Assembly (NCBI RefSeq): GCF_029978005.1
Contig: NZ_JARKOZ010000180.1
Span: 1 to 37,485, forward strand
DNA from: Solidesulfovibrio sp.
GTDB taxonomy: Bacteria; Desulfobacterota; Desulfovibrionia; Desulfovibrionales; Desulfovibrionaceae
Direction of reading: 5' to 3'
Length of the DNA stretch: 37,485 bases
Below are positions 1 to 37,485 of the stretch, piece after piece. How positions within the stretch are numbered: the stretch's first letter is position 1; each line of letters starts with the position of its first letter. A program made the translations under genes and the position numbers. The notes under the pieces were generated by a model. That model was given only the letters and a program-made list of their open reading frames with translations. It was not told where the DNA came from and did not search any database.

Positions 1-32
1 TCCCGAGCCGGCGCAAACAGAGGACGAGGAAG

Positions 33-878
33 ATGGCCCACGCGGATTCCATGCGCCTTGACGAGGCGCGCTCCCTGCTCGGGGTGTCGGCCGCCGCCGA
101 CCTCGACGCCGTCAAATCCGCCTACCGCAAGCTGGCCTTCAGCCTCCATCCCGACCTGCACCCCGACGATCCCGGGGCCAAACGCAAATTCCAGCGCTTA
201 AACGAAGCCTACCTGCTTCTGCGCCACTTCCTGGCCGACCGCGACGACGAACCCAGGCAACAACCGGGCAAGGGACCGGGCGCGTCGGCCGGATCTTCCG
301 CCGGCCCGCGGCCGGGGCCGGGAAGCGCCTCGGGCCCGCGCCCGGGGCCCACGGCCGGCGAGGCCCACCGCCAACGCCAGGGTCGGGCCGCCTACACCCA
401 GGCCTCGCAGCAGAACCCCGACGGGGGCTTTTATTTCCGACGCGAGGAGGTGCTCCAGGACCTCCTCAAGGACCCCTTCGCCCGGCAGGTGTTCCAGGAC
501 ATCTACCAGCAGGTCAAACGCAACTCCTCGGCCAAGCCCGGCCCGGTCACGGCCAAGGGGCCGCGCAAGGTCTCCTTCCACTGGGGCGACAAGGCCCTGT
601 CCCTGGACATCTCCAAGGGCTTCTGGGGCTCGCTCAAGGACTATTTCCGCAAGCAGCTCGACGACGAGCAGACCGTGCACCTGCCGACCACGAGCCTTTT
701 TCCCGGCACGCGCATCCGCGTGGGCATCCGCCATGGCCTGGGCAACGCCAAGCCGACCATGGTGGAGGTGACCCTGCCGCCGGACTTCGTGGTGGGCCGG
801 CCCATCCGCCTGAGGGGCATGGGCAGGCGCATCGGCCCCATGCGTGGCGACCTGTACCTGCGGCTCCTGGCGAAATAG
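33..878 (+). CDS. J-domain protein (DnaJ-like co-chaperone without zinc fingers)
   Basis: Cytoplasmic Hsp40-type co-chaperone, expected to stimulate a DnaK ATPase. An N-terminal J domain spans about residues 8-70 and has the invariant HPD tripeptide at residues 39-41, followed by the typical KRKFQRLNEAY helix. A Gly/Pro/Ser-rich linker covers about 75-115. The last 100 residues look like a DnaJ C-terminal substrate-binding domain (LPPDFVVGRPIRLRGMG, then GDLYLRL). There is no CxxCxGxG zinc-finger region, so it is a type II-like or CbpA-like protein rather than canonical DnaJ, and at 281 aa it is shorter than DnaJ (about 370). The start is supported by GAGGA a few bases upstream. The next gene follows after 23 bp on the same strand. 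The client is unknown. Confidence 0.85.
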   Translation: MAHADSMRLDEARSLLGVSAAADLDAVKSAYRKLAFSLHPDLHPDDPGAKRKFQRLNEAYLLLRHFLADRDDEPRQQPGKGPGASAGSSAGPRPGPGSASGPRPGPTAGEAHRQRQGRAAYTQASQQNPDGGFYFRREEVLQDLLKDPFARQVFQDIYQQVKRNSSAKPGPVTAKGPRKVSFHWGDKALSLDISKGFWGSLKDYFRKQLDDEQTVHLPTTSLFPGTRIRVGIRHGLGNAKPTMVEVTLPPDFVVGRPIRLRGMGRRIGPMRGDLYLRLLAK

Positions 879-901
879 GACCGCGTCCCAAGGAGGCGTC
901 C

Positions 902-1372
902 ATGGCCATCGCCCGTCGCTCCCTCGTGATCCTGTGCGTCCTGGCCGGCTTGTCTGGCCTGGCCCTGGTCCCGGCGACGGCGAGCGCCGCCGCCAAGGGG
1001 CCGCGCGTCGGCGGTCCCTGCCGCTACGACGATTTTCCGGGCACGGCCGTGATCGTTTCGGTCGCGCCCTGGCGGGCCGCCTCGCCGACGGAAGGCGCGC
1101 CCACGCCCTACCCGCGCCTGGCCGTGACCTTCGTTTTCACGCCAGGCGCGCCCATCGCCGGCGAACCGCTCTACCGGCCCGACGCCGTCCACGGCCTGAC
1201 GCTGGTCAACGGCATGCCGCCCGGACCGCGCTTCGTCGCCAAATACGGCATCGCGCCGGGCAAGGTCTTTCCCTGCCGACTGCGCCTCATCCGGGAAGGG
1301 ACGTGCACGCCCGTGCTGTTCGAATTCCCGGACATCGACCGGACCGATTACTTCGAGCTCGCACGCCCCTGA
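902..1372 (+). CDS. Small exported protein of unknown function
   Basis: 156 aa, family not recognised. An N-terminal signal peptide is visible: a basic start, a hydrophobic stretch at about residues 8-22, and an AxA-type cleavage region near residue 30 (ATASAAA). The mature part has three cysteines (GGPCRYDD, FPCRLRL, GTCTPVL) that could form disulfides after export, and no catalytic motif. AGGAGG lies just before the ATG. It sits 23 bp behind the J-domain gene and probably shares its transcript. The gene ends 7 bp before the stop of the convergent NlpC/P60 gene, leaving no room for a separate terminator. Confidence 0.7.
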   Translation: MAIARRSLVILCVLAGLSGLALVPATASAAAKGPRVGGPCRYDDFPGTAVIVSVAPWRAASPTEGAPTPYPRLAVTFVFTPGAPIAGEPLYRPDAVHGLTLVNGMPPGPRFVAKYGIAPGKVFPCRLRLIREGTCTPVLFEFPDIDRTDYFELARP

Positions 1373-1379
1373 CGGCCGT

Positions 1380-2051
1380 TCATTCGATCACCCGCCTGGC
1401 ATGGTGGAAGCAGTCCCGATACCAGCCTGCGAAGCGCCGCACGGCCACCCCCTGGCCGTGGGAATCGATGATCCTGCCCTCGCCCAGCCAGACGACCACG
1501 TGGGACACGCGCGAGCCGTCTTTCGTGGTGATAAAGAGGAGGTCGCCCACGGCGAAAGGTTCATCCGCAGCGAGCCGTCGCCCCGGAGCCCTCGGGCCGT
1601 CGGCCTGGGCGCGGATGGCCGAGGTGAAGCGGATGCCGAGGCCGTAATTGTAGACCCAGGATGTGAAGTTGGAGCAGTCGAGGCCCAGGCCCACGCCCGG
1701 CGGATCGTAGGCCGGAATGTGGTGATGGCGATAGGGCAGTCCCACATAACGCAGCGCCGTCGCCGCCACACGCTCGCGTCGCCACTGGACGGGATCGTAG
1801 CCGGCCGGCGGGACCGGCGGCGGATAGTCGGCGGCGCGCGGTCCCCAGGATTTCGCGCCTCGTCCGACATACCAGCGCGACTGGGGTTCCGGGGATTGGG
1901 GAAGCCTGTCGCGGGCCGAAAAATCCGCCGTCAGAGCGGCCGGCGGGATCGCGCCGGGCCGGCTCGCCCGGGCGGGTGCGGCCAAGGCCAAAAGGACAAC
2001 CGGCACGAGAAGCGCCCGCCAGAGGGGCGTGGACTGCGTTTTCGCCTTCAT
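1380..2051 (-). CDS. NlpC/P60 family cell-wall hydrolase, exported
   Basis: Papain-like NlpC/P60 domain, a family that cleaves peptidoglycan peptides, usually at D-Glu-diaminopimelate bonds. With the start at 2051 the protein has 223 aa and begins with a signal peptide (MKAKTQ, then a hydrophobic run ending AAPARA near residue 29). The catalytic Cys is C126 in GLDCSNFTSWVY. The catalytic His is H184 in VSHVVVWLG, and the third polar residue is probably H198 in IIDSHG. VGDLLFI is the usual strand before the His. An in-frame ATG at 2090 would add 13 residues ahead of the signal peptide. The later start is preferred because it begins a normal signal sequence, though neither has a strong ribosome site. 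Confidence 0.85.
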   Translation of the reverse strand: MKAKTQSTPLWRALLVPVVLLALAAPARASRPGAIPPAALTADFSARDRLPQSPEPQSRWYVGRGAKSWGPRAADYPPPVPPAGYDPVQWRRERVAATALRYVGLPYRHHHIPAYDPPGVGLGLDCSNFTSWVYNYGLGIRFTSAIRAQADGPRAPGRRLAADEPFAVGDLLFITTKDGSRVSHVVVWLGEGRIIDSHGQGVAVRRFAGWYRDCFHHARRVIE

Positions 2052-2094
2052 ACCGCCTGTGATGGCACATCGGCGCGGGACGGACAACATGGAA

Positions 2095-2135
2095 CAAGAC
2101 CGCCCGCCCGGCTCGCGTCCCGGCGGGCGGTCTTG
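2095..2135. terminator. Strong hairpin between DUF2087 and NlpC/P60 genes
   Basis: Perfect 14-bp inverted repeat (CAAGACCGCCCGCC at 2095-2108 and its complement at 2122-2135) with a 13-nt loop. It lies just past the stop of the minus-strand DUF2087 gene and upstream of the NlpC/P60 gene. The T-run (GCGTTTTT) follows on the plus strand. On the minus strand the tail is only TTGTTCC, so termination of the DUF2087 transcript is plausible but may be weaker. Confidence 0.6.
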
Positions 2136-2144
2136 CGTTTTTCC

Positions 2145-2759
2145 TTAAGCCCGGCCGGCCGGGAACACGGCCGCGCCCCCCTTCTCTCCGGCGCGGACGC
2201 TCGCGACCCGGCGCAAAAGCTCCAGGGCCTCGGCCGGCGGCTTGCGTTCCACGCGGCGGTAGGTCCGGCAGTCCGGGGTGCGCCACAAAAGGCCCAGGTC
2301 GCACAACTCCCGGCGCAGCAGCACCGGGTCGCCGAACAGGTGCGCCCCAGCCAGAATCCGGGTCACGCCCGGCTCGTCGAAGACCTCGCGGCTGGGGATG
2401 GCCGCCCACATGGTCCACAGGCAGGCGAGCTGCATCCCTCGCTTGGACGGCCAGAGCGTCAGGCGGCCTTCGGCGTCGTATAGCCGCACCAGCCGCTTGA
2501 GCCGGGTTTCGTTCACAGGTTCGGGCGTGGAAGGCGGCGCCGACGTCACGGCGGTTTCGGCCGGGACGGCCCGCGCCGCCAGATCCGGCCTGGCCACAGC
2601 CCGGAAGTGCTGGAAGTTCTTGTAGCCGGCGGCCTTGGCCAGCCAGTTGAGCATCTGGAGGTGGCTCGGCGCGGCCTGCGCCTCGGTCAGGCGGGCGCGC
2701 AAGGAGCGGGCGAAGGCCGTGATGTCGTCAACGGCCAAGGGCAAAGGAACTCTTGACAT
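2145..2759 (-). CDS. DUF2087 domain protein
   Basis: 204 aa, probably cytoplasmic. Residues 85-170 fit the DUF2087 pattern: a basic RLTLWPSKRGMQ segment, then FDEPGVTRIL, then DPVLLRRELCDLGLLWRT ending in a Tyr-Arg-Arg. DUF2087 is often found fused to ArsR- or GNAT-type domains, but its function is not established. Residues 30-55 (HLQMLNWLAKAAGYKNFQHF) resemble the short helical module found at the N-termini of some glyoxalase-fold and antitoxin-like proteins. GAGG precedes the ATG by about 9 nt. It is probably transcribed alone and ended by the adjacent hairpin. Confidence 0.7.
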   Translation of the reverse strand: MSRVPLPLAVDDITAFARSLRARLTEAQAAPSHLQMLNWLAKAAGYKNFQHFRAVARPDLAARAVPAETAVTSAPPSTPEPVNETRLKRLVRLYDAEGRLTLWPSKRGMQLACLWTMWAAIPSREVFDEPGVTRILAGAHLFGDPVLLRRELCDLGLLWRTPDCRTYRRVERKPPAEALELLRRVASVRAGEKGGAAVFPAGRA

Positions 2760-2960
2760 CGCTTATCCCTCTAAGCGTGCCTTTTCCTTGAAGGATATCG
2801 GTGGTCGCCGGCTTCCGACGCGGCACGGGACAAGGTGTCTGCGTGGAAATGGGAAACGTGGCAGGTTTAGCTCCCCTCCCGGGGCGGCGACGCCTGGGTG
2901 AACTGCCGACCGGGGCGGGGAATACCGCAAGCCTCTTCCTTTGGCAACAGCCGCCGGGAG

Positions 2961-2998
2961 AAAAAAGGACGCCGCAGCCCTGTGCCGGCTGCGGCGTC
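2961..2998 (-). terminator. Rho-independent terminator of the smsCB (suf) operon
   Basis: On the minus strand a perfect 12-bp stem (GACGCCGCAGCC / GGCTGCGGCGTC, 7-nt loop, 2968-2998) is followed at once by CTTTTTT. It lies 25 bp past the stop of the SufB-like gene and is a textbook intrinsic terminator. Confidence 0.85.
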
Positions 2999-3022
2999 GT
3001 GCATGACCGGTGATTTGGCCGT

Positions 3023-4180
3023 CTAGAACATGTCCTTCTCCGACTCGGAGATGGTCTTTTCGATGACGTCCTGGAGTTCCTTGGGCAGGCCCATGATGTC
3101 CACGTTGAGAAAGCCCCGCACGATGGTGGAGGTGGCTTCCTCCTCGTCGAGGCCGCGCGCCATGAGGTACTCGATCTCCTCCTGGGCGATCTTGCCCACG
3201 GCCGCCTCGTGGGAAAGCTCCACCCCGTCCACGGAGCCGAGCAGCTCGGGGATGGCGTGGATGACTCCGCCGCCGAGGATGAGGCCCTTGCATTCCAGGT
3301 GACCCTTGGCCGGCACGGAATTGCCGCCGATGAACCCCCGGGCCACGATGGTGCCGCCCGAGGCGATGGTGCGCGAGATGATCTCGCCGCGCGTGTCCGG
3401 CGCGTTGAGCTCGATGCGGCTGCCGGAGTCCACGTGGGAGCCCTTGGGCGCGACGATGACGGAATTGAACCGCGCCACCGCTCCCCGGCCGTTGAGGCGG
3501 ATGGCCGGGTAGGACTGGAGGTCCTTGACGGGCTTGAGCAGCACGTAGTTGTTGACGAACACGCCCCCTTCGTCCACCACGCCGCCGGTGCGCGGCCGCA
3601 CAACCGTGGTATCGGCCCAGTTGTGGATCATGGTGAAGGTGAGCTTGGCGTTCTTGCCGACGAAGAATTCGGAAATGCCGAGATGGGCCGCGCCCTTGGA
3701 GCCGTGGGCCACCGAGCAGCCGGTAATGATGTGCAGCTCGGAATCGTCCTCCACGATGACCACGTTGTGGACGTTCTGGCCGACCATGTCGCCCTTGAGG
3801 AACAGGCACGACTGCACCGGGTCGGCGATCTTGGCCCCCTTCTCCGTGCGCACGAAATAGCCGCCGTGGAGGTTCTCGGCGGCCGAGCGGGTGAACTCGT
3901 CCTTGTCCTTGTCCACCTGCGTCCAGAAGTAGCCGGGCAGGCCGTCGTATTTCTTCAGCGCGTCCTTGATGTCCAGGATCTCGACGCCGGGCTGGATGCT
4001 CTTGCAGTGCACCCGGCCGTGGTCCACCTGGAGGTAGGTGCCGGCGCGCTCGCGCTCCTCCACGTCCACGCCGGACATGAGCATCTCGGCCTTGTCCGCC
4101 GGGTCGAGTTGGCGCAGATCCGGGATCTCGCCCAGCTGGGAGCCGCTGAAACGGAAGTCGTGCAGATCGATTTTATCCAT
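3023..4180 (-). CDS. SufB/SufD-type Fe-S cluster scaffold protein (SmsB-like)
   Basis: 385 aa SufBD-family beta-helix protein that should form a complex with the adjacent ATPase and assemble Fe-S clusters. Core family motifs are visible. ASGGTIVARGFIGG and HLECKGLILGGGVIHAIPEL contain the conserved Cys and His region. The C-terminal helical block reads LSHEAAVGKIAQEEIEYLMA followed by RGFLN. It is shorter than E. coli SufB (about 495 aa). No separate SufD, SufA, SufS or SufE is next to it, so one protein probably serves both scaffold positions as a homodimer. It starts 16 bp after the ATPase stop. This matches the minimal SUF-like (SMS) systems known from archaea and anaerobic bacteria, where the order is ATPase then scaffold. 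Confidence 0.88.
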   Translation of the reverse strand: MDKIDLHDFRFSGSQLGEIPDLRQLDPADKAEMLMSGVDVEERERAGTYLQVDHGRVHCKSIQPGVEILDIKDALKKYDGLPGYFWTQVDKDKDEFTRSAAENLHGGYFVRTEKGAKIADPVQSCLFLKGDMVGQNVHNVVIVEDDSELHIITGCSVAHGSKGAAHLGISEFFVGKNAKLTFTMIHNWADTTVVRPRTGGVVDEGGVFVNNYVLLKPVKDLQSYPAIRLNGRGAVARFNSVIVAPKGSHVDSGSRIELNAPDTRGEIISRTIASGGTIVARGFIGGNSVPAKGHLECKGLILGGGVIHAIPELLGSVDGVELSHEAAVGKIAQEEIEYLMARGLDEEEATSTIVRGFLNVDIMGLPKELQDVIEKTISESEKDMF

Positions 4181-4196
4181 GAAATGGCTCCCTTGG

Positions 4197-4958
4197 CTAA
4201 TTGAGGCAACGCACGCATTCCTGGTAGCCGTATTGGCTGATGTGGTCCAGGATGTCGCGGGGATTGGCCTCGCAGCACAGGTGGCCGTTGTAGAGCACCT
4301 GGCCCCGGTCGGCGTTGACGTATTCGAGGATGTAGCCGGTGTGGGTGATGATGAGCCCCGAGACGGGCCGCTTGCGTACGCGCTGCTGCTTCATGCTGGT
4401 CTCGGGCCTGGGCTCGATGCCCCCGGAGAGCACCTCGCGCACGGTCGTGCCGATGAGCTTCATGTTTTCCAGGTCCACGCCGGACTCCGGCTCGTCGAAG
4501 AGCAGCAGGTAGGGCTGCTGGGCCATGAGCTGGAGCAGTTCCGAGCGCTTGATCTCGCCGCCGGAAAAGCCGGCGTTGATGTCGCGCTCCAGGAACTCGT
4601 CCATGTTGACCTTCTGCGCCAGCCCTTCCACGTCGAGGTCTCGGCCCCGGGCGCACATGCGCACCAGGTGACGCGTCTTGAGGCCGTGGATGGTGGGCGG
4701 ACGCTGGAAGGACATGCCGATGCCCAGGCGCGCCCGCTCGTAGATGGGGGCGTGGGTGATGTCGTGGCCGCGAAAGAGGATGCGGCCGCCGGTGATTTCG
4801 TAGTTGCCAAAGCCCATGAGGGTCATGAGCAAAGTGGTCTTGCCCGAGCCGTTGGGGCCAAACAGGATGAACGTCTCGTTTTCGGCGATGTGCAGGTTGA
4901 TGCCGTTTAGCACCTCGCGGTCGCCGATTTTGACATGCAGGTCTTCGATGCGAAGCAT
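4197..4958 (-). CDS. SufC-type ABC ATPase (SmsC-like)
   Basis: 253 aa soluble ABC ATPase that powers the SufB-like scaffold encoded next. Walker A is GPNGSGKT (34-41), the Q-loop Gln is Q85 in MSFQRPP, the signature is FSGGE (131-135), Walker B is LLLFDEPESG with D155/E156, and the H-loop His is H206 in IITHTGYILEY. Between Walker B and the H-loop there is a charged insert (about residues 178-200, containing PRPETSMKQQRVRKRP) that is longer than in E. coli SufC. The C-terminus carries three cysteines (LCCEANP and ECVRCLN). It is first in a two-gene operon with no other suf gene beside it. Confidence 0.9.
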   Translation of the reverse strand: MLRIEDLHVKIGDREVLNGINLHIAENETFILFGPNGSGKTTLLMTLMGFGNYEITGGRILFRGHDITHAPIYERARLGIGMSFQRPPTIHGLKTRHLVRMCARGRDLDVEGLAQKVNMDEFLERDINAGFSGGEIKRSELLQLMAQQPYLLLFDEPESGVDLENMKLIGTTVREVLSGGIEPRPETSMKQQRVRKRPVSGLIITHTGYILEYVNADRGQVLYNGHLCCEANPRDILDHISQYGYQECVRCLN

Positions 4959-5058
4959 GCTCCCCTCGCTTTTTCACGCCCATGGGCGCGGGTTACCGCC
5001 AGGGCTCTACGGAAAAACCCCGGCGAAGTCCACTGGAGCGGCATGAATGGACGGGAGG

Positions 5059-5087
5059 GCGCGGCCGGGCGTTCGTCCCGGCCGCGC
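5059..5087 (-). terminator. GC hairpin after the response regulator gene
   Basis: A perfect 11-bp stem (GCGCGGCCGGG, 7-nt loop) starts 12 bp past the stop of the minus-strand response regulator. No T-run follows, so it is a termination or mRNA-end hairpin of uncertain strength. Confidence 0.4.
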
Positions 5088-5098
5088 GTGCGAAAGCT

Positions 5099-5464
5099 TC
5101 AGTTGTGGTCGTAGGCGCGGACGATGGTGGCCAGTTCGTCGCAGTCGTAGGGCTTGGCCAGATAGTCGCGCACGCCGTGGCGGGAAAAGAAGTCCAGGTG
5201 CTGGCGCAGGCCGTAGCCCGTGAGCACGACGATGGGGATGTCGCGCCGGACGAGGCCGCTGCGGACGCGGTCGATGACTTCCCGGCCGTCGACGTCGGGC
5301 AGGCGCATGTCGAGGAGGATGAGGTCGAAGGCCTGGCCGGCCAGGGCGGCCAGGGCTGCCCGCCCGTCCGGGGCGATGGTGATCAGGTGGCCGTCGCCTT
5401 CCAGGGCCTGACGGGCCAGAGTGGCGTGATTGGCGTCGTCTTCGGCGAGCAGGATATGCAACAT
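5099..5464 (-). CDS. Single-domain response regulator (CheY-like receiver)
   Basis: 121 aa, only a phosphoacceptor receiver domain with no output domain. The acidic pair is in ILLAEDDANH, the phosphoacceptor Asp is in DLILLDMRLPDVDG, the switch Thr is in PIVVLTGYG, and the conserved Lys-Pro is in DYLAKPYD, so it looks fully functional. An upstream in-frame ATG at 5497 exists. The start at 5464 is preferred because GGAGG lies 11 nt upstream and the receiver fold begins right there. No histidine kinase is adjacent, so its partner is unknown. A perfect TATAAT lies about 50 nt upstream. Confidence 0.85.
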   Translation of the reverse strand: MLHILLAEDDANHATLARQALEGDGHLITIAPDGRAALAALAGQAFDLILLDMRLPDVDGREVIDRVRSGLVRRDIPIVVLTGYGLRQHLDFFSRHGVRDYLAKPYDCDELATIVRAYDHN

Positions 5465-5515
5465 GGGCGGCAATACCTCCGGGTCACGTCGCAGCATCTT
5501 TCGTGCCTGACCGAC

Positions 5516-5521
5516 ATTATA
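5516..5521 (-). promoter_or_regulatory. Probable -10 element of the response regulator gene
   Basis: On the minus strand the sequence is a perfect TATAAT, about 50 nt before the response regulator ATG. No good -35 is present at 16-18 bp. It is one arm of an inverted repeat (CATTATA-N11-TATAATG, 5515-5539), so an operator function is possible. Confidence 0.4.
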
Positions 5522-5614
5522 GGTTTCCTGCTTATAATGAAAGACTTTTTCCTCCTGACGTGGATCTTCGCCGTCTTTCCAACGGCTTGTTTTACCGTAA
5601 AGCAGGAAAGCTAA

Positions 5615-6745
5615 TCATCCATGGGCTCTGGCTGGAGCGACAGGCCCGCGGCGGGCGGGAAGGCGCGCGCCCGTGGCCAGGGCGTAGACCCGGGGCACGA
5701 GCCGCGACGACGCCTCGCCCACCAGCCACAAAAGGACGATGACCGACAACCCCGTCAGCCAGTAGAAAGCGATCTGCTCGGCGTTGCCCACGGGGGTCCA
5801 GACCGAAAGCAGGCGGGTCTGGAGGATGGACACCGTGGGTTCGTGGGCGAGGTAGATGAAAAAGCTGTGGTGGGCCATACGGTGGAGCAGCCGGCTCTCG
5901 CGCACGAAGGGAATGGCCGAAACACGCCAGAAGCAGGCCAGCCCCAGAACCAGGTTGCACTTGAAAAGAAAGAGCCTGGCGTGCTCGTCGGTGATGCCCA
6001 GGGACTTGTGCGCCGCGAGCGTCGCGGTCAGGAGCACGAAAAGGACCGTTCCCCACCGCTGCCACCACGACACTCCTTGGAGGGGGAACCGGGTGCGGGC
6101 CAGGAAGCCGCCGAAATAGAACATGAAGAAATCGCCGTAATAGGAATACGGCGCCGGCTCCACCCCGACCCAGAGGCAAAAAAGTGCGATCAGGCCCACG
6201 GCGGGCGCTTCCTTGAAAAAAAGCAGGAGCACTGGCGAGAGGAGGAAGACCACGTACAGATCGCGCAGGAACCACAGGGGGTAGTTGATGGGCGTGGTGC
6301 CAAGACCCAGGGTCTTCACCGCCACGCCTTCCTGCTCGAGAAAGCCCCAGGAACCCATCATCTCGATGCTGCCCACGAAATAGAACCAGGCAGCCAGGCC
6401 GATGTTGAAGAGCAGATAGGGGACGAGCACGGACGCGGTCTTTTTGCGCAGCATCTCGGCGTAGCTGGCCAGGCCCGGCTCGAACTTGCGCAGGAACAGG
6501 AAGCCGGAGATGGCGAAAAAAAGCGGCACGGCCACGAAATCCACGTGTCCGTTGAGCACCTCGACCATCCAGCCGGCCACGGGGCCGGTGGCGGGCACGC
6601 GCACGGTGATGCCCCTGGCCCCGTGGGCCAGGACGATGAGACCGATGAGGATGATGCGCAGCACGTCGATGCGCTTGGATACTTCGCGATCGATAGGATC
6701 GCGGGCCGGCCCGAGCATCCAGGCCGGTTTGGGGGCGGCGTTCAC
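5615..6745 (-). CDS. Membrane acyltransferase (acyltransferase 3 family)
   Basis: 376 aa polytopic inner-membrane protein that would O-acylate a surface glycan or lipid. The family hallmark is seen at residues 24-41 (KRIDVLRIILIGLIVLAH), including the conserved Arg and the catalytic-type His H41. It is followed by AVPLFFAISGFLFLR and about ten hydrophobic helices. The C-terminal helix ends in a basic tail. The chosen start is the GTG at 6745, with AGGAG 8 nt upstream. An ATG at 6820 would add 25 residues that do not look coding. The acyl acceptor cannot be told from the context. The gene stands alone between an A+T-rich island and two small genes. Confidence 0.82.
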   Translation of the reverse strand: MNAAPKPAWMLGPARDPIDREVSKRIDVLRIILIGLIVLAHGARGITVRVPATGPVAGWMVEVLNGHVDFVAVPLFFAISGFLFLRKFEPGLASYAEMLRKKTASVLVPYLLFNIGLAAWFYFVGSIEMMGSWGFLEQEGVAVKTLGLGTTPINYPLWFLRDLYVVFLLSPVLLLFFKEAPAVGLIALFCLWVGVEPAPYSYYGDFFMFYFGGFLARTRFPLQGVSWWQRWGTVLFVLLTATLAAHKSLGITDEHARLFLFKCNLVLGLACFWRVSAIPFVRESRLLHRMAHHSFFIYLAHEPTVSILQTRLLSVWTPVGNAEQIAFYWLTGLSVIVLLWLVGEASSRLVPRVYALATGARLPARRGPVAPARAHG

Positions 6746-6835
6746 GAATACGACTCCTGGGCTTTCACGAAAAGGGACCACACCGTGGCGCGGCGCAAGC
6801 CGGCGCGCCCCCTGTGCCACGGACGGCGCGCGGAA

Positions 6836-7039
6836 TCAATGGGCGTAGGCGAGCATCTTCTTGAGGCGGGCGTCGGTGACGGCGTAGCCCTCCTCGCGCA
6901 GGATGCGCACGAAGCTGTCGATGATGCACTGGGTGGCGTGGGCCTTGTCGGCGATGTGGGGCGAACTCATGATCTCGCGCAGGACGAGGTCGATCATGTA
7001 GACGCAGTGCGCCACGTCCTTGATGTCCTTGGCGACCAT
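6836..7039 (-). CDS. Small helical protein of unknown function
   Basis: 67 aa, not recognised. It is predicted mostly alpha-helical (MVAKDIKDVAHCVYMIDLVL, later IIDSFVRILREEGYAVTDAR), with no signal peptide or metal motif. The start at 7039 is supported by GGGAG close upstream. A longer in-frame ATG at 7171 would extend into the neighbouring gene with low-complexity Arg/Pro/Gly sequence and is rejected. It lies 38 bp downstream of another small helical protein gene, and the two probably form one transcript. Confidence 0.6.
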   Translation of the reverse strand: MVAKDIKDVAHCVYMIDLVLREIMSSPHIADKAHATQCIIDSFVRILREEGYAVTDARLKKMLAYAH

Positions 7040-7077
7040 GACTCTCCCAGTGTCTTTTCCGGCCGGCGCGAGGCGCG

Positions 7078-7365
7078 CTATTCGCCGGCGACGAGCTTGT
7101 CCACGCGCAGGCCGTCCACCAGCCCCTGGCGGTAGGCGATGGCGACGTAGTCCCGGCGGATGCGCTCGCACAGGCGCTGGACGTCCTCGGCCAGTTGCCT
7201 GGCCTGTTCGGCCTCCCCGTCGTCGGCCAGGGCCTCCAGGGCGGCGATGCGGCAGCCGAGCTCCTCGATGTGCGCGGCCATCTCCTCGTCCGTGGTCTGG
7301 CCGTTGACCAAGTCCTCGATCCGGGTCTGGATCAGGTCGGGCAGCGACGCCTTGATGCTTTCCAT
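7078..7365 (-). CDS. Small coiled-coil protein of unknown function
   Basis: 95 aa, not recognised. It is acidic and helical, with a likely coiled coil through the middle (EEMAAHIEELGCRIAALEAL followed by EAEQARQLAEDVQRLCERIR). GGAGGAG precedes the ATG at 7365, which rules out the longer in-frame start at 7452. The gene has 115 bp upstream that holds two adjacent palindromes (7429-7455), possible operators. With the following 67-aa gene it forms a small unit between the ADP-ribosylglycohydrolase-like gene and the acyltransferase gene. Confidence 0.6.
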   Translation of the reverse strand: MESIKASLPDLIQTRIEDLVNGQTTDEEMAAHIEELGCRIAALEALADDGEAEQARQLAEDVQRLCERIRRDYVAIAYRQGLVDGLRVDKLVAGE

Positions 7366-7428
7366 GTCACTCCTCCCCTTGGCCGCCCACGGGCGCGGCC
7401 GTCTGGCCCGCCTGGCGGCGGGCAGGTT

Positions 7429-7455
7429 TGGCACGGTGCCACGGTCATACATGAC
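7429..7455. promoter_or_regulatory. Two adjacent perfect palindromes upstream of the coiled-coil gene
   Basis: TGGCAC-G-GTGCCA (7429-7441) and GTCAT-AC-ATGAC (7444-7455) lie 2 bp apart, 64-90 bp before the start of the minus-strand gene at 7365 and just after the stop of the gene at 7480. Neither is followed by a T-run, so operator sites are more likely than terminators. Function is inferred from symmetry only. Confidence 0.35.
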
Positions 7456-7479
7456 AAGACCGCCGGTGTAAAACCCGGC

Positions 7480-8391
7480 TCAGGAACGGACGAGGGCGCG
7501 CAGATCGCCTTCGATGGCCTCACGGGCGCGCAGCCCGGCCAGCCACGGCTCGGGCAGGGCCGCAGGCTCGAGGGAAGCGCCGCAGACCATGCCGGCGAGC
7601 ATGCCCCGGGCGGCGCTGTCGCCGCCGGCCATGACGTTTTGGATCAGGCAGGCCCGCAGGTCGTGTTCGTGGCGCGCGATCAGGTGGATCACCCCGGGCA
7701 TGGCCTCGTCGATGCGGCAGGTGCGTCCGAAACGGCCGATGGCCGCCACGGTGTCCTCGCCGGCCGAGTCCAGTCCGGCCGCCAGCCAGCGGTCGACGGG
7801 GGCGCTGCCGTAGCCGGCCTCGGCCGCCTCCTCCAGGGCGCGGCGGGCGGGTTTGCCGGCCAGGGTCCCCCAGGCGGCGCGGGCGAAGAATTCCGCCGCC
7901 TCGATCACCTGGGCGTGGTTGTGGGTCATCTTGGTCTGGGCGCGCGCCGCCGCCACCAGGGCCGGGAGGTCGTGCCACAGCGCGCAGACCAGGGGCGCGA
8001 CGCGGCTGGCCCCGGCCAGGTCGTTGGAATTGGAGCCGGACTGTTCGGGCCCTTCGCCGAAATCGAAGATCCGCAACGTCATGCGGGTTGCGCCGTCGAT
8101 GTAGCCGTCGTAGGAGCGCATGCGCCCGATCCATTTCTCGGCGAAATCCTCGAGGTCGAAGCCGCCCCGCTCGGCCAGGGAACGCAGCAACAGCAGGGTC
8201 TGGTCGCCGTAGTGGGTCTGGTCGCCGGCTTTTTTCCCGGCATGATAGCCGTCGTCCGAGGGTGCGACGTACCCGTCCACCTCGCCGAAACGGCGGCGCA
8301 GGGCGGCGACGTCGTATTCCCAGTGCGGTCCAAGCGCCAAGGCATCGCCTATAAACGACGCCAACACCATGGCATGGGCCTTTGCGGACAT
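7480..8391 (-). CDS. ADP-ribosylglycohydrolase family protein (divergent metal sites)
   Basis: 303 aa ADP-ribosyl-glycohydrolase (DraG/ARH) fold, a family that removes ADP-ribose from proteins or small molecules with two Mg or Mn ions. The N-terminal GDALALG (15-21) is typical. At the first metal motif, usually TDDT, this protein has YGDQT (61-65). At the C-terminal motif, usually GDTDT, it has GGDSAARG (about 256-263). Both second aspartates are therefore missing, so the activity or substrate may differ from DraG. The start at 8391 has GGAGGG directly upstream; an earlier ATG at 8496 would encode unlikely sequence. It is divergent from the DUF364 gene. Confidence 0.8.
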   Translation of the reverse strand: MSAKAHAMVLASFIGDALALGPHWEYDVAALRRRFGEVDGYVAPSDDGYHAGKKAGDQTHYGDQTLLLLRSLAERGGFDLEDFAEKWIGRMRSYDGYIDGATRMTLRIFDFGEGPEQSGSNSNDLAGASRVAPLVCALWHDLPALVAAARAQTKMTHNHAQVIEAAEFFARAAWGTLAGKPARRALEEAAEAGYGSAPVDRWLAAGLDSAGEDTVAAIGRFGRTCRIDEAMPGVIHLIARHEHDLRACLIQNVMAGGDSAARGMLAGMVCGASLEPAALPEPWLAGLRAREAIEGDLRALVRS

Positions 8392-8533
8392 GGTCCCTCC
8401 GGTGGAACAGTCGCAACACCATACCATGCCTGTCGGAAATATCCAAGGGCGCAGAAGGAGCCGTGTCGCAAAAAGAGCATGGATTCGCCGCGACACGCCC
8501 GCCGGGACAGCGGCCGGACCAGGCGTGATCCTT

Positions 8534-8557
8534 TACAATATTCCATGGAAACAATAT
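8534..8557 (+). promoter_or_regulatory. Candidate promoter/operator before the DUF364 gene
   Basis: An A+T-rich patch in otherwise G+C-rich DNA. TACAAT (8534-8539) matches the -10 consensus in 5 of 6 positions. A perfect TTCCATGGAA palindrome lies at 8541-8550, flanked by two ACAATAT copies (8535-8541 and 8551-8557). There is no good -35, so an activator-dependent or repressed promoter is possible. It sits about 65-85 bp before the DUF364 start. Confidence 0.35.
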
Positions 8558-8620
8558 CTTGCCCGCGCCGACGTCGTGCATGCGCCGGTCAGCTCCGCAA
8601 CATCCTACAAAGGAGCCGTC

Positions 8621-9385
8621 ATGCGAAAAACGCTCGCGCAAAATGACATCCTGCGGGCCATCGTGGACGATGTCCGGGCCGTCCCGGACGCGCCCGCGAC
8701 GGACGTCACCGTGGGAACCTGCCTGGCCGCCGTGTCGGGTCGGTTCTGCGGCCTGGCCTCCCTCGTCTCCCACATCGCACCGGGACTGCAGCGACTGAGC
8801 CCCTCCCGGGAAACGCTGCCGGCGAGCGCCGGGGCCCTGGCCGCCAGCCTGGTCGAACCCGGCGTGTCCGGCACCGACGCCGCCAGCCTGGCCATGGCCG
8901 CGGTCAACGCCCTGCTTGCGCCGCCGACGGACGGCACCGACCACCCCGGCCAGGAGATCATGGTCTCCCGGTGCCGGGGCAGGAAGGCGGCCGTGGTCGG
9001 CCATTTTCCCTTCGTCGAGGAACTGCGCCGGGCGTGCGCGACCCTGTGGGTGCTGGAGAAGCGGCCCCAGCCCGGGGACGTGGACGCCTCCAAGGCCCCG
9101 GAGGTGCTGCCCCTGGCGGACGTGGTGGCCGTGACGGGCACGACGCTCGTCAACCACACCCTGGCGGACATCCTCAAATATTGCCGCGAGGACGCCTTCG
9201 TGGTCATGCTCGGCCCGACCACGCCCTTTGCCCCGTCGCTTTTCGCCTGCGGCATCGACGTGCTGGCCGGCTGCGCCGTGCCCGACCCGGAGGCGGCCCT
9301 GGCCGGCATCCGCGCCGGCAAGTGCTTCAAGGGGCTCGACGGCGTGCGCCAGACCGCCTGGGCCCGGCCGGGGCTCGACGTATAA
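8621..9385 (+). CDS. DUF364/DUF4213 putative heavy-metal chelation protein
   Basis: 254 aa cytoplasmic protein with an N-terminal DUF4213-like region and a C-terminal DUF364 Rossmann-like domain. Diagnostic motifs are VVGHFPFVEEL, VLEKRP, LADVVAVTGTTLVNHTL, MLGPTTPF and CGIDVLAG. The family is proposed to bind metals or metal-pterin cofactors and often lies near metal transporters, but no activity is proven. AGGAG is 6 nt before the ATG. It is monocistronic, divergent from the ADP-ribosylglycohydrolase-like gene and convergent with nhaA. Confidence 0.85.
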   Translation: MRKTLAQNDILRAIVDDVRAVPDAPATDVTVGTCLAAVSGRFCGLASLVSHIAPGLQRLSPSRETLPASAGALAASLVEPGVSGTDAASLAMAAVNALLAPPTDGTDHPGQEIMVSRCRGRKAAVVGHFPFVEELRRACATLWVLEKRPQPGDVDASKAPEVLPLADVVAVTGTTLVNHTLADILKYCREDAFVVMLGPTTPFAPSLFACGIDVLAGCAVPDPEAALAGIRAGKCFKGLDGVRQTAWARPGLDV

Positions 9386-9411
9386 CAAGCGTGGGAAAAT
9401 GCCTCCGGCGG

Positions 9412-9437
9412 CCAGGAGGGGCCGGGGCCCCTCCTGG
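9412..9437. repeat. 26-nt palindromic element between convergent genes (REP-like or bidirectional terminator)
   Basis: Perfect inverted repeat with 12-bp arms (CCAGGAGGGGCC and complement) and a 2-nt centre, flanked by GCCTCCGGCGG on the left and ACCACCCCGC on the right. It lies between the convergent DUF364 and nhaA genes. Elements of this make-up recur between genes in Desulfovibrio-like genomes (from memory, not checked), so a dispersed repeat acting as a bidirectional transcript end is likely. Confidence 0.5.
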
Positions 9438-9559
9438 ACCACCCCGCAAGGGGGGACGAAACGAGGCTGACCATTCGAAGCGCCAGGCGCGGGCAGCGCG
9501 GGCGACGAGGTCCCAGGCGCGGGCCGGACATGCCCGGGCAACCTTACCCGATCGACGGG

Positions 9560-10915
9560 CTAGGAGACGCGGCCCGGCGTCTCGCCGCCTCCGACCAGGC
9601 GCAGCACGACGTAGCCGATGAGCCCCGCCGCCGTGGACGCGGCCAGAACCGCCAGCTTGGCCGTGGCGACCAGGTGGCCCTGCTCGCCGAACGCCAGCCC
9701 GGCGATGAAGATGGACATGGTGAAGCCGATGCCGGCCAGGCAGGCCACGCCGGCGTAGTGCCGCAGCCGCGCCCCTTCGGGCAGACTCGCCCAGCCGAGC
9801 CGAAACATGGCCAGGCAGACCCCGAAGATGCCCACGAATTTGCCGACCACGAGCCCCAGCACGATGCCCAGGGCCACGGGCTCGCCCAGGATCCCCCCGG
9901 CCTCGCCGCCAAGAGCCACGCCGGCATTGGCCAGGGCGAAGACCGGCATGACGGCGTAGGCCACGAAGGGGTGCAGGGCGTGCTCGATGCGCGACAGCGG
10001 CGCGCCGGCCTTGCGGCAGGCCGTCTCGATCTCCTCCAGGGCGGCGATCTGCGCCTTGTTGGCCAAAAGCGGCCCGCCGTCGCTGTCGGCCCTCTCGAAG
10101 CTGTCGAGCAGCCGGCGGACCCTGACCGCGAAGGCCCCGGCCGGCAGGCGCGTGCGGGCCGGGATGGCCATGGCCGCCACAACGCCAGCGATGGTGGCGT
10201 GCACGCCGGACTTGAGAAAAGCCAGCCACAGCACCGCGCCAAGCAGCAGGTAGACGACCGGATGGCGCACGCCCATGGCGTTGGCCGCCAGCATGCAAAG
10301 CAGCATGCCCGCTCCCAGGAAGAGCGAGAAAAGCGAGATGTCGCCGCTGTAGAAGACGGCGATGACCAGCACCGCGCCGATGTCGTCCACGATGGCCACG
10401 GCGGCCAGGAAGATCTTGAGCCCGGCCGGCACGCGGTCGCCGAGAAGCGACAGAATGCCCAGCGCGAAGGCGATGTCCGTGGCCATGGGCACGCCCCAAC
10501 CCGAGAGGGAGGGCAGGCCGTGATTGACGGCGGCGTAGATGGCCGCCGGCACGACCATGCCGCCCACGGCCGCGGCCACGGGCAGGAGGGCCTGGCCGAG
10601 GGTGTTGAGCTCGCCGACCAGGATCTCGCGCTTGATCTCCAGCCCCACGGTGAAAAAGAAGATGGCCATAAGCCCGTCGTTGATCCAGTGCAAAAGCGTC
10701 TTGGACAAGACCATTTCGCCGAAGCCCACGGTCACCGGCGTGTCCCACAAGGCGGCGTAGGCCGGAGCGTAGGGGGAATTGGCCCAGACGAGGGCGACCA
10801 GGGTGCAGGCGATGAGCACGATGCCGCCCGAGGCCTCCACATGGCTGAACCTGATGAAGGGGGCCAGGGCCTGTTCGATGAAGGGGGCGCGCGAAGCGCC
10901 GCTGGTTTGTTGCAT
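9560..10915 (-). CDS. nhaA: Na+/H+ antiporter NhaA
   Basis: 451 aa inner-membrane antiporter that exports Na+ in exchange for protons for pH and salt homeostasis. The hallmark residues are present: the tandem aspartates D177/D178 in [13 protein letters not shown] (equivalent to E. coli D163/D164) and D147 in [10 protein letters not shown] (equivalent to D133). [19 protein letters not shown] is the classical family signature. About 11-12 hydrophobic segments are seen, plus a long polar loop around residues 260-310 that is common in non-enteric NhaA proteins. It is longer than E. coli NhaA (388 aa) mainly because of that loop. AGGA precedes the ATG. A likely sigma-70 promoter lies about 100 bp upstream. 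Confidence 0.95.
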
Positions 10916-11410
10916 GTCGTTCCTGTATAGTGCGTGCGATGCCGGGGAAGGCTCGAAGTCGCGTTTCTTGCAGCGCCTTCAAGGCGACGGCAGCGTCCGC
11001 TTTTCCCATTGTATATCGCACGCAGTGCCTCATCGCAAGAAAAACCGGTCGCGGCCTCTCCATGGGGCTGCCCAAAATATCGATTTGCAGGCTGTCCCTT
11101 CCCGGCGAGGAGCATGCCGCGACGACGACGCAACAGAAAGCGGCGACCGCTTTTTCTTTCCGATCCGTTTCCAGGCGCTTCCATGACGGCCACGACTCCA
11201 GGCGAGGCGGCCGGCCTCGCTGCCGACCTCGCGTCCGTGTCGGGGAAAACGACGGCTTTCCGCGCCCAGGGCCTTGCGTACCCCCAAAACGTGTCCATTT
11301 TGCTTAACATGGGCGCTTGGCGCCGCGATCCGGGCACGGCCGGCCGGACAACGTCTTTTGGACCGGCCGGAAAACAGCCCCGACGGCGGCAGCGCGCCAG
11401 AGGAGGCCCC
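10916..11410. other. Non-coding divergent region between nhaA and the DUF3096 gene
   Basis: 495 bp without a credible gene; the open frames here show neither start sites nor recognisable protein sequence. It holds the nhaA promoter at 11010-11038 and an inverted repeat of two CCGGCCGG copies (11340-11347 and 11363-11370) ahead of the DUF3096 gene. Stretches around 11280-11315 are A+T-richer and probably contain the plus-strand promoter, which I could not place. Confidence 0.5.
11010..11038 (-). promoter_or_regulatory. Probable sigma-70 promoter of nhaA
   Basis: On the minus strand, TTGCGA (11038-11033), a 17-bp spacer, and TATACA (11015-11010) give a near-consensus housekeeping promoter. Transcription would start near 11003, leaving a leader of roughly 90 nt before the nhaA ATG at 10915. 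Confidence 0.5.
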
Positions 11411-11554
11411 ATGCAGATGGTCGTTTCACTGCAACCGCTCATCGCGCTCATCGCCGGCATCCTGATCCTCATCATGCCGCGCCTGCTCAACCTCATCGTG
11501 GCCATCTACCTGATCGCGGTCGGCATCCTGGGCCTGGTTCACGGCAGGCTCTAG
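11411..11554 (+). CDS. DUF3096 small membrane protein
   Basis: 47 aa, almost entirely hydrophobic, with two likely membrane helices. It matches the DUF3096 pattern LQPLIALIAGILILIMPRLL followed by a second helix AIYLIAVGILGL. Function is unknown; it is a widespread micro-protein in Gram-negative bacteria. AGGAGG lies directly upstream of the ATG, so translation is well supported despite the small size. It is probably transcribed from the 10916-11410 region. The next gene on the same strand starts 183 bp later. Confidence 0.85.
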   Translation: MQMVVSLQPLIALIAGILILIMPRLLNLIVAIYLIAVGILGLVHGRL

Positions 11555-11737
11555 GCCGCGCCCACACGAAGCGACGCCCCAGGGGCGAAGCGTGCACGCG
11601 GCGACATGGCGTCGCCCGCGACGATGCCGCCGCGCCTTCGCGGGCGCGGCTTCAAGCCCTCGTCGGCCGGAGCCCCGGGAGCCTGGCCCGTTGCCCCCGG
11701 CTCCGGCTTGGAGTACATGCCGCCGAGGATTTTCCCG

Positions 11738-12721
11738 ATGCCTTCTCTTCCCATCTCCCCCGACGCGCCGTGGCTCGCGCCCCTGGCCGGCTTTTCCGAC
11801 CTGCCCTTCCGGTTGCTGTGCCGGGAATTCGGGGCGGCCGTGGCCGTGACCGAGATGGTCAGCGCCAAGGGCCTTTTCCACGATTCGCGCAACACCAGGC
11901 GGCTGCTGGCCAGCCATCCCGACGACGCGCCGCTGGTGGTGCAGCTCTTCGGAGCCGATCCCGGCTATCTGGGTCGGGCCGTGCGGGAACTGGCCGAGGC
12001 GGGACATGCGTATTTCGACCTCAACTGCGGCTGTTCCGTGCGCAAGGTGGTCAAGACCGGCTCCGGCGCGGCCCTGCTCGGCGACCCCGAACGCCTCCTC
12101 GACTGTGCTGCAGCCATGGCCGCGGCCGCCGGCCCGGGCCGGGTCGGGGTCAAACTGCGCCTTGGCCCGAAGCCGCCGGAGTTCACGGCCCTTGACCTGG
12201 CCCCGCGCCTGGCCGAGGCGGGCGCGGCCTGGCTCACGCTCCATCCCCGCCACGCCAGCCAGGGTTTTTCCGGCGCGGCCGACGCGGCGAGCCTGGCGGC
12301 CTTCGTCGCCGCCTCACCCTTGCCGGTGCTGGCCAGCGGCGACCTCATGACCGAGACCGACGCCCTGTCGCGCCTGTCGGACACGGGCGCGGCCGGGGTC
12401 ATGTACGCCCGGGGGGCGCTGGCCGACCCGCGCGTCTTCACCCGCCACGCCAACGGTCTGCGCGCCTCGCGCGGCCTGCCGGCCCTTCCCCTGCCGCCCC
12501 TTTGCGACGTCATCCGCCGTCACGCCGCCCTGTGCCGGGAACATGCCGACGACAAGCGGGCCCTGCTTCGCATGCGCACGGCCGTGCCCCGCTACCTGCG
12601 TGAACTGCCGGGCTGCCGCGCCTTGCGGGACAGGCTTTGTCACTGTACATCCTGGAACGAACTCGACGCCATCATCGACGCGGCCGAGGCCCTGGCCGCC
12701 GCACCCGGAGAACACGCATGA
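11738..12721 (+). CDS. tRNA-dihydrouridine synthase family protein
   Basis: 327 aa FMN-dependent TIM-barrel enzyme that reduces uridines in tRNA. Family motifs appear in order: APLAGFSDLPFRLLCREFGA (about 14-33), TEMVSAKGL, VVQLFGADP, DLNCGCSVRKV with the catalytic Cys C99, GSGAALL, VGVKLRLG, LHPRHASQGFSG, and GVMYARGALADPRVF. The usual NMGCPVKKV reads NCGCSVRKV here, so Pro is replaced by Ser and an extra Cys (C97) is present. Several in-frame starts exist upstream. The ATG at 11738 is chosen because GAGGA lies 8 nt before it and the family fold begins immediately. The stop overlaps the ispH start (ATGA), so the two are translationally coupled. Confidence 0.85.
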   Translation: MPSLPISPDAPWLAPLAGFSDLPFRLLCREFGAAVAVTEMVSAKGLFHDSRNTRRLLASHPDDAPLVVQLFGADPGYLGRAVRELAEAGHAYFDLNCGCSVRKVVKTGSGAALLGDPERLLDCAAAMAAAAGPGRVGVKLRLGPKPPEFTALDLAPRLAEAGAAWLTLHPRHASQGFSGAADAASLAAFVAASPLPVLASGDLMTETDALSRLSDTGAAGVMYARGALADPRVFTRHANGLRASRGLPALPLPPLCDVIRRHAALCREHADDKRALLRMRTAVPRYLRELPGCRALRDRLCHCTSWNELDAIIDAAEALAAAPGEHA

Positions 12722-13581
12722 AACTGCTCCGCGCCCAGACCGCCGGCTTCTGCATGGGGGTGGACCTGGCGCTCAAGAAGCTGACCTCCCTCCTCGCCGA
12801 TCCGGGAGAAGCCGCCTCGCCGGGCAGCCCCATCCTCACCTTCGGTCCCATCATCCACAATCCGCAGGTGTTGGAGGAATACGCCGCCCGGGGCGTGCGC
12901 GTGGTCAACGACCCGGTGGACATCCCGCCCGGGGCCACGGTGGTCATCCGGGCCCACGGCATTCCGGAGCACGTGCGCCAGGCCATCAAGGCGCGCCAAG
13001 CGATCATCGTCGACGCCACCTGCCCCAAGGTGAAAAAGGCCCAGACGCTCATCGCCTCCCAGGCCAGGCACGGCAAGGCGCTGCTGCTTTTCGGCGAGGT
13101 GGACCACCCGGAGGTCAAAGGCCTGCTCAGCTACGCCACGGCCGGGGCCTGTGTCTTCGGCTCCATGGACGAATTGGAGGAGCTGGAGCTGACTCCCGGT
13201 CCGGCCTATTTCCTGGCCGCCCAGACCACCCAGGACGAGCAGGAGTTCCTGCGCATCCGCGACCACCTCAAGGCCAGCCTGGACGCCGACCTCACCGTGC
13301 TCTCCACCATCTGCAACGCCACCATGAACCGCCAGCAGGAAGCCATGGATTTGGCCGCCCGGGTGGACTTCATGGTCGTGGTCGGCGGGCGCGAATCGGG
13401 CAACACCAGGCGGCTGGCCCAAGTGGCCCGGGCGGCCGGGACGGACTGCATCCACGTGGAGACCGCCGACGAGTTGACCACGGACATGGTGGCCGGAAAG
13501 CGCACAATCGGCTTGACAGCCGGAGCTTCAACCCCCAAGACGATAATTGACCGCGTGCAGAAGGTGCTGGAATCGTTTTAG
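12718..13581 (+). CDS. ispH: 4-hydroxy-3-methylbut-2-enyl diphosphate reductase
   Basis: 287 aa [4Fe-4S] enzyme of the last step of the MEP isoprenoid pathway, giving IPP and DMAPP. The three cluster cysteines are C12 (GFCMGVD), C102 (DATCPKVKKAQ) and C199 (TICNATMNRQ). Substrate residues H47 (IIHNPQV), H80 (RAHGIP), H130 and E132 (DHPEV) are all present, as is the C-terminal AGASTP loop. Length is slightly below E. coli IspH (316 aa). The ATG overlaps the stop of the Dus gene by 4 bp. CheV starts 28 bp downstream. Confidence 0.95.
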   Translation: MKLLRAQTAGFCMGVDLALKKLTSLLADPGEAASPGSPILTFGPIIHNPQVLEEYAARGVRVVNDPVDIPPGATVVIRAHGIPEHVRQAIKARQAIIVDATCPKVKKAQTLIASQARHGKALLLFGEVDHPEVKGLLSYATAGACVFGSMDELEELELTPGPAYFLAAQTTQDEQEFLRIRDHLKASLDADLTVLSTICNATMNRQQEAMDLAARVDFMVVVGGRESGNTRRLAQVARAAGTDCIHVETADELTTDMVAGKRTIGLTAGASTPKTIIDRVQKVLESF

Positions 13582-13609
13582 CGAAAAGGCGACACCCGGA
13601 GATCCCCCT

Positions 13610-14602
13610 ATGGCCCAGACCAACATCCTCCTTGAAGCCGGCACCAACGAGCTGGAAATCGTCGAGTTCTTCATCGACGAGCCCGCCCCTTCCTCCTTCA
13701 CAAGCGACGCCCCGGAAGCCACCGGCCAGTACCGGGGCTATTACGGCGTCAACGTGGCCAAGGTCCTGGAGATCATCCGCCTGCCCAAGGTCACGGGTAT
13801 GCCCGAGGTGTCCCACCCGAGCGTCCTTGGCGCGTTCAACCTGCGCAACCACATCATTCCCCTGGTGGACCTGTCCGTGTGGCTCGACAAGATCCGCCAG
13901 GATACGGATTCGCCCAAGGTCATCGTCACGGAATTCAACAACGTGACGACCTCGTTCCTGGTGTCCGGCGTCACCCGCATCCACCGCATGAGCTGGGAGG
14001 CGGTGGAGCCGCCCAACCGCTACGTCTCCAAGATGAGCGGCGACTCCATCACCGGCGTGGTCAAGCTCGAGGACCGCATCGTCTTCCTGCTCGACCTGGA
14101 AAAGATCGTGGCCGACCTCAATCCCAACCTCGGCCTGCGCCTGGACATGAGCATCGAATGGAGCTCCTCCAGCCGCTACCGCGCCCTGGTGGCCGACGAC
14201 TCGGTGCTCGTGCGCGAAATGCTCAAGGACCTGCTCCACAAGGCCGGCTTCGACGTCACCGCCGTGCAGAACGGCCGCGAGGCCTACGAGCTGCTCATGC
14301 AGATCAAGTCCAACTCCGAGGCCGAGCACCGCCCGTTGTCCGACTACGTCCACGTCATGGTGGCCGACATCGAGATGCCGGCCATGGACGGGCACAACCT
14401 GACCAAGCGGATCAAGGAGGACCCGGTCCTCAAGACCCTGCCCGTGATCCTCTTCTCGTCGCTTATTACCGACAAGCTGCGCCACAAAGGCGAGGCCGTG
14501 GGCGCCGACGACCAGATTTCCAAGCCCGACGTGTCCCAACTGGCCATGCGGGCCAAGGCGCTCATCGAACAAAAGGGCGGCGGCGCACAGACCGCCGCCT
14601 GA
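13610..14602 (+). CDS. cheV: Chemotaxis coupling protein CheV (CheW-receiver fusion)
   Basis: 330 aa cytoplasmic scaffold linking chemoreceptors to CheA, with a phosphorylatable receiver. Residues 15-170 are a CheW-like domain (YYGVNVAKVLEIIRLPKVTG, NLRNHIIPLVDLSVWL, GVVKLEDRIVFLLDLEKI). Residues 190-322 are a receiver with the acidic pair D196/D197, phosphoacceptor D253 in VADIEMPAMDG, switch Ser in LFSSLIT and Lys K305 in SKPD, so phosphorylation is expected. GGAG precedes the ATG. No other chemotaxis gene is adjacent. It follows ispH by 28 bp and may share its message. Confidence 0.92.
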   Translation: MAQTNILLEAGTNELEIVEFFIDEPAPSSFTSDAPEATGQYRGYYGVNVAKVLEIIRLPKVTGMPEVSHPSVLGAFNLRNHIIPLVDLSVWLDKIRQDTDSPKVIVTEFNNVTTSFLVSGVTRIHRMSWEAVEPPNRYVSKMSGDSITGVVKLEDRIVFLLDLEKIVADLNPNLGLRLDMSIEWSSSSRYRALVADDSVLVREMLKDLLHKAGFDVTAVQNGREAYELLMQIKSNSEAEHRPLSDYVHVMVADIEMPAMDGHNLTKRIKEDPVLKTLPVILFSSLITDKLRHKGEAVGADDQISKPDVSQLAMRAKALIEQKGGGAQTAA

Positions 14603-14934
14603 TCCCCCGACCGGGAGGCCTTCCGGCTTCGCGCCGCGACGTCCGCACAAGCGTCGCGGCGCGCCCCGGCGACCGCTTCCCTTGCCGCGACACCCCCGCG
14701 CGACCTGCGCTTCGCTCCCTTGACCTCCCCCCGTTCCCGTTCCGTCCGCGCCCCTGGCGCGACTTTTCGCCGCCCGGCCTTCCTGGGGCATTGCCGGCGC
14801 GATATGTCTTTCCACACTGTAACCGATCGTCTTTCCCCTCCGACACTTGCTTGCGGGTCCGCGTCCGGCCGTTCTGGCGCAAAGGCCCGTTGCCGCGCCT
14901 CTCCCGCGCGTCCACCCCAGGCAAGGCGTTTCGG
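14603..14934. other. Non-coding stretch between cheV and the ROK-like gene
   Basis: 332 bp of mostly C-rich sequence. A GGCGGCGG/CCGCCGCC inverted repeat overlaps the end of cheV (14577-14601) but no T-run follows. I see no RNA gene, no convincing promoter and no protein-coding frame. The ROK-like gene may begin somewhat upstream of the start I chose, which would shorten this gap. Confidence 0.4.
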
Positions 14935-16425
14935 ATGCCCTCAGACGGACCCCACCGGCCTTCCCTTCCGGAACAGGCCATGCCGCCCTATCTGGCCCTA
15001 TGGCATCGCCGTTTCGTCGCCCTGCCGCCGCGACGCTCCCTGCCGGTCACGCTTTTTTTCGACCGCGGCGCCGCGCCGCCGCTTCGCCGCATCATCCGGG
15101 CGGCCTGGCCCGCCGACGCCCGGGAGGCCCGGTCAAGCGCCCTCTACGTCGCGGCCCTGATCAACAACGTCCTGTGCGTGCACGGGGCCGCCTCGGTCAC
15201 GCTCTTTTCCGAAAACGGGGTGCTTGCCGAGCGGCTGCGCGACGAGGCGCACCGGCTGCTCTTCATGCGCCTGCGCCCCTTTTCCGACATGCCCTTCGGC
15301 TTTTTGCGCGGCTTGTCCCGGCAGGTTTTCGGCCGGGACTTCCGCCTGGAGGCCGCCCCCGGCAACGCCCCGGCCCCAGGCCGCGAGCCCCCGGTCCCCA
15401 TGGGTACGCCGCCGCCCGCGCCGCGCCCCGGGCTGGTACTGGCCGTCAACATCGGCCAGCACCTGACGAGCCTGGCCCTGGTGCGCGTCGACGGCGAGGG
15501 CCGTTTTTCCCTGGAAGGCCTCACCCGCCGCAAAAGCGCGCCCTGCGGCGAGGAAGCGAGCCTCGCCGCCATCCTCGCCGCCGTGCGGGATGAGGCCCGA
15601 AGCCTCGCCCGCGAGGCGCGGCCCGGAATCGACGCCCTGGCCATAAGCCTCGCGGCCACGACGTATCGCGGCAAGGTCCTCGCCGTGCCGGGCTACGGCC
15701 TTTTCCCCGAAGATTGTCCGGCCGGGGAGGCCGCCACCGCCCTGGCGCGCTTTTGCGGCGACGTGGCTCCGGGAGGTCCGTTCGACGTACTCAACGACGG
15801 CCTGGCCCAGGCCGTCTTCGCCCACCGCCACGGCGGCGCGCCGGTCGGCGACATGCTGTCGGTGCGCCTGGGCAGCTCCCCCGCCGTCCACCGCCTGGAC
15901 GCCTCGGGCCGGGCCGCGCCGGGGTTCCACGAATACGGCTGGCTGGTCACGCGCTTTGCGCCGCCAAACGACACGGGCAGGCTCTTTTCTTCCATCAGAC
16001 CCTACCTCTCGCACTACGGCGCGGCCGCCGTGGCCCACGAGCTCGGGCTGCTCGGGAAATACGGCCTGGGCATCGACGAGGCCCCGGCGTTCTTCCGCGA
16101 CGCTCTGGACGCGGACCTTCCCCTGCTGCGCCAGGACGCCGAGCACGTTTACGGCATCCTGGGCGCGCACCTGGCCATGTTCGCCCACGAGTTGCACCGC
16201 GACCGGCCCCTGGCCACGATCCGGCTCCTGGGCTCGCGCACGAGCCGGCTCGACGCCGCGACCTTCCGGGTCATGGCCGCCGGGTTCGCCGCTTTCGCCG
16301 CGGGGCACGGGCTCGACCTCGAAGCGCTCGAGCTGACGCTCATCGAAGAAGCCTCGGCCGTGGCCGGCCTGGTGGGCGCGGCCCATGTCGCCCTGGAAGC
16401 CGCGCCCCAGGCCGGCCGGGGCTGA
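14935..16425 (+). CDS. ROK/ASKHA-like protein with an extra N-terminal domain
   Basis: 496 aa; identity uncertain. Residues 165-480 look like a sugar-kinase/ROK-type ASKHA fold: LVLAVNIGQHLTSLALVRVD resembles the phosphate-1 loop, DVLNDGLAQAVFAH the catalytic-Asp region (usually ENDAN), and LRLGSSPAVHRLDASGRAAP the phosphate-2 region. The phosphate-1 Asp is replaced by Asn (N172), and the ROK zinc motif CxCGxxGC is absent, so kinase activity is doubtful. Residues 1-140 are a separate domain I do not recognise (contains RSSALYVAALINNVLCVHG). The start is uncertain: the ATG at 14935 has only a weak ribosome site and an ATG at 14980 is a close alternative. A transcriptional or sugar-sensing role is possible. 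Confidence 0.55.
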   Translation: MPSDGPHRPSLPEQAMPPYLALWHRRFVALPPRRSLPVTLFFDRGAAPPLRRIIRAAWPADAREARSSALYVAALINNVLCVHGAASVTLFSENGVLAERLRDEAHRLLFMRLRPFSDMPFGFLRGLSRQVFGRDFRLEAAPGNAPAPGREPPVPMGTPPPAPRPGLVLAVNIGQHLTSLALVRVDGEGRFSLEGLTRRKSAPCGEEASLAAILAAVRDEARSLAREARPGIDALAISLAATTYRGKVLAVPGYGLFPEDCPAGEAATALARFCGDVAPGGPFDVLNDGLAQAVFAHRHGGAPVGDMLSVRLGSSPAVHRLDASGRAAPGFHEYGWLVTRFAPPNDTGRLFSSIRPYLSHYGAAAVAHELGLLGKYGLGIDEAPAFFRDALDADLPLLRQDAEHVYGILGAHLAMFAHELHRDRPLATIRLLGSRTSRLDAATFRVMAAGFAAFAAGHGLDLEALELTLIEEASAVAGLVGAAHVALEAAPQAGRG

Positions 16426-16437
16426 CCGGCCGGCACG

Positions 16438-16470
16438 CCGCCGAACGTCGTGCGGCGGTCCTCCTTTTGA
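16438..16470 (+). terminator. Possible terminator of the ROK-like gene
   Basis: CCGCCG (16438-16443) pairs with CGGCGG (16453-16458) across a 9-nt loop, followed by TCCTCCTTTT. The T-run overlaps the next promoter's -35 box. The stem is short. Confidence 0.4.
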
Positions 16471-16496
16471 CACATCCCGGGCTTTGTGCTTATCTG
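16467..16496 (+). promoter_or_regulatory. Promoter of the TPR-like membrane protein gene
   Basis: A perfect -35 TTGACA (16467-16472) is followed after 18 bp by TATCTG (16491-16496), a weak -10. Transcription would begin about 40 nt before the ATG at 16545, whose GGAGG is at 16531-16535. It may also serve the iorAB operon downstream. Confidence 0.45.
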
Positions 16497-16544
16497 TGGC
16501 GCTCTTTTTCACGTATTCCCCATGCGCTTTGGAGGCGTTTCTTC

Positions 16545-17201
16545 ATGACCGACACCAATTCGTCGCAGTCCCCCCGGACCGCTCCGGCCGACATCGCTTC
16601 AATCCTGCAGATGCCCCTGCGTCACTGGAAGCAGACCCTGGCCGGCGTGCTGGTCGTGGTGGCCGTGGCCGGCGGCTACGCCCTGTACGGCGTGTACCAG
16701 AAAAGCCAGGTGACCAAGGCCGAGAACGAACTGGGCACGATCCTTCTGACCAAGGCCGGGGCCGAACGTCTGGCCGCCCTGGAGACCCTGGCCAAGACCG
16801 CTCCCGGGGCCGCCCGCGACGGCGTCTGGCTGGCCGCCGCCCAGACCGCCCTGGAGCTGAACGATTTCGCCAAGGCCGCCGCCGCCTGGGACGCCGTCTC
16901 CAAGACCGCCCCGGCCGGCATGAAGACCGTGGCCGGCATCGGCTACGCCGCCGCCCTGTCCAAGGCCGGCCAGGACGCCAAGGCCGTGGAGGTGCTCGAG
17001 GCGCTGTCCGTTTCCGCGCCCAAGGCCTTCTCCATGACCGTGGACCGCCAACTGGCCGTGGCCGCCGAGGCCGCCGGGCAGTGGCAAAAGGCCCTGGCCG
17101 CCTTCGAGCGGATGAAGGCCGCCGGCAACGTGCAAAACGCCGCGTACATCGACGCCCGTATCGTCGACATCAAGAGCAAGGCCGCCAAGGGCAACGGCTG
17201 A
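16545..17201 (+). CDS. Membrane-anchored TPR-like protein (YfgM-type)
   Basis: 218 aa. A polar N-terminus is followed by one membrane helix (about 33-52, TLAGVLVVVAVAGGYALYGV). An Ala-rich helical region then continues to the end (about 60-210) with helix pairs like TPR repeats (LAAAQTALELNDFAKAAAAW, LAVAAEAAGQWQKALAAFER). The layout resembles YfgM/ancillary SecYEG subunits and other periplasm-facing TPR proteins, but sequence identity cannot be judged here. GGAGG lies 9 nt before the ATG, and a TTGACA promoter is upstream. A large hairpin at 17275-17318 separates it from iorA. Confidence 0.7.
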   Translation: MTDTNSSQSPRTAPADIASILQMPLRHWKQTLAGVLVVVAVAGGYALYGVYQKSQVTKAENELGTILLTKAGAERLAALETLAKTAPGAARDGVWLAAAQTALELNDFAKAAAAWDAVSKTAPAGMKTVAGIGYAAALSKAGQDAKAVEVLEALSVSAPKAFSMTVDRQLAVAAEAAGQWQKALAAFERMKAAGNVQNAAYIDARIVDIKSKAAKGNG

Positions 17202-17274
17202 GGCCGTCGCGTTTCGGCGCTTGGAAAAAAACCGCGCTCCCGGACGGCGACGCCCCCGGGACGCGATGGAATCG

Positions 17275-17349
17275 CCGCGCCGGCGGCGGGTCGGCTGACG
17301 CCCCCGCCGCCGGCGCGGTCGCCCGGACGCCATGGGGCGTCACTATTTT
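17275..17349 (+). terminator. Tandem hairpins in the iorA leader (terminator or attenuator)
   Basis: First hairpin: a perfect 16-bp stem (17275-17290 with 17303-17318, 12-nt loop). Second hairpin: GACGCC (17326-17331), ATGG loop, GGCGTC (17336-17341), followed by ACTATTTTT, the layout of an intrinsic terminator. The T-run ends 5 bp before the iorA ribosome site (GGAGG, 17354-17358). It ends the upstream transcript, attenuates iorAB, or both. Confidence 0.5.
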
Positions 17350-17364
17350 TGTCGGAGGTTCTTC

Positions 17365-19206
17365 GTGGGCAAGGAGCTATTGACCGCAACGGCCGGGGAA
17401 ACCCTGCTGCTGCTCGGCAACGAGGCCATCGTCAGGGGGGCGTTGGAAGGCGGCGTCCGCTTCGTGACCTGCTATCCCGGGACGCCGTCCTCGGAAGTGC
17501 CGGACACCTTTTTCCGGCTTTCCCAGGGCGCGCCCTACTACTTCGAATATTCCGTCAACGAGAAGGTCGCCCTGGAAGTGGCCGGCGGCGCGACCCTGGC
17601 CGGACTTGCCTGCCTCGTGACCATGAAGCACGTCGGCGTCAACGTGGCCGCCGACCCGCTCATGACCCTGGCCTACGTCTCGGCCCCGGGCGGGCTGGTG
17701 CTCCTTTCCGCCGACGATCCCGGCTGCCACTCGTCGCAAAACGAGCAGGACAACCGCATCTACGCGCGCCTGGGCGGCCTGCCCTGCTTCGAGCCGGCCA
17801 CGGCCCAGGAATGCAAGGACATGGCCCGCGACGCATTGCTCCTTTCCCGGGAGCTCGAAACGCCGGTCATGCTGCGCACCACCACCCGCGTCAACCATGT
17901 ACGCGGCCCGGTGACCGCCGCAGAGCTGCCGAGCGACGTCGCGGAAAAGCCCTTCGTGAAAAATCCCGCCAAGTACGTGCCCCTGCCGGCCTCGGCCCGG
18001 CCCATGCACCAGCGCCTGCTCGGCGTGCTCGAAAAGGCCCGGGCCGTGGCCGAGACCTCGCCCCATAACGTCGAGCGCGGCCAGGGCGAGATCGGCTTCG
18101 TCAGCTCGGGCGTGGCCCGCAACTACCTGAGCGACGTCCTGGCCGAGGACGGCCTGGAAGGGACCGTGCGGGTGCTCGAACTCGGCATGACCTACCCCCT
18201 GCCCGAGGAGCGCATCGCCGCCTTTCTGGCCAAATGCCGCACCGTGGTCGTGGTCGAGGAGCTCGAGCCCGTGCTCGAAAACGACCTGCGCGCCCTGGCC
18301 CAAAAGCGCGGCATCGAGGTCGCCATCGTCGGCAAGGGCGAACATCTGCCGCGAAACGGCGAATATGCCACGGCCAACGTCCGGGCGGCGGTCGACGCGG
18401 TCCTCGGCCGGCCCGCGCCCGCGGCCGACACCCTGGCCGTGCCCGGCGACCTGCCCCGCCGGCCGCCCAACCTCTGCGCCGGCTGCCCCCACCGGGCCGC
18501 CTACTACGCCGTGCGCGAGGTCTTCGGCGACGAGGCCGTCTACTCCTCGGACATCGGCTGCTACACCCTGGGCTTTCTGCCGCCCTTCCGGGCCGCCGAC
18601 TTCCTCCTGTGCATGGGCTCGTCCATCTCCACGGGCGCGGGCTTCGCCCGGGCCTCGGGCAAGCCGGTGGTGGCGTTCATCGGCGACTCGACCTTCTTTC
18701 ATTCCGGCATCACCGGGCTCATCGACGCCGTGGCCTACGACCACGACATCCTGGTGGTGATCCTTGACAACCGCACCACGGCCATGACCGGCCACCAGCC
18801 CAACCCCGGGGTGGATACCACCATCTTCGGCGAAAATCCCAACCCGGTGGACCTCATGGCCCTGATCCGGGCCTGCGGCATCGAGCCGGTCAAGGTCAAC
18901 CCCCTCAACCACAAGGCCACCGTGGCGGCGCTTCAGGCCTTCGCCGGCCAGCGCGGCCCCCGCGTCCTCGTGGCCGAGTACCCCTGCCCCATCCACGCCC
19001 GGCGCGTGGGCCAGGCCAAGAAGACCCTGCCCGCCCGGGTGGCCGGCGACCCCGAATCCTGCCTGGCCGTGCGGGACAACCTGGCCTGCCCGGCCTTCGC
19101 CATGGAGGCCGGCGTCTTCACCATCAACGCCGAACAGTGCGACGGCTGCATGTACTGCGTGCAGCTTTCCGCCGCCATCAAGCCCGGCAAGAAGGAGGCC
19201 CGATGA
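17365..19206 (+). CDS. iorA: Indolepyruvate:ferredoxin oxidoreductase, alpha subunit
   Basis: 613 aa, ThDP-dependent, oxidatively decarboxylates aryl pyruvates (from Trp, Phe, Tyr) to aryl-acetyl-CoA with ferredoxin. The N-terminal pyrimidine-binding part has GNEAIVRGALEGGV, CYPGTPSSEVPDTF and YSVNEKVALEVAGG. The ThDP-Mg motif is GDS (440-442) ... DN with N469. The C-terminal ferredoxin domain is altered: the first motif reads C566-xx-V569-xx-N572 before C575-P, the second C592-xx-C595-xx-C598 with S602 replacing the fourth Cys. Only one [4Fe-4S] ligand set (C592, C595, C598, C575) remains of the usual two. The start is the GTG at 17365, with GGAGG 6 nt upstream. The stop overlaps iorB by 4 bp. 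Confidence 0.93.
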   Translation: MGKELLTATAGETLLLLGNEAIVRGALEGGVRFVTCYPGTPSSEVPDTFFRLSQGAPYYFEYSVNEKVALEVAGGATLAGLACLVTMKHVGVNVAADPLMTLAYVSAPGGLVLLSADDPGCHSSQNEQDNRIYARLGGLPCFEPATAQECKDMARDALLLSRELETPVMLRTTTRVNHVRGPVTAAELPSDVAEKPFVKNPAKYVPLPASARPMHQRLLGVLEKARAVAETSPHNVERGQGEIGFVSSGVARNYLSDVLAEDGLEGTVRVLELGMTYPLPEERIAAFLAKCRTVVVVEELEPVLENDLRALAQKRGIEVAIVGKGEHLPRNGEYATANVRAAVDAVLGRPAPAADTLAVPGDLPRRPPNLCAGCPHRAAYYAVREVFGDEAVYSSDIGCYTLGFLPPFRAADFLLCMGSSISTGAGFARASGKPVVAFIGDSTFFHSGITGLIDAVAYDHDILVVILDNRTTAMTGHQPNPGVDTTIFGENPNPVDLMALIRACGIEPVKVNPLNHKATVAALQAFAGQRGPRVLVAEYPCPIHARRVGQAKKTLPARVAGDPESCLAVRDNLACPAFAMEAGVFTINAEQCDGCMYCVQLSAAIKPGKKEAR

Positions 19207-19805
19207 ACCGCGCCCGCATCTTCCTCACCGGCGTCGGCGGCCAGGGAACCCTGACCGCCACCACGCTGCTCGCCCGCACCGCCCTGGACGCGGGCCTGCC
19301 CGTCACCTCGGGCGAGATCCACGGCATGGCCCAGCGCGGCGGCGTGGTCGAATCGACGCTGCTCGTCGGCGGCTACAAAAGCGCCCGCATCTCGGCCGGC
19401 GAGGCCGACGTGCTGCTCGGCTTCGAACTGCTGGAAACCCTTCGCGCCCTGCCGATGCTGCGGCGCGGGGGATTTATCGTCAGCAACGCCGAGGCCGTCC
19501 AGCCCGTGGGCGTGTGCCTGGGCCGGGAATGCTACCCGCCGCTCGAGGCCGTTTTGGACACGGCCCGGGGCTTCGCCGCCGGCATCGTCATGGTGCCGGC
19601 CATCAGCCTGGCCGAACAGGCCGGCACGGCCAAGGCCGCCAACATCGTGCTCCTCGGCGCGGCCGCGGCCAGCGGTGCGCTGCCCTTCGACGTGGCGGCG
19701 CTCGTGCGCTCGGTGGAGAAATACCTCAAGCCCAAGATCGTGCCGCTCAACCTCAAGGCCCTGGAGCTGGGCGCCCAGGCGGCCGCAACAGGACAGGCGG
19801 CGTGA
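19203..19805 (+). CDS. iorB: Indolepyruvate:ferredoxin oxidoreductase, beta subunit
   Basis: 200 aa gamma-type (CoA/2-oxoacid-binding) subunit that pairs with IorA. Motifs typical of this subunit are FLTGVGGQGTLTATTLLART at the N-terminus, SGEIHGMAQRGGVVESTLL, and KAANIVLLGAAAASGALPF. Length matches the family (about 190-210 aa). Its ATG overlaps the iorA stop (ATGA at 19203-19206), and its own stop overlaps the regulator start (GTGA at 19802-19805). The three genes are therefore translated as a coupled set. Confidence 0.93.
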   Translation: MNRARIFLTGVGGQGTLTATTLLARTALDAGLPVTSGEIHGMAQRGGVVESTLLVGGYKSARISAGEADVLLGFELLETLRALPMLRRGGFIVSNAEAVQPVGVCLGRECYPPLEAVLDTARGFAAGIVMVPAISLAEQAGTAKAANIVLLGAAAASGALPFDVAALVRSVEKYLKPKIVPLNLKALELGAQAAATGQAA

Positions 19806-21409
19806 TCGATCCGCTTACGACCTTCGACAGCGCGGGCCCGGCCTTTTACGGGGCGCTTTCGCGCATCGCAGCGACCACCGGGCCGGGCCGCGCCGTGCGC
19901 CGCGGCCTGGAGGAGTCCCTGGCCATCCTGGTCGAGACCCTGGGCTACCGTCGGGCCAGCCTGGAGATCCATGACCTGCCCCAGGCCGGGGCGCGCATCC
20001 TGCTCTCTCACGGCAAGGAGCAGGGCCTGGACCACCTCTACGGGCCCGCCCCCCTGTCCACGGGCCAAGTCATCGGCTCCAGGCGCTCCCTGGTGCTCCA
20101 GGACGTCAAGGACCACCCCGACTTCCTCGGCCGGCCGCCCCAGGAACTGGCCACCCTGTCCTATATCTGCGTGCCCGTGACCATCCCCGAGCCCGACGGC
20201 CAGGTGGAGGGCTTCGCGCCCGTGGCCGGATCGGGCGTGGTCGGGGCGCTCAGCGTCGATCTGCCCAAGGCCCCCATGGTCTTTCTGGAGGCCCACCGGG
20301 AATTCCTGGTCGTGGCCGGGGCCATGATCGGCAACGCGGCCCTGCGCCTGCGGGACGAACTGGCCCGTTCGCGCCGCCGTCCCGCGCCCCAACTCGCCGC
20401 CGAGACGCCGGTTTCGCCCGAAGCCGAGGCTTTGGCCGAATCCCTGGCCCCGCCGCCGGTGGCCGTGTCCAAGAGCATGCGCCTGCTCCTGCGCCAGATC
20501 GCCCAGGCGGCCGACGCCGGCGCGCCGGTGCTCCTGCGCGGCGAGGAAGGCACGGGCAAGGAAGCCCTGGCCCGCTTTCTCCACGCCCAGGGCAATCGCC
20601 GCCACCGCCCTTTCCTGCGCCTGGGCTGCGGCGAGATGCCGGAAGAGGCTGCCCTGGAGGCGCTTTGCGGCGTGCAGAAGGGCGAACGCGCCAAGGCCAC
20701 CCGCTCCCGCCGGGGCATCTTCGAGCTGGCCCAGGGCGGCGTGGTCTTCCTGGACGACATCGACGAGCTGCCCCTGGCCGCCCAGGAACAGGTGCTGCGC
20801 GTCATCCAGGAAGGAGCCATGCAGCGGGCCGGCGGCGACACGCCGGTTTCCGTGGACGCCCGGGTCGTGGCCGCCAGCCGCGCCTCCCTGGAGGACGCCC
20901 TGGCCAGGGGCGACTTCCTGGAAGACCTCTACTACGCCCTGGGCGTTTTTTCGCTCTTCGTGCCGCCCCTTCGCGACCGCACCGGCGACATCCTGCCCCT
21001 GGCCGAGCGCTTTCTCGACGACTTCTCGAAACGTACCGGCAAGACCGTGCGCCGCATCTCCACGCCGGCCATCGACCTGCTCAATCAGTACCATTGGCCG
21101 GGAAACGTCAGAGAACTCTTGAGCTGCATGGAGCGGGCGGCCCTGGTGTGCGACGAGGCCGTGGTGCGCACCTACCACCTGCCGCCGACCCTGCAGACCG
21201 GCGAATCCTCGGGCACGGAACCCTCGCTTTCCTTTGGCGACGCCGTGGCCACCTTCGAGCAGGAACTGTTGGTCGAGGCCCTGAAAAAGGCCCGAGGCAA
21301 CATGTACCAGGCGGCGCGCAACCTGCGTGAGAGCTACCGGGTGGTCAACTACAAGGTCAAGAAGTACGGCATCGATCCCAAGCGCTTCACGCCCGGCCGC
21401 CGCGGCTGA
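19802..21409 (+). CDS. NtrC-type regulator with a degenerate AAA+ domain
   Basis: 535 aa: a GAF-like sensor (about 30-185), a linker, a sigma-54-activator-type AAA+ domain (about 225-460) and a Fis-type helix-turn-helix (about 480-530, ALKKARGNMYQAARNLRESY). Walker A is intact (GEEGTGKE, 247-254), and so is the sensor II region WPGNVREL (432-439). But the GAFTGA loop that contacts sigma-54 is GERAKA (294-299), Walker B is LDD (D318, D319 for Glu), sensor I AATN reads AASR (357-360), and both arginine fingers are gone (L373 and A379 in FLEDLYYAL). It should bind DNA and perhaps ATP but not remodel sigma-54 holoenzyme. It resembles TyrR in lacking GAFTGA, which fits control of aromatic-acid genes. 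The GTG start overlaps iorB by 4 bp. Confidence 0.88.
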   Translation: MIDPLTTFDSAGPAFYGALSRIAATTGPGRAVRRGLEESLAILVETLGYRRASLEIHDLPQAGARILLSHGKEQGLDHLYGPAPLSTGQVIGSRRSLVLQDVKDHPDFLGRPPQELATLSYICVPVTIPEPDGQVEGFAPVAGSGVVGALSVDLPKAPMVFLEAHREFLVVAGAMIGNAALRLRDELARSRRRPAPQLAAETPVSPEAEALAESLAPPPVAVSKSMRLLLRQIAQAADAGAPVLLRGEEGTGKEALARFLHAQGNRRHRPFLRLGCGEMPEEAALEALCGVQKGERAKATRSRRGIFELAQGGVVFLDDIDELPLAAQEQVLRVIQEGAMQRAGGDTPVSVDARVVAASRASLEDALARGDFLEDLYYALGVFSLFVPPLRDRTGDILPLAERFLDDFSKRTGKTVRRISTPAIDLLNQYHWPGNVRELLSCMERAALVCDEAVVRTYHLPPTLQTGESSGTEPSLSFGDAVATFEQELLVEALKKARGNMYQAARNLRESYRVVNYKVKKYGIDPKRFTPGRRG

Positions 21410-21485
21410 TTTCGCGAGAAAACGGTTTACCCGACAAAGCCAACCGCGTACGATTCAACGTCAATTCATTCCCTACGGAGGGTTC

Positions 21486-23219
21486 ATGGCCAGCCTCGCC
21501 AGCCACGAGTACTATCGCGACGACATGAGGAAGATGCCGCCGCTGCGCTCCATCGCCCAGACGCTCTGCCTGGACAGGCGGGTGCGCAAGGTCACGGCCG
21601 CCGAGGCTTACGCCCTGGCCAAAAGCCAGTACGACGTCATGGACACCGACCTGCCGATCTACCCGCCGGCGGCGGCCCGCCTGGGCCTGCCCGAGGGCGC
21701 GACGGTCATCAACAACTGCCACGGCCGCATCGTCGGCCGCACGGCCAAGGCCCGGCGCTTCTACAACCGCATGGAGGCCGTGGAGCGCCGCAAGGTCGAG
21801 TCCGACCTGCGCGAGGCCGTCTACGAGATGCAGCGCCACCCCCTGATCAAGGCCGAGGCGATCCTCGGACTCGACCCGGACCTCATGATCAAGGCGACCA
21901 TCGTGGCCACCGAGGACGACGCGGTCAACGTCTTCAACTGGCTGGCCAACTTCACGCCCTACGAGGAACTGGCCGCAGTCTACGCCAAGAGCCCCCGCCT
22001 GCCCATTCCCGACATCCTCGTCGTCGGCTTCAACCATTGGAAGACGACGGACCCCTACTACCACAACGAAGGCGGCTCCCAGCTGGCCCTGGTGGACGAG
22101 GAGGCCAACGTCATCTTCAACCTGGGCATGCGCTATTTCGGCGAACGCAAGAAGGGCACCCTCACCCTGGCCTGGACCTCGGGCATGCGCCTTGGCATGG
22201 CCGCCTGCCACGGCGGCATCAAGGAGATCGACTTCTCCGGCTGCCAGGACCCGTCCGCGCGCGAAAAGGGCAAGCGCTCCATCGCCTTTTTCGGCCTGTC
22301 CGGCACGGGCAAGTCGTCGCACACCAACTCCCACGACAACGGCGGCACCCTGCCGGCCGGCTTTTCCAAGGTGGTGCTCCACGACGACGCCTTCCAGATC
22401 GACTGCGAGGGCAAGGTCTGCCGGGTGTGGGAGCCAACGCTCTTCGACAAGACCGACTCCCGCCCCCTGGGACATCCGGACTGGCGCTACATGATTTCCA
22501 CCATGAACCTGGCCCTGACCGAGGACGGCGGCAAGGTGCTGCCGCTGGGGCAGGACGTGCGCAACCCCAACGGCCGGGCGCTCATCGACCGCGACCTGCT
22601 CGGGGCCTACGTCAACCGCTGCGCCTTCCCGGACATCATGGTCTGGCTCATGAAGGACACCTGCCTGCCGCCGGTGGTGCGCTTCGCGGACAAGGCCCTC
22701 GGCGTGGCCATGGGCGCGTCGCTCATGACCCGGCGCAACCTGGCCGAGAACGTGAGCGAGGAAGAGCTCAAAAAACTCGTGTTCGAACCCTTCGCCAACC
22801 CCTTCCGGGTCTACGAGCTGTGGAAGGACGTGGAGGCGTTTTTGCACGTGTTCAAGGCCGGCGCGGTGGGCTACGCCTTCAACTCCGTGGGCTTCTGGAA
22901 GAGTTCCGACCGCGACCTGCGCAAGATTCCCCTGGCCACTTCTCTCACCCTGCAAACGGCCCTGCTCCTGGACAAGCTCGAGTGGGAGGACTGGGACATG
23001 CTGCCCGGCGCGCAGCTGCCCAAGCGCGAGAGCGTGGACAGGCTCCTTCCCGGCTACACCGACGCCTACGGCCCGGCCAAGGTGGAAAACCCCGAGCGCT
23101 ACGCCGAGACCCTCAAGGACCGCTTCCACCAGCGCCGCGTGTACCTGCAGAATTCCGACCTGCACAACCGGCCGGAACTCCTCATGACCCTGGTCAACGC
23201 GCTCATGGCCAGAGCGTAG
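21486..23219 (+). CDS. PckA-type phosphoenolpyruvate carboxykinase (ATP), divergent
   Basis: 577 aa. The fold is that of ATP-dependent PEP carboxykinase (oxaloacetate + ATP to PEP + CO2 + ADP). The P-loop is GLSGTGKSS (270-278). The kinase-2 aspartates are D300/D301, in LHDDAF where IGDDEH is usual. The metal/substrate lysines are in GERKKG (K222, K223), the metal His is probably H242, and an N-terminal GRTAKARRF stands where GRSPKDKF is usual. The C-terminal half differs clearly from E. coli PckA: no SGFTAK or INTGW motif, instead YAFNSVGFWKSSDRDL. It is therefore a PckA-superfamily enzyme with conserved catalytic residues but an altered nucleotide or regulatory part. GGAGG is just before the ATG, 76 bp after the regulator gene. 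Confidence 0.75.
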   Translation: MASLASHEYYRDDMRKMPPLRSIAQTLCLDRRVRKVTAAEAYALAKSQYDVMDTDLPIYPPAAARLGLPEGATVINNCHGRIVGRTAKARRFYNRMEAVERRKVESDLREAVYEMQRHPLIKAEAILGLDPDLMIKATIVATEDDAVNVFNWLANFTPYEELAAVYAKSPRLPIPDILVVGFNHWKTTDPYYHNEGGSQLALVDEEANVIFNLGMRYFGERKKGTLTLAWTSGMRLGMAACHGGIKEIDFSGCQDPSAREKGKRSIAFFGLSGTGKSSHTNSHDNGGTLPAGFSKVVLHDDAFQIDCEGKVCRVWEPTLFDKTDSRPLGHPDWRYMISTMNLALTEDGGKVLPLGQDVRNPNGRALIDRDLLGAYVNRCAFPDIMVWLMKDTCLPPVVRFADKALGVAMGASLMTRRNLAENVSEEELKKLVFEPFANPFRVYELWKDVEAFLHVFKAGAVGYAFNSVGFWKSSDRDLRKIPLATSLTLQTALLLDKLEWEDWDMLPGAQLPKRESVDRLLPGYTDAYGPAKVENPERYAETLKDRFHQRRVYLQNSDLHNRPELLMTLVNALMARA

Positions 23220-23282
23220 GCAGCGCAAGGCAGGCGAAACGCCCATGACCCAGGCCGCCCCTTCACGCCCTTCCCGCCGTCG

Positions 23283-23306
23283 CCGGACGGGAAATCCCGC
23301 GTCCGG
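23283..23306 (+). other. Hairpin between the carboxykinase and channel-like genes
   Basis: CCGGACG (23283-23289) pairs with CGTCCGG (23300-23306), with extra G-C pairs inside. No T-run follows. It may mark the 3' end of the carboxykinase message or shape the leader of the next gene. Confidence 0.3.
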
Positions 23307-23339
23307 GGGCGGCCGCCAACGCGTCGGAGGCGGGCCGGC

Positions 23340-23822
23340 ATGAGCCTTCGCGCCATCCTGGGGGCCATCGGCCTGGCCGTGTCCCTGCCCTTCCTGATCT
23401 ATCTGGTCTACTTGAGCCAGGCCAAAACCACGAGCCCGGACCAGATCATCTTCCTGGCCTTCGCCTTCTCCATCACCTTTCCGACGCTGATCCTGCTGTC
23501 CCTGGTCCTTTTCCGAAGCCTGGTCATCCTGGCCGTTTCCTTGCCGGTCTACGCCGTATGCGTCATCGCCGGCTACGCCAGGACGTTCATGGCCTTCCAG
23601 ATCCTGTGCAATGGCAAACTAACGGAATCATTCAGGGATTGCCTGTACTTCAGCGTTTCGCTCTTCACCAACACGGGCTGCGCCGACTGCACGCCCACGC
23701 CGCAGCTGCGCCTGCTGGCCGCCTCGGAGGCCTTTTTCGGCTACCTGGCCCTGGGCGTGTTCTCGGCCTGCCTCATCGTCATCCTGGTGCGGCTGATCAC
23801 CACCAACAAACTGCGCCCCTGA
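23340..23822 (+). CDS. K+-channel-like membrane protein with an altered selectivity filter
   Basis: 160 aa, with four hydrophobic segments (about 5-25, 36-58, 60-80, 132-153). Residues 98-150 follow the two-helix ion-channel pore pattern: a pore helix DCLYFSVSLF, a filter region, a short turn with TPTP, then SEAFFGYLALGVFSACLIVI. The canonical filter TTVGYGD is TNTGCAD here (110-116), so Tyr is replaced by Cys and the second Gly by Ala; another Cys (C117) follows. Normal K+ selectivity is unlikely. It may conduct other ions, be redox-sensitive through C114/C117, or be non-conducting. No RCK or cyclic-nucleotide domain is attached. GGAGG lies 9 nt before the ATG. It ends 70 bp before the convergent osmC-like gene. 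Confidence 0.65.
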   Translation: MSLRAILGAIGLAVSLPFLIYLVYLSQAKTTSPDQIIFLAFAFSITFPTLILLSLVLFRSLVILAVSLPVYAVCVIAGYARTFMAFQILCNGKLTESFRDCLYFSVSLFTNTGCADCTPTPQLRLLAASEAFFGYLALGVFSACLIVILVRLITTNKLRP

Positions 23823-23891
23823 CCGACCCCAAGCCGCCCGGCACGCGCCCGGTCTGTCCGGGCTCGCCGATTTTCCCGCGACGACGGGCGG

Positions 23892-24281
23892 TCAGCTTTC
23901 CTCAATCTCCCGGAACACCAGTTTGCGCGAAAGCGTCCGGCGCACGTGGCAGGCCCTGGCGGCGCGCAGGAGCTTCCGGCGATGCTCGGACGTCAGATCT
24001 TCCCCGATGAAGGTCAGGGAACACACGAAAGCCGTCGTCTCGGGATCGCTCCTATCCAGGGAGACGGTCGCCACTACCTCCTCCAGGGGAATTTTGTGGT
24101 TGTCGGCGTACATGCGCACCATCATGGCCGTGCACGACCCGAGCGCCGCCTCCAGCAGCTCGTGGGGCCGAAACCCCAGCCCCGACCCGCCCTTGTCGCT
24201 CGTGGCGTCGCAGACGGCCTCGAACACCCCGTTGGAAAAGGACACCTGATACGGCGTATCCAGACTGCGACAATGCATCAT
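23892..24281 (-). CDS. OsmC family protein (thiol peroxidase-like)
   Basis: 129 aa OsmC/Ohr-fold protein, a family that reduces organic hydroperoxides or related oxidants with two cysteines. Both family cysteines are present: C50 in ALGSCTAMM and C111 in ARACHVRRTLS. The GLGFRPHELLEAALG segment before the first Cys is typical of the YhfA-like branch. The start is taken at 24281 with GGAG 9 nt upstream; an adjacent ATG at 24278 is equivalent, and a longer frame reaching 24431 would run into the upstream terminator. The gene is probably monocistronic. The reductant is unknown. Confidence 0.85.
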   Translation of the reverse strand: MMHCRSLDTPYQVSFSNGVFEAVCDATSDKGGSGLGFRPHELLEAALGSCTAMMVRMYADNHKIPLEEVVATVSLDRSDPETTAFVCSLTFIGEDLTSEHRRKLLRAARACHVRRTLSRKLVFREIEES

Positions 24282-24380
24282 TGGCACCGCTCCTTCCGCG
24301 CTGACATGCATGATGGGAGGCCGCCCACGATATTCCTCGATACGGATTCCCTCAAGCCCGGACGCCCCCAGGCGGACCGC

Positions 24381-24420
24381 AAAAGCGAAACGCCCCCGGC
24401 GGCAGGGCCGCGCGGGGGCG
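24381..24420 (-). terminator. Terminator of the M16 peptidase gene
   Basis: On the minus strand an 8-bp G+C stem (24413-24420 with 24391-24398, with further pairing inside) is followed by TTTCGCTTTTG. It starts about 25 bp past the peptidase stop. Confidence 0.6.
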
Positions 24421-24444
24421 TCGGATGGCATGGAGGTCGCCCGG

Positions 24445-27081
24445 TTACGGTTCGACCTTGAAGACGTAGGCCGCCTCGGGGCGCAGATATTTCTGGGCCA
24501 GGGCGCGCAGATTCTCGCTCGTAAGCCCCTGAGCCGCCTCGACCACTTGGCGTTCGTGCTCCAGCGGCAGCCCCAGGGACAGGGACTTGGCCGCCTCGCC
24601 TGAACGGGAGCCGAGGCTTTGGCGCTCGCGGTAGTAGTCGCCGGTCATGGCGTTTTTGGCCCGCAGCATGAGTTCGTCCGGCAGGGGCTTTTGCCCCAGC
24701 TCCCCGGCGATGCGCTTGAAGCCTTCCAGGGCGGCGGCGTCCTTGTCGGGCGAGGTGCCGATGTAGAAGGCGATGAATCCCGTGGTGTCGGCCTGCCACA
24801 GAAAGGAGGTCACGGAATAGCCCAGGCTCTCGCCGTCGCGCAGGCGGGTGAAGAGCAGGCCGCTCTGGCCGGCCAGGACCTCGTTGAGAAGCTCCAGGCC
24901 CGGGGATTCGGACGAGGCCAGCCCCGGCGCCGGGAAGACCATGAGCAGGTGGCTCTGGTTGCGCCCGGGCAGCTTCACCGAGGCCTCGCGCCCCTGCCCC
25001 CACTTGGGCGTGGGGAAGCTGAACGGCTTGGCCTGGCCGGCGGCCTTGGCCAGCTTTTCGGCCAGGGCTCGCACGGCTCCGGCGTCGAAATCGCCGCTGA
25101 CGGCCATGACGAAGGGCATGGCCCGCTGGGCGGCCCAGAAGGCGGCCACCTCCTTGGTCGTGAACGCCCGCACCGTGCCGGGTTCGCCCAGGCGCGTGTA
25201 GGCGTAGGCCGTGTCCGTGAAAAGGAACGGGAAGAGCTTGCGGAAGGCCAGGGCCATGGGCTGGTCTTCCTTGTCCTTGATGGACGCGAGCTGGTCGGCG
25301 ATCTCCCTGTCCACCTCGGTCTTGAGAAAGGCCGGGGAAAGCAGCACGTCGCCCATGAGGCCGTAGAGGTCCTTCTGGAAGCGGCTGGGGAACTTCGCGC
25401 CCACCGTGAAGGAATCCCGGCCCGAGGAGGCGGAAAGCGTGGCCGCCCGGTCGGAGAGATAATCCTCCAGGGCGTTGGCCGAGAGCTTGGCCGTGCCCGT
25501 GGTCAGGCTGTTGGCGGCCAGCTCGGCCAGGCCCTGTCTGTCCTTGGCCAGCAAGGCGTCACCGCCGTTGTAGACCAGGGACACGGACACGTAGGGCAAG
25601 GTGGCGTCGGGCAGGAGCACGAGGCGGTGGCCGCCGCCGAGATCGACCACCTCGGGCGAGGTCGGCTTCTCGGCCCCTTGTCCGGCGGCGACGGCGGCCG
25701 CCTTGGGCGCGGGCCAGGCCTTGGCCGCGATTTCGGTCAGTCCCTTGGCCGTGACGGCGTTCTCGGCGTCCTTGGGGGCCAGCACGGCGGTCAGCATGCG
25801 CTCGGGACGCAAATAGGCCTCGATGACCGCGGCAAGGGCCTTCTGGTCGACGAGGCGCACGGCCCGCAGGTAGTTGGCCTCGCCGTCGGGGTCGTAGCCG
25901 TGGAAGTGAAAGAAGCCTGCCTTCATGGCCAGCCCGGGCAGGGTCTCCTTGGCCTGGTAGAGGCCGTCCTCGATGTTGAGGCGCACGCGCTCGATCTCGC
26001 GGTCGGTGAAGGTCGTGCCCTTGAGCCGCGAAAGCTCGGCGAGAAGTCCCTGCCAGAAGGCGGCCACGTTGGCGGCGTCCAGGGTGGCGCTGACGAGGAA
26101 GAGCCCCGAGCGCTCCAGGGTCAGCGACGAACAGGACACGTCATCCACGAGCTTTTTTTCGTACTTGAAGGTGCGGTACAGCCGGCTGGTCTCGTCGCCG
26201 GCCAGCAGCTGGGCCAGGACCTCGAGCCCGGCCTCGTCCGCGGCCCGCAGCCCCGGCGTGGCGAAGGCGATCTGCAAACGAACCTTGTTCCAGGGGCCGT
26301 ACTCCACCTTGACCTGCGGCTCGACCACGCCCGGCAGCGGCAGGGCGTAGGGCGCAGGGGGCGACAGGGGCCGGTCGTTCACCATGGCCCCGAAAAGGGC
26401 CTTGGCCTCGGCCACCACGTCCTCGGCCCGCACCTTGCCCACGACCACGAGCATCATGGCCCGGGGCTGGTAGCGCTCGCGCACGTACTGGCGCAGGTCC
26501 TCGGCGGAAAAGCCGGACACGGTCTCGGGAAAGCCGATCACGGGCCAGCCGTAGGCCTGGCCGGGCCAGGCCATGGCCTGGGTCGTCTGGAAGAGGCGGT
26601 TGTCGGGGTTGTCCCTGCCCCGGGCCAGCTCGGAGAGCACCACCTGGCGCTCGCTGTCGAGCTCGGCCGGGTCGAACTTGGCCCCGAAGATCATGTCTTT
26701 CATGACGTCGAGGCCGAGCTTCCATCGGTCGGCGGGCAGGTCCACCCGGTAGACGGTGCTGTCGAAGCTGGTGGAGGCGTTGAGCTCGCCGCCGGCGCTT
26801 TCGACGTCGGACGCCACCTGGCCGGCCGCCCGCTTCTCGGTGGACTTGAACACCATGTGCTCGAGCAGGTGGCTCAGTCCCGCCTGCTTGGCCGTCTCGT
26901 ATCCGGAGCCGGCGTGCACGAAGAGCCGCTCGGAAACCAGGGGAAAGCGGTTGTCCTCGATGACCATGACGGTCATCCCGTTGGGAAGGCTCACGATCTT
27001 CGGGGGGTCGGCGGCAGAGGCCGAAACGCCGGACAGGGCGGCGACAAGGGCCGCCAGGGCGAAAACGAAACGCCAACGCAT
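24445..27081 (-). CDS. Exported M16 family zinc peptidase (pitrilysin/insulinase-like), two-domain
   Basis: 878 aa with a signal peptide (MRWRFVFALAALVAALSG, cleavage near ASAAD at 21-25). The N-terminal M16 domain has the inverted zinc motif HLLEH (71-75), and the third ligand E151 lies exactly 76 residues after H75 in SELARG, so it should be catalytic. A second M16 half (about 460-878) lacks HxxEH and carries the usual substrate-side motifs (SFTVGAKFPSRF near 565). It resembles periplasmic two-domain M16 peptidases that degrade peptides after export. A strong terminator follows. The upstream region (27082-27172) contains a GTTCCCGG/CCGGGAAC hairpin (27105-27132). Confidence 0.9.
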   Translation of the reverse strand: MRWRFVFALAALVAALSGVSASAADPPKIVSLPNGMTVMVIEDNRFPLVSERLFVHAGSGYETAKQAGLSHLLEHMVFKSTEKRAAGQVASDVESAGGELNASTSFDSTVYRVDLPADRWKLGLDVMKDMIFGAKFDPAELDSERQVVLSELARGRDNPDNRLFQTTQAMAWPGQAYGWPVIGFPETVSGFSAEDLRQYVRERYQPRAMMLVVVGKVRAEDVVAEAKALFGAMVNDRPLSPPAPYALPLPGVVEPQVKVEYGPWNKVRLQIAFATPGLRAADEAGLEVLAQLLAGDETSRLYRTFKYEKKLVDDVSCSSLTLERSGLFLVSATLDAANVAAFWQGLLAELSRLKGTTFTDREIERVRLNIEDGLYQAKETLPGLAMKAGFFHFHGYDPDGEANYLRAVRLVDQKALAAVIEAYLRPERMLTAVLAPKDAENAVTAKGLTEIAAKAWPAPKAAAVAAGQGAEKPTSPEVVDLGGGHRLVLLPDATLPYVSVSLVYNGGDALLAKDRQGLAELAANSLTTGTAKLSANALEDYLSDRAATLSASSGRDSFTVGAKFPSRFQKDLYGLMGDVLLSPAFLKTEVDREIADQLASIKDKEDQPMALAFRKLFPFLFTDTAYAYTRLGEPGTVRAFTTKEVAAFWAAQRAMPFVMAVSGDFDAGAVRALAEKLAKAAGQAKPFSFPTPKWGQGREASVKLPGRNQSHLLMVFPAPGLASSESPGLELLNEVLAGQSGLLFTRLRDGESLGYSVTSFLWQADTTGFIAFYIGTSPDKDAAALEGFKRIAGELGQKPLPDELMLRAKNAMTGDYYRERQSLGSRSGEAAKSLSLGLPLEHERQVVEAAQGLTSENLRALAQKYLRPEAAYVFKVEP

Positions 27082-27104
27082 GCATGCTCCTTTGGGTTTG
27101 GCGT

Positions 27105-27132
27105 GTTCCCGGGCGGCGGCCCGTCCGGGAAC
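27105..27132 (-). other. Hairpin between the radical SAM and M16 genes
   Basis: GTTCCCGG (27105-27112) and CCGGGAAC (27125-27132) form an 8-bp stem with a 12-nt loop just after the radical SAM stop. No T-run follows on the minus strand, so it is only a possible transcript end. Confidence 0.35.
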
Positions 27133-27172
27133 GAACTTGCAAGAGCTACGACCGAAAGGAAGGGATGGGTAC

Positions 27173-29734
27173 TTAATTTTGATTCATCGTCGCAGGAAAG
27201 ACCCGGCCGTCCTCGAAGGCCACGGCGGTCTTGGTCAGGCCGTAACGGCCGCGCACGAGCGCGGGACAGACCGTCTCGGCCAGGCGCAGGGGGCTCAAGT
27301 AGGTCTCGGCGAAGGTGCAGGTGAAGCGCACGACGGTCGGGGAAAGGACGGCCACGTCCGTGACAAGGACCTTGGCGTCCAGGGTGCGCGGCCCCTTTTT
27401 CGATTCCCAGGTCACGGGGAAGGAGGAAGCGGGGACGAAGGCGCGCCAGCCCTCCAGGCAGCGGGCGGCCAGGGCCTCGGGCAGGGACAGCTCGAAGGTC
27501 TCCAGGATGGGCTGGGCGACGCGTCGGCCCTCGGCCAGGGCGTCCACGCCGACCACGGCCATGCCCTCGGGCAGGTTGGGGTTGAGCCGCGCGGCGAAGT
27601 CCTCGGGCGAGACCGCCTCGCGCAAAAAGATCGCCGTCCACTCGGCCAGGCTCCCCACGCCCACGGGCAGGGCCCGGCCGAAGGAGATCTGGGGCAGCGG
27701 ATGGTAGCCGGCGGAAAAGCTGGGCTTGAGCCCCGCCCGGCGCAGGGCTCGCTCGAAAACCCGGGCCAGCTCGAGCTGGCTCAGGTACACGGCGCTGCCG
27801 GTCTTGGCGTACCACAGGCGCACATGGGCGGCCTTTCGCGTCAGGTCCTCGCGCGGCGGGGCCGGCGGCGCGACCACGGCGTCGTGCTCCCGGGCCTCCC
27901 GGTTGAGCCTCGGCCGGATGTCCCCGGTTCCGGCCTTGTCCAGGGCGGATTTGCGGCCTTCGTAGGAGCACACGCCGCAGCCCGAGCAGTCGCCGTAGCG
28001 GCAGTCGGCCGTGACGGCCCCGCGCAGGGCCTTGTCGCGCTCGCGGCGCAGATAGCCTGGGGTGACGCCGCAGGAGAGGTGGTCCCAGGGCAAGGGCGCA
28101 TCGACGTCGCGCCCGGCCAGCCATTTTTCGGGCTCCATACCCGCCTCGGCGAAGACGCGCAGCCACGGGGCCAGGTCGAAGCGGTCCACCCAGGAGCAGA
28201 AAAGCGCTCCCTCACGCCAGGCGGCCTCGACCACGGGCGCAAGCTCCCGGCCGGCCCGGGAGAACACGCCTTCGAGAAAACTCATCTCCGGTTCGTGCCA
28301 GCGCAGAGTCAGCCGCCGGTCCGAAGAGAAAAGGTCGCGCAGCCGCCCCACCCGCTCGCGGATGGCCTCGAGGCCGATCTGCGGCTCCCACTGGAAGGGG
28401 GTGTGGGGCTTGGGCACGAAGGGCGAGATGGCGGCCGTGACCTGCAGCCGCTTGGTTCCGGGCGGGGCCGCGGCCAGGACCTTTTTGGCCAGCTCGTAGA
28501 TGCCCTCCACGTCGGCCTCGGTCTCCGTGGGCAGGCCGATCATGAAGTAGAGCTTCACCTGCTGCCAGCCGTGGGCGAAGAGTCGCCGGGCGTGGTCGAG
28601 GATGTCCTCCTCGGTGATGCCCTTGTTGATGACGTCGCGCAGGCGCTGGGTGGCGGCCTCGGGGGCCATGGTCGCGCCGGTGCGGCGGATGCCGGCCATC
28701 ATGGACAGGATGGAGTCGGACAAGGTGCCGGCCCGAAGCGACGGCAGGGACACGGCCACCTGCTCCCGGCGGCAGCGGTCGATGCTGCGGGAAAAAAGGC
28801 TCTCCAGGGCCGAGAAGTCGCCCGTGGACAGGGACAGGAAGGACAGCTCCTCCCAGCCCGTGCGGGAGAGCCCCTCGGCCACCAGGACCTCCAGGCCGTC
28901 CAGGCCGCGCTCGCGCACGGGCCGGTAGATCATGCCGGCATGGCAGAAGCGGCAGCCGCGCGTGCAGCCCCGGGCGATCTCCACGGCCAGGCGATCGTGC
29001 ACGGACTGGGCGAAGGGAACGACCTGGCAGGTGGGAAAGGGCGCGGCGTCGAGGTCGGCGATGACGGCCTTCTCCACCCGCTCGTAGCCGGGCACGAAGG
29101 GGCGCGGCGCGCCGTCCGGGCCGGGCTCGAAAAATTCCGGCACGTAGACGCCCTGAATGGCGGTCAGCCGCAAAAGCAGGTCCCGACGGGAGAGGCCTTC
29201 CCCACGCGCCGCGTCCAGGGCCAGCAAGATAGCGGGCAGGGCTTCCTCGCCGTCGCCGATGACCATGACGTCGAAAAAGGGGGCCACGGGCTCGGCGTTG
29301 AAGGCGCAGCCGCCGCCGGCGATGACGAGCGGCCCCCCCTCCCCCCGGTCGGCGGCCCGGAAGGGGATGCCGGCCAGGTCGAGCATGTGCAGCACGTTGG
29401 TGTAGCAGAGCTCGTGGGTGAGGTGGAAGGCCACCACGTCGCAGGCGGCCAGCGGCGTGTCGGACTCCAGCGTGCAAAGGGACGCGCCCCGCTCGCGCAG
29501 CATGGCGGCCGCCTCGTCCGAAGGCGTGAACACCCGCTCGGCGGCGAGACCCGCCACACGATTGACGGCCTCGTAGAGGATGCGCCCGCCGACGTAGGAC
29601 ATGCCGACCTCGTACATGTCGGGAAAGGCCAGGGCGACCCGCACCCGGACATCGGCCGGGTCCTTGGCCGTGCGGCCCCATTCCGCGCCCAGGTACTGGG
29701 TGGGCTTTTGCAGGTCGGCGACGAATTCACGCAT
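27173..29734 (-). CDS. TIGR03960-type radical SAM protein fused to a DUF2344 domain
   Basis: 853 aa. Residues 1-240 are the family's N-terminal region with a B12-binding-like fold (FPDMYEVGMSYVGGRILYEA, IAGGGCAFNAEP, VIGDGEEALP). The radical SAM motif is C257-x3-C261-x2-C264 (ARGCTRGCRFC). A further cysteine cluster, ADCRYGDCSGCGVC, lies near residue 580. From about 636 a DUF2344 (TIGR03936) domain follows (LWYAKTGSAVYLSQLELARV, SAGYHPLPQISFGRALPVG). In many genomes these two parts are separate adjacent genes; here they are one frame. The substrate is not established; RNA or ribosome modification is often suggested. GGAGG lies 4 nt before the ATG. The upstream in-frame extension to 30118 overlaps another gene and is rejected. 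Confidence 0.9.
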   Translation of the reverse strand: MREFVADLQKPTQYLGAEWGRTAKDPADVRVRVALAFPDMYEVGMSYVGGRILYEAVNRVAGLAAERVFTPSDEAAAMLRERGASLCTLESDTPLAACDVVAFHLTHELCYTNVLHMLDLAGIPFRAADRGEGGPLVIAGGGCAFNAEPVAPFFDVMVIGDGEEALPAILLALDAARGEGLSRRDLLLRLTAIQGVYVPEFFEPGPDGAPRPFVPGYERVEKAVIADLDAAPFPTCQVVPFAQSVHDRLAVEIARGCTRGCRFCHAGMIYRPVRERGLDGLEVLVAEGLSRTGWEELSFLSLSTGDFSALESLFSRSIDRCRREQVAVSLPSLRAGTLSDSILSMMAGIRRTGATMAPEAATQRLRDVINKGITEEDILDHARRLFAHGWQQVKLYFMIGLPTETEADVEGIYELAKKVLAAAPPGTKRLQVTAAISPFVPKPHTPFQWEPQIGLEAIRERVGRLRDLFSSDRRLTLRWHEPEMSFLEGVFSRAGRELAPVVEAAWREGALFCSWVDRFDLAPWLRVFAEAGMEPEKWLAGRDVDAPLPWDHLSCGVTPGYLRRERDKALRGAVTADCRYGDCSGCGVCSYEGRKSALDKAGTGDIRPRLNREAREHDAVVAPPAPPREDLTRKAAHVRLWYAKTGSAVYLSQLELARVFERALRRAGLKPSFSAGYHPLPQISFGRALPVGVGSLAEWTAIFLREAVSPEDFAARLNPNLPEGMAVVGVDALAEGRRVAQPILETFELSLPEALAARCLEGWRAFVPASSFPVTWESKKGPRTLDAKVLVTDVAVLSPTVVRFTCTFAETYLSPLRLAETVCPALVRGRYGLTKTAVAFEDGRVFPATMNQN

Positions 29735-29789
29735 GAAGCCTCCAGCCGCCGGATGGGCCGGGGCGCGGGGTTGGACGGTAGCGACGGGT

Positions 29790-29819
29790 CCGCCTCCCCC
29801 GGGGATCCGGGGGAGGCGG
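29790..29819 (-). other. 13-bp GC stem-loop between two minus-strand genes
   Basis: A perfect 13-bp stem (29790-29802 / 29807-29819) with a GGAT loop, just after the stop of the 114-aa gene and before the radical SAM gene. No T-run follows. It probably marks an mRNA end or partial terminator. Confidence 0.4.
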
Positions 29820-29829
29820 CGACGAAAGA

Positions 29830-30174
29830 CTATTTCTTGAGCAGATTGGAGATGTTGCCCTTGCCGGCCAGATTGGACAGGGTCTTGAGGTCGCCGGAGG
29901 TGGAAAGGGTCAGGTTGCTCGTGGCTTCGAGGTAGCGGGTCTTGAGCTCCTCGGGAAACTTCTTGAACTGGTAGAGCACGTGGGAAAGGTCGATCTCGCC
30001 GCCCACTTCGGTCTCGAAGGGATACCCAAAGGGCAGAAGCAGCATCTGCACGCCCTGCTGGGAGGGGATGGTCTGGAGCAGGGCGACGTCGACGAGCTTG
30101 CCGGCGGCGTCGTCCCACTTTCCCAGCACGGTCTCGCCGTTTATCAGCTTCACGAGGCGGATGTCATAGGCCAT
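29830..30174 (-). CDS. Small conserved cytoplasmic protein, possible Sm-like fold
   Basis: 114 aa, not firmly recognised. The N-terminus (YDIRLVKLINGETVLGKWDD) resembles the first strands of LSm-type beta barrels, which begin with a similar ...L.NGE.V.GK... segment, and LLLPFGYPF would be a later strand. The C-terminal 40 residues are helical and Ser/Thr/Lys-rich, without a known motif. There is no signal peptide or Cys. AGGAG lies close upstream of the ATG. It lies 76 bp downstream of gmd, probably as the end of that transcript or alone. RNA binding would be an inference from the fold hint only. Confidence 0.55.
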   Translation of the reverse strand: MAYDIRLVKLINGETVLGKWDDAAGKLVDVALLQTIPSQQGVQMLLLPFGYPFETEVGGEIDLSHVLYQFKKFPEELKTRYLEATSNLTLSTSGDLKTLSNLAGKGNISNLLKK

Positions 30175-30250
30175 GAAGGATTCTCCTTGATGATTGCGTG
30201 GCGTTGGGCCGGCCTTGAGCTAGATACCGGCCAGGCCCTTGTCAAGGGCG

Positions 30251-31342
30251 CTACTCGTTGTAATCGAAGACGTTGAAGCCGTGCTTCATGCACAGGGAAT
30301 CGCGCTCGGCCTCGCTCAAGTCGGCGCGCACCATCTCCGCGACCATCTGTTCGAGCGTGATGCGCGGCCGCCAGCCGAGCTTCTCCCGGGCCTTGGTCGG
30401 ATCGCCGAGGAGCGTTTCCACCTCGGTGGGACGGAAATAACGCGGATCGACGGCCACCAGGCACTTGCCGGTGTCGACGTCGATGCCCTTCTCCTGCTCG
30501 CCCTCGCCCTGGAAGCGCAGCTTGATGCCAAGTTCGTCGGCGGTCATGCGCACGAAGTCGCGCACGGAATACTGCTTGCCCGTGGCGATGACGAAGTCGT
30601 CGGGCGCGTCCTGCTGGAGCATGAGCCACTGCATCTCCACGTAGTCCCTGGCGTGGCCCCAGTCCCGAAGGGCGGAAAGGTTGCCGAGGTAGAGGCAGTC
30701 CTGCAGGCCCAGCTTGATGCGGGCCATGGCCCGGGTGATCTTGCGGGTGACGAAGGTTTCGCCGCGAAGGGGCGACTCGTGGTTGAACAGGATGCCGTTG
30801 CAGGCGTACATGCCGTAGGCTTCGCGGTAGTTGACCGTGATCCAGTAGGCGTAGAGCTTGGCCACGGCATAGGGGCTGCGCGGGTAGAACGGCGTCGTCT
30901 CGGTCTGGGGTGTTTCCTGCACCTTGCCGAAAAGTTCCGAGGTCGAGGCCTGGTAGAAGCGCGTGTGCTTCGCGAGGCCCAGGATGCGGATGGCCTCGAG
31001 GATACGCAGCGTGCCCAGGGCGTCCACGTCGGCGGTGTACTCCGGCGACTCGAAGGAGACCTTGACGTGGCTCTGGGCGGCCAGGTTGTAGACCTCGTCG
31101 GGACGGACTTCCTGCACGATGCGGATCAGGTTGGTGGAGTCCGAAAGGTCGCCGTAGTGCAGAACGAGCTTGCGGTCGGTCTCATGGGGATCGCGGTAGA
31201 GATGGTCGATGCGCTGGGTGTTGAAAAGCGAGGCCCGCCGTTTGATGCCGTGGACCTCATAGCCCTTTTGAAGCAGCAGTTCGGCCAGGTAGGCTCCGTC
31301 CTGACCGGTGATGCCGGTGATGAGGGCGACTTTGCTCTTCAT
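30251..31342 (-). CDS. gmd: GDP-mannose 4,6-dehydratase
   Basis: 363 aa short-chain dehydrogenase-type enzyme converting GDP-D-mannose to GDP-4-keto-6-deoxy-D-mannose, precursor of GDP-fucose or GDP-rhamnose. The NADP-binding [10 protein letters not shown] (10-19) and RRAS (35-38) are present. The catalytic set T134, E136, Y158 and K162 (STSELFG, SPYAVAK) aligns with E. coli T132, E134, Y156 and K160. The family stretch [20 protein letters not shown] is intact. The start overlaps the stop of a gmd paralogue by 4 bp, with GGGAG 10-12 nt upstream. The final reductase or epimerase is not in the window. Confidence 0.93.
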
Positions 31343-32319
31343 GAAACGATATTCTCCCTTGGAGGTTGGCGCATCTCATGCTCGACCATGGCCCGGGCCA
31401 CGTCGGCGGGATGCATGACGGCCTTCCAGCCCAGGCGGTCGTCCGCCCTGGCCGGATTGGCCCGGCTGACGGCGATGTCGGCCGGACGGAAAAGACTTTT
31501 GTCCACATCCACGTGGTCGCTCCAGTCGAGGCCGGCGGCGGCGAAGGCCTGGGCCGTGAATTCGGCCAGGGTGATGGTCGCGCCCGTGGCGATGACCAAA
31601 TCCTCGGGCGCGTCCTGTTGGAGCATGGCCCACATGGCTTCGACGTATTCCGGAGCCCAGCCCCAGTCGCGGGCAACTTCGATGTTGCCCAGGCGCAGGC
31701 GCTCGCCCGACCCGGCCGCGATGCGGGCGGCGGCGGTGACGATCTTGCGGGTCACGAAACGGGCCGGCCGCAGCGGCGACTCGTGGTTGAAAAGGATGCC
31801 CGAGCAGGCGTAGAGCGCGTAGGCTTCGCGGTAGTTGGCCACCTCGAAGTGGGCGGCGGCCTTGGCCACGGCGTAGGGGCTGCGCGGGGCGAAAGGCGTC
31901 CGTTCGGTCGCCGGCGCGCCGCCGGTGTCGCCGAAGCAGTCGCTGGAGGAGGCGTTGTAGAGCCGCACCGGCGCGCCGAGGAAGCGCACGGCCTCCAGAA
32001 GGTTGAGGGTGCCGACGCCGATGGACATGAACGTCTCCACGGGCTGCTCGAAGGAAAGCCCCACCGAGGACTGGCCGGCCAGGTGGTAGATCTCGTCGGG
32101 CGCGACCTTGGTCAGCACGGTGAGCACGCTACGGAAATCGGTCAGGGTCACGGAATGGAGCGTGAGGCGGTCCCTGATGCCGAGCGTGTCGAGATTGCGC
32201 AACGAAACCATCTGGGCGTCGCGCGAGGTGCCGGCGACCCGGTAGCCCTTCTCCAGGAGCAGCCTGGCCAGATAGGCGCCGTCCTGACCGGAGATGCCGA
32301 AAATCAGCGCTGTCTTCAT
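31339..32319 (-). CDS. GDP-mannose 4,6-dehydratase paralogue with altered catalytic residue
   Basis: 326 aa, same family as its downstream neighbour. [10 protein letters not shown] (8-17), [24 protein letters not shown] (Y149, K153) and [14 protein letters not shown] are shared. The active-site motif is SSSDCFG where the partner has STSELFG, so Thr becomes Ser (S125) and the catalytic Glu becomes Asp (D127). The NADP-binding RRAS segment is replaced by TSRDAQ. It may act on a different GDP-sugar, act slowly, or form a hetero-oligomer with the neighbouring Gmd. It is translated coupled to gmd (ATGA overlap) and starts 39 bp after the zur stop, so read-through from the zinc operon is possible. 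Confidence 0.85.
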
Positions 32320-32358
32320 GCTCGGGGATATCCTGAAGGCGTGTTGGAACGGAGAAGG

Positions 32359-32862
32359 CTAATTTTTTCCCCGCCCGCCGTCAACAGCCGGGCCTTGCGA
32401 ACCGGCCGGCCCGCTCCGGCCTTCCCCGGCGGCCTGGCGGCAGGAAGCGCAGACGCCGTCGATGCGCACCTCGACGCCGAGCACGTCCATGTCCAGGGAG
32501 CGGCCAACGGCAACCACGTCCAGGAGGTCGCTTCCGGCCGGCAGGCATTCCATGCGGCCGCAGCGCAGACAGTAGGCGTGGCCGTGGGCCCGGCCGGACA
32601 GGCGCGGCCCCAGGCAGTAGCGGAAGGCCCGGTCGCCACTGCTGTGGCGGTTGGCCAGGCCCTGGCGCACGAAGAGGTCGAGGATGCGGTAGAGCGTGAC
32701 CTTGTTGACGGGCATGGCTTCGCGCACCCGGGCCAGGATGTCGGCGGCGGGCATGGCCCGGTCGCCGCCGGCCAGCACGCGGGCCACGGCCAGGCGCACG
32801 GGCGTGGGCTCCGCCCCGGCCTCGGCCAGCAAGCGGGCCATGTCTTCCTCGGCCAAAACCAT
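32359..32862 (-). CDS. zur: Fur-family zinc uptake regulator
   Basis: 167 aa metal-dependent repressor. An N-terminal winged helix (about 1-85; PTPVRLAVARVL, VNKVTLYRILDLFVRQGL) is followed by a dimerisation domain with two CxxC structural zinc sites (CLRCGRMECL and CASC) and a His-rich HGHAYC segment for regulatory metal. Its place as last gene of the znuACB operon, 10 bp after znuB, identifies it as Zur rather than Fur. The start at 32862 has AGGG upstream; a longer frame to 32943 runs into znuB and is rejected. A perfect palindrome in the znuA promoter is the likely operator, giving autoregulation. Confidence 0.88.
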   Translation of the reverse strand: MVLAEEDMARLLAEAGAEPTPVRLAVARVLAGGDRAMPAADILARVREAMPVNKVTLYRILDLFVRQGLANRHSSGDRAFRYCLGPRLSGRAHGHAYCLRCGRMECLPAGSDLLDVVAVGRSLDMDVLGVEVRIDGVCASCRQAAGEGRSGPAGSQGPAVDGGRGKN

Positions 32863-32872
32863 GGTTTTTCCC

Positions 32873-33691
32873 TTACCCCCGATGCCCACGGGCGTGAAGT
32901 CCCGGCAGGAGGGACAGGAAGTAGGTCGCGGCGGCCACGGCAATGATGGCCGCGCCCGAGGTCAGGTCGCAGCCGTAGGCCAGGGCCAGACCGGCCAGGC
33001 AGAAGAACATGTTGAGCGCCGTGGCCAGGACCATGGCCCGGCCCAGGGAGGAAGCCCGCCGCAAGGCCAGGCTCGGGGCCACGGACAGCAGCGCGATGAC
33101 CAGGATCAGCCCGGCCACGCGGATGAGCAGCACCACCGTGACCGCGGCCAGGGCCGTGAGCAGGTAATGCATAAGCCCCACCGGCGCGCCGCGCACGGCA
33201 GCGAACTCCCTATCGAAGGCCATGGCCACGAACCCGTTGTAATGGCGCAGGGTCACGGCGCAAAGCACGATCGCCAGGCCGGCCAGGGCGTAGAGGTCGG
33301 CCACGGGCACGGTGATGATGCTGCCGAAGAGGTAGCTCATGAGGTCGGGCTTGTAGCCCGGGGTCACGTCCAGGAGGATGATGCCGAAGGCCATGCCCGC
33401 GGCCCAGAGCACGCCGATGACCGTGTCCGTGTCTTCCACGTGACGCCGGGTCAGGGCGGCCATGCACAGGGCGGCGGCCACGGTGAAGGCGACGGTCACG
33501 GGCAGCACGGGGAGGAGCAGGAAATAGGCAAGCCCCACGCCGCCGTAGGCGGCATGGGCCGCGCCGCCGGCCAAAAAGACCATGCGGTTGGCCACGACCA
33601 GGGTGCCCATGACCCCGCAGCACAGGGCGGCCAGCAGCGCGGCCAGCAGGGCGTGCTGCATGAACGGCAGCGTGACGAGGTCGGTGATCAT
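32873..33691 (-). CDS. znuB: Zinc ABC transporter permease ZnuB
   Basis: 272 aa inner-membrane permease of the metal ABC-3 family, about eight hydrophobic segments. Family motifs are GAAHAAYGGVGLAYFLLLPV, VIGVLWAAGMAFGIILLDV, DLMSYLFGSII, and RVAGLILVIALLSVAPSLAL near the C-terminus. It forms the membrane channel for zinc delivered by ZnuA and powered by ZnuC. Its ATG overlaps the znuC stop by 4 bp. Confidence 0.92.
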   Translation of the reverse strand: MITDLVTLPFMQHALLAALLAALCCGVMGTLVVANRMVFLAGGAAHAAYGGVGLAYFLLLPVLPVTVAFTVAAALCMAALTRRHVEDTDTVIGVLWAAGMAFGIILLDVTPGYKPDLMSYLFGSIITVPVADLYALAGLAIVLCAVTLRHYNGFVAMAFDREFAAVRGAPVGLMHYLLTALAAVTVVLLIRVAGLILVIALLSVAPSLALRRASSLGRAMVLATALNMFFCLAGLALAYGCDLTSGAAIIAVAAATYFLSLLPGLHARGHRG

Positions 33692-34479
33692 CGCGGCTCC
33701 AAAGGGGAGAGGGAAGCCAGGTCCGGCGGCATGCGGCGCAGGAACGCGTCCATGGGGCAGGAATGGCTGTGGACGCCGTAGAGCAGGTCCACCATCTCCT
33801 TGGTCAGCCGGGGTTCGGCGGCGTGGATCACCCGGCCGTTGACGCAGGCCACGGCCGTGACGCCGGCGGCCAGGATGCTCATGTCGTGGCTGACCACAAG
33901 GGAGGTCACGCCCTGGCCGATGCGCGAGAGCACCTCGTAGAGGCAGAACTTGCCTTGGGGGTCGATGTTGGCCGTGGGCTCGTCGAGGATGAGGAGCTCC
34001 GGGTCCGAGACCAGGGCCCGGGCGATGAGCGTGCGCTGCTGCTGCCCGCCCGAGAGGTCGCAGAAACGCCTGTCCTTCAGGGCCAGCATTTCCACCTGAT
34101 CAAGAGCCGCCTCGGCCCGGGCCAGATCGGCGCGGGAATGGCGAAAGCCCCGCCGGCCCGGCGAAAGCAGGCCCATCAGCGTGACTTCGAGGACACGGAT
34201 GGGCAGGTCCTTGCGGGCGGCCGCGCCTTCCATGCGCTGGGGCACGTAGCCGATGCGCCGGCTGTTGCGGCCCGGCTCCTCGCCGAAGACCGTGATGGTC
34301 CCGGAGCTCGGGCGCAGGATGCCGAGGATGAGCTTGAGCAGTGTGGTCTTGCCGCCGCCGTTTGGCCCGAGCACGGCCAGGCGTTCCCCAGGAGCGACGG
34401 CCAGGCCGATCCCCGAAAGGACCGCCTGGCCGTTGTAGGAAAACGTCAGGTCGCGGATGTCGACGACCGGTCGCGTCAC
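33688..34479 (-). CDS. znuC: Zinc ABC transporter ATPase ZnuC
   Basis: 263 aa cytoplasmic ABC ATPase. Walker A is GPNGGGKT (38-45), the Q-loop is RIGYVPQR, the signature LSGGQQQR, Walker B LLILDEPTANID, and the H-loop His is in LVVSHDM. The C-terminal extension contains His and Cys residues (YGVHSHSCPMD), common in zinc-type ATPases. It overlaps znuA and znuB by 4 bp on each side, so subunits are made in coupled fashion. Confidence 0.93.
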   Translation of the reverse strand: MTRPVVDIRDLTFSYNGQAVLSGIGLAVAPGERLAVLGPNGGGKTTLLKLILGILRPSSGTITVFGEEPGRNSRRIGYVPQRMEGAAARKDLPIRVLEVTLMGLLSPGRRGFRHSRADLARAEAALDQVEMLALKDRRFCDLSGGQQQRTLIARALVSDPELLILDEPTANIDPQGKFCLYEVLSRIGQGVTSLVVSHDMSILAAGVTAVACVNGRVIHAAEPRLTKEMVDLLYGVHSHSCPMDAFLRRMPPDLASLSPLEPR

Positions 34480-35399
34480 TTTGGCTCCGTCTGTCCGGCC
34501 ATGCCCTGTCGCAGGGCCTTGGCCGCGTTTTCGAGGTTGGCCGCCCAGTCGTCGGACAGGGGGTCCAGGGCCGCCACCTGCCCGCCTATGGCCTGGGCGA
34601 TGGTCTGGGCCTGGCGGGCGCTCATCTGCGGCTGCACGAAAATCACCTTGACGCCGTCCTTTTTCGCCTCGCGCACCAGAGCTGCCAGGGCCTTGGGGCC
34701 GGGTTCGCGGCCGAGCTGCTCAATGGGCTCCTGGGTCAGGCCGAAGTCACGGGCGAAATACCCCCAGGACGGATGAAACACCATGAATTTGTGCTCGCCC
34801 GGGGGCAGATCGGCGAACCGCTGTTGTATGTCGGCGGCCAGGGCATCGCAAGAGGCGGCGAACTTCTCGTATCCGGCGGCGTAGTCCGCCGCGCCCTCGG
34901 GATCGGCCTTGGCCAGTGCGTCGCGCATGGAAGCGGCCAGCGTTTTGGCCAGCTTGGGCGACAACCAGACATGGGGATCGGGCTCGCCGGCCTCGTGATG
35001 ATGCCCCTCTTCCTTGCCCTTCCCCTTGTCCTGGCCGTGGTCGTCATCGTCGTCCTCGTGGGCGACCATGGGGATCTTCTCGATGCCGGCGTCGGTGCGC
35101 ACGACGGCCATCTTGGGATTGGCCGCCTGGAAGCGCGGCAGCCAGGCGTTCTCGAAATCCATGCCGATGCCGAAGTAAACGGCCGCCTTGCCGAGCTCCG
35201 CCAGTTGCCTGGGCTTGGGCTCGTAGGTGTGGGCATCGGCCCCGGGCGGCACCATGACCAGCGCCTCCACCCGGTCCCCGGCGATCTGTTTGAGGAAATA
35301 GGCCTGGGGCGCGATGCTGACCGCAACCAGCATCTTGGCCGCGGCCGGCGTGCTCCAGGTGAAAACGATTCCCGCCATCAACGCAAGCAGTTTCTTCAT
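34476..35399 (-). CDS. znuA: Zinc-binding periplasmic protein ZnuA
   Basis: 307 aa cluster A-I metal-binding protein that captures Zn(II) in the periplasm for ZnuBC. A signal peptide (1-21, MKKLLALMAG then STPAAA) is followed by the mature protein. Zinc ligands are H57 in GADAHTYEPKP, H143 in DPHVWLSP, and the later His in VFHPSWGYF. Between lobes lies an acidic/His-rich loop (about 113-137, HEDDDDDH and HHHE), the typical zinc-type feature that separates ZnuA from manganese binders. The start at 35399 has GGAGAGG upstream. First gene of znuA-znuC-znuB-zur; its promoter carries a Zur-box-like palindrome. Confidence 0.93.
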   Translation of the reverse strand: MKKLLALMAGIVFTWSTPAAAKMLVAVSIAPQAYFLKQIAGDRVEALVMVPPGADAHTYEPKPRQLAELGKAAVYFGIGMDFENAWLPRFQAANPKMAVVRTDAGIEKIPMVAHEDDDDDHGQDKGKGKEEGHHHEAGEPDPHVWLSPKLAKTLAASMRDALAKADPEGAADYAAGYEKFAASCDALAADIQQRFADLPPGEHKFMVFHPSWGYFARDFGLTQEPIEQLGREPGPKALAALVREAKKDGVKVIFVQPQMSARQAQTIAQAIGGQVAALDPLSDDWAANLENAAKALRQGMAGQTEPK

Positions 35400-35438
35400 G
35401 GCCTCTCCTTGACGCGTCCAGGCGCGCCAAGGGAGATG

Positions 35439-35466
35439 ATGCAACAGAGTTGCATGACAATGTCAA
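35439..35466 (-). promoter_or_regulatory. znuA promoter with Zur-box-like operator
   Basis: On the minus strand a consensus -35 TTGACA (35466-35461) is followed after 16 bp by TTGCAT (35444-35439). Between and over the -10 lies a perfect palindrome ATGCAAC-AGA-GTTGCAT (35439-35455). Repressor binding there would cover the promoter. Transcription would start near 35432, about 33 nt before the znuA ATG. Confidence 0.7.
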
Positions 35467-35914
35467 GCCCCTTCCGCCCAGGCTTGTCGCCCTGCCGGGT
35501 TGCCTTTCTAGCCGCTGGCTTCGGGCCACGGCGACTCCCCGCCGCGCCGGGCAACGTCCAGTTCAAGAACCGGATCGTTTCGAGGCGGGCAATGCTTCCC
35601 GCTTTTGTCATCCTCTCCTGCCGCCTCGGGACGTCCGCCGGCCCGGACTTTTTGCTTGACGCTCTTGCGGTACGTTGGGAACATCCGCCTAGGCTGCTCA
35701 TGGCCACGAGCGCTGGCCGTGTGGAACGCCCGAAGCGTGCCTCCCGCCCCGGTCGCACAGGCGTGGCCGGGCTGGCCAACGTGTCCCGGTCCTAGGCCAG
35801 GAGCTTGGGGCTGTCCGCGTTTTTACTTCTCTTGCCCGCAACGCCCTGCATTTCGCGCCCTGCCTCGCCCAACACAGGCCCCGCCTCGGTGACGGGACCG
35901 CCACAGGAGCCTGA
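35467..35914. other. Intergenic region between znuA and the Cys-rich gene
   Basis: About 450 bp, no recognisable gene or RNA. Frames here give Arg/Pro/Ala-rich shadows only. Near the right end, AGGAG at 35905-35909 stands 9 nt before an ATG at 35919, a good translation start that leads into a frame ending at 35990 (see the Cys-rich gene). Confidence 0.4.
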
Positions 35915-36235
35915 CGCCATGATTCCCATGCCGCGCGGGGCGTCCCCTGGCCCGAATACCGGCCAGGCAGCCCGTCTGCCTCGAACCTGAGTTCCCTGCC
36001 CTGCGTCGGGTGCGGCTGGTGCTGCCTGTCGGACCCGTGCGTGGAGTCGCACATCCTCTACGGTTATCAAAAACGCTGCCCGGACCTGTATTGGGACGAG
36101 ACGGCCGGCCACTACCGTTGCCGCCTGGCCGAGGACCCGGCCAAGGGCGAACGCATGCGGGCGCTGCTCGGCATCGGGCACGGCTGTTGCGCGCCCCTCA
36201 ATGGTTGGCGGGGCGACGTGCGGCGGCGGGATTAG
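35915..36235 (+). CDS. Cys-rich CxxCGxCC protein (YkgJ-like); start unresolved
   Basis: The frame is open from 35915 to the stop at 36235. The recognisable part begins at 36002: CVGCGWCC, then DPC, KRCPDL, RC and GHGCCAP, nine cysteines in about 65 residues. CxxCGxCC is typical of small YkgJ-like metal- or Fe-S-binding proteins. No ATG, GTG or TTG lies in frame before the CxxCGxCC motif; the first is a GTG at 36041, which would delete it. A well-placed ribosome site (AGGAG, 35905-35909) and ATG (35919) exist in another frame that ends at 35990. Either a CTG codon (35987 or 35996) is used, or a frameshift separates start and body. Function unknown. Confidence 0.5.
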   Translation, partial: RHDSHAARGVPWPEYRPGSPSASNLSSLPCVGCGWCCLSDPCVESHILYGYQKRCPDLYWDETAGHYRCRLAEDPAKGERMRALLGIGHGCCAPLNGWRGDVRRRD

Positions 36236-36529
36236 CGCAGAACGACGCGAAAGAATCCCCCCTTTTGCAAGCGTCGGCAGCGCCCGACCCGACGGCAACC
36301 ACGCTGCCGCGGGCAGGCCCGAGTCGCCGGCCCAGGCGATGACTTCCGTTGCATTCCATTTAAATTCCTTGTTTTTCCTGTCCATCCGGGACGGTCTTTC
36401 CTCTTCGGCTCCCCCGCTCTTCCCTCGCGCTCCATGCGTCCCTGAAGTGAACGTTGTAACCGCATCCGCGTGTCGCCGACTGTCAAAACACGAAGACATC
36501 CATATTAACATGCCGAGAAGGTTTCGATA
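36236..36529. other. Leader region of the receiver-like gene
   Basis: 294 bp; base composition drops toward A+T after about 36440. A weak promoter may be TGTCAA (36481-36486), 16 bp, TATTAA (36503-36508). No gene or structured RNA recognised. Confidence 0.3.
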
Positions 36530-37006
36530 TTGTCAGAAAGCGTATTCATACTCTGTTCAGACAAAACTGAACTCTCTGCAATGGCCACGGCCATTTCTTT
36601 CCAGTATGACGTCCTGCTGGCGCACGGCCTCGACGAGGCTGTCGCATTGCTGGGAGGAAATGAAAAGATTCGCCTTGCATATATCGAAACAAGTTCCGAT
36701 ATTCAGACGTCCATCCAGCAGATATATCGGTTCGGCCGACTCGGCATGGAAGTCGTCGCCCTGGTCAGGCCGCCTTGCCCGCAGCCCGTCCTTGACGCCT
36801 ACGACAGGGGGAGGCTTCAGGATATTCTGGAATTCCCCATCGACTTGATCAAATTCTATTTCATGACCCAGGATATCATGTCGCGCTTTGCCCGGCACGA
36901 AAAGGGCAAGTCGTCCTCGGCTTCCATACTAACGCAGGAAGAAGTCATCTTCATTTTGAATACGTACAGAACGCATGGATTCACGGCCAAGGCCGCGAAC
37001 AGTTGA
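36530..37006 (+). CDS. Degenerate receiver-like protein, apparently truncated in a Fis-type HTH
   Basis: 158 aa from a TTG start with AGAAGG 8 nt upstream. Residues 4-115 have the alternating pattern of a CheY-like receiver (VFILCSDKTEL, then EKIRLAYIETSS, MEVVALVRPP, LQDILEFPIDL). The phosphoacceptor position carries Glu (E53) and the conserved Lys-Pro is Phe-Pro, so it should not be phosphorylated and may mimic the active state. The C-terminus (LTQEEVIFILNTYRTHGFTA then KAANS) looks like the beginning of a Fis/NtrC-type helix-turn-helix, but translation stops there, before the recognition helix. It is more A+T-rich than its neighbours and may be acquired or decaying. A terminator follows. 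Confidence 0.6.
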   Translation: MSESVFILCSDKTELSAMATAISFQYDVLLAHGLDEAVALLGGNEKIRLAYIETSSDIQTSIQQIYRFGRLGMEVVALVRPPCPQPVLDAYDRGRLQDILEFPIDLIKFYFMTQDIMSRFARHEKGKSSSASILTQEEVIFILNTYRTHGFTAKAANS

Positions 37007-37027
37007 GGCCATCCGGGCTCGATGCAA

Positions 37028-37053
37028 AAATGCCGCCCTCGCGGACGGCATTT
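37028..37053 (+). terminator. Terminator after the receiver-like gene
   Basis: AAATGCCG (37028-37035) and CGGCATTT (37046-37053) form an 8-bp stem with further pairing inside. An A-run precedes it and TTT ends it, so it can work in both directions. Confidence 0.6.
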
Positions 37054-37071
37054 CGAAACAAAACCCGTGGC

Positions 37072-37094
37072 CCCGCCTCGTGGTAGGAGGCGGG
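37072..37094 (-). terminator. Hairpin downstream of the glycosyltransferase gene
   Basis: CCCGCCTC (37072-37079) and GAGGCGGG (37087-37094) form a perfect 8-bp stem with a 7-nt loop. On the minus strand a TTTTGTTT run follows after about 9 nt. Confidence 0.45.
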
Positions 37095-37193
37095 AGAACA
37101 TCGTTTCCCCGGCCCGGGTACTTTCCTCGTGACGGTTCTTGCAATGCCCTCATACGGGCCTTGTGTCGTCTTCCTCCTGCCCTTGCCCACCGC

Positions 37194-37485
37194 TCAGGCG
37201 AGAAGCGCCTCATAACACGCGAGCACGATTCCCGCCGTCTTCTCCCAGGAGAAAAGCCCCGCCCGCGCCAAGGACCTGCGCCGCAGGCCGTCGCGAAGGG
37301 CGACGTCGCCCGCGACCGCCGTCATGGCCCGGGCCAGGCCGCCGACGTCCAGGGGATCGACCAGCACGGCCGCGTCGCCGGCCACCTCGGGCAGCGACGT
37401 GGCGTCGGAACAGACCACCGCCGCGCCCAGGCTCATGGCCTCCAGCACCGGCAGGCCGAAGCCCTCGAAAAGCGACGGATAGAGA
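37194..37485 (-). CDS. Glycosyltransferase family 4, C-terminal fragment (continues past the window)
   Basis: The last 97 codons of a gene running in from the right edge. The sequence LYPSLFEGFGLPVLEAMSLG is the GT4 nucleotide-sugar-binding motif with the conserved E-x7-E pair. It is followed by VVCSDATSLPEVAGDAAVLV and the usual terminal helices (FSWEKTAGIVLACYEALL). It transfers a sugar from a nucleotide donor to a glycan or lipid; acceptor not deducible. The start lies outside the window. Confidence 0.9.
   Translation of the reverse strand, partial: LYPSLFEGFGLPVLEAMSLGAAVVCSDATSLPEVAGDAAVLVDPLDVGGLARAMTAVAGDVALRDGLRRRSLARAGLFSWEKTAGIVLACYEALLA

Follow-up and report, generated by a model that had tools for sequence, protein, structure and literature searches.

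The gene under study lies in a stretch of Solidesulfovibrio DNA of 37,485 nucleotides (the window), where it is the last member of a plus-strand operon that runs from a TPR gene through iorA and iorB to a degenerate NifA/NtrC-type regulator, and that begins one gene ahead of iorA (Table 1). IorA and IorB of D. vulgaris are mentioned in PMC5083090. The regulator is encoded in a single open frame of 535 aa with zero internal stops. This agrees with an earlier note, made from the sequence alone, which had described a long, clean frame and an intact Fis-type helix-turn-helix (HTH); the HTH has a match to HTH_8 and is under selection, as discussed below.

Table 1 Features of the operon and of its regulator (positions in the window; residues of the regulator; clade A and clade B are the two degenerate groups of relatives)
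Feature	Position	Strand	Basis or remark
Predicted sigma-70-like promoter: -35 TTGACA (16467-16472), 18-base spacer, -10-like TATCTG (16491-16496)	16467..16496	+	Conserved leader motif, consensus scoring
TPR gene, first of the operon	16545..17201	+	N-terminal hydrophobic segment (by eye); TPR-like repeats (Pfam TPR matches)
iorA, indolepyruvate ferredoxin oxidoreductase, alpha subunit	17365..19206	+	TIGR03336, 678.3 bits, over the cut-off of 650.9
iorB, beta subunit	19203..19805	+	POR domain; best NCBIfam models are IorB, below their cut-offs
Degenerate NifA/NtrC-type regulator	19802..21409	+	GTG start overlaps the iorB stop
N-terminal GAF-like sensor domain, residues ~11-185	19832..20356	+	Weak GAF_2, NifA model alignment, predicted fold
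Walker A GEEGTGKE, residues 247-254, kept	20540..20563	+	Lys253 in 17/18 clade A, 18/19 clade B
Switch-Asn position, Gly275	20624..20626	+	Asn in 68/68 intact, 0/18 clade A, 2/19 clade B
L1 loop, GERAKA replacing GAFTGA, residues 294-299	20681..20698	+	Translation, 105-row count
Walker B FLDD, residues 316-319: Asp318 kept, Glu replaced by Asp319	20747..20758	+	Glu in 0/18 clade A, 0/19 clade B
First arginine-finger position, Leu373	20918..20920	+	Arg in 0/18 clade A, 1/19 clade B
Second arginine-finger position, Ala379	20936..20938	+	Arg in 0/18 clade A, 17/19 clade B
Sensor II Arg437, kept	21110..21112	+	68/68 intact, 16/18 clade A, 2/19 clade B
Fis-type HTH, residues 482-522	21245..21367	+	HTH_8; omega 0.024 over residues 478-530 in Solidesulfovibrio

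Against Pfam the regulator matches Sigma54_activat, an AAA lid and HTH_8. The GAF-like domain proposed in the earlier note is less clear by profile, as GAF_2 reaches only 21.9 bits, below its cut-off of 28.6, but the NifA model TIGR01817, the best-scoring NCBIfam model, aligns over residues 19-460 and hence across the GAF region, and in the structure prediction an alpha/beta domain stands apart at the N-terminus. The NifA score (284.7 bits) is far under the equivalog cut-off of 528.85, and the TyrR model NF008085 scores lower (203.0 bits against a cut-off of 576) and covers residues 220-528 only. The AlphaFold2 model has a mean pLDDT of 83.8 and a pTM of 0.50, a value that leaves the placement of the domains uncertain. 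Its AAA+ part resembles structures of NtrC1, FleQ, LuxO and NifA, with target TM-scores of 0.85-0.95 for structure chains of ~245-260 residues, and the AAA+ fold is predicted to have outlasted the loss of the motor described below. The closest named match to the protein is from S. alcoholivorans (93% identical), whose counterpart in the genome search described next is ranked in the same genus.

We collected relatives in two ways. We searched 99 genomes, the regulator's own among them, and at E<=1e-90 found it matched at 76 places in 75 genomes, one of these places being the window itself; 60 regions were fetched and 15 left out. A second collection held 80 named loci, of which the 63 nearest (L035-L097) were used and 17 more distant ones left out. 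With two fragments (L127 and L041), one masked protein (L096) and repeated proteins dropped, 105 distinct relatives were scored, 68 of them intact (including four distant outgroup rows) and 37 degenerate. Rows were called intact when they had GAFTGA or GSFTGA, the Walker B DE pair and both arginine fingers, so that a count of 68/68 at those columns is true by definition; Walker A, the switch Asn and sensor II are independent of this definition. In a tree of the regulator built with the motif columns excluded, the degenerate rows make up two starred groups. Clade A comprises 18 rows, namely 13 from Solidesulfovibrio and five others (early clade A), one of which matches a named Fundidesulfovibrio; clade B comprises 19 rows from Mailhella, Bilophila and others.

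Residue positions in the regulator were checked against solved EBPs. The substitutions listed in the earlier note, GERAKA at residues 294-299, Asp-Asp at 318-319, AASR at 357-360, Leu373 and Ala379, are all confirmed by translation, and the L1 loop has lost four of the six residues of GAFTGA. A further loss had been overlooked, that of the switch Asn (N64 in PspF), which is Gly275 here. The wider claim that every signature except Walker A has gone holds for the losses listed but not for Asp318 and sensor II Arg437, which, like Lys253, are present in 13/13 Solidesulfovibrio rows. Position 360 of sensor I has indeed changed, since intact rows carry His (55/68) or Asn (13/68) there and none of the 37 degenerate rows has either; with His so prevalent, however, the family does not usually read AATN. 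All 18 clade A rows, including the 13 from Solidesulfovibrio, lack GAFTGA, the Walker B Glu, the switch Asn and both arginine fingers, residues whose roles, like that of L1 as a whole, are given in PMC7175178. The recurrence of the degenerate state throughout the Solidesulfovibrio rows led us to reject an assembly error as the source of the lost motifs. The two clades lost different residues: clade A has neither finger Arg and keeps the sensor II Arg in 16/18 rows, and clade B keeps the Phe of GAFTGA and the second finger Arg in 17/19 rows each and the sensor II Arg in only 2/19. The Walker A Lys persists in 35/37 degenerate rows. Walker A by itself is no proof of nucleotide binding, and with the Walker B Asp kept the protein may yet have some ATPase activity.

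The earlier note had asked whether the losses are conserved in orthologues. They are in clade A (18/18), but 68 of the 105 relatives are intact, and the degenerate state is lineage-specific. The regulator's own tree, in which several long branches are flagged, does not reject a single loss (p 0.468). A tree of RpoB from 28 genomes places clades A and B apart and rejects a single clade (p 6.8e-7), which makes two losses likely if the gene descended vertically; for this tree, two congeners stood in for the window's genome, where there was no RpoB match, and G016 was excluded for a doubtful reading frame. An ordinary NifA-like activator thus appears to have been disarmed twice, once in each clade. 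The gene for sigma-54 itself, rpoN, is present in 17 of the 18 genomes searched, the exception being a clade B genome that is 89% complete; as these include all nine clade A genomes searched, the disarming there cannot be put down to a loss of sigma-54.

Two groups of disarmed proteins also differ from the intact ones in how selection is spread over their domains. Mean identity in the AAA+ and GAF domains is 0.93/0.81, 0.94/0.82, 0.86/0.70, 0.93/0.83 and 0.88/0.65 in five intact groups, 0.839/0.849 in Solidesulfovibrio and 0.784/0.808 in the Mailhella group. Codon models give the same picture, with the caveat that divergence is high in several groups: omega is lower for AAA than for GAF in 5/5 intact groups (ratios 0.61-0.92), and the ratio rises to ~1.25 in Solidesulfovibrio (AAA 0.091, GAF 0.073, HTH 0.024) and 1.44 in the Mailhella group (AAA 0.069, GAF 0.048, HTH 0.008). 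The relaxation of the AAA+ domain is clear only in these two groups. In the five divergent rows of early clade A, AAA+ identity is still above that of GAF (0.615/0.472), and the omega ratio of 0.88 (AAA 0.074, GAF 0.084, HTH 0.028) falls inside the intact range. The AAA+ domain has therefore shed its extra constraint where the relaxation is seen, yet it is under purifying selection. In both disarmed clades no part is as well conserved as the HTH, which has the lowest omega. Of the positions that are constant in 95% or more of the 64 intact rows (the outgroup left out), Solidesulfovibrio keeps on average 69% of 135 in the AAA+ domain and 91% of 28 in the HTH region.

The operon of the disarmed regulator has a candidate promoter of the ordinary kind. 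The motif TTTTGACAC-N9-TTTRTGCTTA precedes the TPR gene in 13/13 Solidesulfovibrio leaders and occurs at one place per genome in 10/10 genomes, compared with one match in one genome for a control. A consensus scan of 79 operon leaders, including all 18 of clade A, gave no sigma-54 match of at least 10 of 12, the highest score being 9, in one intact leader. The earlier note had proposed the region upstream of 17365 for a binding assay, but the relevant leader is the one upstream of 16545; in an alignment of 13 TPR-iorA leaders we see no conserved promoter ahead of iorA by eye.

A published counterpart is DVU1949 of D. vulgaris Hildenborough, likewise a single-component EBP in an operon with DVU1952 and, in four genomes of the study that describes it, iorAB. 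We take the regulator as a member of the DVU1949 orthologue group, since it is its genome's best full-length relative and synteny is conserved, and from synteny the TPR gene would be the counterpart of DVU1952. In PMC4641369, DVU1949 is tabulated with GAFTGA, unlike the GERAKA of the window's protein, and is assigned a predicted regulon of nine operons for nitrogen metabolism and transport; it is co-transcribed with DVU1952 in seven genomes and with iorAB in four. The Methods of that paper report no conserved sigma-54 promoter near DVU1949. In its table an asterisk marks an operon without a sigma-54 promoter, and the placement of the asterisk in the DVU1949 row, only after the last operon, may imply such a promoter at DVU1952-1949; at the counterpart of this site in the relatives' leaders we found none. 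D. magneticus was within that study, and the available part of the text makes no remark on a degenerate orthologue. Judged by their motifs, intact members of the DVU1949 family would pass for ordinary sigma-54 activators that hydrolyse ATP.

The pattern of lost residues across the relatives, the purifying selection, an HTH and a Walker A that persist and the sigma-70-like operon promoter together suggest that the window's protein is most likely a sigma-54-independent, ATP-binding, non-hydrolysing DNA-binding regulator derived from a DVU1949-type activator. Sigma-54 independence had already been proposed in the earlier note and is the best reading of the data, remodelling of the sigma-54 holoenzyme being very unlikely. 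By its motifs the protein does not classify as a sigma-54-dependent EBP and would instead belong with the GAFTGA-less EBPs, in which the motif is lost and the HTH kept. The N-terminal domain of VpsR from Vibrio cholerae, one of these, is unlike that of the regulator, and the sensor domains of TyrR, DhaR and HupR differ from it as well. VpsR shares the EBP fold (7v2b is match 50 in a structure search with the regulator model) and has c-di-GMP as its ligand according to the PDB title of 7v2b; it is reported to lack GAFTGA and to regulate at sigma-70 promoters (PMC10274813, PMC3162934). TyrR, DhaR and HupR are EBP relatives that have lost contact with sigma-54, and ~110 EBPs with a deviating GAFTGA are described in the same source, among which a Solidesulfovibrio protein may already figure (PMC3162934). 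The NtrC proteins of Caulobacter and Rhodobacter capsulatus, NtrC-type nitrogen regulators, are likewise without GAFTGA and work from sigma-70 promoters; both carry a receiver domain and deletions in L1, whereas the L1 of the regulator is substituted, and Caulobacter NtrC depends on its Walker A Lys as well as on its Walker B Asp (PMC10274813). The regulator has in addition lost the Walker B Glu, the switch Asn and both arginine fingers; our comparison with these NtrCs covers L1. By analogy, the regulator most likely works like the GAFTGA-less EBPs that act with sigma-70. Loss of GAFTGA is already known in several EBPs, and the best-scoring named family is NifA, from which the regulator differs in lacking GAFTGA and in staying well under the equivalog cut-off. 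The description of the regulator as a TyrR-like solution reached through a GAF sensor is not supported, and by score the protein is not a TyrR member. For the disarmed form itself we found no paper, in a literature search that covered few subscription journals.

In mechanistic terms, the ancestor would have been a NifA-like GAF/AAA+/Fis regulator of the DVU1949 family that used ATP to activate sigma-54 promoters. In clade A, and apparently separately in the Mailhella/Bilophila group, the loop that contacts sigma-54 was lost together with the catalytic Glu, the switch Asn and the function of the arginine fingers. The GAF-like domain of the present protein may sense a metabolite, the AAA+ domain may serve as a nucleotide-binding scaffold for oligomerisation that no longer hydrolyses ATP, and the HTH would bind operators so as to block or help sigma-70 polymerase. 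The case is most informative in that one orthologue occurs both intact and disarmed in the same operon across an order in which sigma-54 is still present, providing a natural series for how a sigma-54 activator turns into an ordinary regulator and a case for the role of an AAA+ scaffold that keeps Walker A after catalysis is lost. It also cautions against labelling the gene as a sigma-54 activator in annotation.

Other explanations need to be weighed against this one. The protein could act as a negative or accessory subunit, forming mixed rings with another, intact EBP or titrating it; its predicted AAA+ fold is whole and resembles the AAA+ domains of solved EBPs, and its genome holds 51 other matches at E<=0.001, the best of which has GSFTGA. 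That match, however, aligned over residues 40-534, is only 37% identical, and the HTH has the lowest omega in the degenerate groups, which fits direct DNA binding; we consider mixed rings or titration unlikely. The reading of the earlier note, in which a TyrR-like regulator senses a ligand and is dedicated to iorAB and aromatic 2-oxoacid oxidation, also seems improbable to us. Linkage was counted on 60 loci (the window and 59 fetched regions, two of them from one genome), of which 47 have all three neighbours upstream on the same strand, six the TPR gene without iorAB, three iorAB without a detected TPR gene, one iorB alone at a contig edge and three no neighbour. All three lie upstream of the regulator, with iorA and iorB adjacent, in 17/17 clade A loci, but iorAB is also found at 31 of the 39 intact loci (all three neighbours 28, TPR gene only 4, iorAB only 3, cut 1, none 3), and thus beside intact orthologues, the very observation that the earlier note had named as one that would contradict its dedicated design; in clade B, two of four loci have all three neighbours and two the TPR gene only. 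Overall, the TPR gene is about as constant a neighbour as iorAB (53/60 versus 50/60), PMC4641369 predicts a role in nitrogen metabolism for the intact orthologue, and no conserved promoter is seen by eye ahead of iorA. A decaying, largely functionless regulator would explain why much of the former constraint on the AAA+ domain is gone, but is very hard to reconcile with frames free of internal stops in 14 genus members (one a fragment), with an HTH identity of 0.948 within Solidesulfovibrio and with omega values of 0.024-0.091 by domain, which argue against a pseudogene. Activation of sigma-54 promoters through a much altered L1 loop is scarcely credible, since the protein has kept only two of the six L1 residues and is missing the Walker B Glu, the switch Asn and both finger Arg, even if the D. 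vulgaris EBP DVUA0100, whose L1 differs at three residues (GVATGV), is predicted to be active (PMC4641369).

As to where a sigma-54-independent regulator of this descent might bind, a palindrome, TTNACA-N4-TGTNAA, encloses the same -35 box of the operon promoter in many intact genomes. The motif is our own and was settled partly on the same leaders. Scored out of 10, its best site per leader averages 8.30 over the 50 intact leaders, 19 of which come to 9 and 22 to p<0.05 when compared with shuffles, and 8.55 over the 11 clade B leaders (seven and seven). None of the 18 clade A leaders reaches 9 or more, with means of 5.92 in the 13 from Solidesulfovibrio and 6.20 in the five early ones; the p value of 2e-9 for intact versus clade A is too small, as the rows are related. 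The symmetrical sites that the earlier note suggested looking for are thus seen in many intact and clade B operon leaders but not in clade A. A palindrome lying over the -35 box suggests repression of the operon. In glnA leaders, it has p<0.05 in 13/25 intact and 0/7 Solidesulfovibrio cases and p<=0.05 in 3/4 of early clade A; these p values are uncorrected and the motif was settled after viewing those leaders, so that only the contrast counts. The palindrome is missing from the clade A operon leaders and from the Solidesulfovibrio glnA leaders, which leaves the window's protein without an established site. Isolated matches in leaders of 25 amt genes, including those of Solidesulfovibrio genomes G004 (p=0.003) and G005 (p=0.040), and in leaders of type III glutamine-synthetase-like genes (G004 p=0.047, G005 p=0.040) count mildly against the idea that Solidesulfovibrio has no sites left, with several gene starts being doubtful. 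Attempts to reconstruct a regulon failed, the palindrome with at most three mismatches giving 8 places in five of six genomes. Genome-wide, exact palindromes hardly differ in number from a backwards-pattern control: 30 versus 24 in 23 intact genomes, 4 versus 5 in nine Solidesulfovibrio, 9 versus 5 in four early clade A and 12 versus 7 in three clade B genomes.

We put forward tentatively, as a possibility that is itself rather doubtful, that the ancestor had two modes of action, binding the palindrome at its own sigma-70 promoter and activating sigma-54 promoters elsewhere, and that this vertically inherited operon regulator was converted twice into a catalysis-free, nucleotide-gated DNA-binding switch. 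This would have left a working repressor, with clade B keeping the operator and clade A moving to other sites. The candidate for the activating mode comes from the intact genome G034, in which an ammonium transporter gene is preceded by a sigma-54-like site and, 112 bases further upstream, by a perfect palindrome, an arrangement as expected of an activator and the sole case among 25 transporter loci.

Downstream of the regulator, a phosphoenolpyruvate carboxykinase-like gene follows in the Solidesulfovibrio loci and at two further loci, L130 and L040, and none was detected adjoining the regulator at the remaining compared loci. In the gap between the TPR gene and iorA, an alignment of the leaders, inspected by eye, shows little conservation outside an inverted repeat that may form a hairpin in the mRNA. 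A similar GGACG...CGTC arrangement is found again at other Solidesulfovibrio loci.

Features of the window flanking iorAB and the regulator
Feature	Position	Remark
Inverted repeat GACGCC-N4-GGCGTC	17326-17341	Immediately 5' of the iorA ribosome-binding site
Phosphoenolpyruvate carboxykinase-like gene	21486-23219	Match under the model cut-off

The intact genome G050 (locus L175) carries a perfect palindrome, TTGACA-N4-TGTCAA, on contig C18 at 7588-7606, upstream of an apparent guaB, identified by its N-terminus.

In the clade B genomes G016, G038, G051 and G054, which encode degenerate regulators, no match reached the cut-off for GlnA: G016 (89% complete) gave zero matches, and those in the other three are distant only and lie in frames of 726-764 aa. 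G054 also carries two copies of the regulator (L170 and L171), one degenerate and one intact. The degenerate copy lies near the TPR gene and the intact one elsewhere in the same genome, and in the regulator tree the intact copy clusters with L168, outside clade B.
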